Below, one piece after another: positions 1 to 64,000 of a DNA stretch of 64,000 nucleotides (the first letter of the stretch is position 1; every line of letters starts with the position of its first letter). The DNA is taken from positions 3,667,001 through 3,731,000 of the forward strand of contig NZ_CP092831.1 of assembly GCF_022531965.1 (NCBI RefSeq), read 5' to 3'. The translations under genes and the position numbers were made by a program. Origin of the DNA: Paenibacillus peoriae. GTDB lineage: Bacteria > Bacillota > Bacilli > Paenibacillales > Paenibacillaceae. The notes beneath the pieces were generated by a model that worked only from the letters and a program-made list of their open reading frames with translations, was not told where the DNA came from and searched no databases.

Positions 1-1221
1 ATTCGCCAAACATCGCATGACTGGCTGGTCATCCCTGACCAAGTGGGGCTCATCGGTTTTTCAGCAGGCGGTCACTTGGCCTCCATTGTCTCCACTATAG
101 GGACGGTAAAGCCAGATCTTCTGTTGTTGGGATACCCTGTAATTTCATTTTATGAGCCTTATACACATATCGGAAGCCGTACGCATTTTTTAGGGGAACA
201 GCCGACGCTGGAACAGCTTCAAGCCTTTTCATCCGATCGGCAAGTGACTTCAAAGACACCTCCAACTTTGATGTGGACTACAGCCAATGATGGCGCTGTA
301 CCGGTAGAAAATAGTCTGTTGTTCGCTTTTTCATTATCCAGGGAACGTATTCCGTTTGAACTGCATGTATTTGAGGAAGGACGACACGGCTTGGGACTGT
401 CAGAGGACAACCATGAATGCCATCAATGGCTCAATCTGGCGGAAACTTGGCTTCAAAAACATGGATATGCTCGGGCGAGACAACAGATCACAACTCGACT
501 GTTTATCGCCGGGGACTCCACTGCAGCTCAAAAAGGGGCTACCGAAAAACCGATGACAGGCTGGGGTGAACACTTGCAAAGCTATTTGGCACCGTCTGTT
601 CATGTGGACAATCGTGCTGTCAATGGGCGAAGCACCAAATCTTTTATAGCAGAAGGCCGATTAGCTGATATTGAAAAAGATATTCTAGCTGGAGACTATC
701 TGTTTATTCAATTTGGACACAACGATGAGAAAAAAGAAGACCCCACTCGCTATACCGATCCTGATGGAGATTATCGTCAAAACTTAATTCATTACATTCA
801 GTCCGCTAGAGAGCGTGGTGGAATTCCAGTGCTATTGACCTCTGTAAGCCGCCGCCGATTCACCGCAAACGGTGAACCTGATCCGCTGGCTGTAGGAGCC
901 TATCCCGCTGCCATGAGACAAGTAGCCGCGGAAACCAAAACACCCCTGCTCGATATTTTTGAAGCTTCTCAGCAGCTTTATCGTTCCATGGGTGAAAAAG
1001 AGTCCCAGCAGCTATTTATGTATTTGCCTGAAAAAGCGCACCCTAATTACCCCGCTGGTATAACGGATAATACCCATTTTTCTGACAAAGGAGCCAAACA
1101 GGTCGCCCAGCTTATAGCGGAAGCCATTCGTCAGTGTGCGGAACTGTCTGCATTAAAACAGCGTATGGTAGAAAGGAATCTAGACAGCGATGAGAGACTT
1201 GCACATCAACTTGTCAACTGA
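1..1221 (+). CDS. Alpha/beta hydrolase fused to CE12-type SGNH esterase (5' end cut by window)
   Basis: The reading frame is open from base 1, so the N-terminus lies outside the window. The first ~150 residues are an alpha/beta hydrolase: nucleophile elbow GFSAGG, acid in NDGAVP and histidine in EGRHG. The rest is an SGNH/GDSL hydrolase of the rhamnogalacturonan acetylesterase type (CE12): block I AGDSTA, Gly in NGRS, block III FGHND and DNTHFSD with the DxxH pair. Both halves keep their catalytic residues, so this is probably a bifunctional deacetylase acting on plant cell-wall polysaccharide. A signal peptide cannot be assessed. The substrate is inferred from family. Confidence 0.8.
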   Translation: MRQTSHDWLVIPDQVGLIGFSAGGHLASIVSTIGTVKPDLLLLGYPVISFYEPYTHIGSRTHFLGEQPTLEQLQAFSSDRQVTSKTPPTLMWTTANDGAVPVENSLLFAFSLSRERIPFELHVFEEGRHGLGLSEDNHECHQWLNLAETWLQKHGYARARQQITTRLFIAGDSTAAQKGATEKPMTGWGEHLQSYLAPSVHVDNRAVNGRSTKSFIAEGRLADIEKDILAGDYLFIQFGHNDEKKEDPTRYTDPDGDYRQNLIHYIQSARERGGIPVLLTSVSRRRFTANGEPDPLAVGAYPAAMRQVAAETKTPLLDIFEASQQLYRSMGEKESQQLFMYLPEKAHPNYPAGITDNTHFSDKGAKQVAQLIAEAIRQCAELSALKQRMVERNLDSDERLAHQLVN

Positions 1222-1251
1222 TATCAAGAACTAGAAAGAATACAAATACGA

Positions 1252-1292
1252 AAAACGGGCTTGGAGCTAATCACTCTGACGTCCGTTTTTTA
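1252..1292 (+). terminator. Rho-independent terminator after the esterase gene
   Basis: A nine-pair stem (1252-1260 with 1281-1289, one G-T pair) is followed by a T run. It lies 30 bases after the esterase stop codon. Confidence 0.7.
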
Positions 1293-1513
1293 TTCCGTGT
1301 GGATCAAAGACTATACAGCCAGGAGAATAGTTCAAAAATACAGTACAATAAAATGAATTTCTTTAATTGTTATATTTTAATTATTTTGTATCTTATAGGA
1401 CTTTAGAATCGTTTTTTTGTATTATTTTGACAACATTTGTCGAATAAAGCGAAATCAATAATTTTACATGGTATATTTTAGGAGCTCATATCATACATCA
1501 GGAGGAATTTTTT

Positions 1514-1846
1514 ATGAATACTAAGAAAATCTTATTAACAACAGCAATGTCTTTGGGGCTAATTGGTAGTATCATCGTCCCTAGTGCGTCCGCAGCAGTA
1601 GGTCCTTCGCCAGTAATTACGCCTGTTGTAGAAGTTAACGGAGTATATTACAGAACGGATACATTGCCACGAAATTATTCCTATGCGCTGTCAAATTACC
1701 CGGGCGATACTTATAAAGTGGTGAGCGGAAATGTCACAGTCTCCTCTTCCGGCGTGGTAACAACCACCACTGCAACGAGCGCAAGAGTAGAAATTTACGG
1801 CGGTAACGGTAAATTGAGAATGGTGTATACCGTCAAGGTAAACTAA
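1514..1846 (+). CDS. Small secreted protein, unknown function
   Basis: This encodes 110 residues with a classic signal peptide: K4-K5, a hydrophobic core and an ASA site near residue 27. The mature part is ~80 residues rich in Thr, Val and Tyr, probably an all-beta domain. The ATG follows AGGAGG by 8 bases. The gene stands alone between terminators in an AT-rich stretch, so it is monocistronic. I do not recognise the family. It resembles in style the small secreted proteins carried inside the neighbouring prophage. Confidence 0.75.
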   Translation: MNTKKILLTTAMSLGLIGSIIVPSASAAVGPSPVITPVVEVNGVYYRTDTLPRNYSYALSNYPGDTYKVVSGNVTVSSSGVVTTTTATSARVEIYGGNGKLRMVYTVKVN

Positions 1847-1914
1847 GGTTGGAATAAGCGTTCCTGGGAGTACGGAGTCAACGATCATTATCAAAATGGT
1901 GATTTGATAGCGAG

Positions 1915-1954
1915 TTTTTTAAGCACTGTCCGTTTATTGGGACAGTGCTTCTTT
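1915..1954. terminator. Bidirectional terminator
   Basis: An 11-bp perfect stem (1921-1931 with 1940-1950) has a T run on the left and a T-rich stretch on the right. It separates the secreted-protein gene from the converging GNAT gene. Confidence 0.8.
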
Positions 1955-2101
1955 ATGGGGCGAGTAGAACTCATACTGCTATTTTATCAGTAGAACTCTA
2001 TATTAATTTTCATTGAACTCTATTTAACGACCTCTTGAGAAGTTTTATTTAAATGATCCTCAAAACTGCTCGAACGTCCTCTTTTCTAAACTTTCGTGAG
2101 A

Positions 2102-2674
2102 TCAATAAAGATACCCAAAAAAATCCAAGTCCCCCTCGCTCCAATCGATCTTTCCTACTTTTTTAATCATTATTCCATCAATTTCCTCAAAGCCTATTCC
2201 ATTTGTAATCATTTTTTCATTATCAATTTTTAACCATTTAATTTTGTTCTTTACAGGCTTATATCCATTTCTTAAATACAAGTTCATATTATCTGCACAT
2301 AAAAGTATAAAATCAATATTTCCTGTAACGGATAATTTTTCAATTTCTAAAAGCAGCGCTGAAGCTATTCCCTGTGATCGAACATTTTTTGAAACACACA
2401 AATCAATTAAACCCAGTACTCTTATGGATTCTCCGTTTAGATTCATTATCCTATAATCTAATCCAACATGACCTATAAGTTGATATTCATGGTTAAAAGC
2501 TAGAAGTCTAAAATGAGGAAGTTGCTTGAAATAAATTCTATCCTTAGGGTAGATTTCTGAAAAACTGTCGATTAATAATGTTTGTATACTGGCTGCTAAC
2601 TCTTCACTTATGTCATGTTCAAAAACTTGATCTATTTTCAAAATACCACTCCATCCTTGAACCCGCATTAGCAC
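2102..2674 (-). CDS. GNAT family N-acetyltransferase
   Basis: Up to 190 residues with a GNAT core: beta strands around residues 55-100, then the acetyl-CoA loop region VRSQGIASALL (a Q/RxxGxA/G variant) at about 112-122. The C-terminus ends in IDWSEGDLDFF, which resembles the DWxxGD ending of AAC(2')-I aminoglycoside acetyltransferases. That is a similarity by eye only, so the substrate is unknown. The start is uncertain. An in-frame TTG at 2641 lies just after GGAGTGG and may be used instead of the upstream ATG. The gene is the last intact host gene before the prophage. Confidence 0.7.
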   Translation of the reverse strand: MLMRVQGWSGILKIDQVFEHDISEELAASIQTLLIDSFSEIYPKDRIYFKQLPHFRLLAFNHEYQLIGHVGLDYRIMNLNGESIRVLGLIDLCVSKNVRSQGIASALLLEIEKLSVTGNIDFILLCADNMNLYLRNGYKPVKNKIKWLKIDNEKMITNGIGFEEIDGIMIKKVGKIDWSEGDLDFFGYLY

Positions 2675-2723
2675 TAGCTTAATAAAGAGGCTTTGGCAAA
2701 TTCAATTTAACATCATAAAAAAG

Positions 2724-2816
2724 CATCCTCGATGATCCGACCAGCGGTGGAGTACGAGCCTTATCCGAAACAAGGTCTGTCTCAATGAATACCGTGGGCA
2801 GTTCAAAATTTCCTTT
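2724..2816 (-). pseudogene. Frameshifted relic of a phage tail gene outside attL
   Basis: Read on the minus strand, this stretch encodes GNFELPTVFIETDLVSDK. It is a diverged copy of residues ~31-50 of the prophage tail protein at 26525-26986 (GNFKLPAVFIEKDLVSDK). After a one-base deletion the homology resumes as GGATCATCGAGGATG. It has no start or stop of its own. It abuts the att repeat from the host side, so it is not part of the present prophage. It is probably left by an earlier related phage at the same tRNA. Confidence 0.7.
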
Positions 2817-2831
2817 TCCCTCTATAAACAA

Positions 2832-2863
2832 CAAAAAAACCCTTGCTAAGCAAGGGTTTTTGA
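2832..2863. terminator. Terminator hairpin within attL
   Basis: The stem AACCCTTGC/GCAAGGGTT is flanked by an A run and a T run. It is the original host terminator of the tRNA, displaced here by phage integration. The right copy lies at 57379-57410. Confidence 0.75.
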
Positions 2864-2868
2864 GGAAA

Positions 2869-2935
2869 TGGGCCCTGAGGGACTCGAACCCCCGACCAAT
2901 CGGTTATGAGCCGACCGCTCTAACCAACTGAGCTA
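2869..2935 (-). pseudogene. tRNA-Ile2(CAU) 3' fragment displaced by integration
   Basis: It matches positions 8-74 of the intact tRNA at 57416-57489 exactly. It lacks the 7-nt 5' acceptor strand, replaced here by phage sequence. It cannot fold an acceptor stem and should be inactive. Confidence 0.9.
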
Positions 2936-3027
2936 GTTAAAACGTTATACTCAGATATAGTATGCTCGTAAAACCGTTTAATCACAAGATTCTTTACATT
3001 TCTTATATCACTAGATTTTAATAAGTT

Positions 3028-3047
3028 CGTTAGCAAATACGTTAGCA
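3028..3047 (+). repeat. Putative integrase arm-binding site, left
   Basis: CGTTAGCAAATACGTTAGCA contains two CGTTAGCA units 12 bases apart. The same 20 bases occur in the same orientation at 57299-57318, inside the right end. Paired repeats flanking attP are typical arm sites of tyrosine integrases. The role is inferred from position. Confidence 0.6.
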
Positions 3048-3078
3048 TGATATTCTAGTTTACTTAGCTATTTTGGTC

Positions 3079-4899
3079 CTAACTAATATTATATTGCATT
3101 TCTAACCATTTCAAATAATAAGGATCATGAATATGTTCTTTAATTTTTAGTTTAATAGCATCGTTATTCCTTATTTGCTCGGAGTTTAAAGCAGAACATA
3201 GCACTAAAAACTTACCTAATGGATAAGGGGACTGTATTTTAGGTTGAAAAAGATACATCATCATCTTAGGTTCTACCTTATCAAGACTAGAAAATAATAA
3301 TATTTGATTAGCGAGAGTGACAGTGTTAGGAACACCAGACGATATCTGACTGTACAAAATTTCTTCGACAACTTTATTGTTAAAATTAAGAAGCCTAGAC
3401 AATGTTGCAGTAACTTGTCTTCGCAAGAATGTATCAGTCTGCCACTTATTTTTGTATTTTCTCACAAACTTCAATAACTCTTCTGAGTGATTGTACTTTG
3501 ATTTAAACCATAATAGACAATAAAAATCGGTTGGATGAGCCCTCTCGAATGAAAATTTACTTATAAGTTTTTCGAATTCTTCTAAAAACAATTTTGATTC
3601 ATTATTATTCGGTACTTCCCATTGGGTTACTAAATAACATAATTGATATAACGAGCGATCATCAAAGATATCAATTGTCTTCATTATCTCAAGTACATTC
3701 TGGGAAGTTTCTTCGCAGTAACCAATATTATTTAGGTATTTGATAAGATTCTCTCGCAGGACAGGATAATCAACATATATTTTAGGCAATTTTTTTAATA
3801 ATTTTTTATAATTTAATTTCCCATAGAGTGTTATATATCTCTTTGCAATTTTATCCCAGTACTTTGCCCCTTTATTTTTCTCCTTAAAGTGATTAGTGAA
3901 CCTTTTATCTAATTCTTTATAGAAGTCTTTAAAATCAGTTTCTTCTTTCAATTTTTTCTCTACCATATCAATGTATCGATTTGCCTCTATCTGAAAATGA
4001 TAATAAGCCTCTTTTTCCCCATATATATTCGTTTTTGAAAGATTTAAAGCTAATCCCCTGCTTTTTAACATATCAGAGATAACACTAATTGTTTCGATTC
4101 CTTGCTTCTTTGAATCGATTCCAATAATTATATCGTCCATCCACCGTGTAAAACTGTTATTAGTCTTTTGCATAATAATATCATCTATTTCAAATAAAAA
4201 AGAATGAGCTAGGAGTCTGACTCCTTCAATGTTTGTTGTAGGTAGACCACGTTGCGAGTAAGGTAAGTAGTCCGGTTTCCAAGAGATATCTTCAATAATC
4301 TTAAACACTAAATCTATGATTACTTCATTTATTTGTGTATAGCTTGTAAATACTTTTCTCAACTCTTTAAGGTCTATACTATCGTAATAGTTTGATAAGT
4401 CAGTAACAATGATTAATTCTTTTTCATCACTAAATTTATAAATTTGTTTCTGTAACTTTTTCCACTGTGAACGCCAATTAAAATTATAGTCATCTGAATC
4501 ATGTGGTTTTCCTACACTATGTTTATCTCTTGAATAAAAAGCATTCTTTGAAGGCTGTTTAGCTAGTATACTTTCACTAATATTCTCAACTAGTACTTGA
4601 AATACAAGGGCATCAGTAGGTTGAGGTGTAACTAAGTGTCTACACACGCCAAGTTTTTTTTCAATTCTATATATAAGAGGTTGAGAAACTTTGTAAGTCC
4701 CTCCTAAAATATCATTTCGTATTGATGCTGCTCTTTCCTCGATATTAAAATTAAAATCATAATGATCGTACAGGTCTTTAAGGTCCAAACTTCTTAATTG
4801 ACTCCTAACAATTTTCCTCCAAACTTCTATTATTGTTTTTTTTTCAAAAATTTTTGACAGATCACTTTTCCTCAACTTATTAAATCTCTCTGTCTGCAA
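3079..4899 (-). CDS. Reverse transcriptase of the antiphage (UG/Abi-like) type with helical C-terminal half
   Basis: A 606-aa protein starting at TTG, 6-7 bases after AAAGGAGG. The N-terminal ~300 residues form an RT fold: motif A around D167 (IVTDLSNYYDSID), the GLPTTNIEG...LLAH motif B region, and the catalytic pair D255-D256 in TRWMDDI, where Trp replaces the usual Tyr/Phe. There is no maturase, HNH or integrase domain. The last ~290 residues look all-helical, as in Abi/DRT reverse transcriptases with helical repeats. It starts 24 bases after the membrane nuclease stop and is certainly cotranscribed with it. Its place at the prophage edge fits a superinfection-immunity gene. The DRT class cannot be assigned by eye. 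Confidence 0.85.
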   Translation of the reverse strand: MQTERFNKLRKSDLSKIFEKKTIIEVWRKIVRSQLRSLDLKDLYDHYDFNFNIEERAASIRNDILGGTYKVSQPLIYRIEKKLGVCRHLVTPQPTDALVFQVLVENISESILAKQPSKNAFYSRDKHSVGKPHDSDDYNFNWRSQWKKLQKQIYKFSDEKELIIVTDLSNYYDSIDLKELRKVFTSYTQINEVIIDLVFKIIEDISWKPDYLPYSQRGLPTTNIEGVRLLAHSFLFEIDDIIMQKTNNSFTRWMDDIIIGIDSKKQGIETISVISDMLKSRGLALNLSKTNIYGEKEAYYHFQIEANRYIDMVEKKLKEETDFKDFYKELDKRFTNHFKEKNKGAKYWDKIAKRYITLYGKLNYKKLLKKLPKIYVDYPVLRENLIKYLNNIGYCEETSQNVLEIMKTIDIFDDRSLYQLCYLVTQWEVPNNNESKLFLEEFEKLISKFSFERAHPTDFYCLLWFKSKYNHSEELLKFVRKYKNKWQTDTFLRRQVTATLSRLLNFNNKVVEEILYSQISSGVPNTVTLANQILLFSSLDKVEPKMMMYLFQPKIQSPYPLGKFLVLCSALNSEQIRNNDAIKLKIKEHIHDPYYLKWLEMQYNIS

Positions 4900-4923
4900 T
4901 ATAAGCCCTCCTTTCTTTTGGCT

Positions 4924-6006
4924 CTATCTCTCACAAGCCACACCATCATGATCCCTATCTAATTTAGATCTGTACCCTGGTTCTCCCTCATAGAGCGGAG
5001 CAGCTCCATCGGCTTTCGCTTCAGAGCAATTCTTATAGAAGACATACTCTGTTGACTCTGTCGGTTCAGGGGCAGGCTTAACAACTTCTTTTTTTGGTGC
5101 AGACGGTTTATCATGTGACGATGAGCTGTTGTGCTTATTCTCATTATTCGCTGTAGCTGTTGTTTTTTTCGCCACTTGCTCATGGAATCCATCTTCCTGA
5201 GCATAGTTCTCAAGACTCCAGATCCCTACTCCAGCCTTTTTCGCTGTCGTTTGGATCGCTTCAAACTGGTCGACGTATTTTACGTTAGGTTGATAGACAT
5301 ACGCTACTCTAGCGTATCCTTGCTCCAAGAGCTGCTCATTCAGCATCTTGTCACCGACCCATACATAGCCGAGCAACCTACCATATTTATCTCGTTCAGA
5401 AATGTCCAGTTCCAACTCCAAATTACCTTTTTTCAATTGTTTTAATGTGAAGTCAGATGCTTCTTTGGCAAACGGTTGAACTGGCGTTCCCTGCTTCACG
5501 CTCTCTGGTGTATCAACCAGCAGAAGACGAATCTTTTCCTCCTTGCCTTCCACCAAAGCTTTGAATGTGTCGCCATCCGTACCCTCGATCAGTGTAATAG
5601 GAAGACGATTTTTTTGATTAGTTTTCTTAGCAGGATCAGCAGTTGTAACAACAGGTGAAGTTTGAACAGCATTGGCCGAGACTGGCTCTGCTTTCAGCTC
5701 AGTCTTTACAGTCTGTTCAACTGGAACTATTGCAGGCGCGGCGACCTTCGTTTCGTCCTTATGTACAGTGATATTGATGAGAAAGGAGACGAAAAAAATA
5801 CTGGCTAATGAAAATAACACTGTAGCCGATTTACTCTTTTGATTAGCTGCCTTTCCAATCTGGTATCTTTTATAGCCCCAATACCCTAGACCACCTGCAA
5901 TAATAAGTAATCCAAAATACTGTATGATCGCCAAGACTATCATGATGATAAATACAAAACCTAGTATCTTTGCTGTACCAATGTTTTTATTGCTTCCCCT
6001 ACTCAT
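4924..6006 (-). CDS. Membrane-anchored thermonuclease (SNase) with Excalibur domain
   Basis: A 360-aa protein. I chose ATG 6006 because AAGGAGGA sits 6-7 bases upstream. The N-terminus has two or three hydrophobic segments (residues ~14-50 and ~65-80), then a Pro/Lys-rich linker. An SNase domain follows at about 135-265, with VDGDTFK-like GTDGDTFKA, IRLLLVDTPE, SERDKYGRLLGYV and a Gly-Ile-Trp end. The C-terminal ~40 residues are an Excalibur calcium-binding motif (YKNCSEAKADG...DRDHDGVACE). The nuclease domain probably sits on the cell surface. It is the first gene of an operon with the reverse transcriptase, an unusual pairing. Confidence 0.85.
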   Translation of the reverse strand: MSRGSNKNIGTAKILGFVFIIMIVLAIIQYFGLLIIAGGLGYWGYKRYQIGKAANQKSKSATVLFSLASIFFVSFLINITVHKDETKVAAPAIVPVEQTVKTELKAEPVSANAVQTSPVVTTADPAKKTNQKNRLPITLIEGTDGDTFKALVEGKEEKIRLLLVDTPESVKQGTPVQPFAKEASDFTLKQLKKGNLELELDISERDKYGRLLGYVWVGDKMLNEQLLEQGYARVAYVYQPNVKYVDQFEAIQTTAKKAGVGIWSLENYAQEDGFHEQVAKKTTATANNENKHNSSSSHDKPSAPKKEVVKPAPEPTESTEYVFYKNCSEAKADGAAPLYEGEPGYRSKLDRDHDGVACER

Positions 6007-6078
6007 AGTTCCTCCTTGGGTATTTAGTTGTAGGATAAATATACCACGTCGATTTTCCAAATTCTACGTATTTATGAC

Positions 6079-6102
6079 AAAAACCCCGAGATTGTCCCAG
6101 GG
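6079..6102 (-). terminator. Terminator between the 133-aa membrane protein gene and the nuclease-RT operon
   Basis: Seven-pair stem (6096-6102 with 6084-6090, two G-U pairs) followed on the minus strand by five T. It implies the nuclease-RT operon has its own promoter in 6007-6078. Confidence 0.6.
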
Positions 6103-6176
6103 CTTACAGAAATATTTATTACGTACGGTTTTAGATTTTTCTGAAGATCTTTTATTGTAACTGAAAATTTCATAAT

Positions 6177-6578
6177 TTAAAGTTTATCACCAAGCTCTTT
6201 AACTAAACGTTTTGAAGCGTATTTGGGACAGCCTGACACATTCATACTTATTCCAATAACTGCAGAAATGATTGAAATCACCACAGAAGCACCCAAATTA
6301 TTGAATAGATAGTCACCTATCACCCAACCCGCTACACCACAACCCAAAGTAAACACTATCATCATAATTAAACAAGTTATAGGTACAAAAAGAAGAAGTA
6401 GACAAACGACAAAGACCCAAGCTCCAATCCACCATTCTCCGTCTGGCCACCAAGTTCTATCAGCCCATCTACCAACGACTACACACAAAACCAAAATTTC
6501 AGCTAGAACAAACCCTTCTGCTAAACCTCCAGTTTTATAATCTTTAATTCCCTGTGCAACTTCTTTACGTATACTCAA
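6177..6578 (-). CDS. Hypothetical four-helix membrane protein
   Basis: A 133-aa protein starting at TTG 6578, 7 bases after AAGGAGG. An overlapping ATG is too close to that site to be used. Hydrophobic stretches at about 20-36, 48-66, 67-90 and 93-115 suggest four membrane segments. Charged residues are limited to the ends, and a run of Trp lies at 39-52. The family is not recognised. It has its own terminator and is probably cargo of the prophage. Confidence 0.65.
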   Translation of the reverse strand: MSIRKEVAQGIKDYKTGGLAEGFVLAEILVLCVVVGRWADRTWWPDGEWWIGAWVFVVCLLLLFVPITCLIMMIVFTLGCGVAGWVIGDYLFNNLGASVVISIISAVIGISMNVSGCPKYASKRLVKELGDKL

Positions 6579-6736
6579 TACTCATCCTCCTTAGGTATGT
6601 AACGAACAATTTATCATTATGATATAAGTGAGATTTAACTTTAAATTAAGGTTAAAACTTTTAAATATATATGTTAATACTGATACATACGCATAAAAAA
6701 AACACCTGACTGACTTTTAGCAGCAGGATACCATCG

Positions 6737-6752
6737 ATACTTTCGAAAGTAT
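6737..6752. promoter_or_regulatory. 16-bp perfect palindrome between divergent genes
   Basis: ATACTTTCGAAAGTAT lies in the 263-bp gap between the divergent membrane-protein and lipoprotein genes, about 90 bases before the lipoprotein start. It is a plausible operator for a dimeric regulator. No matching regulator was identified. Confidence 0.4.
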
Positions 6753-6841
6753 AATTCATCTGGTCTATTCTGTAAATATTTATAGAAAAATCTTCCTAGG
6801 TCTGATAGACTGGGTCTTGGAATACAAATCAGGGGGATAAT

Positions 6842-7708
6842 ATGAAAATTGTAACAAGCATATTGCTAACTGCCGCATTTCTTACGCTCGCAGCTTGCTC
6901 ACCTAAACAAGCTGCCACAACAAATGACACCAAGCCAACTACTACGGCAACGACTTCTGCCACAACAAATGGCACCGAGCCAACTACTACTACGGCAACA
7001 ACTTCTGCCACAACAAATGGCACCGAGCCAACTACTACTACGGCAACAACTTCTGCCACAACAAATGGCACCGAGCCAACTACTACTACGGCAACGACTT
7101 CTGCCACAACAAATGGCACCGAGCCAACTACTACTACGGCAACAACTTCTGCCACAACAAATGGCACCGAGCCAACTACTACTACGGCAACAACTTCTGC
7201 CACAACAAATGGCATCGAGCCAACTACTACTAAGGCAACAACTTCTGCCACACCAGTGGACCAAAAACAAGAAGACACGTTTACACCTATTAAAAAGGGT
7301 GAGACAGTAACAATACAGGATTATGCAGATATAGAAGTGACCGGACATAAAATTTCAAAAGAAATAGAATCATCTAATGCGGCTGTTTCTTATGAACCAA
7401 AAAAAGAAGACTCCACTTTATTAGCACTGATAATCGAAGCGAAAAATCTGAGTGCAGAATGGATGGAAGCAGATAAATTCGCGGAAGTCAGCCTGAAATA
7501 CGACAACAAGTATGATTATGATACGTTTAGCGCTATTGAATTCAGCGAAACCTTGGCTGATGATACCAAAGCAATTTTAGTAGGACCCCTCGATACCGGA
7601 AAGCTTTACTATATTGCGGAGATACCCGATGAAGTGGCTAAGAGCGATAAACCGTTAAAAGCAGAAATTAAGGTTAAGGATAAAATTTACGAATACTCGA
7701 TCAGATAG
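6842..7708 (+). CDS. Lipoprotein with threonine-rich tandem-repeat stalk
   Basis: A 288-aa protein. The signal peptide ends in lipobox LAAC (Cys19). Residues ~26-137 are seven near-identical units of 15-16 residues rich in Thr, Ala and Ser, which would form an extended, possibly glycosylated stalk. The C-terminal ~150 residues are a globular beta-rich domain of the DUF4352 type by general look. AGGGGGAT precedes the ATG. It runs against the general direction of the phage and ends at a shared terminator, so it is an independent lysogenic-conversion unit displayed on the lysogen surface. Confidence 0.8.
   Translation: MKIVTSILLTAAFLTLAACSPKQAATTNDTKPTTTATTSATTNGTEPTTTTATTSATTNGTEPTTTTATTSATTNGTEPTTTTATTSATTNGTEPTTTTATTSATTNGTEPTTTTATTSATTNGIEPTTTKATTSATPVDQKQEDTFTPIKKGETVTIQDYADIEVTGHKISKEIESSNAAVSYEPKKEDSTLLALIIEAKNLSAEWMEADKFAEVSLKYDNKYDYDTFSAIEFSETLADDTKAILVGPLDTGKLYYIAEIPDEVAKSDKPLKAEIKVKDKIYEYSIR
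6917..7249 (+). repeat. Seven-unit 45/48-bp tandem repeat in the lipoprotein gene
   Basis: One 45-bp unit is followed by six 48-bp units that differ only at a few bases. Each encodes a NGTEPTTTTATTSATT-like 16-mer. Units are a multiple of 3, so gain or loss changes stalk length without breaking the frame. Confidence 0.95.
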
Positions 7709-7713
7709 AAAAC

Positions 7714-7740
7714 AACCCCGGAGCAATCCGGGGTTTTAAT
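7714..7740. terminator. Bidirectional terminator
   Basis: A nine-pair perfect stem AACCCCGGA/TCCGGGGTT with a 4-base loop. It serves the lipoprotein gene and the converging winged-helix gene. Confidence 0.85.
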
Positions 7741-8029
7741 ATTCTGTGAAATACCTATTTGCATCACCTGGGGACATAGGTCTACTCTGTCCACGCTCCC
7801 AGCCCTCCAGAATGACAATATCCCGCAGAATGGTCTTATCCCCCCACAAGATATAGTTATCCCGTTCCAAGGCCTGTAGCCCGGCCCGTATGTCCTCTAT
7901 ACGTCTGCCGGTCTTGATTTCCAGTTCCTTCATGGTCGGTATACGCCGCCTTACAGCAGAGAAATTGTATAGAATCCGAAGCAATTTGCGTTCTAGGTCG
8001 TCTAGTTTTCTTTTGCACTTAGCGATCAA
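7736..8029 (-). CDS. Small winged-helix DNA-binding protein
   Basis: A 97-aa protein starting at TTG 8029, with no good ribosome site, so the start is uncertain. Residues ~8-60 (KLLRILYNF...PTMKELEIKTGRRIEDIRAGLQALERDNYI) read as a winged helix like the N-terminal LexA domain, with a recognition helix and a wing. There is no peptidase domain. It may regulate nearby cargo genes. This is inferred from the fold alone. Confidence 0.55.
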   Translation of the reverse strand: MIAKCKRKLDDLERKLLRILYNFSAVRRRIPTMKELEIKTGRRIEDIRAGLQALERDNYILWGDKTILRDIVILEGWERGQSRPMSPGDANRYFTEY

Positions 8030-8141
8030 TTAGATCAAGTAGGCTTAATTCCTAGTTTTCAATATCTTATAACACTATCCTGATAAGAGAGTCCTCTGTT
8101 ATGATATAAGTACTAATTTGTTGAATGAAAGGATGTTTATT

Positions 8142-9191
8142 GTGGGTAAAGATTTAACTGGGGCGATTAAGAATACAATCATGAGTTCATTACTGTTCGC
8201 TTCTTTTGTTGGATTTACACAACCTACATTTGCGGCACAGGAAAATAACATTTCTGTCCGAGTTAATGGAGTGGCTGTGGTAATGGCTGAGGGTAAGGCT
8301 TATGTAGATGCTGCTAAGAATACTACTTATGTTCCCTTGAGATTCGTATCTGAAGCACTGAATGCAAAAGTAGGTTGGGATGCTGCTACAAAGCAGGCTG
8401 ATGTTAAAGTGGATAATCCTGAGGCAAATGTGCAGGTGACTGTGGGCAAACCGACGATTACTGTTAATGGTGTCGCTAAAAATTTGAATGCGCCAGCTGT
8501 TTTGAAGTCTACAACTGGCTTTACATATCCGCGGACGATGGTACCGCTCCGGGCAATTAGTGAGGGTTTGGGAGCGAAGGTTGTATATAATGCGGCCGAT
8601 AAACGGGTAGATATTATAACTACTTGGGAGACGGGTAATGCGGGAACAACAACTCCTTCGACACTTGGGACAAATGGAAACAGTGGGAATGCTGGTGATA
8701 CTACGACAAAACCAACGAAAACTACTAATCCTACTAACCCAGATGAAACAACTGAGCCAACAACGCCACCTGTGAGTGATCAATATGATTGGAAACCTTA
8801 TCCTGGATCATCTCAGGCTGAGATTGCACCTAAGGTGTTTGCTGGATTTAAGTACAATAAATCTACGGGTGCTGTATCAGTTACAATACCTAAGATTGCA
8901 GATAGCGATATTCAAGCTGCATTTATTGCAGGATCTAATCCAAAAAGTGGTAAGGTAACTAAATTGGAACCTGGTAAAGAGTACAAATTTACTGCATCTG
9001 ATTTCTCTTTGAATATTGATTTTGTGGATAAAGAGGGTACGGGAATGATTGACAGCTACAGTATTCTCACAGAAGCTGTTGCCAAGATACGAGTACCTCT
9101 TCCAGTTGATGGAGACCTTACTGTTCTTGATCAGTACCAAAATATGGTCCCCCTTTCTACCGTTTATAAAGCACTTGGCATTACCCCGTAG
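8142..9191 (+). CDS. Secreted stalk-domain (copper amine oxidase N-terminal-like) protein
   Basis: A 349-aa protein starting at GTG 8142, 8 bases after AAAGGA. The upstream in-frame TTG has no such site. A signal peptide ends near residue 32 (TFAAQ). Residues ~35-160 carry two copies of the Paenibacillus stalk domain (YVPLRFVSEALNAKVGWD and MVPLRAISEGLGAKV). A Thr/Pro/Asn-rich linker at ~165-215 leads to a ~130-residue C-terminal domain I do not recognise. The domain is common on Paenibacillus surface proteins. Here it is phage-borne and therefore probable cargo. Confidence 0.8.
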   Translation: MGKDLTGAIKNTIMSSLLFASFVGFTQPTFAAQENNISVRVNGVAVVMAEGKAYVDAAKNTTYVPLRFVSEALNAKVGWDAATKQADVKVDNPEANVQVTVGKPTITVNGVAKNLNAPAVLKSTTGFTYPRTMVPLRAISEGLGAKVVYNAADKRVDIITTWETGNAGTTTPSTLGTNGNSGNAGDTTTKPTKTTNPTNPDETTEPTTPPVSDQYDWKPYPGSSQAEIAPKVFAGFKYNKSTGAVSVTIPKIADSDIQAAFIAGSNPKSGKVTKLEPGKEYKFTASDFSLNIDFVDKEGTGMIDSYSILTEAVAKIRVPLPVDGDLTVLDQYQNMVPLSTVYKALGITP

Positions 9192-9335
9192 TCGAATTCA
9201 AAATACGGATATACATCTGAGCAGAATAAAGTTGTATGTTAATATCTCCATAAATGCCCCCCCTGCAAAGTCAGAAAAAAATTGAAGACCATTTAGGGAT
9301 AAATCCTAAATAATTTATACAACAAAATAAACCCC

Positions 9336-9375
9336 AAAAGGACTCCACAGCTATACTTCAGTGGAGTCCTTTTTC
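9336..9375. terminator. Bidirectional terminator
   Basis: A 13-bp perfect stem (9336-9348 with 9361-9373) with A and T runs on either side. It ends the stalk-protein gene on the plus strand and the broken secreted-protein gene on the minus strand. Confidence 0.85.
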
Positions 9376-9408
9376 ATATCTACTCAAAGTTCAAACTGAT
9401 CCAAAAAA
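9366..9408 (-). repeat. Degenerate copy of the 3' end of the 76-aa gene
   Basis: This matches the last ~40 bases of the gene at 9985-10215 (region encoding NQFEFRVDMKGP) with a few substitutions and an in-frame stop. It is the relic of a duplicated gene. The rest of the 322-bp gap 9192-9513 holds only the terminator. Confidence 0.55.
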
Positions 9409-9513
9409 CTCTCCCGACCGATTAAAGAGATTATTTCACTTACTGACTTGAACAACGCATAATTTCCCCTCCCACCCAATAGCTAGTGGGACATGTTGTA
9501 TAGTTAGGATAAG

Positions 9514-9934
9514 TTAGATGTCCCCAGGCTGTGAACTGGCTATTCCCCATGTTTCCCCATTAACTTTATAATCACTACCTCTCCACTGCAGTGTGTAGTT
9601 TCCAGAACGCAAACCGTTGGTGATACCTTCATCAGTACTTTTCCAAATAACTGTATCATGAGGAGCAATTACTAATGCTTCAATATATAGTTTGTTTGAA
9701 CCGTTATGAGTTAAACTTACTATTACTGGATGACTAGAGTGATTCTTTATACGAAGTTTAACATGCCCCCATCCCTTAGGGACATCAAAGGATTCTCCTA
9801 CAGTTGCGCTTCCGCCCGATCTTTGGTTAATTATGATGTTTTCGCTAGTTTTACTTGTTGAGGCAGAAGCAGCACTTATCGTAGTTGCTATAGCTAAAGA
9901 TAAAATCGAGAACAGAAATATTCTTTTTTTTCAT
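9514..9934 (-). pseudogene. Secreted beta-rich protein gene, out of frame at an A8 tract after the start codon
   Basis: ATG 9934 follows GGAGGGG and is followed at once by eight A (9931-9924). With eight A the start frame is wrong. With seven A it reads a perfect signal peptide (MKKRIFLFSILSLAIA, cleavage near ASA) and ~115 mature residues to TAA 9514, 139 aa in all. The body has no internal stop and keeps coding character (GWGHVKLRIKNHSSHPVIVSLTH). Homopolymer slippage, transcriptional slippage or a sequencing error are all possible. Confidence 0.75.
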
Positions 9935-9984
9935 TATTTTCCCCTCCTATTTTTTGTTATGGTCTACCTTAAAGAGACTACCGA

Positions 9985-10215
9985 CTACAATTTGGTAGGT
10001 CCTTTCATATCTACTCTAAATTCAAACTGATTACGGAAGAAATAAGATTCGTTAATCTTGATCGACTCCGGTGTAATCTTCTCCACTGCTCCACCGTAAT
10101 CCACAATATTTATAAAATCCTCACCCAACGGCTGTACAACATATACTCTTACCTGGCTTAATGCAGCAGCAAATAGTTCGATATCCGACTTTAACACTTT
10201 ATATGTATGGTTCAT
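9985..10215 (-). CDS. Hypothetical 76-aa protein
   Basis: ATG 10215 lies 5 bases after GAGGTGA. The upstream in-frame start has no ribosome site. It is a small soluble protein, MNHTYKVLKSDIELFAAALSQ at the start and QFEFRVDMKGPTKL at the end, with alternating hydrophobic residues that suggest a small alpha/beta fold. Family unknown. A decayed copy of its 3' end lies at 9366-9408. Confidence 0.55.
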   Translation of the reverse strand: MNHTYKVLKSDIELFAAALSQVRVYVVQPLGEDFINIVDYGGAVEKITPESIKINESYFFRNQFEFRVDMKGPTKL

Positions 10216-10428
10216 GCTGTTCACCTCAGGATAGGTATTCGGTGAATGGTATGTTGATTCCTTCAACGACAAAAAAAGGCTCTTACTGAATTGCTTTCTT
10301 TTTAACTACACATTAATTCTTCGTTTTGGGGATCATAATTAATCAAGGAGTGGTTTTGACAGGGGTACTGTTCAATACACTGTCCTTAGATTCGTTAAAC
10401 ACACTGTTTCCTCAGATCGTTCAACAAG

Positions 10429-10461
10429 AATCCCGCCAACCAATTAAGGTTAGCGGGGATT
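10429..10461. terminator. Terminator of the RRNPP regulator-propeptide operon
   Basis: 13 paired bases with one bulge (10429-10441 with 10448-10461), 15 bases after the propeptide stop. The gap 10216-10428 has no convincing gene. Confidence 0.7.
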
Positions 10462-10475
10462 TGCTTTACTTACGT

Positions 10476-10586
10476 TTAAAATCCTCCATGCTGTACTTGA
10501 GGCTCTATACCATGCGAGTGAATAGGTACAGTAACAATTAACAAAAAGCTAGCTGCGACGATCAACAGTGCCATTTTTTTTAACAT
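10476..10586 (-). CDS. Secreted signalling propeptide (Phr/NprX/AimP-like), 36 aa
   Basis: The ORF begins MLKKMALLIVAASFLLIVTV, a Lys-Lys start and long hydrophobic core typical of a Sec signal. It ends PIHSHGIEPQVQHGGF. The mature peptide would come from the last ~12 residues. Its ATG lies inside the 3' end of the upstream HTH-TPR gene (38-nt overlap), with AAGGTGTGG about 8 bases before it. It is followed directly by a terminator. Size, overlap and composition match RRNPP propeptides. The peptide sequence itself is not one I recognise. Confidence 0.78.
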   Translation of the reverse strand: MLKKMALLIVAASFLLIVTVPIHSHGIEPQVQHGGF

Positions 10587-11961
10587 TGTTCATCCACACC
10601 TTTTCAATAAAATTTAAAAAATTTGCTTTGGTTTCAGGAGTCGCATGTTCTCGAAAATGTAAAAACAGCCCCATACAATTTATGAAATAAGTCTCATTAT
10701 TTAGTGTATGATAACTTACCATTGAATACATCAAATGTTTAAAGCCATCATCGTAAGAATTTCTATGTAAATAATAATGAGCCAACTCGTAACCACACCA
10801 AGCAAAATAATCTGGCACCACTTGTTGAGTATACATATCACTTGGTGAGTGTTGCGACAATGATACAATGTCCGCTTCAAAACGTTTAATTATGTTACTA
10901 ACATCAATATCATATCGGTTAGCCGCTATCATAATATTCAGCAGTTGGATGACCTTATCTTCTTGTGTTGTATCCTCCGCTGCATCGATGTATTCAATAT
11001 ATTCTTGCAGCACCTTTATATCTCCGGATAAAAGCTTATTGACAATAATATTAGCTTTTGCCCAATGCTTAAACAAGCCAATCCAGTGTTGGGTATCTTC
11101 GTCTGTCTCTTTAACCCAATCTAAATTAGCATAGGCGTATGTATATTGTAGAGCTTGGTGGTAATCGCCTTGGGCTTCGTAGACACCTGCACACAATAAG
11201 TCAGCATAAGCAATGTATCCAAATAGCGGCCCTCTTGTTCTCTTTTCAATATCTCGTAACTCACGTTTTTCTTGGTGTTTTAAACTATACTGGATTTCCG
11301 CTTTAGTTCTCATTTGCCTTGCCATTTCGTCTACCTTGTCCCATTTACGCAAAGACCTGTACACGTTTGCCAAGTCCTTCAATGCGTCAAGCTGGTCTAT
11401 TTCATCCAGACGTTCCACGAAGGGTTCAAATAGTGTTGCAGCCTTGAGATTCTGGCTTTGATCGTCTCCAATCTGGATCGTAAATATACGATATTGACAG
11501 ACTGCCAAACGCTCAGAATGTTGATATTTCTCCGCTTCAGCTACCCCCTCATAGAGCAACAATGCAGCCGCATTTTTTTCCTGCGACAATAATTCTTCTG
11601 CAATTTCAAATAGCTTGGGTGAATACAGTAGATTATCCATGATGGCTCCCACCACTCGACGGATCGCGTCCAACTTGTCCAACTCCGCACAGCGAAACAA
11701 AAATGGCTCGATTCGCCTCATATTCGGAGGATGGTCGATGATGTAGTTTTCTATGAACAAGTCATAAAAGTGACCTTCAGGTAAACCCATAGCCTCGGTA
11801 ATTCGGTCGAGCTGGTTAACAGACAAAGGCTTGTTTCCTGTCACGATAGCACTTACTGCTCCCCTATTCATATCCGCAATATGACCAAATTGTGTTAAAC
11901 TCAATCCTTCTTGTTGTAGGTATCTGTCTAATTCTGCTCGAATCGTAGGTGTATGCTTCAT
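10549..11961 (-). CDS. HTH-TPR quorum-sensing regulator (RRNPP family)
   Basis: A 470-aa protein starting at ATG 11961, 9 bases after AAGGGTGG. Residues ~14-60 are an XRE-type helix-turn-helix (LSLTQFGHIADMNRGAVSAI). The remaining ~400 residues are helical with TPR-like pairs (ALKDLANVYRSLRKWDKVDEMARQ, AYADLLCAGVYEAQGDYHQALQY). This is the layout of NprR, PlcR, PrgX and AimR, whose DNA binding is switched by an imported peptide. The propeptide gene overlaps its stop. It sits just downstream of lysis, so it may sense lysogen density to steer phage or cargo genes. It is longer than AimR (~380 aa). Confidence 0.85.
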   Translation of the reverse strand: MKHTPTIRAELDRYLQQEGLSLTQFGHIADMNRGAVSAIVTGNKPLSVNQLDRITEAMGLPEGHFYDLFIENYIIDHPPNMRRIEPFLFRCAELDKLDAIRRVVGAIMDNLLYSPKLFEIAEELLSQEKNAAALLLYEGVAEAEKYQHSERLAVCQYRIFTIQIGDDQSQNLKAATLFEPFVERLDEIDQLDALKDLANVYRSLRKWDKVDEMARQMRTKAEIQYSLKHQEKRELRDIEKRTRGPLFGYIAYADLLCAGVYEAQGDYHQALQYTYAYANLDWVKETDEDTQHWIGLFKHWAKANIIVNKLLSGDIKVLQEYIEYIDAAEDTTQEDKVIQLLNIMIAANRYDIDVSNIIKRFEADIVSLSQHSPSDMYTQQVVPDYFAWCGYELAHYYLHRNSYDDGFKHLMYSMVSYHTLNNETYFINCMGLFLHFREHATPETKANFLNFIEKVWMNNVKKNGTVDRRS

Positions 11962-12100
11962 GCCATAGCCACCCTTCGCATAGAAATTCCAGTATTTTAT
12001 AATCATTTACTATTTTTGCCCAACAATTAACAGTTGTCAATATCTTTTTTGCGAATCATGTGGAAAAGCCACGTTTGTCATAAGGGCACTTCTGTAAACA

Positions 12101-12139
12101 AAAAAAGCACCCCACCGGCTTTAAGCCAGCAGGGTGCTT
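12101..12139 (-). terminator. Terminator at the end of the late/lysis transcript
   Basis: Stem AAGCACCC/GGGTGCTT with an inner GGCT/AGCC pair, followed on the minus strand by six T. It lies 24 bases after the holin stop. Confidence 0.8.
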
Positions 12140-12162
12140 CGTATTTACAAACGCTTGTAAAT

Positions 12163-12378
12163 TTACAAATCGTCAGTGGTTGATGTTTCAGCCGACTTAC
12201 CATCCACATAAGCTTCAGCCAGGATATAAGCAACAACCGCGCCGAACGCACCGATTACGCCAGTTACTTGAATAACTGTATCGTTACTGGCTCCAAAAGC
12301 AGTAAGCAAGCTTGTCAGCAAAGCAGCCAGCAACGCCCAAAATTTACGGCTGGACAATTTACGTTTCCAATCTGTCAT
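12163..12378 (-). CDS. Small holin-like membrane protein
   Basis: A 71-aa protein with two hydrophobic segments (residues ~13-31 and ~38-55) and charged ends, placed directly after the endolysin, which it overlaps by 4 bases. The length and position fit a holin or antiholin. A second holin gene precedes the endolysin. Confidence 0.65.
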   Translation of the reverse strand: MTDWKRKLSSRKFWALLAALLTSLLTAFGASNDTVIQVTGVIGAFGAVVAYILAEAYVDGKSAETSTTDDL

Positions 12379-13133
12379 TGTGCGACAACTCCCCTTTTGA
12401 ATACTCCGGCTCGGTCAAGGATCGTGACCATACGGTAAAAGTCAAAGCTACCATCATTTGCTGTGTCCAGTGCCCCTACAGCCTTGGCGTTGATGCAGGC
12501 TTGCTCAGCCCACGCTGGAACCTTTGTAAGTTTGTTTGCAGATTCAAGCACGATCACACGTTTCTGTAGCGCCTTAAACGCTGCTTTTTCTTCTGCTGTC
12601 ATTTCCTCATCCTCCATATCCATTTTGTTCAATCTGGACAACACAGCATTAAGCTGCGCCTGACTTGGTCGTTTACCTGCCCGAAAGTCTGCTGTAGACA
12701 AGCCAAAGACCATCTGCAGGTGGGGCATGTCCTTGAATGTGCGCCAGTCTCCTCCCCACTCAAGCCCAAGTTTCTTCGCTTCTTCAACGACCTCCGACCA
12801 GTCAGGAAGGGAATCCTTATCATCGTCTTTCAATGTATCCCAAGACACCGTACGACCGTCACGCAACAACAGCGCGAAATCGGCCGCAAACCCAAAGTTA
12901 TGATTGCTATATCCGCCCCTGGCTTTTGTTACTTTGGGGCGCTTATCTCCATTCCGTCCCTGGGCATAGAGCGCGTCCTGCTCCGCATATGTTCGTAAAC
13001 CTTGGGTTATCACAATCCAAACACCACGGGCATAGCAGCGCTCAATTAATTTTTCTATAACAAGCTTGAAGACCGAATCTAGTCCGATCAAGCGTTTGTC
13101 AGATTTTTTCTTTAGTTGGTCCAGCGTCAGCAT
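12375..13133 (-). CDS. Endolysin, M15 family peptidase
   Basis: A 252-aa protein. The second ATG (13133) is chosen because AAGGGAG lies 9 bases before it. Residues ~20-140 are a VanY/Ply500-like M15 domain with SNHNFGFAADF (zinc His and Asp) and MPHLQM (second zinc His), cutting L-Ala-D-Glu or related peptide bonds in peptidoglycan. The C-terminal ~90 residues include EEKAAFKALQKRV and VPAWAEQACINAKAVGALD, probably a wall-targeting module. It overlaps the upstream holin gene. Confidence 0.85.
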   Translation of the reverse strand: MLTLDQLKKKSDKRLIGLDSVFKLVIEKLIERCYARGVWIVITQGLRTYAEQDALYAQGRNGDKRPKVTKARGGYSNHNFGFAADFALLLRDGRTVSWDTLKDDDKDSLPDWSEVVEEAKKLGLEWGGDWRTFKDMPHLQMVFGLSTADFRAGKRPSQAQLNAVLSRLNKMDMEDEEMTAEEKAAFKALQKRVIVLESANKLTKVPAWAEQACINAKAVGALDTANDGSFDFYRMVTILDRAGVFKRGVVAQ

Positions 13134-13587
13134 CTTTTCCATCTCCCTTGTCTTTTAACTGCTGCAAGAAACTTTTAAGCTTAAAGGGCAGTGGTATTCC
13201 CATTGCTCCCCAGTTCTCGGCCAAGGAAAGTCCTTCACGGCCAGCGTAGAAGTAAATAGCCGCCGTCCGGAAGATCGGTGCGCCTGGTTGTAGCCAATTG
13301 TCCAATTGTGCAGACAATCCCACCACCGTCAAAACCGTAGCCTTTCGAATGCCTCCCCAAAACATCACATCGCTGTCCATTTTTTTGTTTTTAATAGCTG
13401 CGGCAACTCCAAAAATATAATCCAATACCATCATCGTAAGCAGCACCTGAAGCGGCTTGTCCCACCCACCCAAAAATGTAACAATCAGACCGGTCAGCGC
13501 TGCCACTCCCCCTGCCGCCGCCTCCTTTTCCGATGTCCCGACGATTGCGGTCCATACGGTGCTGCCAAACATTTTTATTTGGCTCAC
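13099..13587 (-). CDS. Phage holin, phage_holin_4 (toxin secretion/lysis) type
   Basis: A 162-aa protein starting at GTG 13587, 8 bases after AGGGGG. It has three or so hydrophobic helices (GGVAALTGLIVTFLGG, VLLTMMVLDYIFGVAAAIKNKK, TAAIYFYAGREGLSLAENWG). The motif DYIFGVAAA...ENWGAMG is typical of the holin_4_1/TcdE family. It leads the lysis cassette. Confidence 0.85.
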   Translation of the reverse strand: MSQIKMFGSTVWTAIVGTSEKEAAAGGVAALTGLIVTFLGGWDKPLQVLLTMMVLDYIFGVAAAIKNKKMDSDVMFWGGIRKATVLTVVGLSAQLDNWLQPGAPIFRTAAIYFYAGREGLSLAENWGAMGIPLPFKLKSFLQQLKDKGDGKDADAGPTKEKI

Positions 13588-13604
13588 TACCTTTTCCCCC
13601 TTAA

Positions 13605-13633
13605 AAAATAAAGCCCCCGACCACTCCGAGGGC
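13605..13633 (-). terminator. Weak intrinsic terminator before lysis genes
   Basis: Seven-pair stem (13627-13633 with 13613-13619, one G-U) followed on the minus strand by a T-rich run. It could attenuate lysis transcription from the tail operon. Confidence 0.5.
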
Positions 13634-13665
13634 ATAAAAATAGCGCATCCGATTGGATACGCCGC

Positions 13666-13845
13666 TTACGCTTCTTGTTCTGTTGTTTGTTCAACTGCTG
13701 GAGCCACTTGCGTAGGCTCAGTAATGCCCAAGTCAGCTTTAACCAAGTCTCGCAATGCTACTGGCACGTCCTCAATTTCACGTCGGCCAGCAAGGATAAG
13801 ATGTACAAGTGTCGTCGCAAAAGCTTTTTTAATCTGTTCATTCAT
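13666..13845 (-). CDS. Small phage protein, CD1375-like
   Basis: A 59-aa protein starting at ATG 13845 after GGGGAGGTGA. The N-terminal MNEQIKKAFATTLVHLILAG followed by VALRDLVKADL resembles short proteins found after tail-fibre genes in Clostridium and Paenibacillus phages. Function unknown. Confidence 0.6.
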   Translation of the reverse strand: MNEQIKKAFATTLVHLILAGRREIEDVPVALRDLVKADLGITEPTQVAPAVEQTTEQEA

Positions 13846-13903
13846 GCTATCACCTCCCCTCATGAGCTGCATGAGAATAAAAAATAGAACCCGCTCCCGG
13901 ATT

Positions 13904-14254
13904 CTACGTAACATTGCTTTGTTCCATAACGAGCTGGATAAGCCCGGCTATGGCTTCTTTATTGTCCAGATCAGCCTGTTTCAATGCAGCATTCTCGGCT
14001 TCGGCCTTCTCTAGCCGAGTTTTAAGCTTGTCCAATTCGCTTGGCGTATCAACTTCTTGAGATACGGGCATGTCCTCAAGGGCAAACTTCTTGTCGTCAG
14101 TGTAACGGACTCGTTTACCCGCTGGAGTATTCCACACAACCTCAGGCAACTCGTCTACCTGTACGTACTTATATGGAATATCCTCAACAGATTCAACATA
14201 CTCATTCCAGCCCCATACAACACCGTCGTCATGCAAATATACGACTCTGATCAT
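13904..14254 (-). CDS. Phage tail-region protein with coiled coil (XkdW-like position)
   Basis: A 116-aa protein starting at ATG 14254 after GAGGTGA. It overlaps the stop of the tail-fibre gene. Residues ~1-70 are an acidic alpha/beta part with many aromatics. Residues ~75-105 form a coiled coil (SELDKLKTRLEKAEAENAAL). Similar small proteins follow tail fibres in PBSX-like phages. Confidence 0.55.
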   Translation of the reverse strand: MIRVVYLHDDGVVWGWNEYVESVEDIPYKYVQVDELPEVVWNTPAGKRVRYTDDKKFALEDMPVSQEVDTPSELDKLKTRLEKAEAENAALKQADLDNKEAIAGLIQLVMEQSNVT

Positions 14255-15339
14255 GGGGTCACCTCGTCGTAGCATACTTGAATATTACGAATGCTGCCCT
14301 TCATAGTGAAAGCAGGAGACTGATAATTAGCCGCATAGATATAAAAGGCGAGATACACAGGGCCAGGAGTAGTTACACGCACCACACCTTCACTTCCAAA
14401 CCAAGAATTAAATCCGGGCTTTGCTGCAGTAGAAACCACATTTGAAGACGTATTATAATCCCTGACAGTCCCTATTGCATCTCGATAATTAAACACAGTA
14501 CGCTGTACGGCGTATTCTACATAATCACTGTTATCTCCTGCACTCCAAGCGTTAGAACCTAATGCACCTACCGTAATTCCCCAGTTGCTGTTGTTATCAG
14601 TAGGGATAGTGCCTGATACAAGTTCAACTAGGCCTTCCCAGTATATGCGAAGTTCACCTAATGCCTTAGGAATGAACTTAAATACAAGCATTCTACCCGT
14701 AATATTAGCGGAACCTCCACCAGAAGCAACTTGCTGTGCATACGTCTCGGTCTGTGAAAATTTGACGTTGTTACTCGCTACTAAAGCCATATTGCTACCT
14801 CCGTTTTTCGCGCTCCAGTTCGACCAAGAACCATCAGGCCTTCTAACGCGTGTGAATATTCCGCCATTATCGTCCACATACTCGTGTTTGTGTGCCGCCG
14901 AAGCACCAGTAACCGATCCCGTAACGTATAGGTTCCCCTTTGGGAATGCTCCCGGTGGGCTATGGTCAGTTGCAGGATCAAGGGAAGGCTTATCGACCCG
15001 CCAAATCCCTATCCCCAAAGCCAAGTTAAAGTCGGCTTGAAATATATTCCCCCTATCCACCAACAAAATACTGTACAGGTCAAAAAGCGCCTTAGAGGCC
15101 GGTACTGTTAAACGAGACTGTGATTTATAGTCTTCACTCATCCGAACAACGCCTTTTTCTGTAGTGCTGGCGTCCGGTACTTTTGCCTCTTTTATAGCCT
15201 CGTTAACATACGTTTTGACATCGGAAATTTGCTTAGATAACTCTTGGTCATTCTCATAAAGCGTATCAATTGGTTTGTTAAAAACATCTGCATGACCCTG
15301 ATCAGTTGTAACAAAGCGGCGGGGTTGCTGAATAGCCAT
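14251..15339 (-). CDS. Tail fibre protein with pyocin-knob-like domain
   Basis: A 362-aa protein. The N-terminus (DVFNKPIDTLYENDQELSKQ) is a short coiled coil, followed by STTEKGVVRMSEDYKS typical of side-tail fibres. Residues ~115-185 carry a knob-like repeat (GNLYVTGSVTGA...EYVDDNGGIFTRVRRPDGSWSNW). The C-terminal half is beta-rich and is probably the receptor-binding part. It acts at the tail tip in host recognition. Confidence 0.75.
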   Translation of the reverse strand: MAIQQPRRFVTTDQGHADVFNKPIDTLYENDQELSKQISDVKTYVNEAIKEAKVPDASTTEKGVVRMSEDYKSQSRLTVPASKALFDLYSILLVDRGNIFQADFNLALGIGIWRVDKPSLDPATDHSPPGAFPKGNLYVTGSVTGASAAHKHEYVDDNGGIFTRVRRPDGSWSNWSAKNGGSNMALVASNNVKFSQTETYAQQVASGGGSANITGRMLVFKFIPKALGELRIYWEGLVELVSGTIPTDNNSNWGITVGALGSNAWSAGDNSDYVEYAVQRTVFNYRDAIGTVRDYNTSSNVVSTAAKPGFNSWFGSEGVVRVTTPGPVYLAFYIYAANYQSPAFTMKGSIRNIQVCYDEVTP

Positions 15340-15354
15340 GTTCTCTCACCTTCC

Positions 15355-15744
15355 TTAATAGATATCATCAATCTCGAAGACAAACTCTATGTCGCCGTCT
15401 TTGATTTTATTGGTCATGGTGCGAACCGCCGTGAATTTCCCCGCCGAATCTACCAGGGCAAGCTCATTGATCGTTTTTCCGGCAAGCTCTGTTTCTGCAA
15501 GAGAACAGACATAACGGATCGTTGCTGGGGCGATAAATTCGTGGCCCGAGATATCCTTTTGAATCAGTTCCGCTTTTAATACTTGCTCTGTGCCATCCAA
15601 AGGCAAAGGCTTGCCCTCTGTATCAACCCCACCGCTGCCAAATGCCATTTTGACCACTTTAGTCAACGTGCCGCCTTCGGCTCGCGCTTGGGCCATCTGT
15701 TCTCTCGCATAGACCGTTGTCACCGTTAATACTTGTTCTGCCAT
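15355..15744 (-). CDS. Tail-collar fibre protein (DUF3751-like)
   Basis: A 129-aa protein with the pattern of phage tail-collar fibre N-terminal domains: TKVVKMAFGSGGVDTEGKPLPLDG, ETELAGKTINELALVDSAGKF and a closing EFVFEIDDIY. It would join the fibre to the baseplate. It lies directly upstream of the fibre gene. Confidence 0.75.
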   Translation of the reverse strand: MAEQVLTVTTVYAREQMAQARAEGGTLTKVVKMAFGSGGVDTEGKPLPLDGTEQVLKAELIQKDISGHEFIAPATIRYVCSLAETELAGKTINELALVDSAGKFTAVRTMTNKIKDGDIEFVFEIDDIY

Positions 15745-15753
15745 AATGTCCTC

Positions 15754-16506
15754 CTATACATGTAAAATCGTCTCTGTTGAGCTCAGTGAGTGGCTACCAT
15801 CAAGCAAGTTCTGACCATCAAACACCCAATAATTTTTGCGGACTTTTAAAATTCCCTCTTGTCGGTTCGTAATTGGATTGCTGACCTTCAGCTCCAATCG
15901 GTTTCGTTTGCGCTGCCGTTCGCCAGTCCAACCAGAAAGCGAAGCGGACCCATCCAGTAATTTTGTTCCATCTAGATACCACGGTTTGCCACCGAAAAAA
16001 CCTACGCGGGAATGGAACCTAATACGTGTTTTAATTCCGAATTTGTGGTGAACGTCAATACGAAAAGTAGGCTGCGCTTTGTTAATATGAACAGGCCGAA
16101 TGTACTCAAAGTCTTCCATCAGGCCTTTAACGTTTAACTGTGTGTCGATACCATACACAAACAAGATCGTCTTCTTTAGAAAATCCTCTTGTATGTCCAA
16201 CAGATTACCGTACTTCCCACCAATCAGTCGCAGTACCGGCAGTGTAAAAGGTCGCTTGGCCCAACGCTTACGACGTATCGCGTCACGGCGCTGTTCTAAG
16301 TTCCCAATCTGCTCCTGGTGGAAATATATCCACTCCCAAATAGGCAATGCCCAAGTAGCAGTCTTTAAAACGAACTGATTTCCCAGATCGTCAATCGACT
16401 TTTCCCGATCGTTTACTTCCAACTCCATGACGTCAAAATGCCGCTCGGCCATGTCGATCTCATACATGTGTGGCGGCAGCATTTCCCGGTATCGCAGAGG
16501 TATCAT
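15754..16506 (-). CDS. Baseplate protein, YmfQ/DUF2313-like (P2 gpI type)
   Basis: A 250-aa protein that overlaps the baseplate J gene by 4 bases. The N-terminal part (LPPHMYEIDMAERHFDVMELEVNDRE) and WALPIWEWIYFHQEQIGNLEQRRDAIRRKRW fit the DUF2313 family at this position in contractile phages. The last ~90 residues contain repeated YLDGTKLLDGS and FDGQNLLDGSHSLSS units, a fibre-like extension. Confidence 0.75.
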   Translation of the reverse strand: MIPLRYREMLPPHMYEIDMAERHFDVMELEVNDREKSIDDLGNQFVLKTATWALPIWEWIYFHQEQIGNLEQRRDAIRRKRWAKRPFTLPVLRLIGGKYGNLLDIQEDFLKKTILFVYGIDTQLNVKGLMEDFEYIRPVHINKAQPTFRIDVHHKFGIKTRIRFHSRVGFFGGKPWYLDGTKLLDGSASLSGWTGERQRKRNRLELKVSNPITNRQEGILKVRKNYWVFDGQNLLDGSHSLSSTETILHV

Positions 16507-17327
16507 GTCAGGGTCACCTCAATATTCAAAACAGACGTGGCCGGGACATTAATATCCTCTGCCGCTCCATTAAGCGTGAGATTGTCGTAATCCTCAACAC
16601 CCTTCACAAGCAGAGCAGCACCAACATAGTTGAATACCAGCTTTGTTCTACCAATGGCGTAGTCGGCTATTCGCTTCCTAATGGGCTCTACCAGTTCCGA
16701 AAGCGGAAGAATTGTATTTAGTTTCCCAGCTACTTGCAACGTGAATACTGGGGCAGGATGTACAGCCAGATCATGCCCGGCAATCCGCTTGTTTTCCCAC
16801 ATATCCGCCTTAACTTTAGCGGCAAACTCTTCCGTGATCGGCTGTCCTTGAAGGTCAGTGAGATACAAATCGATGCTGTTATCGTGCTGCTCCTTTTCAA
16901 TGGCAACAGCACCGCCAACGCCCTCCAGCTCCTTTGCCCATGTCTCATAGTCCTTTCGACGCCCGCTGCCTTCCTCAGTAAACGCACGCTCAAGCATTCG
17001 CAATCGGTACGTGTCGTCGTCCTCCCCCACCTTCCGAGGCATACCATCCGACCATCCGTGACCATCTAAATACTCACTGTCTGCCCAGATGGGGAAGGCT
17101 TGGAGAAAGGCATATGTTAACAACTCCTGCTGTTCAGCGTATTCCATAGCGATGGGATACCACAGATCATAAAATAACTCTCCCGGATCCGTCGGGGGTG
17201 GAGGTAGACCGCGTTCTTGTGCCAATGTAAGCGCCCGGTTGACCCATCGGCGGTAAACTTCCTCTGGGGTTTCCTCCAAAATTGCCATCGGTGGCAGTGC
17301 AGGAAGGTCTGTTAATTTCACATTCAC
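16503..17327 (-). CDS. Baseplate J-like protein (XkdT-like)
   Basis: A 274-aa protein matching baseplate J: an N-terminal helix-rich start, YAFLQAFPIWADSEYLDGHG, then RLRMLERAFTEEGSGRRKDYETWAKELEGVGGAVAIE, and VDLYLTD-like IDLYLTDLQGQP. It forms the baseplate wedge. Order XkdS-XkdT is conserved with PBSX. Confidence 0.88.
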   Translation of the reverse strand: MNVKLTDLPALPPMAILEETPEEVYRRWVNRALTLAQERGLPPPPTDPGELFYDLWYPIAMEYAEQQELLTYAFLQAFPIWADSEYLDGHGWSDGMPRKVGEDDDTYRLRMLERAFTEEGSGRRKDYETWAKELEGVGGAVAIEKEQHDNSIDLYLTDLQGQPITEEFAAKVKADMWENKRIAGHDLAVHPAPVFTLQVAGKLNTILPLSELVEPIRKRIADYAIGRTKLVFNYVGAALLVKGVEDYDNLTLNGAAEDINVPATSVLNIEVTLT

Positions 17328-17779
17328 AATTCAATCGCCTCCTCCAATTCTACTTCTCCGGCCAGCCCGGTTAATTTAATTCGCAAATACATGTTCTGGC
17401 CGTTCCGCTCCATCGACAATACCTCAGCTTGAGAGATTTCCGTATGAGCTGCCAAAGCTTCCTCAATGTCGCGTTTTATTTCAACGTCCTCCCAATTGGC
17501 CCATTCAGATCGTTCGACACCGATATCAGCGTCATACACCACATATTGAAATCGTTCGGTGTTCAGGATTTTTAGCGCCGTCTGCATAAGGTATTCACCA
17601 TACGTAGCCGTTTTTTTGGGACGCCCGTCGTCGGTGGTTGCCATCTGCCGCGTGCGATAGTCGATCACGTACGTCCATTTGGTTTCAGACGCTACGGTTT
17701 CGGTCAGCTCCACCTCGTCCAATGCGGAAAAGTCTATATCCGGAAATAACGTTTCATCGTCAGCCACCAGCGCCCACAT
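17324..17779 (-). CDS. Baseplate wedge protein, DUF2634 (XkdS-like)
   Basis: A 151-aa protein beginning MWALVADDETLFPDIDF, with QTALKILNTERFQYVVYDADIGVE. This is the gp25-like/XkdS signature with a C-terminal alpha/beta end. It overlaps both neighbours by a few bases, as in PBSX. Confidence 0.85.
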   Translation of the reverse strand: MWALVADDETLFPDIDFSALDEVELTETVASETKWTYVIDYRTRQMATTDDGRPKKTATYGEYLMQTALKILNTERFQYVVYDADIGVERSEWANWEDVEIKRDIEEALAAHTEISQAEVLSMERNGQNMYLRIKLTGLAGEVELEEAIEL

Positions 17780-18185
17780 CCTTCCCGTGGACGTAGTACC
17801 GCTGTCCGCTCAGCCTGGAGACAATCAGCCGATCACCGACCTGCAAAGGGCTGGGAATAACCAACTTGCCACGTAATGAGCTGCGTGGGGCCTGTTTGTA
17901 AGGCTCCCTTGTCTCGTATACCACCCCATTAGCCAATACGCCTGTGACACTGCCTTTGACTTCATCGCCCTCCAGATATTCATTAGCTATGAAATCGGCT
18001 TTGACTTCCCGGTCTAACAGATAGTCAGCAAAGACTAGCTTGTCCGCTGGATAGGGAGCCGGGTCACCATCCACCTCTATTGACGGGCTTCCGGGCCAAC
18101 TCAGCAGAGTGGCTCTCTCTGTGTCTCGCGCGTCGATGTGGTCTTTGGTTTGTTCTTTTAGAAGCTTGAGTGCATCACTCAGCAC
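17760..18185 (-). CDS. Phage protein DUF2577 (XkdR-like)
   Basis: A 141-aa protein with the DUF2577 pattern: LPWPGSP-like LLSWPGSPSIEVDGD, LVFADYLLDREV and a closing PSPLQVGDRLIVSRLSGQRYYV. It is an OB-fold-like baseplate part. It overlaps XkdS by 20 bases. Confidence 0.85.
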   Translation of the reverse strand: MLSDALKLLKEQTKDHIDARDTERATLLSWPGSPSIEVDGDPAPYPADKLVFADYLLDREVKADFIANEYLEGDEVKGSVTGVLANGVVYETREPYKQAPRSSLRGKLVIPSPLQVGDRLIVSRLSGQRYYVHGKDVGAGG

Positions 18186-18187
18186 CG

Positions 18188-19165
18188 CTATTCCCTCCTT
18201 TCCAGTTCCAAGGTTACGGTATATGTTCCATTCTTGTAGCTGCTATCAGCCGTGACGACAATCCACTTTGAGGTATGATCGGTCTTCGTTAGGACGAGCC
18301 AACCAGAGCGCAGGCCAGATAGCGTATGGTCCGTGTGCCGAACTGTAATCTTCTTGATCTGTTTGACAGCGGACAAAACTTTGAGCCGCTGCGTGGCGAT
18401 GGTCTCCGGCTTTTCGTCCTCACCGACTTCAATGATTTCTTCCATTCGTCCTATCGCCTTCACCGCACCCGCTGCCGTTTTGGTAACAGCAGAAGCAATT
18501 TTGTCATCCTTCCATTTCTGTGCGGTTACCACTGTATAGGTTTCCTCGATGCTGTATCCTGCTGTGCTGGAGGTCATCTGCTCGGGAACAAAAATAGGGA
18601 CCTTGGTATTGGTCCCTTCGCGCATCACCTGCAGATAAAAGCTCTTTTCCGTCCTTACAAGGTCTACATAATAACGGTAGCCGCTACGCTCATATGCCTT
18701 TTGCAATACGTCGAGGATAATTTCCGAATGGGCCATCGTTCCATAACGCTCGTCCAAATTAAAGCCGAGAGCAGGACAACGGAAGTCAATGCCTGTGCTC
18801 TTGATGTATCTTTGCAGCTCCGTTCCAGCTTCACCCTTTAAGTATGGTCGGGTCCCCTTGTTTTTGGACAAGTACCAGCCAATCTCCCGCGCTTCAATTT
18901 CCCAGGCGTTTGTGAATTCGTCTTGTTCATATTTGATGATCGGGCCGTGAAAAAATTGGTTCTTGTGATGATATAATGCACCACCAACCTTTTGCGAAAA
19001 GCACATCAGCATACCAGCTATCTTAATATTGCTTGCATTGCGAAGCCGCACCGTAGCGCTGCGGGCAATCTCATCGCGGCCAGAGGACCAGGACACTTCC
19101 TCTATGCCATCCGTTAGCATCTGCCGGGCGTTCTCCTTGCCATATACAACAGCAAAGCCGTCCAT
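18188..19165 (-). CDS. Baseplate hub protein, XkdQ/YqbQ-like
   Basis: A 325-aa protein of the gpD-like hub class: SWSSGRDEIARSATVRL at the N-terminus, GPIIKYEQDE and YLSKNKGTRPYLKGEAG in the middle, and WKDDKIASAVTK, then GLRSGWLVLTKTDHTSKWIVVTADSSYKNG near the end. The gene follows XkdP as in PBSX/skin. Confidence 0.85.
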   Translation of the reverse strand: MDGFAVVYGKENARQMLTDGIEEVSWSSGRDEIARSATVRLRNASNIKIAGMLMCFSQKVGGALYHHKNQFFHGPIIKYEQDEFTNAWEIEAREIGWYLSKNKGTRPYLKGEAGTELQRYIKSTGIDFRCPALGFNLDERYGTMAHSEIILDVLQKAYERSGYRYYVDLVRTEKSFYLQVMREGTNTKVPIFVPEQMTSSTAGYSIEETYTVVTAQKWKDDKIASAVTKTAAGAVKAIGRMEEIIEVGEDEKPETIATQRLKVLSAVKQIKKITVRHTDHTLSGLRSGWLVLTKTDHTSKWIVVTADSSYKNGTYTVTLELERRE

Positions 19166-19171
19166 AATGCA

Positions 19172-19819
19172 TCACTTCCCTTTCGCCTTGGAAACCTTGT
19201 CTGATATTCGCTTTTTGGAACCGGTATAGTCAAAAGCGCCCCTAGCGTTCGGGTTCTCCTTGGCCTTTTTGCTTTTATCATTTGCCTTCTTTTTTTTATC
19301 ATCTTTTTTCTTATCGTTCTTTTTGTCCTTTTTGCCCGTAGTATTTGGGCGGCTTTTGGACGATTTGGTAATAACCGTACCTGGCTTGAGAACTTGCTTG
19401 GAGTTGGAGTAAGAGACGATTTTAACAGGCTTGTACTCCACAAATGAATAGTTACCGTGAAGATTTCCCTGTCCGTCCTTGTACGTCTGATCCATCCCCT
19501 CCAGGAGCATCGTTTGGCTAAACAAATTCTCAAAGTTAAGTACAACGGGTTTACCTTTCCATTGCTCCAGCAGCTTCCACGTTACTTCTGGTGTTTTATA
19601 CGTGACCGTCTGCTTGCTATCCGTTTCCCAAATTTCTTCCCAATAGCGTGGAAGGATAGCAGAAAAAGAAACCCGTTTCACCTTCGAGACGGGTTTCCCT
19701 GTGCGTTCCTGACCAGTTATGACAGTGAAGGTTTCAACTTCATTGCCTCCGGTTATTTGAATCTCTGCCGGTGTGATCGGAAAGGTAAGACGGATCTTTC
19801 CTTGCGATAGTGCCAGCAT
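19172..19819 (-). CDS. XkdP/YqbP-like tail protein with lysine-rich tail
   Basis: A 215-aa protein. The first ~130 residues match the XkdP N-terminal domain (LTFPITPAEIQI...GNEVETFTVI and SAILPRYWE). In PBSX a LysM domain follows. Here only a short stretch, VKIVSYSNSKQVLKPGTVI, precedes a ~70-residue run dominated by Lys and Asp (GKKDKKNDKKKDDKKK). LysM is either degenerate or replaced by a charged tail. Confidence 0.8.
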   Translation of the reverse strand: MLALSQGKIRLTFPITPAEIQITGGNEVETFTVITGQERTGKPVSKVKRVSFSAILPRYWEEIWETDSKQTVTYKTPEVTWKLLEQWKGKPVVLNFENLFSQTMLLEGMDQTYKDGQGNLHGNYSFVEYKPVKIVSYSNSKQVLKPGTVITKSSKSRPNTTGKKDKKNDKKKDDKKKKANDKSKKAKENPNARGAFDYTGSKKRISDKVSKAKGK

Positions 19820-19822
19820 CGC

Positions 19823-22800
19823 TTATCCTCCATTCTCCAATACTCTAATCAATTCCTCACCAACCACCTTGCGAATCAACGCTCGACCTTGCGGACTACT
19901 AAACATTTTTGCAAATTCTACAAAGTCGGTTATTCCCTTCGCGAGTTCACCGAAATCAATATTGATATTCTCAATGCTTATTGACTTCGGGGCAGCCGAA
20001 ACGGATGGATTAAGCATCTGTGCCATCGGCATCATACTGGACGCACCGATCAGGCTTGGCCGTCCGACTTGGCCGCCGTTTGCATATGGACGTACACCCA
20101 TAATAATCCCAGCCCGTTCCCATAGCTCCCGGCCACGACTGCGACGGTTGGCCGACAATGGAATTATCATTTCCGGACCAGCTTCACCCACTAGCCCAAC
20201 ATGAGGGCGATTAACAAATCCACCTTGAGCATAAGGTCTTGGCTTAGGCTTCGGTGTAGTGCCACCACCGCCAGAATTAGTGTCTTTTGCGTCCTTCATC
20301 TTTTTAAGGACTACTGCAACGGAACTGACAACGGAAGACAACGTGGGGAGCTGGCCGCGCATACCAGCAATAAAATGGGACATAAGATCACTTCCCCAGC
20401 TATTGCCCTGGCTCGATACGTTTTTAAGTGACAACAGATATTGCGTGGTCTTATCCACGGCTGTTTTTGCAGCAGCGCTGACACTATTAAAACTCTGTTT
20501 ATTTTTTACTGCCCCTTTGGCCACCTCATCCGCGCTGCTCTTAGAAGCGGTTCCTACATCTTTAATACTCTTTTGGGCTTTGCTGCTGTCACCCATTTTC
20601 CAAACAGCGCCGAATGTATTTTTAAGCGCATTAAGGCGTTGCTTGACTTCTGGCTGTTCAGCAACAGTTTTCAGTCCCTCTTTAAGACCTTTATCGACTA
20701 TGCTTTTGCGCACATCGTCGCCAATCTGTTGAAGACGCTTCTGCTTCTGCTCAGTCAGATTGTTGATCGTAATTTTGGCTTCAGGAGGGGGGCCGGGCTT
20801 CTCTTCCTTCTTGCCTGTGAACCAGTCTTTAACACCGCCCCAAGTGTCTTTTACTGAATCAAAGACTCCGACTGCCTTATCTACTACCCAACGAGTAGCG
20901 CCACTCTCATCCGCAAATTTCCCAATCTTTTCACCGACGACGTTTCCGATGTATGCACCGGCCATTGTGCCAAGCGGACCAAGAACAGACCCAAAAGCAC
21001 CGCCAATAGCACCGCCAGCTACACCGCCAACCATAGCACCGCCCTGAGTAGATACAGCCTCGCGCAGGCCCTTTTCCTTAGATGCCTGGTATAGATCGTA
21101 AGCACCCGCGGCCACGCTTGCGACTGTTCCAACAATACCGCCAACTTTAGCCGCTTTACCTGCTCCTTTCAGGAAACCTCTCAGACGGCCACCGCCAGAA
21201 GGCGGACTCGGTGGTGGCGGTGGATTTGGAGGAACAGGACGACGGACACGATATGGATTATCACGCGATCCCCTGGGGCTTGGGTTCGGGTTAGGTGGAT
21301 TTGGTGGGGTGGGACGAGGGCCATTAATACGTATACGGCGTCTACCGCCTCCTGCTCCCCTACGTCCTCCACGTCGGTTCCGCCTACGGTTGCGATCTCT
21401 GTCGCGGTCACCACCATCACCGCCGCCGTCACCGTCTCCACCACCGGATACAGACCCGTTAATATAAACTTTGGTTGCATTAACAGTCATCGAAGCAACA
21501 GAGCGTAAACCGCCAATACGATCATCGACAGGGTTACGGTTTCCGCTCAATTGGCGTCTGACACCGCGACCGCCCATTCGCTCCCGTATACGGGCAGCAC
21601 GTTGGGCTGGCGTTTCTTCGGGTGGTGGAGTTGGAGGTTCGGGAGGTTTCCGTCGAATCCAATTCCAACCGGCTTTGACTCCCCTGCCTGTTGCATTTGC
21701 CCCCGCTTTCCCCTTCTCTCCTACCCATTTAGCAGCAGTCGAAAGATCATCGTTGAACTTCTTTACTCCTTGTGCAAAGGACCATAACTTCTTAGCTACC
21801 AGTACAGCAGCCAACCCCATTAAGGCAGTATTTATGGCTTTAAAATGATCTTTATAGAAGCTAGTCGCTCCGGTTATGGCACTGGTTATCCCCATGCCGA
21901 GCGCCTGAATGTTGTCCTTATTCTGCACCAGTAATGCGTTAAACTCCTTCAAAGCTGGAAGGGCTGCTTGAGCAATATTGGTTCCAATCTCTTGCATTTG
22001 CAGGCTCATTTCAGCACGAGTTTGCTTCATTTCCGTCATCGGATCAGCAGCTTGCTGCTTACGAAGCAAATTATCAGTCGTTCCTTTCATGTCTGGAGCC
22101 TTTTGAAAAGCCGTGCCAAACGTCTTCAGGATAGAATCAGCATTGTCCTCACCAGCACCGGAACCCAAAGTGACAAGGGATTGTTTTAGCTGGCTCCGCG
22201 TTTGACTAGCCAAATCCCCGACCAATGCCGCAATGGCTCCCTGCGCACGCTGTTTATCACCTGAATTGATATCATCCGTAAAGGATGACGCCTGACGTTG
22301 GGCCTCATCCTTCCCTGCTCCACGACTGATAAAGTAATTCGCCATATCCCCTGTATTCAGCGCTTTGACGCCAAACGTCTCTTTGAAAAAATCGGCTGGC
22401 TTGTCGAAGTTGAAGGCTCCACCCTTCACCGTCTGTGTTAGAAAATTACTCATTTGTTCTGAGTCGGTGCCGCTGCTGGAGAAATACGGGCTGTATTCCC
22501 AGAACGTATCGAACAGATCCTGTTGTTTGTCGCCCACTTCCTTATAGGCGTACATCATAGAATCAGCCACTTGGCTGTAGGATTCTTTAAAACTGTTAGA
22601 CGCTTGAGACAGCGCCCGCTGTACTTCCTCAGCTCCGGCATCCGGGCGAATGTACTGGATTTTAGCAGACGCACTTACGAAGTCACTCATCTTGGACTTG
22701 TCCTGTACTAAAGGAGCTGCATCCGCAAGTTGTCGAGTGCCTTCCACTCGATCTGGAATAATGGCCTTTCTAACCAAGTCATCTACCGTACTAAGGCTCT

Positions 22801-23341
22801 GCTGACGAAAGTTTTCTGGCATGTAAGCCGCACTTCGCGCCGCCTCACGGCTGTAATCGGACACGCCCCCAAACATAGAGTCACCCACGCCGCTACCAAG
22901 CACAATCCCACCTGCCAACGCTGCCAACGCTGAAATCTTGTCGGATACCTGGTCAACGACTGGACTAATCGAATCCTCGGCCCGTAGCTTAACATGAGCG
23001 TCCCGGATACTTCGTATTTCCGAATCCGCTCGATCAGCAGAACGCCTAAGATCATCAGCTCCAGCACGCGCACGACGAAAAATATCATCGAGTTGGATCT
23101 GATTCATACGCCGTACTTCGTCTGAAGCACCGCCAATTCTTCGGCCCAAATCGTCGGCAGATTCCCTCGCTCGTCGGCTACCGGACACAAAATCATCAAA
23201 CATGCTGCCCGATGCCCGACGAAAATTCATTAAGTCGTCATGCGCCCCCTGAAGCATACGTCGCATATTTCGGACAGCTCCGGTGATCATATCCCTTGCC
23301 TCAAACGGTACCGTAACTGATGTAGTTGCTATTGTTCCCAC
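19823..23341 (-). CDS. Tail tape measure protein
   Basis: A 1172-aa protein, the longest in the phage. It has an N-terminal helical region, then SFKESYSQVADSMMYAYKEVG and related TMP motifs. A basic Pro/Gly/Arg-rich segment lies at about 555-690. A Gly/Ala-rich hydrophobic stretch (GGAMVGGVAGGAIGGAFGS) at about 760-800 could form a membrane channel. The C-terminal FVNRPHVGLVGEAGPEMIIPLS is a common TMP ending. It sets tail length. The annotated GTG lies very close to its ribosome site, so ATG 23290 is an alternative start. Confidence 0.9.
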   Translation of the reverse strand: MGTIATTSVTVPFEARDMITGAVRNMRRMLQGAHDDLMNFRRASGSMFDDFVSGSRRARESADDLGRRIGGASDEVRRMNQIQLDDIFRRARAGADDLRRSADRADSEIRSIRDAHVKLRAEDSISPVVDQVSDKISALAALAGGIVLGSGVGDSMFGGVSDYSREAARSAAYMPENFRQQSLSTVDDLVRKAIIPDRVEGTRQLADAAPLVQDKSKMSDFVSASAKIQYIRPDAGAEEVQRALSQASNSFKESYSQVADSMMYAYKEVGDKQQDLFDTFWEYSPYFSSSGTDSEQMSNFLTQTVKGGAFNFDKPADFFKETFGVKALNTGDMANYFISRGAGKDEAQRQASSFTDDINSGDKQRAQGAIAALVGDLASQTRSQLKQSLVTLGSGAGEDNADSILKTFGTAFQKAPDMKGTTDNLLRKQQAADPMTEMKQTRAEMSLQMQEIGTNIAQAALPALKEFNALLVQNKDNIQALGMGITSAITGATSFYKDHFKAINTALMGLAAVLVAKKLWSFAQGVKKFNDDLSTAAKWVGEKGKAGANATGRGVKAGWNWIRRKPPEPPTPPPEETPAQRAARIRERMGGRGVRRQLSGNRNPVDDRIGGLRSVASMTVNATKVYINGSVSGGGDGDGGGDGGDRDRDRNRRRNRRGGRRGAGGGRRRIRINGPRPTPPNPPNPNPSPRGSRDNPYRVRRPVPPNPPPPPSPPSGGGRLRGFLKGAGKAAKVGGIVGTVASVAAGAYDLYQASKEKGLREAVSTQGGAMVGGVAGGAIGGAFGSVLGPLGTMAGAYIGNVVGEKIGKFADESGATRWVVDKAVGVFDSVKDTWGGVKDWFTGKKEEKPGPPPEAKITINNLTEQKQKRLQQIGDDVRKSIVDKGLKEGLKTVAEQPEVKQRLNALKNTFGAVWKMGDSSKAQKSIKDVGTASKSSADEVAKGAVKNKQSFNSVSAAAKTAVDKTTQYLLSLKNVSSQGNSWGSDLMSHFIAGMRGQLPTLSSVVSSVAVVLKKMKDAKDTNSGGGGTTPKPKPRPYAQGGFVNRPHVGLVGEAGPEMIIPLSANRRSRGRELWERAGIIMGVRPYANGGQVGRPSLIGASSMMPMAQMLNPSVSAAPKSISIENINIDFGELAKGITDFVEFAKMFSSPQGRALIRKVVGEELIRVLENGG

Positions 23342-23362
23342 CCCCTTCCTGTTCTGACGTGA

Positions 23363-23533
23363 CTATTTCCGATTCAAACGTGCCATTTCTTCCTCAGCAA
23401 TCATTGATGCTGCTAGGCAAAAATAATACTGACGCTGTTCGTCTACTTCATACGGCAAGACCTCAGAAGGTAGCTTTTTCTGATTCACCCAAAAATGAGC
23501 TATCCAGCTCGCTTCTCCGTCTCGCCGGATGAG
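23363..23533 (-). CDS. -1 frameshift extension of the tail assembly chaperone
   Basis: An open -1 frame runs from the slippery site at 23539-23533 to TAG 23363. It would add LIRRDGEASWIAHFWVNQ and ~38 further residues to the first 129 residues of the XkdN-like protein, giving a ~185-aa long form. There is no start codon or ribosome site of its own. It occupies the gap before the tape measure gene, as in gpG/gpGT systems. Confidence 0.72.
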   Translation of the reverse strand, partial: LIRRDGEASWIAHFWVNQKKLPSEVLPYEVDEQRQYYFCLAASMIAEEEMARLNRK

Positions 23534-23919
23534 TTTTTTGCGTCAGCCAAAAGCGATTCCTGAGTCTCTTTGAAATTACGCACAGCCTTGCTGAGTGCAG
23601 CATAATCGTCCGTGTTGTCTAAAATGCGTGGTGGCAATTCAAATTTGCTGGTCGCTCCATAAGCTTTCAGAAGGTCTTTGTTATTCCAGTCAAACTCATG
23701 CTCTGTCGCCTTGACGATCATCACGTCGATTTCGTTAAAATAAGGCGACTTATAATTACCATCCTCATCAAAAGCAAGATCATATGACCGACGTACGTCT
23801 AATGTTTTCAGGCGTTGTACAGACCAGTCCTCGCCATCGGCTTGCACTGTAATAACGTCGTCCTTACGTACTTCATTGGCTTTAGCTAGGTATTTCTTTA
23901 ATTTGTCTTGATTACTCAT
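23500..23919 (-). CDS. Tail assembly chaperone (XkdN/YqbN-like)
   Basis: A 139-aa protein. ATG 23919 is chosen after GGAGGAACT. It is acidic, with VITVQADGEDWSVQRLKTLDVR and EFDWNNKDLLKAYGATSKFELP, the XkdN family pattern. It prepares the tape measure for tube assembly. Codons GCA-AAA-AAC near its end form a canonical -1 slippery heptamer leading to the extension above. Confidence 0.85.
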   Translation of the reverse strand: MSNQDKLKKYLAKANEVRKDDVITVQADGEDWSVQRLKTLDVRRSYDLAFDEDGNYKSPYFNEIDVMIVKATEHEFDWNNKDLLKAYGATSKFELPPRILDNTDDYAALSKAVRNFKETQESLLADAKNSSGETEKRAG

Positions 23920-23983
23920 ATTTAGTTCCTCCAATTGGTTATGTTTCTTTAGAAATAAAAGAGAGAGCGAATAAACCGCCCTC

Positions 23984-24430
23984 TTACTCCCACATATAAT
24001 CCGGGAACTTTTCGACAAAATCGAAGTCCGTCGCTGTACCCTCTAAAGTAATATCGATGCCGTTGTTATCATCAATTTTAGCAATCAGGATGTCCATTTC
24101 TCCGTGGATGTGGACACCAGTAATCAACACTTTCTCCGTGTTGCCAGTGATCCGGTCTTCAAGACCGCCTGTAATGCGTGCCAAAAACATGGTCCTACCC
24201 GCTTTAAAATCCTCCAGCAGTCGGTAACGCAGCCGTGATTCTAATTTGGACATGACGATTTTGACCGGGATTTCATAACCCGTCAGTTGCTTTGTTTTCG
24301 TCATACGGCGTGCTCTGACAATATCCAATGTTTCCGTGGTGAGCTTGACCTCAACCTCTTTGACAGTATGAATATCCTCGCCGTTGTCATCTTGTAAGGA
24401 CAAATTACGTCCAATAAGTTCGCGTTCCAT
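23984..24430 (-). CDS. Tail tube protein (XkdM-like)
   Basis: A 148-aa protein with the XkdM pattern: KEVEVKLTTETLDIVRARRMTK, LTGYEIPVKIVMSKL and a closing DFDFVEKFPDYMW. It is the inner tube of the contractile tail, coded 4 bases after the sheath gene. Confidence 0.88.
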   Translation of the reverse strand: MERELIGRNLSLQDDNGEDIHTVKEVEVKLTTETLDIVRARRMTKTKQLTGYEIPVKIVMSKLESRLRYRLLEDFKAGRTMFLARITGGLEDRITGNTEKVLITGVHIHGEMDILIAKIDDNNGIDITLEGTATDFDFVEKFPDYMWE

Positions 24431-24433
24431 CTA

Positions 24434-25786
24434 TTATTCAACCTCCCAGTCAGTATAGAAAATTTCGATAGCATCAAGCGGTTTGGCACCGAGCTTGAAA
24501 TAGGCATAATCGTTCTCGCTTGTCTTATCTGGATTTTCCGAGAAACTGAATTTGTCTGCAATAGCCTTCTGCTGAGCACGAATTTTGAGATATTCCAACA
24601 CAGCAGAAATAAACATGCTGCGCCCTTCCTTATCGTTATCCAGCTTGGCCTTCCACTTCTTGCCCGCATCATAGATATCATTCATGACTTGATCAATTGT
24701 GGCAGAGACACGGATTTTACCGAAGTCCTCACGCTCATTTGGTCCGAGCGTGGTCAGTGTGTTGATGGCCTGCTCGATAACGTAGTCGTACCCATCTCGC
24801 GTGGCCATCAGCGTTCCTTCTGCAAGTCCTTTCAACACTTCACTATGACTCCAGTCCACTTTTGCCTGCGTCATCGGAACTTTGACACCTGTAAATGACT
24901 TATTGGCAGGTGTACCCGCAACCAACCCAGCCACCCATGCCGCCCATTCGACGGATGTGTAGGTCTTGCCGTTGGTGTGATCGCCAGCAAGAGAGCAGTT
25001 AATTACATAACGGGCATTCATAGCCCGACTACGAGCATTGTGGGCCTCAATATCGCCGTCCGTAAACGCAGGGCCAGCGATAACCAACGTCGCCAGCTTA
25101 TGGCCCTTATCGCGGCGATCCAACAGCCATTGTTTGGCGGAAGCTTGTACAGCCGGATCAGTTGCGGAAAGGTAAATAGTATCAAACGTCAGGCCGTACA
25201 CCCGGTTGAAGATGCGATTCCAGTCGGCTGCCGCCAGTGTGGCCATACCGGTTGTGCCGCCATCCAGTTTGGTGTAAGCCACGTCTGCAAGGGCAGTAGC
25301 TCCAGTATCTTTAAAACGAACCATAGCCGATTTTTTAAGAGCTTCCACAGCAGCGGCCTTGTCTGCAACCAGATACGTTTCTGTGTCATACACGCCTTTG
25401 GTGTCACGTATAACAATTTCCTTTTTGGTTTCATCTATAAGTGCGGGACGCACCATATATTCAAAATCGTTGCCTCGTGTGCCTGGATAACGCGCTTCTA
25501 CGGTGTAACTGTCAGCAACAGCTACCGATGCAGCCTTTTCTTCGCCGTTTGTAACCCGGTAGCCGATAACAGTCGCCCCGCTTTCGGCAGCAAGCTCCAG
25601 TACATCCACAAGCTTGCCAGACTCCTTCAGACGCTCAGAATCATCGGCCATATCAACAGCCTGATTCGGTGCGCCCCATTCTGCTTGATACGGTATCAGT
25701 ACACGGCCAGTTGTGGGAACAACACGGGACCGCGCCTTTACCAGCAGCGCAATATAAGCGCTGGATCTAGCCCGCTGAATTGTCAT
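24434..25786 (-). CDS. Tail sheath protein (XkdK-like)
   Basis: A 450-aa sheath protein: VPTTGRVLIPYQAEWGAPNQ at the N-terminus, VEARYPGTRGNDFEYMV, a middle Rossmann-like part and C-terminal EDFGKIRVSATIDQVMNDIYDAGKKW. Its presence shows that the phage is a myovirus with a contractile tail. Confidence 0.92.
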   Translation of the reverse strand: MTIQRARSSAYIALLVKARSRVVPTTGRVLIPYQAEWGAPNQAVDMADDSERLKESGKLVDVLELAAESGATVIGYRVTNGEEKAASVAVADSYTVEARYPGTRGNDFEYMVRPALIDETKKEIVIRDTKGVYDTETYLVADKAAAVEALKKSAMVRFKDTGATALADVAYTKLDGGTTGMATLAAADWNRIFNRVYGLTFDTIYLSATDPAVQASAKQWLLDRRDKGHKLATLVIAGPAFTDGDIEAHNARSRAMNARYVINCSLAGDHTNGKTYTSVEWAAWVAGLVAGTPANKSFTGVKVPMTQAKVDWSHSEVLKGLAEGTLMATRDGYDYVIEQAINTLTTLGPNEREDFGKIRVSATIDQVMNDIYDAGKKWKAKLDNDKEGRSMFISAVLEYLKIRAQQKAIADKFSFSENPDKTSENDYAYFKLGAKPLDAIEIFYTDWEVE

Positions 25787-26048
25787 TTACCGTTTCCTCC
25801 TTTGCTTTTTTCACTTGTGGCTTAACTGGCACAGCAGCAGCGGGAGTTTCCTTGGTCGGACGCAAATACGCATCCAGTCTCTGCGCCACTTCTGCCCGCG
25901 AAAACAAGGCATCAGGAGTGCAATCAAAAAGAGCGCCCGCAATCTCGTAAGGCTCTGCCTTCAAGACCGCTGCGCTCTCCATCCATTCTTGTTTGGTCCA
26001 CTTTTGTAGATTATCTTTGTCGGAATAAACTTGTTTTTCTGTGGTCAT
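25767..26048 (-). CDS. Small phage protein before the sheath gene
   Basis: A 93-aa protein. ATG 26048 is chosen, 8 bases after AGAGGAG. The ordered part MTTEKQVYSD...SAAVLKAEPYEIAGALFDC resembles N-terminal segments of Gp-like adaptor proteins, and it ends in a Lys/Pro/Ala tail. It overlaps the sheath start by 20 bases. Function unknown. Confidence 0.6.
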   Translation of the reverse strand: MTTEKQVYSDKDNLQKWTKQEWMESAAVLKAEPYEIAGALFDCTPDALFSRAEVAQRLDAYLRPTKETPAAAVPVKPQVKKAKEETVNDNSAG

Positions 26049-26120
26049 CAATGCGACTCCTCTCTTACAAAATAAAAAAATACTGCTAGAGAATACGCAG
26101 CATTTCTTATACGACTCAAA

Positions 26121-26354
26121 CTATTTTGTATATTTCTCTATGTCATCTTCAACGTAGGATTGTCTCTTATAGTGATCCTCGTATTGGTTAACGTCATTTT
26201 TCAGTTTGACAATAGCACCCCAACCAGAAAAGAAAGCTAGAAGTAAACCGATCAGTGCATAGGCGACTGAGAAAAAATTTAAATAAAAGTTTAAAACAAT
26301 ACCACCAAAGATTAAACCTAAAAGCCACAACACCCATTTTGTGCTTTTTTTCAA
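26121..26354 (-). CDS. Small membrane protein, inserted cargo (moron)
   Basis: A 77-aa protein starting at TTG 26354, 8 bases after AGGAGG. It has two hydrophobic segments (WVLWLLGLIFGGIVLNFYL and SVAYALIGLLLAFFSGW) and an acidic tail. It interrupts the conserved tail gene order, is more AT-rich than its neighbours, and has 170 bp of AT-rich DNA before it that may hold its own promoter. Function unknown; superinfection exclusion is one possibility. Confidence 0.65.
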   Translation of the reverse strand: MKKSTKWVLWLLGLIFGGIVLNFYLNFFSVAYALIGLLLAFFSGWGAIVKLKNDVNQYEDHYKRQSYVEDDIEKYTK

Positions 26355-26524
26355 TACGGTATCCTCCTCACAACAATTCCTGAATCACCCATATATGTAC
26401 CACAATACATACGATTCACATATTAAAGGGTTTCAAGATATTAGAGGAATAAAATGCTGTGCTCATTGCTGTCACCTTAATTTGTTTAGTGATTTGTTTC
26501 GGTTGGGTAAGACTAGCTCTCTGA

Positions 26525-26986
26525 TCAAGTTGTTGAAGTCTCTATATAAAAATCATTGATCTTTTCCACTGGCTGTTTCTCTACGCTGAGTAGGTAAGAG
26601 TACCGGAAAGTGATTTCGATTCGATCCTTTTCCGAACGAGTGCGTGGCGGCTCGATAACCAGCACAATCCCAAAACGCTTGGAAGCAACGTTAAACCGCT
26701 GCTGCCGAAGGTAGGTGAAAAACGGGTCAAGATCAAGCGGTATAGGCTCCCCCTCGTCCTGTTCGTCCGCTCGTTCCTTGTCATAGTGGAACACCAGCCC
26801 TACATCTTCAATGATCCGATCAGCTCGCGGCGTGTGAACCTTGTCCGAAACAAGATCCTTCTCGATAAACACGGCAGGCAACTTAAAATTACCAGCCAGC
26901 CATTTAGACCGATCTCGCAGAATAGACAGATCAGGATACACCCGCCGCACAATCTCAGCCCAGGCTTTTACTCCCACATCCATCAT
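26525..26986 (-). CDS. Tail completion/terminator-like protein (YqbJ position, DUF6838-like)
   Basis: A 153-aa protein with WLAGNFKLPAVFIEKDLVSD, FHYDKERADEQDEGEPIPLD and FRYSYLLSVEKQ, the small family that follows YqbI in skin-type phages. It probably ends the tail tube. A decayed copy of its early part lies outside attL at 2724-2816. Confidence 0.7.
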   Translation of the reverse strand: MMDVGVKAWAEIVRRVYPDLSILRDRSKWLAGNFKLPAVFIEKDLVSDKVHTPRADRIIEDVGLVFHYDKERADEQDEGEPIPLDLDPFFTYLRQQRFNVASKRFGIVLVIEPPRTRSEKDRIEITFRYSYLLSVEKQPVEKINDFYIETSTT

Positions 26987-27480
26987 CAGCGCAACATCCT
27001 TTCGAGTTCGACTTCCAGGCGTCGCATGATCAGTTGGTTCATCCCGCCCTCAAGGTGCTCCACGGCAATATCGAAATAGTGCCGACCGATGAAACTGCGG
27101 GGCTTTGCCATAAACCCGGTTTTGGCAGACGGATCGTAGACAAATGAGCCGCCACCATTCCAGTAACCCGGCACAAAATGTTTCTTCTCAATGGTGTAAC
27201 CATCATTGACCAATTGTGCATAAGGCAGGTTGGAACCAAGCTCCAGCGTGATCGCGTTGCGGTCTACATCCCATTCCCACACGTTGTTATTGTCGCCACG
27301 GGAAAAGGACTGCCACATGGCTCCGGTGTCGATCAGATCCTGTCGGTCAATTTCATCAATGATCAGGTTAAGCAGCGTTTCCCCGGCTGCCTCTGCGATG
27401 TTACGTAAAATGCGTTCCATCCCCTCATCTGCAATGCGCCTAAAACGTCGGGCCAGCCCATCAAAATCATGCACGGTCAT
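26986..27480 (-). CDS. HK97 gp10-like tail-completion protein (XkdI/YqbI-like)
   Basis: A 164-aa protein: LARRFRRIADEGMERILRNIAEAAGE, VDTG-like LIDTGAMWQSF and LELGSNLPYAQLVNDGYTIE, ending in a helical MNQLIMRRLEVELERML. This is the gp10 pattern at the expected place in the head-tail connector cluster. Confidence 0.82.
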   Translation of the reverse strand: MTVHDFDGLARRFRRIADEGMERILRNIAEAAGETLLNLIIDEIDRQDLIDTGAMWQSFSRGDNNNVWEWDVDRNAITLELGSNLPYAQLVNDGYTIEKKHFVPGYWNGGGSFVYDPSAKTGFMAKPRSFIGRHYFDIAVEHLEGGMNQLIMRRLEVELERMLR

Positions 27481-27793
27481 TTCCCTTCACCTCACATGTT
27501 ACAAGCAGTTCGCGCCAGTAACGACGCGGTATGGAGTCAATCACCAAGTATCGGCGGCCCAACAGCACCACTTCGTCGCTTAACCGGATATCGGCTTTCT
27601 TCGGCACTCCTATCGTCTTTTTGACGATGTACATAACCGGTTTAGCGTCTGCCTTAGCTTCCGTCTGTGTTTTCACGACGAAACATTTCAAATCAGCAAC
27701 CTTACCGGATTTCCGATCATCGAACAGGTCGTCATCATCCCTTTTGCTCTCTATCCGATACATAGACAGTGGCGTGTGAAAACGATGGTTCAT
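27467..27793 (-). CDS. Head-tail adaptor (XkdH/YqbH-like)
   Basis: A 108-aa protein beginning MNHRFHTPLSMYRIESKRDDDD, with LSDEVVLLGRRYLVIDSIPRRYWRELLVTCEV, a small beta-barrel adaptor pattern. It overlaps both neighbours. Confidence 0.78.
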   Translation of the reverse strand: MNHRFHTPLSMYRIESKRDDDDLFDDRKSGKVADLKCFVVKTQTEAKADAKPVMYIVKKTIGVPKKADIRLSDEVVLLGRRYLVIDSIPRRYWRELLVTCEVKGNDRA

Positions 27794-28176
27794 AACAAAT
27801 ATGCCGTGATGTTTCCATTATCCGGTCCCGCCTGTTGCTTTTTCATCCACAGAAACAGGATAGCGTCCACATCGGGATTACCCGTTGTCTTGCCTTCTAC
27901 AGCCTGCCGGGTGTACGTCCAAGCTCCATCACTCTCGGACGCGTAATTACGCGCCACAGATGCAAGATATTCCTCACTGTCTTGTAGGGCTAGTCCCTCA
28001 GCCAACTTGACCCAGGCAAGCATAATCTGCTTGTCTACTGGATCAGGGAAGGGAACGGGCAAGTACAGCTCAATGCGCACTTGTGCGTCGTCAATGTATT
28101 GCTGTAGCAGCTCTGCCGATGCCTCTTGGATCGGGGTTACGCGGCTACGCTGTTGGAGTATTGTTGGCGTCAGCAT
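27790..28176 (-). CDS. Head-tail connector (YqbG, DUF3199-like)
   Basis: A 128-aa protein. ATG 28176 is preferred, overlapping the upstream gene by 32 bases. It has an all-helical body, LQQYIDDAQVRIELYLP...IMLAWVKLAEGLALQDSEEYL, ending in LWMKKQQAGPDNGNITAYLL. Matches the gp6-like connector slot. Confidence 0.78.
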   Translation of the reverse strand: MLTPTILQQRSRVTPIQEASAELLQQYIDDAQVRIELYLPVPFPDPVDKQIMLAWVKLAEGLALQDSEEYLASVARNYASESDGAWTYTRQAVEGKTTGNPDVDAILFLWMKKQQAGPDNGNITAYLL

Positions 28177-28507
28177 TTTTACCGTCAACCCCTTCAGGTT
28201 TCGCCGGATCACCTGCAGGTGGCGTATTGTCGGTAGGTTTACCTCCACCTCGTAGCGCAGTGATCAGATCCTGTGTATTCATGTTGCTAAATCCCTTAAT
28301 CCCGGCAGCCTTAGCCTTATCTTTAAGCTGGATCAACGTAAGGTCTTCCAGCGGAATAACCTTTTCTTCCTTGATATCAAAATCCGAGCGTTCACGAAAA
28401 TTTTTAATGACAGATTCATTATCAACCAGTACCGGCACCTTTGGTACAAAGCGGATACCATAAAGCATCAAAGAGGTGTTTTCTCCTCGATATGTGATAT
28501 AGGCCAT
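28145..28507 (-). CDS. Phage protein with HeH/LEM-like segment (YqbF-like)
   Basis: A 120-aa protein. Residues ~55-90 (LTLIQLKDKAKAAGIKGFSNMNTQDLITALR) form a two-helix HeH/LEM or Rho-N-like unit. The C-terminus is a low-complexity Pro/Ala/Asn tail. It follows the capsid gene with one shared base, as in skin. Confidence 0.7.
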   Translation of the reverse strand: MAYITYRGENTSLMLYGIRFVPKVPVLVDNESVIKNFRERSDFDIKEEKVIPLEDLTLIQLKDKAKAAGIKGFSNMNTQDLITALRGGGKPTDNTPPAGDPAKPEGVDGKNADANNTPTA

Positions 28508-29439
28508 TAAAATTCCACCCCTTCGACGTATGCAACTGCCCCCGGTTCCTCAAAGATAGAGTCATAATCCGAATGGATAGCGTAGAAACGCTTGTCTGCA
28601 TAGATGGCCTCTCTGCCCTCGGTAGTTTTACGAATCTGCATGTCATAGGTGTTAACCAACGCAAAGTTATCGTGATAAGTGAACAACACGGCACCCTCTG
28701 GCATATGTGCGACTTCGACCACATCGTAAGCATTAATCTTCTTCACACCGCCAGTAATTTGCAACTGAATAGATGCGCTGGTGTCTTTCTCAGCCAGTGC
28801 CTGAATACGCTCACTAAATGTGTTTGGGTGCATGAAATATTTGAACACGCCACCTGTACGCAAGCGAGTAGGGATTGCACGCTCGATCTCGAAGAAGATG
28901 CCTTTTTTCTTCACATCAGGAAGCGTAGTCCAGTCAATGAAGTTGCCCTTGGTTTTCGCCAACTTGAGCCATCCGTCATTGATGCTGAGGAAAGCATAAT
29001 CAGGGTCCGTATTCGGCGTAGCAGTATCCCCGTTGAACCCGATATCCTGCATGTTTTCACCGTAATTTTTGGTCATGGCAGCCATGATGATTTCCTCGGC
29101 ATTCTGACCACGTACACGTTCAGTCTGACGGATAAATTCCTCCGTGATTTCAAACGGCAAGACCACAGGAGCTACAGCGTATGGCACTTGAGGAAAAGTA
29201 GGTGCAGCCGTATTGGTAGCCTCCTTATTTTCCACTTTACTGCGCAGGTTACGGCCAGTCACACCGATTTTGTCAAGTGTACCTTTAGAACTAATCTTGT
29301 TAACCGTGCGAATCCCCTTTAGAAACTCCGTAGACTCATAAGCCATTTCAGTAAACTTGTCCACCTGTTCATAGTTCAGGGCCGTTTGATCCAACGTGCT
29401 CGTTATGGTGGATTTGATGATTTGTCCGTTTGTTCTCAT
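28507..29439 (-). CDS. Major capsid protein (XkdG/YqbE-like)
   Basis: A 310-aa HK97-fold coat protein: TVNKISSKGTLDKIGVTGRNLRSK, VLPFEITEEFIRQTERVRGQNAEE and the closing FYAIHSDYDSIFEEPGAVAYVEG match XkdG relatives. It is placed directly after the XkdF-like gene. Confidence 0.88.
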   Translation of the reverse strand: MRTNGQIIKSTITSTLDQTALNYEQVDKFTEMAYESTEFLKGIRTVNKISSKGTLDKIGVTGRNLRSKVENKEATNTAAPTFPQVPYAVAPVVLPFEITEEFIRQTERVRGQNAEEIIMAAMTKNYGENMQDIGFNGDTATPNTDPDYAFLSINDGWLKLAKTKGNFIDWTTLPDVKKKGIFFEIERAIPTRLRTGGVFKYFMHPNTFSERIQALAEKDTSASIQLQITGGVKKINAYDVVEVAHMPEGAVLFTYHDNFALVNTYDMQIRKTTEGREAIYADKRFYAIHSDYDSIFEEPGAVAYVEGVEF

Positions 29440-29457
29440 GTTTATCTCCCCTTTCGA

Positions 29458-30729
29458 TTACAGAAGGCCGCCGAAGCTCACGCCGCCAGTAGATTTTTGA
29501 ATTTCGTCTACGGTACCTCCTTGAGCGGAACCACCGCGACTGTTTTTAACAATTTGCACATCTGTAGCCATCGCTTGGACTTGCTCCGTCAATGGGGCAA
29601 TGGCTTTAGTGATAGCATCAGTCAGGGCAGTTGCTTGTGAATCAACAGGCTGCTCAGTTCCAGTAGTTTGCTCAGGGTCAACTCCCTCCTGTTTCTTCAA
29701 CTCAGTAACTTCTGCTGATAGTGTCGCTACCTGTTTGGCGATTGGAGCCATGGCAGCTTGGACAGCCTTTGCAATATCTTCAGCGTTCAAATCGTCTTCC
29801 TCCTCGTTCCCCTCATCTTCTTCAGGGGCGGTTTTTGTTTTTAATTCGGTCAATGCAGCAATGGCATCGTCAATGTGTTTCATGTTGCCATCCGAAATCT
29901 TTTTCCCTGCTTTAGCAATTTGTTCAGGCGGTTTTCCCATCGCCTTCATAATGTCCTCTTGAATCAAAACGGTTTGAGCAATATCAACGAAATCCTGTAA
30001 GGCTTCCCGGATCGCGTCCGGATCGCTTTCCATTCCACTGTTCCAACTGTCCCAATTAAAAAGAACCGTGTTGAGCGCATCCTGCGCGGCCCAAAATTCG
30101 CGACTCGGCCGGCCTTTGTTGTACTTATCAGCAACAGCACCTTTTGCAATCTTCTCGCCAGAAAAAAATGATTTCATGACATTAAAAAAGCCTGTTACCT
30201 CATCATTAGACTTGGCAGCAGACTTCTGTTGTTTTTCAATGGTTTCAGCAGTGCCAGCCATAGAATAGCCGGTCACCTCCTCGCTCTGAATCTTATCCCA
30301 AATCTCATCACTCGCTTTCGTGACAAGCACCCAGGAACCTTTCTTGATCGTCTCTCCTCCCATTTCAAAATCTACAGGAGCAACATAACATTCGACCACA
30401 TCCCCAACGCCTGGATCAAAGTCATGTTGGGTATCCATGACTGCTCCTTTGGCAATAGCCATATTAGACATAAAGCCATGAACAGCCTTTTCAATTTCTT
30501 CGGCCGTCATGATATCGCCGTGCGTGTCCTCCGCGTTAGGTTCGTATACAACTCCGTAAACCAGTTGCTTCGGATCATCAGCCTTGGTGATCAGGCGGAC
30601 TTGCTTTTCAAAATTAGGCTTCTTCTCACTTTTGGTCAGGAAAAACCGCTTTTGATTGGCTCCTTTGTCCACATAGCTAATGTGGGTAATGTCCACATTT
30701 TTTAGTTCTCTTGGCACCTTTCTTTTCAC
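29458..30729 (-). CDS. Prohead protease/scaffold (XkdF-like)
   Basis: A 423-aa protein. The N-terminal ~190 residues (DITHISYVDKGANQKRFFLT, VYEPNAEDTHGDIMTAEEIEKAV, ESFQ-like DTQHDFDPG, VTKASDEIWDKIQSEEVTGYSM) match the XkdF serine-protease-type domain. The rest is acidic and coiled-coil rich, ending in a Gly-rich tail, as expected of a fused scaffold. Confidence 0.85.
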   Translation of the reverse strand: MKRKVPRELKNVDITHISYVDKGANQKRFFLTKSEKKPNFEKQVRLITKADDPKQLVYGVVYEPNAEDTHGDIMTAEEIEKAVHGFMSNMAIAKGAVMDTQHDFDPGVGDVVECYVAPVDFEMGGETIKKGSWVLVTKASDEIWDKIQSEEVTGYSMAGTAETIEKQQKSAAKSNDEVTGFFNVMKSFFSGEKIAKGAVADKYNKGRPSREFWAAQDALNTVLFNWDSWNSGMESDPDAIREALQDFVDIAQTVLIQEDIMKAMGKPPEQIAKAGKKISDGNMKHIDDAIAALTELKTKTAPEEDEGNEEEDDLNAEDIAKAVQAAMAPIAKQVATLSAEVTELKKQEGVDPEQTTGTEQPVDSQATALTDAITKAIAPLTEQVQAMATDVQIVKNSRGGSAQGGTVDEIQKSTGGVSFGGLL

Positions 30730-30739
30730 CTCCTCTCAA

Positions 30740-30772
30740 TAAAAAAAGCCGCCTAATGGCGACTCCAATTTT
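30740..30772 (-). terminator. Terminator after the cargo gene in the head cluster
   Basis: Stem AGTCGCC/GGCGGCT followed by seven T on the minus strand, just after the stop of the 197-aa gene. It frames that gene as a separate transcription unit, though late transcription must read through it. Confidence 0.7.
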
Positions 30773-30776
30773 ATGA

Positions 30777-31370
30777 TTAAGCGTTATTAACCAATCCCAA
30801 TCTTTCTCTCTCTGCTCTTACATATCTTTCAACACTTTGTAGGTGAAATGGCATATCTATTAAATAACAGGTATTTTTAATCCAGTTCCCCCTGCTGTGA
30901 TATCTATAAATATCTCTCACTACTGTCTCATAGTATTGTTTTTTCTGTTTGGGTATAACACTGTAAGCTCCATATTTTTTTTGCATTTCTACAATGGACA
31001 CTTGATCGTTCTCGGCTTTCAAATCATGTTGTATCTCCATTTCACTTTTCCCTACATAATTTGCAGCTTCAGTAGTTGAAATTGTTTTTGTAATATCATA
31101 ATCAAATGGGCCATCAATATGACTAATTTCTCTTCGCGATAATCGATATATTCGATCTAAAGTGACCACTGTGATAATTGAACCATCCTTAATCATACTG
31201 TCTTTAGCCTTAATTGGGGATGAAACGTATTCAATCACTCCATTATTTTCAACAAACATGTGACAAGGAAAAAGTGGTCCATCAGGGAAACCTAAAAGAT
31301 TATTAGGATTCTTCCTAATTCTTAACTGAAAAACTTTTACGTCTTTATGAAAATACTTACTATAATTCAC
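30777..31370 (-). CDS. Hypothetical 197-aa cargo protein (moron) in the head gene cluster
   Basis: It starts at GTG 31370 after GGAGG, with a 10-base gap. It is soluble, mixed alpha/beta, with a basic C-terminus (HLQSVERYVRAERERLGLV). I see no known domain. It splits the conserved pair minor head/XkdF, is AT-rich, and has an AT-rich upstream region and its own terminator: the classic moron arrangement. Confidence 0.65.
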   Translation of the reverse strand: MNYSKYFHKDVKVFQLRIRKNPNNLLGFPDGPLFPCHMFVENNGVIEYVSSPIKAKDSMIKDGSIITVVTLDRIYRLSRREISHIDGPFDYDITKTISTTEAANYVGKSEMEIQHDLKAENDQVSIVEMQKKYGAYSVIPKQKKQYYETVVRDIYRYHSRGNWIKNTCYLIDMPFHLQSVERYVRAERERLGLVNNA

Positions 31371-31453
31371 TAATGCAGCGCCTCCTATTTCATGATATTG
31401 AAATCATATTCCAAGTTCTCATGATTTACCATGATTAAAATGGAATTATTAGA

Positions 31454-32284
31454 TTAAGCCAACATTAGTTGCATCGTACAGCGACAGTTAACAATTTCCT
31501 TTGCCTCCCCAGACGGATCGCCGGGATACATCAGTTTGCTGTCACCGACTTTAAACGGTTCATCCAGCGGTACCACCTGACCATTGGCCTTGCGATGGCT
31601 CTTGCGGGTACGTGTTCCAGAAGCAGACCGCCATTTCTTGCCCTTGGCGATTTCGGATTGCTTCCAGCCCTCCAGCTTGCCACCGTTGGCCGCTGCTGTA
31701 CTCATGGTTCTGGACACGCGCTGCGCCCGTTGCATGCTGAATGGACCATCTTCCCCGCTGGCAGCCTGTGCGCTGACCTCTTGCACCAACAAAGCTCGTT
31801 CCGAAGGTGTAGCCCCTTCCTCAATGGCTTTGCCGAAGCTGCGCAGCAACACATCCGTAGATGCTTTGTTCATGTCGGGAACCAGCTTCTTGAGCTTCTT
31901 CGCGAAACGACCAGCAGCCTTGTTGCTGGTGCTCCAGACCTTTTCTTTGTCCAGTGCGACCAGTTCCGTTTCACCGGCCAAGTGAAATAATGGCTCGAAG
32001 GCTTCCTGCACAGCCTGCTCAAACAGCTCCGCGAATACATCCGTGGTATGCAAGGCAATAAGCACCTTACCCAACTCACCGATATCGCCCAGGGCATCCT
32101 CGCTCAATTCGGCAATGGCATCATGCAACGCCTGTCCCTGAAGCTCCAGAATCTCAGTGATCTTGTCCTCGCCCTGTTTGTACAATTCCTCTAGCACCTT
32201 GCGCTCAACGTAGCTGAGCTCTAGACTGTCCAAAAACTCATCGTCATCAGCCTTTGCAATCAGCGCCCAACACGACTCACACAT
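31454..32284 (-). CDS. Minor head protein (Mu gpF/YqbB-like)
   Basis: A 276-aa protein. The N-terminal helical part includes CESCW near the start. The C-terminal ~100 residues match the phage head morphogenesis domain: QRAQRVSRTMSTAAANGG, RTRKSHRKANGQVVPLDEPF and the metal-type ending AKEIVNCRCTM. It overlaps the portal gene by 8 bases. Confidence 0.85.
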   Translation of the reverse strand: MCESCWALIAKADDDEFLDSLELSYVERKVLEELYKQGEDKITEILELQGQALHDAIAELSEDALGDIGELGKVLIALHTTDVFAELFEQAVQEAFEPLFHLAGETELVALDKEKVWSTSNKAAGRFAKKLKKLVPDMNKASTDVLLRSFGKAIEEGATPSERALLVQEVSAQAASGEDGPFSMQRAQRVSRTMSTAAANGGKLEGWKQSEIAKGKKWRSASGTRTRKSHRKANGQVVPLDEPFKVGDSKLMYPGDPSGEAKEIVNCRCTMQLMLA

Positions 32285-33773
32285 GCAAAGCAGCCTCCTT
32301 GTCAGCCTGTTTTAACAAGCGTTTGGCAATTGTAGCAACACGCTCTTGCAAATCGTCTGCATCGGTGTCAGGCTCCGGTTTCAGTAGCGCAGGTTGACTG
32401 GCCGCGAGTTGTGCAATCGGTGTGTCCAGATATTCCTCGGTGAACTTGGTTTCGTCGATGGTAGTTCCCAGCACGTCCTCGGCAATCGGAATCAGATCCC
32501 GCACCAGCATAATGCCCCGGTCTGCGATAAAGTCCAGCATAGCCTTACGATCCGCAGGGTCAATGATCTTCGGCCCGCGTAAAACAGCACGTACCCGGAA
32601 AATGTCCATAGCCGGGAACAGGCGTTTATTGAATATCTCTGCCATGATCCACTTGCGGTAAGGCTCAAAAACTTGTTCTTCTGCAAAGCGTAGAGCTGCA
32701 TCGGCGGTCGCCCGGTTGTAATCTGAGCTTTGGCCGACTAGGATCGGCGGCAGACGGAAAGCAGACAGGATATCGGCTTTCTTTTCTTTACCATACTCCA
32801 AAAAAAGTGCATCCTGTTGAAGCAAGTCATTAAGCTTCTCAAGTTTAATCGCTGTTTTTTCAATCTTTTCATCATTGGGACCGCCCGTTTCTTCCCCTAT
32901 GGCTTCGAGATACAAAATCCCGCCTTGAGAATCGGAACCCTTCACCTTTTTAAGCAGCTCCATAGATTGTTTTGTCAGGCGGCCATTCGTAACGGTCAGC
33001 AACATAGAGAGCATACGACCATTGGAGAAGTAGGAAACGTTCAGTTCCTCGGCTTCACGGCTGCCGACCACGCCAGGCGCATTACCAAACCAGCGCGGCT
33101 CCCCATAAGGGCCGTCATGACCGATACGAAGCGGGATGATCTGATTTTCCTCCTTACCTTCCACTGCCTCCGTACCAAATAAGCGAAACCATACGACAGA
33201 AGTATTGCGCTTCATAGCATAGCGTCGGGCGTAAATCTCCTGCGAAAATTCTTCTACTTGTTTTGTAGAGCTGATCCGCCGTTTGCGCTTGATAGTCGCC
33301 TTGGTACTTTCCTTCGTACAGCGGACATATTTCGGGTTCATTCGGAAAATGGTCGGGAACTCCGAACCCACAGGCCAAGCTACCTCCACATGAGCCATCC
33401 CCGTACTTTCCAAATCCTCAATCAACTGGCTGATGATTTCGTCCGGCGTATTCTCTAGATTGCAGGTTTCAAGGAACTTCTCAGCCTTGTTCCATTCGTC
33501 TAGTGCAGTTTCATCGCTCTCGCCTGGCAAATACTCCAAGGCGATACCATAACCCGCAATGTTGCGCTTATACGCCTCAATGCACTGTGGAATGATATTG
33601 CTGTTCTTCACTAGCAACTTGCAGGAAGCAGGATCATTCCCGAGTGCGAAGGGTAACAGGCCGTGAAGATCGTACAGATCGTCAAATAAATCCGGCAATT
33701 GAGCGCTGGATGGGATATGTCGTTCGCTCTCCGCCTTGCTGATCTGAAACCATTGTGCATGTCCCTCACTCAT
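32277..33773 (-). CDS. Portal protein (XkdE/YqbA-like, PBSX family)
   Basis: A 498-aa protein: QCIEAYKRNIAGYGIALEYL, LIEDLESTGMAHVEVAWPVG, YGEPRWFGNAPGVVGSREAEELNVSYFSNG and LPPILVGQSSDYNRATADAALRFAEEQVFEPYRK are hallmark PBSX portal motifs. It is the DNA channel at the capsid vertex and lies directly after terminase. Confidence 0.9.
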   Translation of the reverse strand: MSEGHAQWFQISKAESERHIPSSAQLPDLFDDLYDLHGLLPFALGNDPASCKLLVKNSNIIPQCIEAYKRNIAGYGIALEYLPGESDETALDEWNKAEKFLETCNLENTPDEIISQLIEDLESTGMAHVEVAWPVGSEFPTIFRMNPKYVRCTKESTKATIKRKRRISSTKQVEEFSQEIYARRYAMKRNTSVVWFRLFGTEAVEGKEENQIIPLRIGHDGPYGEPRWFGNAPGVVGSREAEELNVSYFSNGRMLSMLLTVTNGRLTKQSMELLKKVKGSDSQGGILYLEAIGEETGGPNDEKIEKTAIKLEKLNDLLQQDALFLEYGKEKKADILSAFRLPPILVGQSSDYNRATADAALRFAEEQVFEPYRKWIMAEIFNKRLFPAMDIFRVRAVLRGPKIIDPADRKAMLDFIADRGIMLVRDLIPIAEDVLGTTIDETKFTEEYLDTPIAQLAASQPALLKPEPDTDADDLQERVATIAKRLLKQADKEAALHV

Positions 33774-35459
33774 CTAAATCCACCCCACTCCCTCGTTGTA
33801 GTCGTCACGGGATTCCTCCCGCTTTTTCTGTTTCTTTGCGTACCAATCGAACCACTTACTAGCCACCTGCCGCACTTGCAACGCAATGGAATATGCCATT
33901 ACCCGGTCATCATTGCAGCCGCTGTCTGCTTCTGCTTTGCCGTTTTTATCAATCAGTGTCATGCACTCGCTGTACAGGTCCGGACAGTAAATTTCAAAGA
34001 GTTGATCCCGGACCGCTTCTTTAAAGTCACTAATCATGACTGGTCGCGTCGCTTGGTTGGTATTCCAGCCAAAACTCTTCTTATGCATGAACAACAATGG
34101 ATAATGGCAAGTGTTGAACAGTGTATTCAGCACCGACTCACCAGTATTGTTGTTCTCTACGGCTAGCAGCGCCGTGTTGTAATACAACCCTAAAGTGTTC
34201 AGCTTTTTTCCGTACAAGTCCGTGTCCCATTTACCGTGTAGAGCAGCACACATTTCACCTGTGCGTTCTTCCAACACGTAAGCCGCATCATAGTCACCGT
34301 CTTCCTTCCCTTTCGCCGTATCAGCCGCCAGAACGTACCGTTTTCCTTGCTCCGGCTGCCGATAGATGACCAACTCACCAGTATGTGCTGGGATGATCTT
34401 GTTTTTAACAAAATCAATCTCGTAGTAATTGCCAATGATACTGATTCCATCTCGCAAACTCTTAATAAATTTGTTGTCGAAGATACCTTCACCAGATAAC
34501 AGAAAGGCATCGTCGGGCTCAGAAGGATACTCCTGGTCAAACTGCCGCGGATCGCCACCGCAATCGTTCCGAATGGTATACCGCCGCCACTGCAATTGTT
34601 CGTCGTCCAAACCATATTTTGCTTTCAGCTCGCGTTCTTCTTCGGTTAACTCAAAGCCTGGCGGCACCGGCTTGCGATAGTCAGGCATTTCAAACCATGC
34701 AAAAAAGAGCGGAGTAAAATCACTCTCGCCCTTAACGGCTGCATCCCACATTTTTTTGAACTCTTCCATGCCATTGGCGGTAGATTCGATCACGCCCAAG
34801 CTTCCCGGTTCCTTGGACAAGGCTGCCAGTAATGACAATAGATGCTTCTTTTTCTTCTTGGCTGGCCAGAATGCCACCTCTGAAGCATGCAGGTAATGGA
34901 TCGTGTCCGAACGGGCAAGCACCCGGCTTTCCGCAGTCTGTACAGTGATCTTCGATTTCAGCCCCGGATTCCTACGGCGGTCCGCTGTCCGAATCGTTGG
35001 ATTCTCAAAGGTGAGTTTCTTAGCATTGTTCTTTCGGCTCATTGGCTTGATGATTGCCGGAACCTTTTCATAATAGAACTGGAACATATCATAAAGGTTG
35101 CTGGAGGCATCAGAAGACTGCGCGACGATAAAGGCGTTCTTCGCCTCTTGCAGTGATGTGAAATAATAGATCAGTGCTTCCGTGACGGTGGAAAAACCCA
35201 TCTGTCGGGCTTTAAGGATGATAATCCGGACAGGCTTTCCTGCTTCGATCTGACTAAATACCACACGGACGTATTTCCGTTGGGCATCATTGAGCGTCAG
35301 CGGCATAATGCAACCGACCTTCGTCTTGATCTTGAGCATACGCCAGCAGAACTGTTCAAAATCGGCTAGAACCCCTTTAAGTTCGACCAGCTTTTCAAGA
35401 CGATCTCTTAGTCGCCGTTTTGCTCGTTTGCGATGTTCCTTAGCAAGAGTGATTACCAT
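33774..35459 (-). CDS. terL: Terminase large subunit
   Basis: A 561-aa protein. ATPase half: Walker A variant LKARQMGFSTV (residues ~79-89) and ASEVAFWP as a Walker B-like acidic site. Nuclease half: RNase H-like DTAKGKEDGDYDAA and NDDRVMAYSIAL acidic residues. It packages DNA through the portal. It overlaps the small subunit gene by 7 bases. Confidence 0.92.
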   Translation of the reverse strand: MVITLAKEHRKRAKRRLRDRLEKLVELKGVLADFEQFCWRMLKIKTKVGCIMPLTLNDAQRKYVRVVFSQIEAGKPVRIIILKARQMGFSTVTEALIYYFTSLQEAKNAFIVAQSSDASSNLYDMFQFYYEKVPAIIKPMSRKNNAKKLTFENPTIRTADRRRNPGLKSKITVQTAESRVLARSDTIHYLHASEVAFWPAKKKKKHLLSLLAALSKEPGSLGVIESTANGMEEFKKMWDAAVKGESDFTPLFFAWFEMPDYRKPVPPGFELTEEERELKAKYGLDDEQLQWRRYTIRNDCGGDPRQFDQEYPSEPDDAFLLSGEGIFDNKFIKSLRDGISIIGNYYEIDFVKNKIIPAHTGELVIYRQPEQGKRYVLAADTAKGKEDGDYDAAYVLEERTGEMCAALHGKWDTDLYGKKLNTLGLYYNTALLAVENNNTGESVLNTLFNTCHYPLLFMHKKSFGWNTNQATRPVMISDFKEAVRDQLFEIYCPDLYSECMTLIDKNGKAEADSGCNDDRVMAYSIALQVRQVASKWFDWYAKKQKKREESRDDYNEGVGWI

Positions 35460-36337
35460 TCGTCATCTTCCTCGTCATCGTCGTCATCGCCTTCATCCCC
35501 TTCCGCGCCGCCATAACCTAACAACTTACGTTTATCCAACTCCAGCCGTTCACGAGCTATCCCCAGCTTTTCTTCCTCCTGCTGCAAGCTGGCAATAAGA
35601 TTAATAACCCGAAGCTTCTTGTCACGGGTTTTAACCAGCGCTTCTTCCTGTTTCAAAATCTTGTCCAGTTTGGAAGCAACAACGGTGGTAATCTCCGTGA
35701 CCTTCATACCTTCGGTTTCAACAGACAAATTGATTTGCTTTCCTGTTTTTGGGCTAGTATAAGGAACCTTGTCCTTACGCTGGTGCAGCTCCTGCTTGAT
35801 CTTCTTCTCCTCGTCGGTCAGGCCAGCTTCAAGCTGCTTGACCCGGCGCATATGTCTCCGTTCTTGGATGGATAGCATAATAAGCTGCTCATTAAGCTGG
35901 GCCAAAGGGGAAGTATCAATCTGATCAAACAGCTCCTGCTCGTCTTCCTCCAAGGCATCAAGAAAGATAGTTTCATACATCCCTGTCTTTAGCGCCTTCT
36001 TATTACGAAGGGGGCCACCCGGTCCTCCATTATTCCCCTTGGCGTTTTGGTTACCTGGGGGAGCACCGCCGCGATTGCCGACAGCGTTCTTGTTCCCCTT
36101 TGGCGCTCCCCTTGGCTTAGGAGCGTTCCCTTTCGTTCCACTTGGAACGTTCCCATTGGAGGATTCAAAAACGTTCCCTTTCAATTCATCCTGCCAGCGA
36201 TCCATATACTTCCATTTGCGGACCCTACCCTCTGGAATAGAAAGAGCGGCGGCGATGTCTTTTAGCTTCATCGCTCCGCCGCTCTCCAGCCACATCTGTT
36301 TTGCCCTGTCCCGCTCAGGACTGCGCTCTCTGGCCAT
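35453..36337 (-). CDS. terS: Terminase small subunit (PBSX XtmA-like)
   Basis: A 294-aa protein starting at ATG 36337. The N-terminal helix-turn-helix (KLKDIAAALSIPEGRVRKWKYMDRW) binds packaging DNA. Next come a Gly/Asn/Pro-rich linker with collagen-like look (GNKNAVGNRGGAPPGNQNAK), a helical oligomerisation region and an acidic tail. Confidence 0.88.
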   Translation of the reverse strand: MARERSPERDRAKQMWLESGGAMKLKDIAAALSIPEGRVRKWKYMDRWQDELKGNVFESSNGNVPSGTKGNAPKPRGAPKGNKNAVGNRGGAPPGNQNAKGNNGGPGGPLRNKKALKTGMYETIFLDALEEDEQELFDQIDTSPLAQLNEQLIMLSIQERRHMRRVKQLEAGLTDEEKKIKQELHQRKDKVPYTSPKTGKQINLSVETEGMKVTEITTVVASKLDKILKQEEALVKTRDKKLRVINLIASLQQEEEKLGIARERLELDKRKLLGYGGAEGDEGDDDDDEEDDEW

Positions 36338-36360
36338 GCTACACAATCACCACCCCCAAC

Positions 36361-36389
36361 AAAAAAAGCGAGCCTCATTGGCTCGCTTT
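36361..36389 (-). terminator. Terminator of the secreted cargo gene upstream of terminase
   Basis: A 10-bp perfect stem AAAGCGAGCC/GGCTCGCTTT with seven T after it on the minus strand. Confidence 0.85.
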
Positions 36390-36403
36390 CCCAGCAATTA
36401 AAT

Positions 36404-36931
36404 TTAAAAATCCGTATTAGTACTAGTCCGAACTCCTAGCTTTCCAGACATGGGACCAGAACCACTACTTAAACTAACATAAAATTTCCCTGCGGACCAC
36501 GCCTTGCTTGAATTTAATTGTTCATCGAATGTTCTACCCGGTTTTACCGTTCCACTGTACTTTTCCGCACCAGACGCACTTCCCTGATTTACGGTAAAGG
36601 ATATAGTAGTGTCTCCTGTATTTCTCAAGTACAATCTTACATATCCATATCCTGGTTTAATGTCAAAATCAGCAGAATCATTAAGTCCATATAATGGACG
36701 ATCGACAATTTGTCCATCAGTAGCTTGTGGAGTAATGACATGGTCACCAGTAGTTGTTGCAGTACCTACATGATCGTTAGGAACTGCTGTTGTACCAGCA
36801 TCTTGAGTCACCGCAGACGATGTTGCAGAATCAGTTACATCTGAATCTGCAAAAATCGCATTGGGTACGGCAATAGCTCCCCCTATTAGACCTAGTGCCA
36901 AGGCTGGTGCAATAAAATGTTTTTTCTTCAA
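36404..36931 (-). CDS. Secreted cargo protein, unknown function
   Basis: A 175-aa protein. Its signal peptide is MKKKHFIAPALALGLIGGAI, with cleavage near IFADS. The mature part has a ~50-residue Thr/Asp/Val linker, then a beta-rich domain (YGYVRLYLRNTGDTTISFTVNQG, then WSAGKFYVSLSSGSGPMSGKL). It has its own terminator and lies between terminase and the upstream 72-aa gene, so it is a moron and likely expressed in the lysogen. Confidence 0.75.
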   Translation of the reverse strand: MKKKHFIAPALALGLIGGAIAVPNAIFADSDVTDSATSSAVTQDAGTTAVPNDHVGTATTTGDHVITPQATDGQIVDRPLYGLNDSADFDIKPGYGYVRLYLRNTGDTTISFTVNQGSASGAEKYSGTVKPGRTFDEQLNSSKAWSAGKFYVSLSSGSGPMSGKLGVRTSTNTDF

Positions 36932-37076
36932 AGCTTATTCCTCCTATATTTGTATATTTAACTACCACCTCAGTCTACTAAAAGATTCCATGTTTTTAAT
37001 TTTTCTTACAATAGGATCATATTATTGTTTAATAAATCCATATTTATGAATCAACTAGAAAGATTATTATGTGCTT

Positions 37077-37295
37077 TTACAATTCATCCTTTTGAAGCTT
37101 TATATCCAACTCAATCAGACGATCTAAGTCCTGGACCGTCTGCATTTTTATATTTCCAGCTTGTAGGTCTTTGACCCATTGAGCTATGCCAGCCTTAACA
37201 ATTTTCCGGTACTGCGCCTTGGATTCGAGGATTCCCTCGACGATCTCTATTTCACGTTGTAGTAATGCATCTTGTTGTTCGTTGTCTGTTCCCAT
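37077..37295 (-). CDS. Hypothetical 72-aa helical protein
   Basis: An acidic, mostly helical 72-aa protein (LLQREIEIVEGILESKAQYR, VQDLDRLIELDIKLQKDEL). The ATG at 37295 is 5 bases from GAGGGATA, which forms one arm of a 12-bp stem (see 37301-37391). It may be a packaging accessory protein, judging only by its place upstream of terminase. Confidence 0.55.
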   Translation of the reverse strand: MGTDNEQQDALLQREIEIVEGILESKAQYRKIVKAGIAQWVKDLQAGNIKMQTVQDLDRLIELDIKLQKDEL

Positions 37296-37300
37296 TGTCG

Positions 37301-37391
37301 TATCCCTCGGCTTTCCTATATACTGGAATGCGAGACAGCGGATATTCGCAAAATGCCACGCGTGGCGGGCCGCTGTCTCAGCCGGGGGATA
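37301..37391. other. Nested inverted repeat / structured leader upstream of the 72-aa gene
   Basis: A closing stem (37301-37312 with 37380-37391, 11 of 12 Watson-Crick pairs) encloses a TTCC/GGAA hairpin, a perfect 10-bp stem (37332-37341 with 37370-37379) that abuts it, and a 12-bp palindrome at 37355-37366. On the minus strand the outer arm includes the ribosome site of the 72-aa gene. It could be an RNA switch or a packaging site. Confidence 0.7.
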
Positions 37392-37432
37392 CCCTGGGTG
37401 AATGGGGGGACGTTAGCGCGTCCTCCTTTTTC

Positions 37433-38737
37433 CTATGCTACGGGTTCAGCCCGATGCAACAGGACTGGCTCAATACCAGTGCTCTCTAGGAATCGCTTTT
37501 TGATCACATCGCAAAAAACAGGGTCCAACTCCAATGTCCGGCATGTCCGGTCTATCTGCTCACAGGTCATAAGTGTGGAGCCGCTGCCGCCGAAGAAATC
37601 GACAACCTCGTCACCACGCTGGCTGCTATTCTTAATTGGAATGGCCAACAGATCAAGAGGCTTTTGAGTAGGATGGACATACTTGTTCACATCGCCCCTC
37701 GAAACCTCCCATACTGTCTCAGGCAGCGGGTCCTCAACAGGCAGGCCAGCCTTCCATACCGTTGTCTGTGTCCGATCACCGTACCAGGCAGGAGCTTTCC
37801 CCTTCATGTGAGCATAAAAGACCGGCTCATGTTTGAAGCGGTACTGTGCCCAGCCGAAGGAAGCCGCATTCTTCACCCAAATACATTGTGATCGGACGAC
37901 TATTCCAGCAACCTTCATCGCTTCTTCAAAGTCAATTTGATAGGAGGAAGGATGAAACACATAAATGGCTGCTGTAGGCTGCATCACCACTGCATAGTTT
38001 GAAAAAACGGCATACAAAAAGCCCGCGAAGTCCTCAGCGGGCATGTTGTCGTTCATTATGCTGCTACGGCCATCAGCAGCCAGACGCTCTGAAACACTCT
38101 CAACTGCCACATTATAAGGCGGATCAGTAACGACCAGCGCTGCTTTGGCTCCGTCCATTAAAAGTGCAACATCATCAGGATTGGTCGCATCTCCACACAC
38201 CAAACGGTGCCGGCCAAGCTGCCATACATCCCCGCGCCTGGTCTCCGGCTCCTTGATTTCATCTAAAGCACGCTGGACGTCAAAGTCATCATCAGTAACC
38301 GATAGTTCCAAAGCTTCATCCTGTGGCACAGCAAACTCTGCGGCCAGATCCTCGAACTCTTCCAAATCGAAACCGGACAGGGCTAGATCAGCTCCGCTTT
38401 CCTGAAGCTCATCCAGCAGACGGTATAGTGCTTCATCATCCCAGTTCCCGCTGACCTTATTAAGCGCTAGGTTGAGAAGCTTTTCCTGCTGATCGTCCAG
38501 GTCAACAACACTTACAGTCAGCTCCGTATGACCCAGCTCGTTAACCATGATCTTGTAGCGTTGATGGCCACCGACCATGTTCCCGGTGCGCTCGTTCCAG
38601 ATGATCGGGTCAATGTATCCAAACTGCTCGATGCTGCGCTTCAGCTTCTCATATTCAACATCACCAGGCTGAAGGTCAACCCGTGGGTTGTATGCTGCTG
38701 CGTTGATTTGTTCGATTGGTAGGACTCTGATTTCCAT
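37433..38737 (-). CDS. ParB-like nuclease domain fused to DNA methyltransferase
   Basis: A 434-aa protein. Residues ~5-95 are a ParB/sulfiredoxin-like domain (LPIEQINAAAYNPR, GGHQRYKIM). From ~180 it is an N6-adenine/N4-cytosine methyltransferase with motif IV DPPYNVAV and motif I DFFGGSGSTL. The order (catalytic first, SAM site near the end) is the beta type. It ends in the usual LELDPVFCDVIKKRF. It probably modifies phage DNA against host restriction. GGGGG lies 8 bases before the ATG. Confidence 0.88.
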   Translation of the reverse strand: MEIRVLPIEQINAAAYNPRVDLQPGDVEYEKLKRSIEQFGYIDPIIWNERTGNMVGGHQRYKIMVNELGHTELTVSVVDLDDQQEKLLNLALNKVSGNWDDEALYRLLDELQESGADLALSGFDLEEFEDLAAEFAVPQDEALELSVTDDDFDVQRALDEIKEPETRRGDVWQLGRHRLVCGDATNPDDVALLMDGAKAALVVTDPPYNVAVESVSERLAADGRSSIMNDNMPAEDFAGFLYAVFSNYAVVMQPTAAIYVFHPSSYQIDFEEAMKVAGIVVRSQCIWVKNAASFGWAQYRFKHEPVFYAHMKGKAPAWYGDRTQTTVWKAGLPVEDPLPETVWEVSRGDVNKYVHPTQKPLDLLAIPIKNSSQRGDEVVDFFGGSGSTLMTCEQIDRTCRTLELDPVFCDVIKKRFLESTGIEPVLLHRAEPVA

Positions 38738-38911
38738 GATTCATACCCCCTATTTGAGTTGAGTTGGTTTTTCACCTTGGGGCTGGCGCAGATTTCGATA
38801 CAGAGCAACGGAACAGCCCCGCCCTGACCTTCTGCTCCCTTTTCCTTGCAAACAGGAACATCCTCGTATACAAGCCCTTAGAACAGCTCACAGAAGGCGT
38901 TTTTGGGCATG

Positions 38912-38938
38912 AAAAAAGCACCTTAATAATAGGTGCTT
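38912..38938 (-). terminator. Terminator
   Basis: An eight-pair perfect stem AAGCACCT/AGGTGCTT followed by six T on the minus strand, 10 bases after the stop of the 70-aa membrane protein. The 210 bp between here and the methyltransferase start hold no convincing gene. Confidence 0.8.
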
Positions 38939-38948
38939 GAACTCTGCT

Positions 38949-39161
38949 TTAACTGAATACTCTCTGCAGCCCGTATAGAAAGAACATGATGCCCCCTACC
39001 ACGGTTGCCAGAGAAACAAGAATTTTAAATGCTGCATTTCCTACACGAACAATTCTCCCAAACAGAATTGCGGCAACAAGCGGTGGCAATATAATACACA
39101 CACCAATCGCAATTAACAATTTCATAACTAAATCTGTGTCTACCGGAAATCCAAAGCCCAA
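38949..39161 (-). CDS. Small membrane protein
   Basis: A 70-aa protein starting at TTG 39161, 7 bases after AAAGGAGG. Upstream in-frame codons overlap another real gene. Two hydrophobic segments (VMKLLIAIGVCIILPPLVAA and KILVSLATVVGGIMFFLYG) are joined by a basic loop. Function unknown. Confidence 0.6.
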   Translation of the reverse strand: MGFGFPVDTDLVMKLLIAIGVCIILPPLVAAILFGRIVRVGNAAFKILVSLATVVGGIMFFLYGLQRVFS

Positions 39162-39195
39162 ACAAATCCCTCCTTTCGCCATCATAATTCGACAT

Positions 39196-39351
39196 TCAGG
39201 AAGAATTATCCTCTTTAACACATGAACGAGGTCGCAAACAAAACTGTTTAACTCCATCCCAGTTTCCCCATACACAACCTTTACATTTTTTCGGCTGTTT
39301 TGGTGGACCTTTCATGTATAGCAAAATTCCTTTCTTCTGCTTCTTTTTCAA
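39196..39351 (-). CDS. Small cysteine-rich phage protein (zinc-ribbon-like)
   Basis: A 51-aa reading frame starting at TTG 39351, 8 bases after AAAGGA, or 39 aa if ATG 39315 is used. It contains CKGCVWGNWDGVKQFC and a further PRSCV, four cysteines in two pairs, as in short metal-binding proteins common in Firmicutes phages. It ends 34 bases before the next start. Confidence 0.6.
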   Translation of the reverse strand: MKKKQKKGILLYMKGPPKQPKKCKGCVWGNWDGVKQFCLRPRSCVKEDNSS

Positions 39352-39837
39352 ACCAAAAATCCTTTCAAAAGGCAATAAAAAAAGCCACCCAAATGAGTGA
39401 CGTGTATCTGCCTATGTATTTAGAGCACCAAATGAACTAAGGCGCTTATTTAAAACCCGAAAAAAGAAACAGCGATAGGTTCTATTCCCGCAAGCGGGAT
39501 GCAAAACGCTACGCTGTTGCATAAAAGCATTTGTACTTAGTAACTAGAGAGGAAGAACAAGACCATTTTACAAATTGCTAAAAATGGCCGTCAAAGAACA
39601 AAAACCGGAAAATACCGGAAAATGGGTAATTAAACCATTATAAGCTGGCTTTTGCTCACTTTCTCGATATTACTCGCTATTAAGTAAAAATAAAGTCTTA
39701 GACTGCCGCTGTTATCATTCAACTAACGTTCTTCGTTAGCGTAACGCATTACTTGACCAAATTCGATATGTTGCCGGCCAATAACCTACGTTTTCGTATG
39801 ATTACTTAGCATAGTGATGTGTAGCTGCACTAACATA
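39352..39837. other. 486-bp intergenic stretch with hairpins, no gene seen
   Basis: There is no reading frame with a ribosome site on either strand. It contains an AACAGCG/CGCTGTT stem enclosing CCCGC/GCGGG (around 39470-39522), a CCATTTT/AAAATGG stem near 39570, a repeated ACCGGAAAAT-like unit and a TAACG/CGTTA hairpin. It could be an RNA or promoter region. Confidence 0.45.
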
Positions 39838-40251
39838 TCAACAGTCTCTTAAATCAAAAGCTTCTTCTAGTGCGGCAGTATCTTCGAAGATTTGAAAAAA
39901 CCTTATCTTCTCCTGTTCTACTTCGCAAACAATTGCCCAATCACTCTCGAACACTTTCCCGGTTACATTGACCTTGATGCGGAAATTCCCCCATGCACAC
40001 GCTGCTTCCTGATTACCGATGAGTTTGTGAAGGACAAAACTCTCTATTTGTTCTGCTTCTTCTAATAAGTTTAAATAATTTCTTACACCTTCTTTTCCAT
40101 GAAATGTGCCGTATAAAGGAATTCTATTAGAAGACTCTTTTTTAAGAATAATAAATTTCGCTTCATCATGAACCAATTCGATCACTTTATCAATCTGTTT
40201 GCTTCCTAATGCTTGAAAATAATTTGTTAGCACCTGTTGAGCACTTTGCAT
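39838..40251 (-). CDS. SnoaL/NTF2-like protein
   Basis: A 137-aa protein starting at ATG 40251, 10 bases after AGGGAGA. NTF2 fold by sequence: TNYFQALGSKQIDKVIELVHDEAKF, then FHGKEGVRNYLNLL, and a beta-rich C-terminal half (AACAWGNFRIKVNVTGK). Members are small-molecule isomerases, cyclases or unassigned. It is unusual for a phage and probably cargo. Confidence 0.65.
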   Translation of the reverse strand: MQSAQQVLTNYFQALGSKQIDKVIELVHDEAKFIILKKESSNRIPLYGTFHGKEGVRNYLNLLEEAEQIESFVLHKLIGNQEAACAWGNFRIKVNVTGKVFESDWAIVCEVEQEKIRFFQIFEDTAALEEAFDLRDC

Positions 40252-40377
40252 TTCTACTAATCTCCCTTCGAATAGGCGGAATAAGCTTTGCACAATCCAA
40301 TAATAACATATTTTATCTACCATCCTGTCCGTTGGCTTAACGCCGCCGCTGCCAGTCTAGAACTATATTTTCACGGT

Positions 40378-40581
40378 CTAACACTTTATTTCCATCAAAC
40401 ACTCGTCCCAGACAATTCTCTCACCCAGTTGATCATCATCACCAGACTTCATGACTTCCCAGCAAACACCACAAAATGAAGCGCCAAGCGTAGTGTGAAC
40501 TTCTGGATTCAGATTATTGCATATTAAACACTGTCCTTTTACAGGACGCTTTACTTTTCCTGTCTCCACATCATGGAACAA
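40378..40581 (-). CDS. Small zinc-ribbon-like protein
   Basis: A 67-aa protein starting at TTG 40581, 8 bases after AAGGAGG. Four cysteines in two pairs (CLIC and CGVC, 20 residues apart) suggest a zinc ribbon. The C-terminus is acidic. Function unknown. Confidence 0.6.
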   Translation of the reverse strand: MFHDVETGKVKRPVKGQCLICNNLNPEVHTTLGASFCGVCWEVMKSGDDDQLGERIVWDECLMEIKC

Positions 40582-40636
40582 AGACGATCCCTCCTTAACT
40601 GATAATGATAGGCTGCGAGGATGACTTGTAAGATGT

Positions 40637-40674
40637 AACAAAAAAACACAAGCAAATATGCCTGTGCTTTTTTT
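40637..40674. terminator. Bidirectional terminator-like hairpin
   Basis: An imperfect CACA-G/C-TGTG stem is flanked by an A run and a T run, located just after the stop of the secreted protein gene (minus strand). Confidence 0.55.
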
Positions 40675-40687
40675 GTAGCTTATCTTG

Positions 40688-41317
40688 TTACTCTTGAATT
40701 TTTTTTGCAATTTCCATCAATTCGTCAAGAGTGGAATTGAAAGAAGAAACAGTATAAAAGTGATCTTTTGTAATCAGATGAACAACCTTTCTTTCTTGCC
40801 CGTCAACATAAACAGCAGTATGATCGTTGATTTTAGTCGACTCAACCTTTTCCCCTTTGTATGTGTCTTTCAAACTATCAATAGTAGCCTGTTCATCCAT
40901 ATGGGATTCGGTTTGGATGACAATAACTTCATTACCATCAGTTCCGCGATATGACTGTCTGATGATCAGTCCATTCTCGCCTTTTAAAGCTGTTGTGTTT
41001 AATGGTTTCAAACTGTGTTTTTCAGCCGCTGTCGCTTTAAGCGAGGCTCCCTGCGCTAGATTGGGAATATGGATATCTTCTGCTGGTACATCAGATATGT
41101 TTATAAGTCCTTCGACATCACCAGCGCTTTCAACTACTGTCTCTGCTGGTGTTTCAGTCGGCGCTTGTACTGTTGAAGCATCAATCGCTTCTGCTTTCGT
41201 CTCAACCGGAACCTGTGATGGAACTTCCGATTCGGCAGCATATGAATTATATACGAATGCACCACTACCTATTACGAGTGCGCCACCTAAAGCCACCGCA
41301 ACTAATTGTTTTTTCAA
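40688..41317 (-). CDS. Secreted protein with DUF4367-like C-terminal domain
   Basis: A 209-aa protein. Signal peptide MKKQLVAVALGGALVIGSGA, cleavage near SYAAE. Residues ~30-75 are a Glu/Val/Thr/Pro linker. The rest (IIRQSYRGTDGNEVIVIQTE, DHTAVYVDGQERKVVHLITKDHFYTVSSF) resembles the DUF4367 fold seen in Bacillus surface proteins. Own promoter region and terminator: another lysogenic cargo unit. Confidence 0.7.
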   Translation of the reverse strand: MKKQLVAVALGGALVIGSGAFVYNSYAAESEVPSQVPVETKAEAIDASTVQAPTETPAETVVESAGDVEGLINISDVPAEDIHIPNLAQGASLKATAAEKHSLKPLNTTALKGENGLIIRQSYRGTDGNEVIVIQTESHMDEQATIDSLKDTYKGEKVESTKINDHTAVYVDGQERKVVHLITKDHFYTVSSFNSTLDELMEIAKKIQE

Positions 41318-41406
41318 TTTAAACCCCTCCTAAATTAATATACTCTACCTAAAGTAACGGTGTAAGACTGCTATGTATGTATTTATTGACTAATAAAGCA
41401 TGTTCA

Positions 41407-41446
41407 AAAAACAGCTATTATAAATTAGTTAGCTATTTTTTACATT
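41407..41446. terminator. Bidirectional terminator
   Basis: Stem AGCTA/TAGCT flanked by A6 and T6 runs. On the minus strand it would end a transcript coming from the structured region above 41448. Confidence 0.65.
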
Positions 41447-41447
41447 T

Positions 41448-41906
41448 GTTTGTATTCTCTTACATTATAAGTTTTTTATTGTAATATTTCAACAAAAACA
41501 TGGACAATCCTACCAATATATTAGTGGCACGCTACGGAATTGAACCGCGCAAGGGTTCTGACCAGGCTGTTAATGTTTCCGCTGGTTAACTGGTTCCTTG
41601 CCACCTGCACGTGCCATGAATAATGTGGGCGGGGGCCACTCTCCCCCGCATGGAATGACTTACCGTTTAACCGCAGCCTGCATACCGCTACCGATCTACC
41701 GCTGTGCGTTACGGGTGCCCCTAAGGGATGCAAGGATCTATCCTTGTTCGCGGCCACATATTTGGGCTTTCCCTTGCGCGCACTGGTCAATGCCACTGAG
41801 CAGTATGTCCCTCTATCCCCTTGCAGTATCGTCGAGGCTATCAGCCTTTAGTATGCAAGTGTCATCCTACGTTGTAGCGTCTCTCTTCCGCCACCACATT
41901 AAAAAA
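41448..41906 (-). ncRNA. Candidate structured non-coding RNA with tRNA-like 3' module
   Basis: 459 bp lie between the 85-aa gene and a terminator with no ribosome-site-led reading frame. Dense pairing is visible: CAAGGAT/ATCCTTG at 41731-41746, a 7-bp GC stem at 41629-41649, and GAACC/GGTTC near 41542-41560. At its 3' end (minus strand, 41525-41615) a 7-bp acceptor-like stem joins a T-arm with loop TTCAATT. Size and setting recall large phage RNAs such as ROOL or GOLLD, but I could not match a consensus. A 91-codon frame here looks like noise. Confidence 0.5.
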
Positions 41907-42164
41907 CTACAGGAGCTCTGCTGCGAGCTGCTTGAGCACTGGCGGTGTTGGGATGAGTTGTCCGTCACCTTTATTGCCCTTGACGTAAGCCTTGTCATCA
42001 TAGGCATAATACACAACGCCCAAGCCCTCAACGACTGGATAGCCGCTCTCGTCGTCAGTCAGGCTTGTTTGTACGTGCTTGCCGTGCTGTGAAGCGTGCT
42101 CCTCATCGTGTAAGCGCAGGATTCCGTCCTCACTCAAAAATGAGAAACGTGGTTTTGTAGACAT
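41907..42164 (-). CDS. Hypothetical 85-aa phage protein
   Basis: ATG 42164 is 8 bases after AGGAGG; the upstream ATG overlaps that spacing. It has MSTKPRFSFLSEDGILRLHDEEHA and a closing IPTPPVLKQLAAELL: soluble, acidic, His-rich at the start. Family not recognised. Confidence 0.55.
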   Translation of the reverse strand: MSTKPRFSFLSEDGILRLHDEEHASQHGKHVQTSLTDDESGYPVVEGLGVVYYAYDDKAYVKGNKGDGQLIPTPPVLKQLAAELL

Positions 42165-42346
42165 GATCATGTCCTCCTAATATGTTTTGTAGAAAAACCA
42201 AAAAGGCCGGCACATTGGCCGACCTGATCACCGAAGCTCGAAAGCTGAGGTGTGTTCCTTATTTGATTTTCCATGATACAAATTTACCACAGCAAAAGTC
42301 CAGTGGCGGGTCATAAAACAGCCAGTTTCCAGTCATTAAGCAGTCA

Positions 42347-42874
42347 TTATTTTTTTAGATTCTCAGGAAACTGTATTTTTTTCCTTTCGTATGTAGTTTT
42401 TCTATCTTCTAATTCTTTTTGCTTAAATTCCTTGTCTGATTGCTTCTGCTTATCTTGGCGATCTTTATTTTCTTTTTCTTCTGCTTCCATCTCCTCATAA
42501 CTTTGGATAACAATCTCATGGAGTAAAGCTTTTCTTCCTACCTCTACCGAATAAAATCTCGCGGCAAAAATAATAGTAAGGATAAATATACATATTAATA
42601 TAACACTTACAAAGTCCATGTTTTTTCCGAAAATTAGTCCAATTCCTGATAGGGCAATTCCAAATGCTACAATTGAGGAGTTGTAAACCTTAATTTGCTC
42701 TACATTACTTGAAGTCCCAGCCTTTAACATCCTTAAATCATCCAAGGAGCATTCAGCCTTTAATGTCTCTTTAATTAAGACCATTTCCTCAAGATTTGGT
42801 TGACGAAAATGCACGTTAAACTTTCTCTTGAAATAATCACTTGAATTTGAATAGCCATTAAGCGCCTTTAACAT
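42347..42874 (-). CDS. Hypothetical membrane protein with coiled-coil tail
   Basis: A 175-aa protein starting at ATG after AAAGGAG. Two membrane segments (residues ~68-84 and ~88-106) are followed by a ~65-residue charged coiled coil (EEMEAEEKENKDRQDKQKQSDKEF). The arrangement resembles SLATT-type or exclusion proteins, but without a diagnostic motif. AT-rich and probably cargo. Confidence 0.6.
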   Translation of the reverse strand: MLKALNGYSNSSDYFKRKFNVHFRQPNLEEMVLIKETLKAECSLDDLRMLKAGTSSNVEQIKVYNSSIVAFGIALSGIGLIFGKNMDFVSVILICIFILTIIFAARFYSVEVGRKALLHEIVIQSYEEMEAEEKENKDRQDKQKQSDKEFKQKELEDRKTTYERKKIQFPENLKK

Positions 42875-42942
42875 GGTATCACTCCTTTTTTGTTATATAT
42901 AGGAACTTTCCTTATAAAAAAGTAGACCGACATTATGCCGAT

Positions 42943-43425
42943 CTACGATACTGCCACCCCATCGTTCTCTACTTTAATCACAACAAGTCTTAATGAAGCT
43001 GCTAATATGCCAATTGCATCGGACTTAATACGTCTAAATGAGCTCTCGCTAATCCCCATCTCTCCGCAACTGATGTAGTCAAACTCGCCTTCATCATCCA
43101 GGTAACTCCGCTGAATAACCTCACGCTGCATGCTGGACAGCTTGCTCATCGCCAGCTCCAGCAGACGATCTTTCGCCTGAAGCTCCGACTCTTTATCCAC
43201 GTTATAAGTGGCAATGTCCTCCGTCTGCTTGCTGATCGCATTGGTGGATTGATGCTCTCTATAAGTATAGGACTGCGTAATCGCCGCCTCGCGTCGAACA
43301 AAACCAATCTGCCGATACTGCCGAATCGTCTCCAAATATTCTTCCACCGCAAGGCGCGTAGCTTTCTCATCAATCGGCAGAATATTGAACGTTAATTGCA
43401 AGTTGTTTTTTCTTCTTTTCCCCAA
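42943..43425 (-). CDS. ArpU family late transcription regulator
   Basis: A 160-aa protein starting at TTG 43425 after GAGGGG. Residues ~100-150 hold a sigma-like HTH (AMSKLSSMQREVIQRSYLDDEGEFDYISCGEMGISESSFRRIKSDAIG), the ArpU/RinA-like pattern. ArpU proteins switch on late genes, consistent with the packaging and structural genes downstream. Confidence 0.82.
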   Translation of the reverse strand: MGKRRKNNLQLTFNILPIDEKATRLAVEEYLETIRQYRQIGFVRREAAITQSYTYREHQSTNAISKQTEDIATYNVDKESELQAKDRLLELAMSKLSSMQREVIQRSYLDDEGEFDYISCGEMGISESSFRRIKSDAIGILAASLRLVVIKVENDGVAVS

Positions 43426-43471
43426 TGTAATCCCCTCACTCGTGGTATAATTTGGTGAGGTTTAAGAGTGA

Positions 43472-43509
43472 TGACCCCCGCGAGCCCAGCCAAGGAATGC
43501 GGGGGTTGT
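43472..43509. terminator. GC-rich hairpin between early genes and arpU
   Basis: ACCCCCGC/GCGGGGGT, eight pairs with a 17-base loop. On the plus strand it is followed by a T-rich run. On the minus strand it lacks one and may only attenuate. Confidence 0.5.
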
Positions 43510-43515
43510 TTTGTA

Positions 43516-43641
43516 TTACTCCGAGATGCATGTCCCACAAAACTCCTGCCACTCAGCTTGGCAGTCTTCTAAAGTCCATCCGTCGACTAAATCCTCCGGA
43601 TAACCATATTCCAACAATAATTGACGATAAACTTTAGTCAT
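43516..43641 (-). CDS. Short acidic protein, 41 aa
   Basis: ATG 43641 follows AAGGGATTAGG. It encodes MTKVYRQLLLEYGYPEDLVD and then DCQAEWQEFCGTCISE, with a CxxC pair at the end. Longer in-frame translation upstream runs through another gene and is not real. Function unknown. Confidence 0.5.
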   Translation of the reverse strand: MTKVYRQLLLEYGYPEDLVDGWTLEDCQAEWQEFCGTCISE

Positions 43642-43697
43642 TTTAATACCTAATCCCTTCTGTTCTATTAGACATTCGCAACCAACAATCTGATCCC

Positions 43698-44150
43698 TTA
43701 ACCCCATGCGGCAAATCGTTTCACTCTCACAAGCAAGCCATCCAACGAAAGACTGGCATTGTCTGAAATATAGTATTCCTTCCCGTTGTGCTGTACATGA
43801 GAATATACCCATCTGGCAGGTACTTCTTGGTCACCATGATCTAGATACTCCACTTTACTTCCCGTCGTGAAGTATGTACTGCCAAATCCATAGCGACCAT
43901 CAGGACGCTTGCGTAAAATCCCTTCCTCTGCAACCTCACCAAACGCTTGAAACATGAGCCAGATCGCCATTCCAAGTTTCTCATTAATCCGCTGGAACAT
44001 GTCTCGCAAATACATATCCTGTGGATTGTTTTGACTATAGTAACTGGTCCAGCTTTCTTCCGCTGAATCAATATTCCCGATGACCTCATTCAACTGAGGA
44101 ATCATACGAACGAGCTTGTTACTAATTTGATCTTTAAACGATTTTGACAT
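43698..44150 (-). CDS. DUF5348-like phage protein
   Basis: A 150-aa protein. The C-terminal part, GILRKRPDGRYGFGSTYFTTGSKVEYLD, then WVYSHVQHNGKEYYISDN, matches the small beta domain of DUF5348-type proteins. The N-terminal ~75 residues are helical. It sits in the early region. Confidence 0.6.
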   Translation of the reverse strand: MSKSFKDQISNKLVRMIPQLNEVIGNIDSAEESWTSYYSQNNPQDMYLRDMFQRINEKLGMAIWLMFQAFGEVAEEGILRKRPDGRYGFGSTYFTTGSKVEYLDHGDQEVPARWVYSHVQHNGKEYYISDNASLSLDGLLVRVKRFAAWG

Positions 44151-44264
44151 GGATTACCATCCTTTCGAATTTGAAATAAGATCGTACGTTCTGTTTGATA
44201 AGTGTAAGTGACCACTGCAAACCAGCGGAACCAGTGGCCACGTATTAGATTGGGGAGAGGTCTG

Positions 44265-45242
44265 TTAAGCTGCTCCTCCGTTTTTCATTTGCTTGGCAAC
44301 CATCTTCTTATAAGCCGTCCATTTGGTAGTGATCTGACCACTGGTCAAGCCAATGCTTTTAGCAATCTGCATCCACGTCTTGCCTTCTTCACGACGCTGT
44401 TGAAGCAAAGTAGGGAAATCAACAGGGATATCGTCAAAGTTAGGACGGACTTTCAGAATGTATTCTTCCAGTTCCTCCTTATCGACTGCCGTCTCGGAAT
44501 CTGTGTCAGTAGCAGGATTTGAGTCATCCCTTGGCTTGTTGTCATCCTCAGATTCATTTTCTTCAGTATGCTCAGACGAATCAGTATTAGCACCTTCTTG
44601 CTCTTCCGGCTGATCGTCATTTTTTTGTTCTTCTTCCTGGCAGTTTACTGGCTCCCCATCTTTTGGCGGTACCGTATTGACTTGGCCTTTGCGCCATTCA
44701 TCCCACTTGGCAGCCATTGGCGCGACACGCTTCCGGTATTCATCCACCATAACCACGAACACGCCTACACCTATACCGATGTCAACAGCTATTTTCAGAT
44801 AGGTGTCCCCAGCGGACAAACGCTCTGTGATTTCCAAAAAGTCATACTGCATGTCGTCAAAGCGTGGCGCCAGACCGCTGAGTATAAAGTCCTGAATAAT
44901 TTCAAGGTCAATCTGCTCTGGATCAGCTTTAATCTCCACTTTCTCAGGAGGAAGCCCAAGATCCATGGAGAGCTGCTCTCCTTCCGGCTTCAATACAGAT
45001 ACCACACCACCATCATCCACGGTGTATTTCGTGATTGGCTTGCCTGTTCTGGCATTCTTCAAAACTTTGTACGTGACAATCTGTGAATCCAAACCTCCGA
45101 TAACTTTAAGCTCCAGCATACTTTGAAGCGTATTGTATTGGCCGTCCAGCTCAGAAGCTGGGATACTGATTGTAATTTCCGTTTCTTCCGATGACTTGAG
45201 ATTGATCTTTTTAACCGTACCTTTAAAATTTATATAGCTCAT
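44265..45242 (-). CDS. Hypothetical early phage protein
   Basis: A 325-aa protein. ATG 45242 is preferred, 10 bases after AGGGAG and overlapping the RuvC stop region. Residues ~1-100 are beta-rich (MSYINFKGTVKKINLKSSEETEI). Residues ~195-260 are a very acidic linker of Asp, Glu and Asn. The last ~45 residues form a small HTH-like end (GKTWMQIAKSIGLTSGQITTKW). A function in replication or recombination is inferred from position only. Confidence 0.6.
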   Translation of the reverse strand: MSYINFKGTVKKINLKSSEETEITISIPASELDGQYNTLQSMLELKVIGGLDSQIVTYKVLKNARTGKPITKYTVDDGGVVSVLKPEGEQLSMDLGLPPEKVEIKADPEQIDLEIIQDFILSGLAPRFDDMQYDFLEITERLSAGDTYLKIAVDIGIGVGVFVVMVDEYRKRVAPMAAKWDEWRKGQVNTVPPKDGEPVNCQEEEQKNDDQPEEQEGANTDSSEHTEENESEDDNKPRDDSNPATDTDSETAVDKEELEEYILKVRPNFDDIPVDFPTLLQQRREEGKTWMQIAKSIGLTSGQITTKWTAYKKMVAKQMKNGGAA

Positions 45243-45243
45243 C

Positions 45244-45777
45244 TTAAGCCACTCCCTTAATGAAATTTTGATGATAGGCCCAGCAAAGTGCGATAGCGTC
45301 TGAAGGATCAAAAAGACGTTCCCTTATGTCCCCGATTTTGTACTTGCCCCGTGGATCGTTTTTCTTGTACAGGACAGGAATGGCGATCTCGTCATAGTCG
45401 AGGTCGAACAACATCTGCATTTCCATGGCGACTGTCTCTTTATCCGCATTCCCTTTACCAGTTTGAATTTTGAGCTCCGAAGGACGGATGCCCACAATCG
45501 GCTTGTCCAAATGCAGGGCAGCCAAAGAAACAGAAGTATACGCCCCGACAAGCGCTAGTACACTGTTGGCATTTTTAAAGTGAACTGGACGCTCCAGTAC
45601 AATCAATTCCGGTTCTTCCTGCTCGATCAGTCGGAATGTGTCCTGGTAGATGGCGTCCAAAACACCAGGCATTGCAATTGACGAATAGTCCCTTAATCCA
45701 AAGTCTATCGGCTTACCATTTCGCATTGTGGCCCAACCAGCAAAATTTGTGCCGTGGTCAATCCCCATAATCTTCAA
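45244..45777 (-). CDS. RuvC-like Holliday junction resolvase
   Basis: A 177-aa protein starting at TTG 45777, which overlaps the stop of the preceding 55-aa gene as TTGA. RNase H fold acidic residues: D6 in GIDHGT, E in LIVLERPVHF and D in DPSDAIALCWA. It resolves branched DNA before packaging. Confidence 0.85.
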   Translation of the reverse strand: MKIMGIDHGTNFAGWATMRNGKPIDFGLRDYSSIAMPGVLDAIYQDTFRLIEQEEPELIVLERPVHFKNANSVLALVGAYTSVSLAALHLDKPIVGIRPSELKIQTGKGNADKETVAMEMQMLFDLDYDEIAIPVLYKKNDPRGKYKIGDIRERLFDPSDAIALCWAYHQNFIKGVA

Positions 45778-45941
45778 AGCTGCTTCCCCCTCTTTTTACG
45801 CTTACGTGACTGCTTGATCAGCAGCATGTTGTGATCAAGGACAAATACCTCGCCTACACCCTGCCGCCTCGGTCTCGTACAGTTTGCTTTAGCTGAGTTT
45901 GATACAGCGAGTCTTTTATCTGAAGTCGCATGACTTGTCAC
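45774..45941 (-). CDS. Small basic protein, 55 aa, overlapping both neighbours
   Basis: It starts at GTG 45941 within the end of the upstream gene and ends TGA in a TTGA overlap with the RuvC start. It encodes HATSDKRLAVSNSAKANC, then a basic QGVGEVFVLDHNMLLIKQ and SRKRKKRGKQL. The end-to-start overlap and the open frame across the whole gap support it. The ribosome site of RuvC lies inside it, which suggests translational coupling. Confidence 0.6.
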   Translation of the reverse strand: MTSHATSDKRLAVSNSAKANCTRPRRQGVGEVFVLDHNMLLIKQSRKRKKRGKQL

Positions 45942-46293
45942 TTCCTACGATGGGCCAGTTACCAAGTATCAAACGAAACTCAGTCATCCCCTCGATCAAC
46001 TCGCTCTGATCAATGTCCCTCAGCTCCTCGAGTAATTCCCTTTCGTCAGGAACTTGTCCAGTGCAGACAAAACGATGTTTCATGTACTCGTAGACGCTCC
46101 ACCGCGTCCAGCATGACGGCTGCATCAGGCTCCCCGCCGAATGACACGTTTTTTTTAGCCCTGACTTACTTACGAGTTCCATCTTTGTGGGCGTATCCTG
46201 AACCACCAGCCATGTGTTCGGCTTGAGTTTCCGTGCCTTCATTTCCTCTTTCTGTCGGCGTGTCGGCCGCGATGGCCGTGTCTGTTTCCCCAT
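45916..46293 (-). CDS. Hypothetical early phage protein
   Basis: A 125-aa protein starting at ATG 46293 after GGGGAGGAA. Basic N-terminus (MGKQTRPSRPTRRQKEEMKA), three cysteines, and an acidic C-terminus. It lies between helicase and resolvase. Family not recognised. Confidence 0.55.
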   Translation of the reverse strand: MGKQTRPSRPTRRQKEEMKARKLKPNTWLVVQDTPTKMELVSKSGLKKTCHSAGSLMQPSCWTRWSVYEYMKHRFVCTGQVPDERELLEELRDIDQSELIEGMTEFRLILGNWPIVGSDKSCDFR

Positions 46294-46306
46294 GTCGGTT
46301 CCTCCC

Positions 46307-47593
46307 CTACGCGATTTGTTGTGTCTCTTTCTCAAATTTGAGTTTCACTACTCCAGTAGGACCATTACGTTGTTTTGCGAGGTTGATTTCCAAAACACCT
46401 GGGTCCGGTGTGTCAGGGTTGTAGTATTCGTCCCTGTACAGCAACATGATATCGTCAGCAACCGCGCTGATTGCCGCGCTGCCTGATAAGTCCGAAACAA
46501 ACGGTCTCTTGTTCTGTCGGCTCTCCACATCCTGCTTGACCTGAGATAAGCCGATCAGTGCGCAGTCACAATCCTTCGCGGCTTTACGCAACTTCTGACA
46601 AACCCTGTGCAACCCAGAACCGCTGTTGTCGTTACGTTCAGCCGGTTCAACCACTTCCTGTAGATAATCCACAATGACCAAATCAAGCCCTTCTTGCCGC
46701 TTCAATCGACGCATTTCGGAACAAATGTACTCCGCAGTCACGCCCCGGCTGTCGTCGATATGAATTTTCCGCAAAAACTCCATCTGCATAGAAATTCGCT
46801 CGATCTGTTCTGGTTTCAGATGTCCTGAACGTATTGCTTGCAGTGGAATACTGCACAGATTAGCGATCATTCGGTTATAAATCTGTGCCTTGGACATTTC
46901 CAAGCTAAAGTCCGCGACCTTATGACCGCGCTGCGTCGCCCGCATCTTGATTTCATTAGCAACGGCAGACTTACCCATGCTAGTTCGAGCTCCGATGACG
47001 ACCAGGTTAGTACGCTGGAACCCTAGCGTCAGTCGGTCCAATGCTGACCAGCCCGTCATAATGCCAAGCGCTCGGGAAGGGTCCTGTGTTTTAAGCACCA
47101 AGTCCTCGTACCACTGGATGATGTCGTCAACCGCCGTATCCTTTAGCAATGCTTTAGGCCGAATATCCAGTGAGCGCTGTTCAAATTCATCCAGTAATTC
47201 TTCAAACCCACCTGATGACAAATCCAAAAATTTATCACGATATTGACCAACCAAATCCAGCGCTTTACGACGAGCATCGGTTTCGATGAGCTGCCTGATA
47301 TTCTGCTCCAACATTGAAACTGCAACGGCAGAACTGGCCAGTTTAGACAGGTAGGAAACTCCACCCACCTTTTCAAGATGCTTTTCGAATACCGTCACCA
47401 ACATGGTCATGGATAGTTCCTGTTCGGTCCGATGTAGTTCTAGTATCATTTTCAGCAGATTGCGATGCCAAGGTTGTGTAAATAAGCTTGGCTCCAGTGT
47501 TACGGCGACTTCGCCTACAAGGGAGGGGTCTCGAAAAAAGGAACCTAAAATTTCAGCCTCAAGTAACTCCGTATTCAGCAAGTCGTTGCTCAT
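46307..47593 (-). CDS. Replicative DNA helicase (DnaB-like)
   Basis: A 428-aa protein. N-terminal helical DnaB domain (residues ~5-105), then the RecA-like motor: Walker A GARTSMGKSAVANEI, Walker B DLVIVDYLQEV and SGSAAISAVADDIMLLYRDE. It lacks a primase. It unwinds DNA at the phage fork and follows the initiator gene. Confidence 0.9.
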   Translation of the reverse strand: MSNDLLNTELLEAEILGSFFRDPSLVGEVAVTLEPSLFTQPWHRNLLKMILELHRTEQELSMTMLVTVFEKHLEKVGGVSYLSKLASSAVAVSMLEQNIRQLIETDARRKALDLVGQYRDKFLDLSSGGFEELLDEFEQRSLDIRPKALLKDTAVDDIIQWYEDLVLKTQDPSRALGIMTGWSALDRLTLGFQRTNLVVIGARTSMGKSAVANEIKMRATQRGHKVADFSLEMSKAQIYNRMIANLCSIPLQAIRSGHLKPEQIERISMQMEFLRKIHIDDSRGVTAEYICSEMRRLKRQEGLDLVIVDYLQEVVEPAERNDNSGSGLHRVCQKLRKAAKDCDCALIGLSQVKQDVESRQNKRPFVSDLSGSAAISAVADDIMLLYRDEYYNPDTPDPGVLEINLAKQRNGPTGVVKLKFEKETQQIA

Positions 47594-48584
47594 CTGCCTT
47601 TCTCATCAAAATCGTAATGGGGTCGTCTTCTTGAATTTCTGCTTCCGCCGGTGAAGCCCGATCCATTCGGCGTTCCGTTTCCGGTCCACCACGTTTACGG
47701 TATCCTTCCAGCGTACCCCGGACGTAAGCCAAGCTCTTTTTCTTCTGTCGAACGGCTTCCCTCATGGCTTTCAGAAGCCATTCTCCACCGTAATCGTCGA
47801 AAAGGACTCCCAAGTCTTCGGTTTCAAACGGGGTCACTTTCCCGTTATCTGCAAAATTGTTTTCGTAAGCGCGGTAGATATAGCCAAAGGAATGATCCGA
47901 AGAAAGTCCTCCTCCCCCACCCCTTTGCTCTGTATCTAATTCCTGTACAGTATCTAAAGATGTAGTAGTGTTTTTTTTAATAATTGCTTTAAATATTGTT
48001 TTAGAGAGCCGAAATCCCTTGGTATGACAGGAAAAATCACGTTTCACAGTTACCTTTTTAGTAACTGGCGAGTTACCTTTTTGGTAACTGAACAGTTGCC
48101 TTTTGTGTAACTGAGTTACCTTTTTAGTAACTGGGATCGGTTGCTTTTTTGGTAACTCAGTTACTTTTTTAGTAACTGGTTTGCCGAGATTTGGGGCATG
48201 AGTTTCAATGTTGATTTTGATTAAATCGTTCATCATTTTGGGGTCATATCGCTCCACCACATCTACGGACCACATATCATAATGTTTGTTGATCTGGAAC
48301 ACATTCATATGCTCATCCCAAAACAGTACATGGTTCTCAACCAGTTTTTTCAGTTCCTTTTTGATATGTTCCTTGCGGACACCACATAGCTCAAAATGTT
48401 TTAGCATAGGGATTTTGGCCGATGGCTTCCCGCATCCCCAGCTCAGCGTGAGGACAAAATCAATAATATCCCGCTGCCGCTGAGTAAACTTCCGCCGGAT
48501 CAGCTCTCGATGTATTTCATGTGATATGCGTATATGTGCGTCCGTAGGCTGAGGATTAACATTGGAGTCCACCGGCTTCACCAC
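47559..48584 (-). CDS. Phage replication initiator (protein O-like, DnaD-like C-terminus)
   Basis: A 341-aa protein. Residues ~15-110 are the O/RepN winged helix (ISHEIHRELIRRKFTQRQRDIIDFVLTLSW and FELCGVRKEHIKKELKKL). The middle (~135-180) consists of PVTKKVT repeats coded by the DNA iterons at 48047-48178. The C-terminal part (YRAYENNFADNGKVTPFETEDLG) is a DnaD-like helicase loader. It overlaps dnaB by 35 bases. The lambda O arrangement, origin inside the initiator gene, is repeated here. Confidence 0.88.
   Translation of the reverse strand: MVKPVDSNVNPQPTDAHIRISHEIHRELIRRKFTQRQRDIIDFVLTLSWGCGKPSAKIPMLKHFELCGVRKEHIKKELKKLVENHVLFWDEHMNVFQINKHYDMWSVDVVERYDPKMMNDLIKINIETHAPNLGKPVTKKVTELPKKQPIPVTKKVTQLHKRQLFSYQKGNSPVTKKVTVKRDFSCHTKGFRLSKTIFKAIIKKNTTTSLDTVQELDTEQRGGGGGLSSDHSFGYIYRAYENNFADNGKVTPFETEDLGVLFDDYGGEWLLKAMREAVRQKKKSLAYVRGTLEGYRKRGGPETERRMDRASPAEAEIQEDDPITILMRKADEQRLAEYGVT
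47971..48005. other. AT-rich segment next to the iterons (putative unwinding element)
   Basis: About 35 bases almost free of G and C, including a T8 run, about 40 bases from the first iteron. An AT-rich tract beside iterons is what an origin needs for melting. Confidence 0.5.
48047..48178. repeat. Phage replication origin: six palindromic 21-bp iterons
   Basis: Units at 48047-48067, 48070-48090, 48093-48113, 48113-48133, 48138-48158 and 48158-48178. The core is GTTACCTTTTTAGTAAC, each with an inverted GTTAC/GTAAC pair. Spacing is 20-25 bp, so the sites fall on one helix face in groups. Confidence 0.85.
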
Positions 48585-48643
48585 CTAATCTCTTGCGATT
48601 TTTATATAAATACCGTTCGCTTCTTCACACCGCCCAGAATCAT

Positions 48644-48847
48644 TTACACACTCTGCTCCCTATCATCCCTGAGAAATATATAAGGGTACTTAGCTCGAAC
48701 CACTGTCCAGCCTGGATAGCCCCGCGCGAAGTATTCTCGCACCTCGCACTTAAAGGCTACAGGGTCGGACTCTTTAATTCGCCAAATGTGTTCACCGATC
48801 ATACTGCGTAACAGCGGCTTGCCAGTAATCTCATCTATAGAACTCAT
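48644..48847 (-). CDS. Small phage protein, 67 aa
   Basis: It begins MSSIDEITGKPLLRSMIGEH and continues IWRIKESDPVAFKCEVREYF. Its ATG overlaps the recT stop. A small soluble protein between recombination and replication genes, function unknown. Confidence 0.6.
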   Translation of the reverse strand: MSSIDEITGKPLLRSMIGEHIWRIKESDPVAFKCEVREYFARGYPGWTVVRAKYPYIFLRDDREQSV

Positions 48848-49740
48848 TCAAATTCCAGTTCGTCCTGACCCGATCCATCGGCAGGCTGCTTCAGATCAGC
48901 GTTATTCTGCTGAGTTGCATCATCCGTCTGAGGTGTTTCACCGTCTTTAGGTTCAGTTGGCATATCAAAGACAAAAGGTTCATCGTTTGGAGTGATATCT
49001 TTACGCACCGTCTCATCCTGAGTAACCGCAGAAGCTATCTCAACACTGATAGGGAGCCACTTCCATCCAGACCGAACCACCGTCTTCTTGCACATTTCGG
49101 TGTAATCTGTAACCCAAGGTCCGTTGTTAGATGCCTTGGAACGTTTTTTGTGCGCTTCAATTTCGCTGATCGGCATATAGTGAATGAAATGACCGCCGTC
49201 ATTAAACTTGGCAACCATATAAGCCCCAATGATCTTCCCTGACTCGGCAGGTCGAGCATCCTTGCGCAAAAACCAAGGAACGTGCTGCAATTTTTCCTCC
49301 AGCCCATATGTCAGCTCAATGAAATCATTTTCATAGACTTCGTGAGCGGCAATAGACTTGATGTTTCCGGACCGTCGGGCCAAATCTATCATCCCTTTGT
49401 AACCGATGATAAATGTGGCTTCCGTTTTATATGGGATGATGTAGCAATGTCCGATCAGACCAGGTTCAAGTCCGAGCTGTGCCGCTTGCATGACCGCCCC
49501 CATGAGTGACGGCATAGAGCATTCCAGTAGCTTCGGATTCGTACGAATCGTCGTCAGGGCAATACGGCTGAGCCGATCAATGCTCATATGCTTTGGCATA
49601 GCCTCCGCAATCTGATACTTCATTTTGTCCATATAAGCGGCGATGGTCTGAGAAGGTGTAGGCGCATCGTTTTTTGCCCCAGCCGCCTTATTTTGAAGCT
49701 TTTTTTCAAGGGTTGCTCCGTTACTGCGTTGTCCTGCCAT
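48844..49740 (-). CDS. recT: RecT single-strand annealing protein
   Basis: A 298-aa protein with the RecT core: HMSIDRLSRIALTTIRTNPKLLECSMPSLMGAVMQAAQLGLEPG, GHCYIIPYKTEATFIIGYKGMIDLARRSG and WVTDYTEMCKKTVVRSGWKWLP. The last ~50 residues are an acidic, disordered tail. It pairs with the exonuclease upstream for phage recombination. Confidence 0.92.
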   Translation of the reverse strand: MAGQRSNGATLEKKLQNKAAGAKNDAPTPSQTIAAYMDKMKYQIAEAMPKHMSIDRLSRIALTTIRTNPKLLECSMPSLMGAVMQAAQLGLEPGLIGHCYIIPYKTEATFIIGYKGMIDLARRSGNIKSIAAHEVYENDFIELTYGLEEKLQHVPWFLRKDARPAESGKIIGAYMVAKFNDGGHFIHYMPISEIEAHKKRSKASNNGPWVTDYTEMCKKTVVRSGWKWLPISVEIASAVTQDETVRKDITPNDEPFVFDMPTEPKDGETPQTDDATQQNNADLKQPADGSGQDELEFE

Positions 49741-49750
49741 AATAGCCTCC

Positions 49751-50698
49751 TTACTTCACCAAGAACCGTCGGGATGACGTAGTGTTTGCATATTTTTCAA
49801 AAATGTGTGGCTGCTCCTGCTTCAAACGCTTAGTGTCCAGGCGCGTTGTTTGACTGGACTTCCAAGTTACCAAAGGTTCCCCGTTATACGTGGCAACCTC
49901 ATTTTCACCGATAGCTGCCTTTAGCTCGTTCTCCAATCGCTTAACCTGTTCTGCAGCCGCTTGTGCATCCTCTTTAGCCGCAATGAGCTTGTCTACCAGC
50001 AAAGCCTGCTCCTTCTCCAGCGTAATTTCTGTCGCAGGACGTGAAGCAGGATACAGCCGATTCAACAGATCCGTTGAGGCAGCGCTACCGTCCACCATCG
50101 GCGGAACCCTCGGAATTACATGCTTGTTCCAAAACTCGTCCTCGATCTGTATGAGAGAATCAATAATGCCCTCGTTTCGCTCGACCAGCTTGTATTGGAA
50201 TTTCTGGCCACCGATTAAAACAGCGAAGTAACCATAATCCACACCAAGCACAGCCATGTAATGTTGGAGCTGAATGGCGTATTCGTCAGGAACCTGATCG
50301 TCGGCCCATTCGCTCAGTTTATAGGCGCTGGCCGTCTTACACTCCAGGATTCCAAGTCCTCGACCGCCCTTGTCTAAAATCAGGCGGTCAACGTTACCCA
50401 ACATAAATTTATGTTCAGGGTGCTGATAAAGCTTATTACTGCGCTGTACACGTAAACCTGTTTGATTCATAAACTCACGGGCGACTAAATCTTCTAACTG
50501 GTTGCCCCAGTATGCTGCCTCTCCCGGCTCATCCGGTACGATCTGATCCGTTTTCTCCAGAAACACACCAACGGGTGATTTATACCGATTCAACCCGGCC
50601 ACCGCGGACGCATCCGAACCACCGATACCACGCTTACGCAGTTTTAACCATTCGTCACGTTCGATGCCTTTGGTAACGGCTGCTACATTCATAGCCAT
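49751..50698 (-). CDS. YqaJ-type viral exonuclease
   Basis: A 315-aa protein of the lambda exonuclease/YqaJ family: RKRGIGGSDASAVAGLNRYKSP, EAAYWGNQLEDLVAREF and the catalytic stretch LGNVDRLILDKGGRGLGILECKT. A coiled coil follows at ~215-255. It resects DNA ends for RecT. GAGGGAG lies 8 bases before the ATG, and a GCCCCTATC/GATAGGGGC hairpin (50724-50746) lies in its leader. Confidence 0.9.
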   Translation of the reverse strand: MAMNVAAVTKGIERDEWLKLRKRGIGGSDASAVAGLNRYKSPVGVFLEKTDQIVPDEPGEAAYWGNQLEDLVAREFMNQTGLRVQRSNKLYQHPEHKFMLGNVDRLILDKGGRGLGILECKTASAYKLSEWADDQVPDEYAIQLQHYMAVLGVDYGYFAVLIGGQKFQYKLVERNEGIIDSLIQIEDEFWNKHVIPRVPPMVDGSAASTDLLNRLYPASRPATEITLEKEQALLVDKLIAAKEDAQAAAEQVKRLENELKAAIGENEVATYNGEPLVTWKSSQTTRLDTKRLKQEQPHIFEKYANTTSSRRFLVK

Positions 50699-50796
50699 AC
50701 AAATTGCTCCCTCTTGTTTGATCAGCCCCTATCTGCTACGATAGGGGCAAGCAAATTTTAAGTTTTCAAAGAACCGAGATAGCCCGTTCCCGCGGG

Positions 50797-51042
50797 CTAT
50801 TTTCCTATAATCAGAACTTGAATATTTCGCAGAGCTGAGAGATCATTGCCAATTTCAAGCCCATGATGAAGAGTCTTTTCAGCCTTTGAAATAACCTTCC
50901 TTTGCGATTCCTTTTCAAATTTTAAAGAAGCATATAATCCTAAATTCAACGAACAAGCCTCCACAAATTTGTCCATATCCACGGACTCATCCACCGTCAT
51001 TTCTGTGAAGAAATCCAATACCTTTTTTTGTGTTGGACTCAT
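50797..51042 (-). CDS. Hypothetical early protein, 81 aa
   Basis: Helical throughout (MSPTQKKVLDFFTEMTVDES, FEKESQRKVISKAEKTLHHG). It starts 3 bases after the preceding gene in the same early transcript. Function unknown. Confidence 0.55.
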   Translation of the reverse strand: MSPTQKKVLDFFTEMTVDESVDMDKFVEACSLNLGLYASLKFEKESQRKVISKAEKTLHHGLEIGNDLSALRNIQVLIIGK

Positions 51043-51044
51043 AC

Positions 51045-51296
51045 CTATTCCCCTTCCACAGTTTTAACTCCATCGTGCTCTGCAATTTGTCGGTACTCCA
51101 CAATGACAGGTGCATTTTCAATGCTGGCGATAAGGTCGCCATTTTCGTCATGAATCGTAAATTCGGAATGAATGCTGTTTTCAAATTCTTTACCGACTGG
51201 CCTAATCTCGATTACTTCACGATCATCCAGCTCCGTACCCACTTCAAATACTCGTGTTGGATTGCTGACCACGGTCAATTTATGAATGATTTGCAT
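51045..51296 (-). CDS. Hypothetical early protein, 83 aa
   Basis: AAAGGAGG lies before the ATG. It is beta-rich (MQIIHKLTVVSNPTRVFEVG, FTIHDENGDLIASIENAPVI), probably a small sandwich. Function unknown. Confidence 0.55.
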   Translation of the reverse strand: MQIIHKLTVVSNPTRVFEVGTELDDREVIEIRPVGKEFENSIHSEFTIHDENGDLIASIENAPVIVEYRQIAEHDGVKTVEGE

Positions 51297-51322
51297 ATCG
51301 ATCCTCCTTTCCTATGTACTTT

Positions 51323-51422
51323 CAAAACAGACTGGATTCGAACCAGCAGTCAGGCGCGCTCCGTCATATTCTGCCTGATATTCTCACCATCGCGTGTACA
51401 CGTACCATCGTGTCGCTGCTTT
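51323..51422 (-). ncRNA. tRNA-like structured element in the early operon
   Basis: In the 225-bp gap 51297-51521, the minus strand forms a 7-bp acceptor-like stem (51416-51422 with 51324-51330), a D-arm-like ACAC-GATGGTAC-GTGT, and a perfect 5-bp T-arm with loop TTCGAAT (51331-51347) next to the acceptor. The anticodon/variable part is too long (~51 nt) for a normal tRNA. Further 5' are AGATGCG/CGCATCT (51424-51442) and GACAGGCCTGTC (51495-51506) hairpins. Confidence 0.5.
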
Positions 51423-51521
51423 GAGATGCGTCAGCCGCATCTTCAACCCACGGTGGAAAAATCGAATTCCCGTCCGGTGGTCGAAGACAAGGCCGACAGG
51501 CCTGTCCATACAAACCGTGGA

Positions 51522-51773
51522 TTACATATCTTGCAGTTGTTCCATTTCATATATTGCGAGTGCAGCATATTCTTCAGGCATTTTCCGCAAACACACTGCG
51601 GCGTTATACCATTGGTCATATAGCTCATCGCGTTCCTTCCATAGCCGCTGGAGAGCTTCATCCTGAACTGAACGCTCCGCTAACATTGCTTTAAACATAG
51701 CTGTATTAGCTCGTAGAGCCTTGGTCGTAGAGACATATTTTTGAATAATGGCAAGTACGGTTTGTTGTGTCAT
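51522..51773 (-). CDS. Hypothetical early protein, 83 aa
   Basis: ATG 51773 is chosen 8 bases after AGGGGTGA. It is helical (MTQQTVLAIIQKYVSTTKAL, LQRLWKERDELYDQWYNAAV) and ends in an acidic helix. Function unknown. Confidence 0.55.
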   Translation of the reverse strand: MTQQTVLAIIQKYVSTTKALRANTAMFKAMLAERSVQDEALQRLWKERDELYDQWYNAAVCLRKMPEEYAALAIYEMEQLQDM

Positions 51774-51780
51774 CCCTATT

Positions 51781-52023
51781 TCACCCCTTGCGTTCAGGAA
51801 AAAAAGAAGATACAATTATTATCACAAGAGACTTTAACCAGGCTCTTACACGAAGCGTCCGGCCTATCCGCCGGGCGTTTTGCTTTTTCTCTAACTTTGA
51901 AATTTCTCCACTTAGCCAGTCCAATGCAGCAGGTCGTACATCAGCATCTACACGATCAGGATTGGTTGTAATCCAATTGCGAAGATGATTCAATTCATAG
52001 ATTCGTGTTTGAATCGTACTCAT
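51781..52023 (-). CDS. Hypothetical early protein, 80 aa
   Basis: The start overlaps the stop of the HTH gene by ATGA, with no strong ribosome site, so it is probably translationally coupled. It is helical and basic near the end (SGEISKLEKKQNARRIGRTL). Function unknown. Confidence 0.5.
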   Translation of the reverse strand: MSTIQTRIYELNHLRNWITTNPDRVDADVRPAALDWLSGEISKLEKKQNARRIGRTLRVRAWLKSLVIIIVSSFFPERKG

Positions 52024-52280
52024 ATCGTTCGTGTTCCTCCAATCATGGTTACAATGTTTTGTATCATTCGTAGTCCATCCATCCCGTAAAGAAAAGCCAC
52101 AAGTACCTCTCTTGTTCCGGTCACTTCCACCCAGCGTAATAGCGTAGTCATGTCGGGTATTTTATGGTCATTTTCAATTTTGCTGATACAGCTCTGTGTT
52201 CGATTTAGGAGCTCAGCTATCTCTTCCTGACTGAGCCCTGCCCGCACACGACATGCTTGCATAATGGCGCCAAATTTCAT
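52020..52280 (-). CDS. XRE-family HTH regulator, early region
   Basis: An 86-aa protein. ATG 52280 is preferred, 8 bases after AGGGGGTGA. HTH at residues ~8-40 (CRVRAGLSQEEIAELLNRTQSCISKIEN). It lies after the excisionase-like gene and may regulate early genes. Confidence 0.75.
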   Translation of the reverse strand: MKFGAIMQACRVRAGLSQEEIAELLNRTQSCISKIENDHKIPDMTTLLRWVEVTGTREVLVAFLYGMDGLRMIQNIVTMIGGTRTI

Positions 52281-52494
52281 ACTGGGAATCACCCCCTTCC
52301 CTAATCCGTAAATTATTCCATATTGGAATAGGCAAGCCTGGTATCTCAGAGTAATATGTAATCAGAGCTTCACTCCCCCCTATTGATCTCTTCAATCCGC
52401 TGATGCTGGTACACATCACGGATGCTTCATCCCTTTGAAGCACAGTTATAGCAGGCCAAAGTGAAATCATGAAATCAGAAAAATCATTGCTTTA

Positions 52495-52788
52495 TCAATG
52501 GCCTTTCAGCCATTCGTAAAAATCCGATTTAAGAACAGTAACCGCTTCACCTTTTCGCCTCCCACGATTTAGATGTGGGAACGTTGGGTGATTGGTTAAC
52601 TCCGTCACTTTAGCTTTGCTGTATCCCATGAGCTTCATAATGTGAGCTGGACGCAATACTTCCGGGTATTCTCGGTTCAATCGTAATTCTGTAAGTTGAC
52701 GGTCCAGCTCCTCATTTTGCTCTGCTAGGTCTGCCGCCAAGCGGAGTGCTTCCGCTAATGTAGTTGGAGTCATCAAAGCTTTTGCCAT
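52495..52788 (-). CDS. DNA-binding protein, excisionase-like HTH
   Basis: A 97-aa protein starting at ATG 52788 after AAGGAGG. An N-terminal coiled coil (ALRLAADLAEQNEELDRQLTEL) precedes a short HTH (LRPAHIMKLMGYSKAKVTEL) and FYEWLKG, the shape of MerR-like excisionases. An Xis role is possible but not proven. Confidence 0.6.
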   Translation of the reverse strand: MAKALMTPTTLAEALRLAADLAEQNEELDRQLTELRLNREYPEVLRPAHIMKLMGYSKAKVTELTNHPTFPHLNRGRRKGEAVTVLKSDFYEWLKGH

Positions 52789-52874
52789 GCTTAGCAACCT
52801 CCTTAAAAATAATGGCCATACTATAGGGTGCAGTCTTAAGAAGATGAAAGATAAGATTGACAGTTAAGTGGTGA

Positions 52875-53105
52875 TCACTCCCCTTTTGCTATTTCAGCAA
52901 AATTATTTTCAAAAAAATTTTCAACACCACACTCAAGCTCATTAGCCAACATTGGCAAATGTGTAGCTTTGAAAGAATACTCACCATTTTCATACTTCAT
53001 ATAGGACGAAGCATTCTTCATATCAAGCGCATCTGCCATATCCTGAAGTGTTTTAGAGAGTTCCTTTCTTCTTTGCTTTATAAAACGGAGATTGAATTGA
53101 TTCAT
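52875..53105 (-). CDS. Cro-like XRE repressor
   Basis: A 76-aa protein, the first gene after the early promoter. HTH at residues ~10-45 (RRKELSKTLQDMADALDMKN). GGGAGG lies before the ATG. Divergent from the repressor at 53267. Its 3' end doubles as a further operator (52885-52901). Confidence 0.8.
   Translation of the reverse strand: MNQFNLRFIKQRRKELSKTLQDMADALDMKNASSYMKYENGEYSFKATHLPMLANELECGVENFFENNFAEIAKGE
52885..52901. promoter_or_regulatory. Operator copy inside the 3' end of the Cro-like gene
   Basis: TTTGCTATTTCAGCAAA, 16 of 17 bases like the operators at 53120-53201, coding here for FAEIAK. It could let the repressor control genes beyond cro. Confidence 0.6.
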
Positions 53106-53119
53106 TCAGTCCTCCCCCC

Positions 53120-53253
53120 TTTGCTATTTTAGCAAAGTTCTTGTTTACAATATACATTGCTAAAATAGCAAAGTCAATATTTAATTTGCTTTTTTAGCAA
53201 AATTCTTTTTTCTGTTTTAGAAAAATGTTACTATGATATTGCTAAAACAGAAA
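53120..53253. promoter_or_regulatory. Phage operator cluster between cro and repressor
   Basis: Inverted-repeat sites: TTTGCTATTTTAGCAAA (53120-53136), TTGCTAAAATAGCAA (53157-53171), TTTGCTTTTTTAGCAAA (53185-53201), plus weaker TTCTGTTTTAGAAAA (53210-53224) and TTGCTAAAACAGAAA (53239-53253). The last two cover the likely repressor promoter (TATGAT near 53232). Confidence 0.8.
53149..53177 (-). promoter_or_regulatory. Early lytic promoter
   Basis: Minus-strand -35 TTGACT (53177-53172), 17-base spacer, -10 TATATT (53154-53149). The second operator fills the spacer exactly, so repressor binding would block polymerase. Confidence 0.85.
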
Positions 53254-53266
53254 GAAGGGCGGTTAA

Positions 53267-53611
53267 ATGGTGTCGGTTTCTGGAGATCGAATTAAACTAC
53301 TACGCGAGGAACGTGGTTTAAGCCAATTAGAGCTCGCTGAACGCATAGGAATAAACAATAGTGTCCTTTCCAGAATTGAGTCAGGAAAGAGAGCTATAGA
53401 AGATAAAGAGCTCAATGTTTTTGCCGACTTTTTTGAAGTTTCCGGTGATTACTTATTGGGGCGTTCGATCTCAAGATCACCTTCAGGAGGCCATGCTTAC
53501 ATGAATGGCGGTAAAGATTGGACTGAGGAAGAAAAAGAAGTTGCTGATGCGGCGATCCAAGCTTGGCGAGAAATGAAACGTAAACAACGTGAAAAAGAAC
53601 AAAAAGAATAA
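53267..53611 (+). CDS. CI-like XRE phage repressor
   Basis: A 114-aa protein. HTH at residues ~8-60 (LREERGLSQLELAERIGINNSVLSRIESGKR) then VSGDYLLGRS. It lacks a LexA-type peptidase domain, so induction probably needs the ImmA-like peptidase two genes downstream, as in ICEBs1. Operators overlap its promoter, giving autoregulation. Confidence 0.85.
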   Translation: MVSVSGDRIKLLREERGLSQLELAERIGINNSVLSRIESGKRAIEDKELNVFADFFEVSGDYLLGRSISRSPSGGHAYMNGGKDWTEEEKEVADAAIQAWREMKRKQREKEQKE

Positions 53612-53662
53612 TCAGTGCCACTCCCTGGTCATTATAAAAACGGATGATACGGAGGAACTTTT

Positions 53663-53977
53663 ATGAGTGAACAGATCCTGAATCAAATTCTTAATAAATT
53701 ACAAACAATGGATGATCGTATAGGTAATTTTGAAACGGTTCAACAGAGCCATGGCCAGCATCTCCAACAGATCATTCAAATTGTAGGAACAACTAATTCC
53801 AAGGTCGAGGAACTAACTGAAGCTGTAGATACACTGACTAATGATGTAGCCTCTCTAAAAGACAATCAACAAACCATGCTTCAAATTCAGCAAGAACAGC
53901 AGAAAATACTTGAGCGCCTATCCGTTCGATCTATTTCTCAAGAAGCAGACATTGCTGAGCTAAGAAGAATTAAATAA
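53663..53977 (+). CDS. Coiled-coil protein of the lysogeny operon
   Basis: A 104-aa protein, almost entirely heptad repeats (LNQILNKLQTMDDRIGNFET, VEELTEAVDTLTNDVASLKD). GGAGGAA precedes the ATG. Common between repressor and ImmA genes in Firmicutes prophages. Function unknown. Confidence 0.65.
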   Translation: MSEQILNQILNKLQTMDDRIGNFETVQQSHGQHLQQIIQIVGTTNSKVEELTEAVDTLTNDVASLKDNQQTMLQIQQEQQKILERLSVRSISQEADIAELRRIK

Positions 53978-53991
53978 TTTATCTTTTAACA

Positions 53992-54016
53992 AAAGCCTGC
54001 AAAGGCTTTTCTTTTA
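53992..54016 (+). terminator. Terminator within the lysogeny module
   Basis: Stem AAAAGCCT/AGGCTTTT followed by a T-rich run, after the coiled-coil gene. It would reduce read-through into the ImmA and integrase genes. Confidence 0.7.
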
Positions 54017-54061
54017 AAACAAAAATAGAACATATGTGCTCAATTTTATAGGTGATGATAA

Positions 54062-54652
54062 ATGATTCCATATTACAGGCCTACGGAAAATGAACTATTG
54101 ATATGTGATTTATACCAAACACTGAATATCAACTATCCACATGAATTGGATATTGATCAGATTGCAGCTTTGTGGGGAGCAGACATTGTGTATTACGAGG
54201 GTAAGCCTCATGCTTTCTGGAACGAAGAAGGCAGCGTTATTTTCTTAAATAATAGTGACTCTATTCCAAAACAACGATCTGACTTTTTTCACGAACTCTC
54301 ACATATCGTGCAGCACGAAGGAGATCAAGGAAATCTTCCTGGTCTTTTTGTGGACTTGCAAGAGACACAGGCTTGGCATTTTAGCCTAATTGCTTCCATG
54401 CCCCACTATCTCCTGCCTGTACCCTTAGAAATGACCAAAGACGTATATGTAAGGCTTTTGGCAGACGAATTTCATGTACCGCAAGAGCTCGCTGCAGATC
54501 GAGTTGAGCAAATCGTTTCTCGGCTTCATGATGACTACTACTATCAACGAGAGAATGTAGAACTTCTGAAATCCAAAATTCAAATTGCTGTTTCATTTCA
54601 AAGACTCAACTCAAAACGAAAGGTAATCCCAATTAATAAATTCAAAGCGTAA
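54062..54652 (+). CDS. ImmA/IrrE-type metallopeptidase
   Basis: A 196-aa protein with HELSHIVQHEG (zinc HExxH) at residues ~77-87 and ELAADRVEQ further on. In ICEBs1 and phage phi105 such peptidases cut the repressor on DNA damage. Here it lies downstream of a repressor without its own peptidase, which fits. Confidence 0.82.
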   Translation: MIPYYRPTENELLICDLYQTLNINYPHELDIDQIAALWGADIVYYEGKPHAFWNEEGSVIFLNNSDSIPKQRSDFFHELSHIVQHEGDQGNLPGLFVDLQETQAWHFSLIASMPHYLLPVPLEMTKDVYVRLLADEFHVPQELAADRVEQIVSRLHDDYYYQRENVELLKSKIQIAVSFQRLNSKRKVIPINKFKA

Positions 54653-54682
54653 CTAAATTAAAAATAATTCGGAGGTCGCACA

Positions 54683-55831
54683 ATGAAAGGGCATGTTTAT
54701 CAAAGAGGAAAGACGTGGACTTATATAATTGATCTTCCATCTGATCCACTCACAGGAGGGCGACGACAGAAAACAAAAGGTGGATTTAAAAGCGAAAAAG
54801 AAGCTTGGAAAGCTTGTCACTTGAAAATAGCTGAGATTGAAAAAGGTACTTATATTGATGATTCAAAAATAACTATCACTGAATATCTACTAGAATATCT
54901 TGAGACACATGCTAAGCCCAATTTTAAACCAACGTCTTTCGATACAGAAAAAACAATAATAGAAGCTAGAATTATACCAGTCTTGGGGAAAATCAGGTTG
55001 CAAAGCTTGACTCCTAGAATAATAAAAACATTCTACGCTGATCTACGTAAAAGTTACTCCAAAGAGTACGTTAAGAATATTCATGGTGTGCTAAAAAGGG
55101 CCTTGCGACTTGCATATACAGAGTCTGGATTGCTTTCCGAAGACATAATGAGCAAAGTATCAATGCGTAATAAAGTTAATGCAAACGAACAGAAGGAAAT
55201 GCAGTTTTGGACTATTGAAGAATTCACACAATTTCTCGACTCCTCTCGTGATCATGTTCACTTTATTGTATTTTCTCTTGCAGTTTATACGGGAATGCGA
55301 CGTGGAGAAATTTTAGGATTGCGATGGAGCGATATTGACTTTGAACAAAAGGAACTGCGGGTCATTCAAACCGCCAATTGGACACGTAATGGATTGGTTA
55401 TACAGCGCCCCAAGACAAATGATTCCATTCGCCGCGTGAAATTGTTCCAATTGATTATTGATGATCTTAGACTTAGACAAGAGCAAATAAAAGAACACAA
55501 AAAACAATATGGAGAAACTTATGAGGATAACGACCTTGTTTGCTGCTATCCATGGGGAGGATATATAAAGCCGAAGCGTATCACCGAGGGTATGGACGTG
55601 TTGGTTCGCAAGGCTGGAGTCAAGAAAATTCGCTTTCATGACCTGCGACACACACACGCTTCCTTTCTTTTACGTATAGGCATAAACCCTAAAGTAGCAG
55701 CTGAAAGACTAGGGATGACTCCTGCCATGTTCAATGAGCGATACTCTCACCTACTTCCTACAATGCAAGATGAAGCTGTAGATCGCATTGAAGCCGAATT
55801 AAATCATTACGTGGAAAAAAACTCGAACTAA
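54683..55831 (+). CDS. Tyrosine integrase
   Basis: A 382-aa protein. Arm-binding domain at the start (MKGHVYQRGKTWTYIIDLPS), core-binding SAM-like domain ~60-165, catalytic domain ~175-370: Arg in TGMRRGEILGLRW, HDLRHTHASFLL, and Tyr in NERYSHL. GGAGG precedes the ATG. It sits 1.5 kb from the intact tRNA and serves the att repeats. Confidence 0.93.
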   Translation: MKGHVYQRGKTWTYIIDLPSDPLTGGRRQKTKGGFKSEKEAWKACHLKIAEIEKGTYIDDSKITITEYLLEYLETHAKPNFKPTSFDTEKTIIEARIIPVLGKIRLQSLTPRIIKTFYADLRKSYSKEYVKNIHGVLKRALRLAYTESGLLSEDIMSKVSMRNKVNANEQKEMQFWTIEEFTQFLDSSRDHVHFIVFSLAVYTGMRRGEILGLRWSDIDFEQKELRVIQTANWTRNGLVIQRPKTNDSIRRVKLFQLIIDDLRLRQEQIKEHKKQYGETYEDNDLVCCYPWGGYIKPKRITEGMDVLVRKAGVKKIRFHDLRHTHASFLLRIGINPKVAAERLGMTPAMFNERYSHLLPTMQDEAVDRIEAELNHYVEKNSN

Positions 55832-55952
55832 AATCTTAGATTAAAGCTCTCGTTACAAAAAAAATGTCGAATATCGTCATATTCCAAGGAATTAATATGA
55901 TATTGTAGAATTAAAAAGAGAACAATATCTAATTAATAAATGGGGATCAGAA

Positions 55953-56861
55953 ATGAGATACTTTTTTGTTTTTCAGAATAAAACTTATCGTGAAGAGCAT
56001 GATGGCGGCTTTTTATGGGCACCAAAGAAAAATAAGGACGGTAAAACCTTTCATCACTGGACTTCGATGACTTCAGTTAAAAAAGGAGACATCATATTCA
56101 GTAGTTATAAGGGACGCATGCACTCAGTCATCATTGCGAAAAAAAATTATCGAGAATCTAAGAAACCGGACTCTTTGGGATCTGTTGATAATTGGGAACA
56201 GGATGGTTGGATTGTTGATGCCGAGTATAGAGATATTTCGACACCAATTAAATATAAGAATTATATGAATGATATCCTTACTTTACAAGGTAAAAAGTAT
56301 GCCCCATATAATTTAACCGGGAGAGGTAACACTGGCTATTTATTTCAGATAACTGAGGAACTTGCTAATTTTCTTTTCACAAAAGTTGGGATTACAGTTG
56401 CCGATTTAGAATTAGTCGCTAAAAGTGAAGATGAAATTATCGGTGATGTAGAAAATGATGTTTCTCAAATACCTGAAGAAACAATCAGGGAACAATTAGT
56501 ACAAACTCGTGTTGGACAAGACAAGTTTAAACAGGAACTAATCAAACTGGATAAGAAATGCAAACTATGTGGACTCGATAACATTAATTTTCTAAGAGCG
56601 AGTCATAGTAAACCATGGCGCGACTCTAACAATAAGGAGAGGCTCGACAAGTATAATGGTTTCCTCTTTTGTCCAGCTCATGATACTTTATACGACAGAG
56701 GCTATATCAGCTTTGATAATGATGGTTCACTACTTATTTCTCCTTATCTCGACGATCTAAGTAAGTTATTAATGAATGTGGAAGCTCAAATGAAAATCAC
56801 TTTACTGGAAGGCCATAAGCATTATGTAAAATACCACCGTGAACATATCTTTAAAATTTGA
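55953..56861 (+). CDS. HNH nuclease with EVE/PUA-like N-terminal domain (putative type IV restriction)
   Basis: A 302-aa protein. Residues ~1-150 (MRYFFVFQNKTYREE, MTSVKKGDIIFSSYKGRMHSVIIAKK) resemble a PUA-superfamily modified-base reader. Residues ~195-260 are an HNH: CKLCG (203-206), SHSKPW (217-222), LDKYNG, and CPAHDTLYDRG. Such fusions (for example EVE-HNH) cut DNA with modified cytosine. It is expressed from the lysogeny strand, at the prophage edge where defence genes collect. Confidence 0.75.
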   Translation: MRYFFVFQNKTYREEHDGGFLWAPKKNKDGKTFHHWTSMTSVKKGDIIFSSYKGRMHSVIIAKKNYRESKKPDSLGSVDNWEQDGWIVDAEYRDISTPIKYKNYMNDILTLQGKKYAPYNLTGRGNTGYLFQITEELANFLFTKVGITVADLELVAKSEDEIIGDVENDVSQIPEETIREQLVQTRVGQDKFKQELIKLDKKCKLCGLDNINFLRASHSKPWRDSNNKERLDKYNGFLFCPAHDTLYDRGYISFDNDGSLLISPYLDDLSKLLMNVEAQMKITLLEGHKHYVKYHREHIFKI

Positions 56862-56897
56862 TAAAAAGTTTTGTATTATTATATAGAGGTGTCGGCG

Positions 56898-57293
56898 ATG
56901 AAATTAGTTACGGCGGCCATTATTCACAATGATGGCGAATTTTTAATCACCAGACGGGGCCCCGACAACAAACATGCTGGTAAGTGGGAGTTTCCTGGTG
57001 GAAAGCTTGAAATCGATGAAACACTTGAAGAATGTGTTAAACGCGAGATCAAAGAAGAACTTGGAATTGATATTGAGGTTGGTCAACAGTTTGGAGAGTC
57101 TGTTTATTCATATGGTCATGGTTCAATAAAATTAATTGTATTTTGGGCAACGTGGGTATCTGGTGAAATTCAATTAATAGATCATGATCAATTACGTTGG
57201 GTCAACAAAGAAACAATACTCCAATATGATTTTTTACCTGCAGATTTACCATTTGTGACGCAGCTTAGTAAGGGCGATAAACCTCGAAAATAA
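56898..57293 (+). CDS. NUDIX hydrolase, MutT-like
   Basis: A 131-aa protein. ATG 56898 is preferred, after AGAGGTG. NUDIX box GGKLEIDETLEECVKREIKE followed by ELGI, at residues ~36-59. It resembles 8-oxo-dGTP or related pyrophosphatases. It starts 36 bases after the HNH gene and probably shares its transcript, the last phage gene before attR. Confidence 0.88.
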   Translation: MKLVTAAIIHNDGEFLITRRGPDNKHAGKWEFPGGKLEIDETLEECVKREIKEELGIDIEVGQQFGESVYSYGHGSIKLIVFWATWVSGEIQLIDHDQLRWVNKETILQYDFLPADLPFVTQLSKGDKPRK

Positions 57294-57298
57294 ATTCA

Positions 57299-57318
57299 CG
57301 TTAGCAAATACGTTAGCA
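57299..57318 (+). repeat. Putative integrase arm-binding site, right
   Basis: Exact copy of the 20 bases at 3028-3047 in the same orientation, 47 bases inside the attR repeat. Confidence 0.6.
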
Positions 57319-57364
57319 AATTTTAATCGCTCCCTTTTAAATGCTACTTCCCTCCATTTTCTCA

Positions 57365-57482
57365 CCCTCTATAAACAACAAAAAAACCCTTGCTACGCAA
57401 GGGTTTTTGAGGAAATGGGCCCTGAGGGACTCGAACCCCCGACCAATCGGTTATGAGCCGACCGCTCTAACCAACTGAGCTA
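57365..57482. other. attR, right prophage attachment repeat
   Basis: Second copy of the 118-bp repeat (see 2818-2935), with C instead of A at 57396. It rebuilds the tRNA 3' part and its terminator, so the tRNA stays functional after integration. Confidence 0.92.
57379..57410. terminator. Terminator after the tRNA (phage-supplied copy)
   Basis: Stem AACCCTTGC/GCAAGGGTT flanked by A and T runs, 6 bases beyond the tRNA 3' end on the minus strand. It also ends the plus-strand NUDIX transcript. Confidence 0.8.
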
Positions 57483-57489
57483 AGGGCCC
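57416..57489 (-). tRNA. tRNA-Ile2 (CAU), prophage integration target
   Basis: A 74-nt complete cloverleaf: acceptor GGGCCCT/AGGGCCC, D-arm GCTC...GAGC, anticodon CAT at 57455-57453 in loop CTCATAA, T-arm GGGGG TTCGAGT CCCTC. No CCA is encoded. The GGCTCATAACC anticodon arm is typical of Ile2 (lysidine-modified) rather than elongator Met, which is the alternative. Most of its sequence lies in attR. Confidence 0.9.
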
Positions 57490-57613
57490 TCAAAAAAACA
57501 TGTATATTCACGTCACATATTCATAACAGCAACGTTAATTAATATACAACATTTTCTTGTGTTTCGTCAATAGTCTTTCGAAAATTTTCTTTTTAAAAAT
57601 TATTTTTGTGGAC

Positions 57614-57778
57614 TTACGGAATAAATCGGACACCATAACGACCTTTGCGCGAGCGGTACACCTCCACTGCGCGGGGATCATTGTAGCCATACATCCAGCC
57701 GTCGTGCTCCAACCTTTTTGCCAGACATCCTGCCTGAAATTTAGTCGTGTACAGTCTGCCATAGTAAATCCAATACAT
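57614..57778 (-). CDS. Small host protein, 54 aa
   Basis: ATG 57778 follows GAGGGAG. It encodes MYWIYYGRLYTTKFQAGCLA, KRLEHDGWMYGYNDPRAVEV and YRSRKGRYGVRFIP, rich in Tyr, Arg and Gly. No known family. It lies between pyrE and the tRNA, on the same strand. Confidence 0.6.
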   Translation of the reverse strand: MYWIYYGRLYTTKFQAGCLAKRLEHDGWMYGYNDPRAVEVYRSRKGRYGVRFIP

Positions 57779-57925
57779 CCGAGCTCCCTCTTTTCACATG
57801 ATGGTAGGAGTTAGTGTAACCGGATCGAATTCGATTTACACGGCCTGGGCCATAACAATCTACAATGGTTAGCAAAGAGTACGAATCGCTCTAATCATTA
57901 GACCTATTGGCCTCTATAGCTCATC

Positions 57926-58567
57926 TTATTTACCAAAGGAAGCGGGGTCCTGGCGCCAGGAACGCAGCAGTTCCATCTCTTCTTCCTGAATGGTTCCTTC
58001 ACGCAAGGCAACGTTCATCAGGGCTGTATAATTGGACAAGCTTTGCAGCTCCACACCCGCTTCTTCAAAGGCTTGAGTCGCTTTGTCTAGCTGGTAGCTG
58101 AAAATGGCCAGTACCGCTAATGGCTGAGCGCCTGCTTGTGCTACGGCCTGTGCTGCTTTAATGGAGCTGCCTCCTGTAGAAATAAGATCCTCGATAACCA
58201 TAACCTTCTGACCTGCACTAATACGGCCTTCGATTTGGTTTTCTTTCCCATGTCCTTTGGCTTTGTCCCTTACATAGGCCATTGGCAGATTTAGCTTTTG
58301 CGCCACCCAGGCTGCATGAGGAATCCCTGCTGTAGCTGTCCCTGCAATGACTTCAGTTTCGGGGTATTGCTCACGAATAAGGGCAGCAAATGAGTCTGCG
58401 ATCAGCTCGCGCACCTCCGGGTAGGACATGGTCAGGCGATTGTCACAGTAAATTGGCGATTTAATGCCGGATGTCCATGTAAAAGGCTGTTGTGGGCGCA
58501 ATGCCACCGCCTGAATACGTAACAGATGGGATGCAATTTGCTCAGGTATACTATTGAATGTGGTCAT
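57926..58567 (-). CDS. pyrE: Orotate phosphoribosyltransferase
   Basis: A 213-aa protein that makes OMP from orotate and PRPP. PRPP site [18 protein letters not shown] at about residues 125-142, substrate loop [17 protein letters not shown] just before. It shares ATGA with the stop of pyrF, so the two are translationally coupled. Last gene of the pyr operon. Confidence 0.95.
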
Positions 58568-59301
58568 ACTTGTATCATCTCCTCAATAATGTGTTCCGCT
58601 GCGGCGCGTGGGTCTGCTGCTGCGGTGATAGGACGTCCAACGACAATGTAGCTGCTGCCTTGTGCAATGGCTTGGCCAGGTGTAAGCACACGCGACTGAT
58701 CGCCTGTAGCACTACCTGCCGGGCGTATGCCAGGAGTTATCGTCTTAAAGTCTGATCCACATACAGCACGAATGGCAGGTACTTCCAAAGGTGAAGCTAC
58801 CACACCATCCAGTCCCGCCTCACGGGTCAGTTGTGCGTAACGAACCACTGCATCCTGTACCGTACCAGGAATACCTAATTCCTTATTCATGGTCGTCTGA
58901 TCCGTGCTGGTCAGCTGTGTGACTGCAATAATGAGCGGCATGGAAAGCGAGCTGTCTGCGGAAATAGCTGCTTCTGCACCAGCTTTAGCGGCTGACATCA
59001 TATTAACGCCCCCAGCAGCATGTACGTTGAACATATCTACACCTAAGCGGGTAATGCTCTCTGCCCCTCCCCGCACCGTGTTAGGGATATCATGCATTTT
59101 CAAATCCAGAAATACGGAGTATCCTCTGGACTTTAGTTGTTCTACAAAAGCTGGCCCTGCACTATAAAACAGTTGCATACCTACTTTTATATAACAAGGA
59201 ATCCCTTCTAGCTGCCGAATTAACTGCTCAGCCTGTTGTGCATTGGGATAATCTAACGCAACCATCAGCCGTCCTGCCATCTGCTGAAATGCTCCATTCA
59301 C
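58564..59301 (-). CDS. pyrF: Orotidine 5'-phosphate decarboxylase
   Basis: It converts OMP to UMP. The catalytic array [15 protein letters not shown] (Asp-Lys-Asp) and phosphate motif VTPGIRPAG are present. A GTG start at 59301 follows GGAG, and ATG 59280 ([13 protein letters not shown]) is equally close to the usual family start. 245 or 238 residues. Confidence 0.93.
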
Positions 59302-59425
59302 CGTTCTCCATCCCCTTTTTACGTCAATTCGGGTGCATTTGCCCGTGATAAAGGACATCCGTCAGCCGAAGCTGATGAATGTCCTTCCCTGTGCTACTTA
59401 TTTCCTCACATCTATTCGTAACGCA

Positions 59426-62400
59426 TTATTTGCTCAGGACCGGCATGGATTCGGATGTGAAATTGATCGTTTCCAGCATTCTTAGCAAAGCGCGTACTGT
59501 ATCCAGTGAGGTCATGCAGACAATGCCATTCTCAACTGCTTCGCGGCGGATACGGAATCCATCACGCTCTGGCGTTTTGCCTTTGGTCAACGTATTGAAG
59601 ACAAAGTTGGCTTCACCCGTGCGAATCATATCCAGGATGTTCGGATTACCTTCGCTCAGTTTGTTGATCGTGTTCACTGGAATATTGGCCTGCTTCATAG
59701 CAGCCGCCGTTCCACCTGTTGCAATAATTTTATAGCCCAGTCTGTAAAAGCCCTGCATCAACTCGACAGCTTCTTCTTTATCCTTATCTGCCACTGTAAT
59801 GATGATCGCCCCAGTGGATGGAATTTTCATACCAGCTCCCACAAGTCCTTTGTACAGTGCTTTGGCATACTGAATATCGCGTCCCATAACTTCACCTGTC
59901 GATTTCATTTCCGGGCCCAGCGTCGGCTCTACACGGCGCAGTTTGGCAAAGGAGAATACCGGAACCTTAACCGAGACATAATTACTTTCAGGCCATAGAC
60001 CTTCTGAATAACCTGCATCTTTAAGCTTACCGCCCAAAATAGCCTGTGTCGCCAGATTTGCCATCGGAATATTTGTTACTTTACTCAAGAAAGGAACCGT
60101 CCGCGAGGAGCGAGGGTTAACCTCAATTACGTACACCTCGTCTTGATGAATAACAAACTGGATATTTACCAGACCGATCGTTTTCAATTCCTTAGCGATG
60201 CTGATTGTAATTTCCACAATTTTTTGTTTCAACTCGACAGATAAGTGCTGTGGTGGATACACCGCGATAGAGTCACCTGAGTGAACCCCGGCCCGTTCCA
60301 CATGCTCCATAATGCCTGGTACCAATACTGTCTCGCCGTCGCAGATGGCATCGACCTCTACTTCTTTACCCAGCATATAACGGTCGATGAGCACCGGATG
60401 CTCTGGATTGATTTTAACCGCTTCTTCCATGTACCGCAGCAATTCCGTATCTGAGTACACGATTTCCATAGCGCGTCCGCCCAGAACGTAGGATGGACGT
60501 ACCAGAACTGGATAGCCCAGCGCCTGTGCGGTTCCTACTGCTTCATCAACTGATGTGACCGTGTTGCCTTTAGGCTGTGCGATAGCCAGACGAGACAAAA
60601 GTTGCTCAAACTTCTTCCGGTCTTCCGCTTCATCGATACTTTCCAGACTCGTACCCAAAATATTCACGCCTGCCGCACTCAGTGGAGCTGCGAGATTAAT
60701 GGCCGTTTGACCCCCGAACTGGACGATAACCCCAATCGGTTTTTCCTGCTCGATAACATTCATTACATCTTCGAAGAAGAGCGGTTCAAAGTAGAGGCGG
60801 TCGGATGTGTTAAAGTCCGTAGATACCGTCTCCGGGTTGTTATTGATAATCACTGCTTCGTAGCCCGCTTTTTGAATAGCCCATACCGCATGTACGGTGG
60901 AGTAATCAAATTCAATCCCTTGCCCGATCCGAATCGGTCCGGAACCGAGTACGATAACTTTCTCTTTGCTAGATGGAATCACTTCATTTTCCACCTCGTA
61001 AGAGGAGTAGTAGTACGGAGTTGTGGCTTCAAACTCGGCTGCGCACGTATCTACCATTTTGTAGACCGGACGCAGGTTTTGAGCTAGACGGAATTCACGT
61101 ACCTCACGCTCGGTTGTCATACTGTCGTTTTGGCCCATACTGCGAATCTCGGCGATCGAGCGGTCGGTAAAACCTTTACGTTTGGCCTGATAGAGTGTTT
61201 CGTAGGTCAGCTCAGCTTCTCCAGCGATGATGGCTTCGAACTTGATGATTCCCTCTACCTTATCGAGGAACCACCAGTCAATTTTCGTCAAATCTTGAAT
61301 CTCCTGCTGCTGCCAGCCGCGACGGAACGCCTCGGCTACCAAGAACAAACGCTCATCATCTGCTTTAATCAAGCGATCCTTGAGCACGTCATCAGACAGC
61401 TGATCGGCTCCCTTAAGATGCAGACGGTGTACACCGATTTCCAAAGACCGTACCGCTTTCTGGATGGACTCTTCGAATGTGCGTCCGATGGCCATGACTT
61501 CACCCGTTGCTTTCATTTGCGTGCCCAGCTTGCGGTTGGCAGAAATGAATTTGTCAAATGGCCAGCGTGGTATTTTGCTCACGATGTAATCCAGTGTTGG
61601 CTCAAAGCAAGCATACGTCTGTCCCGTTACCGGATTCACAATTTCATCCAACGTGTAACCCAGTGCAATTTTGGCAGCCATTTTAGCAATCGGATATCCG
61701 GTTGCCTTGGAAGCGAGCGCCGAGGAGCGGCTTACGCGCGGGTTTACTTCAATGACATAGTATTGATAGCTGTGCGGATCAAGCGCAAACTGTACATTAC
61801 AACCGCCTTCGATATTGAGGGCGCGGATAATTTTCAGAGAAGCAGAGCGCAGCATCTGGTATTCGCGATCTGACAGCGTCTGACTCGGAGCTACGACGAT
61901 ACTGTCGCCAGTATGCACGCCGACTGGATCAAAGTTCTCCATATTACAGACAACGATGCAGTTATCATTGCCATCACGCATGACCTCATACTCGACTTCC
62001 TTCATGCCTGCAATACTTTTTTCCACCAAACATTGTCCGATTGGACTGTATCTCAAGCCAGAGCTGACGGTTTCACGCAGTTCTTCTTCTGTGGAGCAGA
62101 TACCACCGCCTGTTCCCCCTAGCGTATAAGCCGGGCGAACGATAATTGGATAACCGATTTCGTTAGCAAATTCTAAAGATTCTTCCAAGGTTGTTACAAT
62201 GACACTCTCTGGTACAGGTTGTTCCAACTCGCGCATCAAATCACGGAACAGATCACGATCTTCGGCTTTTTCTATCGAATTCAGTTGAGTTCCCAGCAAC
62301 TTGACGTTTTCACGCTCCAGCACTCCGGCGCGAGCCAGTTCCACTGCCATATTCAGACCTGTCTGTCCTCCCAGCGTAGGAAGCAGACCATCTGGACGCT

Positions 62401-62641
62401 CTTGACGGATAATCTGTGTTACAAAATCAAGTGTAATCGGCTCGATGTATACTTTGTCTGCCATGTTGGTGTCTGTCATGATGGTTGCCGGATTACTGTT
62501 GATCAGTACTACCTCGACGCCTTCTTCTTTGAGCGCTTGACAAGCTTGTGTACCAGCATAATCAAATTCTGCTGCCTGACCAATGACGATAGGACCGGAA
62601 CCGATCACGAGTATTTTTTTAAGTTCTGTATTTTTCGGCAT
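59426..62641 (-). CDS. carB: Carbamoyl-phosphate synthase, large subunit
   Basis: A 1071-aa full-length protein: two ATP-grasp halves (first [19 protein letters not shown], second [19 protein letters not shown]), oligomerisation region ~400-550 and a C-terminal MGS-like allosteric domain from ~935 ([15 protein letters not shown]). It makes carbamoyl phosphate for pyrimidine synthesis. It starts 1 base after carA. Confidence 0.96.
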
Positions 62642-62642
62642 A

Positions 62643-63779
62643 TTAGCGCTCTCCTCTCACTGCGGCGGCGATAGCAGCCTGACGCGGTTGCTTTGGATAA
62701 TTTCTTTTGTGCTCACGGATCATGTCCAGAAAGCGGTCAAACAGGTAACCATTATCGTAAGGTCCTGGTGCAGCCTCTGGATGATATTGCACCGAAAACG
62801 CGGGATACTTGGTATGTTTAAGACCTTCAATCGTTTTATCGTTGTTATTAATATGCGTCACTTCAAGCTCAGTACCTTGGATCGAATCCTCATTCACCGT
62901 GTAGCCGTGATTTTGTGATGTGATAAAGCAGCGTCCGCTCTCCAGTTCTTTCACCGGATGGTTACCACCGCGATGTCCGAATTTCAGCTTTTCCGTATCC
63001 GCTCCCGAAGCTAAAGCGAACAACTGGTGTCCCAAGCAAATTCCGAAAATCGGATATTCCCCTAACAGTTCTGCTACCGTACTAACGGCATGGGGTACGT
63101 CTTTTGGATCTCCAGGGCCGTTAGACAGCTGAATACCGTCCGGGTCCAAGCGACGAATTTCCTCAGCCGTCGTATCATGTGGAACGACAACTACATCGCA
63201 GTCCCGTTTATTCAGTTCGCGCAAAATGCCGCTTTTTGCACCGTAGTCAATCAATACGATCCGCTCTCCGTTGCCAGGACTGCTGTACGGATGAGGTGTA
63301 GAAGTCATAGGAACCTGATTGCGCAGTTCTTCAATGGTCAAGTCAGACATCATTTCTTTCAGTTCTTCCAGCGGCTGGGAACCAGTCGTCAAAATGCCCT
63401 TCATCGTGCCGTGATGGCGAATAATCCGGGTAAGCATGCGGGTGTCGATGTCGCTAATGCCAATGATGCCATATTCCTTCAGCAAATCGCCCACGCTGTA
63501 TTGAGCACGCCAGTTACTTGGCGCTGGCTCGTAATGTCTAACAGCAAAGCCATGGACATAAGGCCGTACCGATTCAAAGTCATCACGAGTAATTCCATAG
63601 TTGCCAATCAGCGGGTAAGTCATCGTTACGATTTGTCCGCAGTAAGAGGGATCAGTAAGCACCTCTTGATAGCCTGTAATCCCTGTGTTGAAAACGACCT
63701 CGCCTGTTTTATCACCTTCCGCACCAAATGATGTGCCTGTAAACAGCGTGCCGTCCTGAAGTAACAATCTTGCCTGCAT
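62643..63779 (-). CDS. carA: Carbamoyl-phosphate synthase, small subunit
   Basis: A 378-aa protein with an N-terminal CPSase domain ([16 protein letters not shown]) and a class I glutaminase domain with nucleophile Cys in [12 protein letters not shown] and HPEA near the end. It feeds ammonia to CarB. Between pyrC and carB in the operon. Confidence 0.95.
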
Positions 63780-63840
63780 CCCGTCTCACTCCTCTATATT
63801 GTTTCCTGCTATAAGGTTCTATTTTTTTAGTGGTTTCTAT

Positions 63841-64000
63841 TTATTTTGCTTCGTCAGCAGACCATACCAGTTTGCCATCTACCCAAGTTTTCACAGGCCA
63901 GCCTTTGAGCTTCCAGCCTGTAAAAGGAGTGTTGCGTCCTTTGCTGGCAAACGTTTGCGGATCAACTGCCTGCTCCTGCTCCAGATCAATCATGGTCAGG
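63841..64000 (-). CDS. pyrC: Dihydroorotase, C-terminal end (partial)
   Basis: The last 52 residues ([40 protein letters not shown]) match the dihydroorotase C-terminus. The rest lies beyond the window. The 61 bases to carA hold no terminator. Confidence 0.88.

Follow-up and report, generated by a model that had tools for sequence, protein, structure and literature searches.

The window analysed here, a stretch of 64,000 nucleotides (positions 3667001-3731000) in a 5.84-Mb single-contig genome of Paenibacillus peoriae, holds what appears from its gene content to be a complete contractile prophage of about 54.5 kb bounded by tRNA-Met genes. Its borders are two copies of a 118-nt direct repeat that are 99% alike, attL-like at 2818..2935 and attR-like at 57365..57482, each lying over a tRNA-Met gene. 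A phage integrase gene (54683..55831, forward strand) sits beside the right copy, and other genes match terminase, head protein, sheath, tape measure, collar fibre, holin and endolysin. A first-pass annotation of the DNA had called the element a myovirus prophage, which the att-like repeats, integrase, terminase, sheath and tape measure bear out. The lysis genes (12163..13635, reverse strand) consist of a holin-like gene (12163-12378), the endolysin gene (12375-13142) and a holin gene (13099-13635). Between the endolysin gene and the left att site lies a cargo zone encoding a UG13a reverse transcriptase, a thermonuclease-Excalibur protein and a copper-amine-oxidase-N-domain protein, and the receptor-propeptide pair described below is part of this zone. 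A divergent HTH pair, Cro-like (52875-53105, reverse strand) and CI-like (53267-53611, forward strand), occupies 52875..53611. The receptor-propeptide pair is placed after lysis among cargo and not beside these CI/Cro-like genes, as annotated. Two further features of the prophage were recorded. The UG13a-group reverse transcriptase (3079-4899, reverse strand; PADLOC E 2e-226) is a candidate anti-phage DRT, and a lipoprotein-like ORF at 6842-7708 (forward strand) contains tandem 48-nt repeats with a 16-residue, T-rich unit.

A receptor gene and an overlapping short ORF

The aloR-type receptor gene (10549..11961, reverse strand) runs from an ATG at 11961 to a stop codon ending at 10549 and encodes 470 residues; a mechanical ORF list puts its start further upstream, at 12006. 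Pfam matches are weak and below the gathering score (HTH_3, E 0.003; TPR_7, E 0.0015), a PDB search with a 48-row profile matches HTH regulators, and the AlphaFold2 model (pLDDT 87.3, pTM 0.78) is all-helical, with an N-terminal HTH followed by a long C-terminal TPR-like superhelix that was also seen by fold comparison. These three lines of evidence agree with the HTH and TPR architecture of AloR receptors and with the HTH plus TPR-like regulator of the first-pass annotation, and the TPR fold on which its peptide groove depended is predicted. NprR is equalled or outranked in the fold search by LGN and other TPR proteins, and the fold alone is thus no proof of an RRNPP receptor.

The aloP-type propeptide gene (10476..10586, reverse strand) encodes 36 residues (10586-10476, MLKKMALLIVAASFLLIVTVPIHSHGIEPQVQHGGF), within the 32-50 residues of AloP-type ORFs behind the receptor and with their N-terminal hydrophobic helix. 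It overlaps the 3' end of aloR by 38 nt (10549-10586) and is followed by a hairpin, and the coordinates confirm the layout originally described. The mature signal is predicted to lie in the last six to eight residues (PQVQHGGF).

Family membership and the propeptide signal

The window receptor is 33% identical to AloR13 (E 2e-77) over residues 1-437 of 470 and 1-431 of 467, that is, more than 90% of both proteins. The AloR cluster has been defined by at least 30% identity to AloR13 with at least 80% mutual coverage (PMC10075063), and the window receptor falls within this definition; we thus assign the pair, on its sequence, to the AloR-AloP family of Paenibacillaceae, in the RRNPP class, of which PMC9765709 names AloR as a possible member. 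The proposal of an RRNPP-type receptor-propeptide pair therefore stands, and that of an orphan type does not, since the pair belongs to a known family published in 2020. The mature peptide of Alo13 is SHGRGG (PMC7425212). We located AloR13 at two loci (L103, used for the comparison above, and L104), each with a 467-residue receptor, an overlapping propeptide ending in SHGRGG and a Spo0E-like gene (Pfam on L103). The SHGRGG pattern gave five matches in four of seven genomes, with the Alo layout at these two loci only, and its reversed control gave two; it is therefore the layout, and not the pattern, that identifies AloR13.

Like the AloR-AloP systems of P. polymyxa (Voichek et al. 2020, PMC7425212), the window pair combines an HTH-TPR receptor of the same sequence family with a short propeptide directly behind it that has an N-terminal hydrophobic helix and a C-terminal signal, and it belongs to a family with many copies per Paenibacillus genome. 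It differs from them in being prophage-borne behind lysis genes, in having no adjacent Spo0E-like gene, and in its predicted signal, which lies near QVQHGGF as against SHGRGG in Alo13. A Spo0E-like gene is frequent next to AloR-AloP pairs but not defining for them, and none was found behind the window pair. The main text of PMC7425212 does not contain the word 'prophage'. The RRNPP_detector study (PMC10075063) reported RRNPP systems common to chromosomes, plasmids and phages, and an AloR-AloP system on a Brevibacillus plasmid; its cluster 8 of Paenibacillaceae, given there apart from AloR, was compared here by its description only. Two other families were considered and rejected. Rap receptors have no DNA-binding domain (PMC10075063), and the HTH of the window receptor rules out membership in the Rap-Phr systems of Bacillus phages and mobile elements. 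Arbitrium AimR-AimP, known from Bacillus phages, is rejected by sequence: PDB sequence searches with the receptor returned no AimR chain (single sequence, E<=10; 48-row profile, E<=1). The pair also does not adjoin the CI/Cro-like genes. The first-pass remark that it is unlike known arbitrium pairs is upheld in that the receptor has no sequence match to AimR in the PDB.

Fetched relatives of the receptor were examined for the short ORF by two rules. Under the loose rule, an RBS-preceded hydrophobic ORF of 25-65 residues at the receptor 3' end, 70 of 81 distinct receptors carry a propeptide ORF (query included); under a stricter rule, applied to a second, slightly different set of 81, 68 do, and 51 of these 68 have an offset of exactly -38. 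Among 233 control ORFs of at least 200 residues, taken from other genes of the fetched loci, 14 pass the loose and 3 the strict rule. At 60% or more receptor identity, the ORF is found in 45 of 49 receptors, query included; one of the four misses is at a contig end (L075), and in the other three (L062, L063 and L081) the end of the receptor is altered. Substitutions in aloP are mostly synonymous; pairwise counting at high pS gives rough omega values of about 0.16 for the overlap and 0.35 for the part beyond it. By these sequence measures the aloP-type ORF is real and not a chance frame. The annotation had made its reading depend on conservation of the short ORF in relatives that keep the regulator, and had proposed an alignment of peptide ends; the ORF is conserved in the 70 receptors above, and QVQHGG is kept in all eight fetched relatives of at least 82% identity. 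In one of these comparisons (L074, which is also the L051 locus of P. brasilensis) the linker before QVQHGG differs while the end is identical. The signal is thus placed in the last six to eight residues, QVQHGG[FA], which are the conserved and best co-varying part; the earlier suggestion of a C-terminal signal is retained, its length of about 12 residues is not. As separate observations, L086 has two extra residues after QVQHGG and a damaged receptor frame, and L062, L063 and L081, where the receptor C-terminus has changed and no propeptide ORF was found by the rules used, are possibly orphan or eavesdropping receptors.

Receptor and peptide vary together. The set of 45 pairs was reduced to 44 and then 42 by leaving out L086, whose peptide is two residues longer, and two near-identical receptors. 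Over the 42 pairs, the more two receptors differ in residues 76-470, the more their peptides differ in the last eight residues (r 0.67), and distance in the HTH (residues 1-75) shows no such relation (r 0.02). The partial correlation, 0.71, was reached in 0 of 5000 permutations, which ignore the kinship of these related receptors. The best co-varying segment is 376-405 (r 0.75), and the segment nearest the peptide gene (from 466) gives r 0.27, so simple linkage does not explain the co-variation. Elsewhere in the propeptide, correlation with the receptor never exceeds 0.35 for the signal part and goes up to 0.54 for the linker. The top single receptor columns are 386, 388, 338, 384, 389, 332, 385, 303 and 308, and the top co-varying columns lie nearly all on three helices of the AlphaFold2 model.

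Promoter, hairpins and genes behind the cassette

The cassette is bordered upstream by a terminator-like hairpin behind the lysis genes (12104..12140, reverse strand) and followed, after aloP, by a second one (10432..10457, reverse strand), with similar hairpins after aloP in relatives. A promoter-like element and putative operator (TTGACAACTGTTAATTGTTGGGCAAAAATAG; 12010..12040, reverse strand) is conserved upstream of aloR, where a TATTGACA...TGG-CAA-AATAG block is kept and its flanks differ. A promoter pattern derived from it matches 14 times in four complete genomes, each time just upstream of aloR (reversed control, 0), and is exact in 4 of the 14 long own-genome copies. As a pointer to a wider regulon the motif was discarded, its matches in the four whole genomes being at aloR genes only. 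A general site scan, which put the promoter-like site at 12040-12012, found four terminators against 2.0 in shuffled sequence and six promoters against 7.7; at this level the scan alone is no evidence, and the support for these elements comes from conservation. A C[CT]AACCT hairpin core is present in 26 of 44 distinct stretches and absent from the rest, and RNAalifold gave no consensus for the terminator, because of indels. In one relative (L028), an unusually long, near-perfect hairpin (-50.5 kcal/mol) lies 70 nt behind aloP.

Behind the terminator, ORF76 (9985..10215, reverse strand) encodes a small conserved protein without a match in Pfam. It is found within 1.5 kb behind aloP in 16 of 68 receptors with a peptide, and all three own-genome copies stand behind an aloR. 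Among the best 120 of its 144 homologues, every genus named is Paenibacillus, some entries being from compost metagenomes and one from a 'Bacillota bacterium'. Among the matches listed for three genomes (G025-G027), 6 of 15 rows lie at most 1.5 kb behind aloR, two rows being one place, and ORF76 is still there at lysis loci whose fetched stretch has no alo (L114, 85%; L117, 77%, with an endolysin of 63%; fragments at L116). For these reasons ORF76 was dropped as a sure, dedicated alo target. Further on lies the broken remnant of a gene for a small secreted protein (about 9370..9960, reverse strand), intact behind ORF76 in L088 and L089 (132 and 140 residues, respectively). A 29-nt direct repeat, 93% alike, has one copy at 10003-10031, at the end of ORF76, and the other 631 nt away at 9372-9400, which suggests a rearrangement in the cargo zone.

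Distribution and possible roles

Receptor matches number 18 in the own genome, 17 besides the query, and at least 62 of 75 genus genomes (own included) have one at E<=1e-100. Relatives by name (25 loci) come from P. ottowii, brasilensis, maysiensis, terrae, farraposensis, faecalis and campinasensis and from strain BJ-4. Others lie in 34 plasmid records and 10 IMG/VR loci, the latter (L073-L082) not being counted as proof of prophage, and only two phage records match, at 22.5 and 25.1%. A plasmid of ATCC 842 bears a receptor of 50% identity, and plasmid pPPM1a of P. polymyxa M1 a 92% copy of the same dialect. A near-identical copy, in genome G026, is 98.8% identical over 10432-12138 (1.7 kb), with no further shared stretch of at least 250 nt in the fetched 20 kb; it stands among chromosomal-looking genes and a beta-protein gene and has the same dialect. 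The QVQHGG clade of the receptor tree mixes prophage, plasmid and chromosomal copies. Nine tree rows in which alo is accompanied by two or more window-type phage genes were labelled prophage; these labels change seven times, a number as low in 281 of 500 shuffles. For the 11 weak-phage labels the same holds in 79 of 500, both on a tree whose bootstrap had not settled.

Nine places carry an endolysin of at least 75% identity, and aloR lies within 10 kb in six of them. In the fetched 17.5 kb around the other three (L114-L116) no aloR was found; L114 has a holin-like gene and ORF76, L116 a holin-like gene followed closely by no more than fragments of ORF76. At 0.56-0.59 Mb the own genome has a second, related prophage region. 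It matches the window prophage at 93-98% identity in terL, portal, sheath, LysM and xkdQ, and at 78-90% in xkdT, baseplate J, xkdR, xkdS, tube, head and collar. Its AloR is 75% identical to that of the window prophage and its peptide ends in LFDQVGGA; given the genes at 78-90%, the receptor stands out less than a comparison with the best-kept genes would indicate.

Other gene sets beside alo were noted. Downstream of the pair in L077, an IMG/VR contig, Pfam identifies YolD-like, AgrB-like and LytTR genes (12118-14301), possibly a second, agr-type signalling cassette near alo; by eye, L080 and L073 have comparable ORFs. At the chromosomal site of G026 (L083, 6798-8421) a beta-protein (PF14350) gene and a 191-residue gene precede alo; by eye, the same two genes stand in front of alo at L089 (2272-3895), in the second prophage region of the own genome.

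The explanation we favour, and hold to be probable, is that the locus is an AloR-AloP cassette with open frames that a contractile-tailed prophage carries as an accessory in its cargo zone, between the lysis genes and attL; the cassette would be exchangeable as phage cargo and is probably autoregulated. What sequence and model establish is the family, the gene layout, the coding constraint, the co-variation, the predicted fold, the prophage setting and the near-identical cassette elsewhere. By analogy with Alo13, in which AloR activates the downstream promoter and the peptide shuts it off (PMC7425212), and with the RRNPP scheme, AloP would be exported, cut outside to about its last six to eight residues, near QVQHGGF, and re-imported by an oligopeptide permease. 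The peptide would then bind in the C-terminal TPR half of AloR and alter its action at a target promoter, most likely the cassette's own at 12010-12040; ORF76 and other cargo may be further targets.

Against this we weighed three readings. That a generic HTH-TPR regulator merely adjoins a chance frame could draw on the weak Pfam matches and on the control ORFs passing the loose rule (14 of 233), yet 70 of 81 receptors pass it, and the coding constraint, the -38 offset in 51 of 68 and the co-variation with the receptor leave this reading hardly credible. Far more weight, though still well short of an even chance, goes to a host Alo system carried as a passenger, which serves social or sporulation control of the host, or nothing particular, and entered the prophage by exchange. 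The 17 further own-genome matches fit it, with a Spo0E-like gene behind one pair (L094, Pfam-confirmed) and, by eye, three more, as do five own-genome copies or pairs (L093-L095, L101, L102) in 20-kb stretches without window-type phage genes, the 1.7-kb near-identity to a chromosomal copy and the prophage labels, which change on the tree about as often as shuffled ones. The recurrent placement behind lysis genes of related prophages, however, and the missing Spo0E-like gene at the window pair speak against it.

An arbitrium-like switch, with the peptide as a measure of lysogen or infection density and AloR in control of lysis-lysogeny or induction, is in our judgement improbable. It would suit the prophage location with an open receptor-peptide pair, the aloR genes behind six of nine related endolysin places, and the second prophage with its own dialect. 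The CI/Cro-like pair, however, is about 41 kb away in the integrated state (in the excised form, about 11 kb by way of the att junction), three of the nine endolysin places have no aloR, the exact promoter pattern is met at aloR genes only, and the moderate likeness of the other second-prophage genes makes the receptor's divergence less telling. The same dialect also occurs on pPPM1a and at the chromosomal site of G026, and related lysis loci lack the pair; since copies outside prophages would add to the signal, the first-pass suggestion that the peptide reports lysogen density is not supported. A broader idea, about as speculative, is that the P. polymyxa group has in its contractile prophages a second dialect system for phage signalling, with no sequence relation to AimR. 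The alo cassette in post-lysis position would be exchanged between related prophages, so that co-residents are deaf to each other (PQVQHGGF versus LFDQVGGA), and it would control cargo, including the UG13a reverse transcriptase, or induction.

Among the titles listed in a literature search there was no description of Alo systems in Paenibacillus prophages, although the supplements of PMC10075063 may list such cases, nor of a recurrent post-lysis Alo site or of differing dialects in co-resident related prophages. The AloR-AloP family itself is already known; the apparent post-lysis site and the co-resident dialects are what we did not find described. Alo signalling, known from Paenibacillus genomes, is now placed in prophages at a recurrent site, and the signal QVQHGGF, the promoter element and receptor columns 303-308, 338-345 and 384-389 offer themselves for testing. 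Should the prophage copies prove to act on genes of the phage, peptide signalling in phages would take in a second receptor family besides arbitrium.
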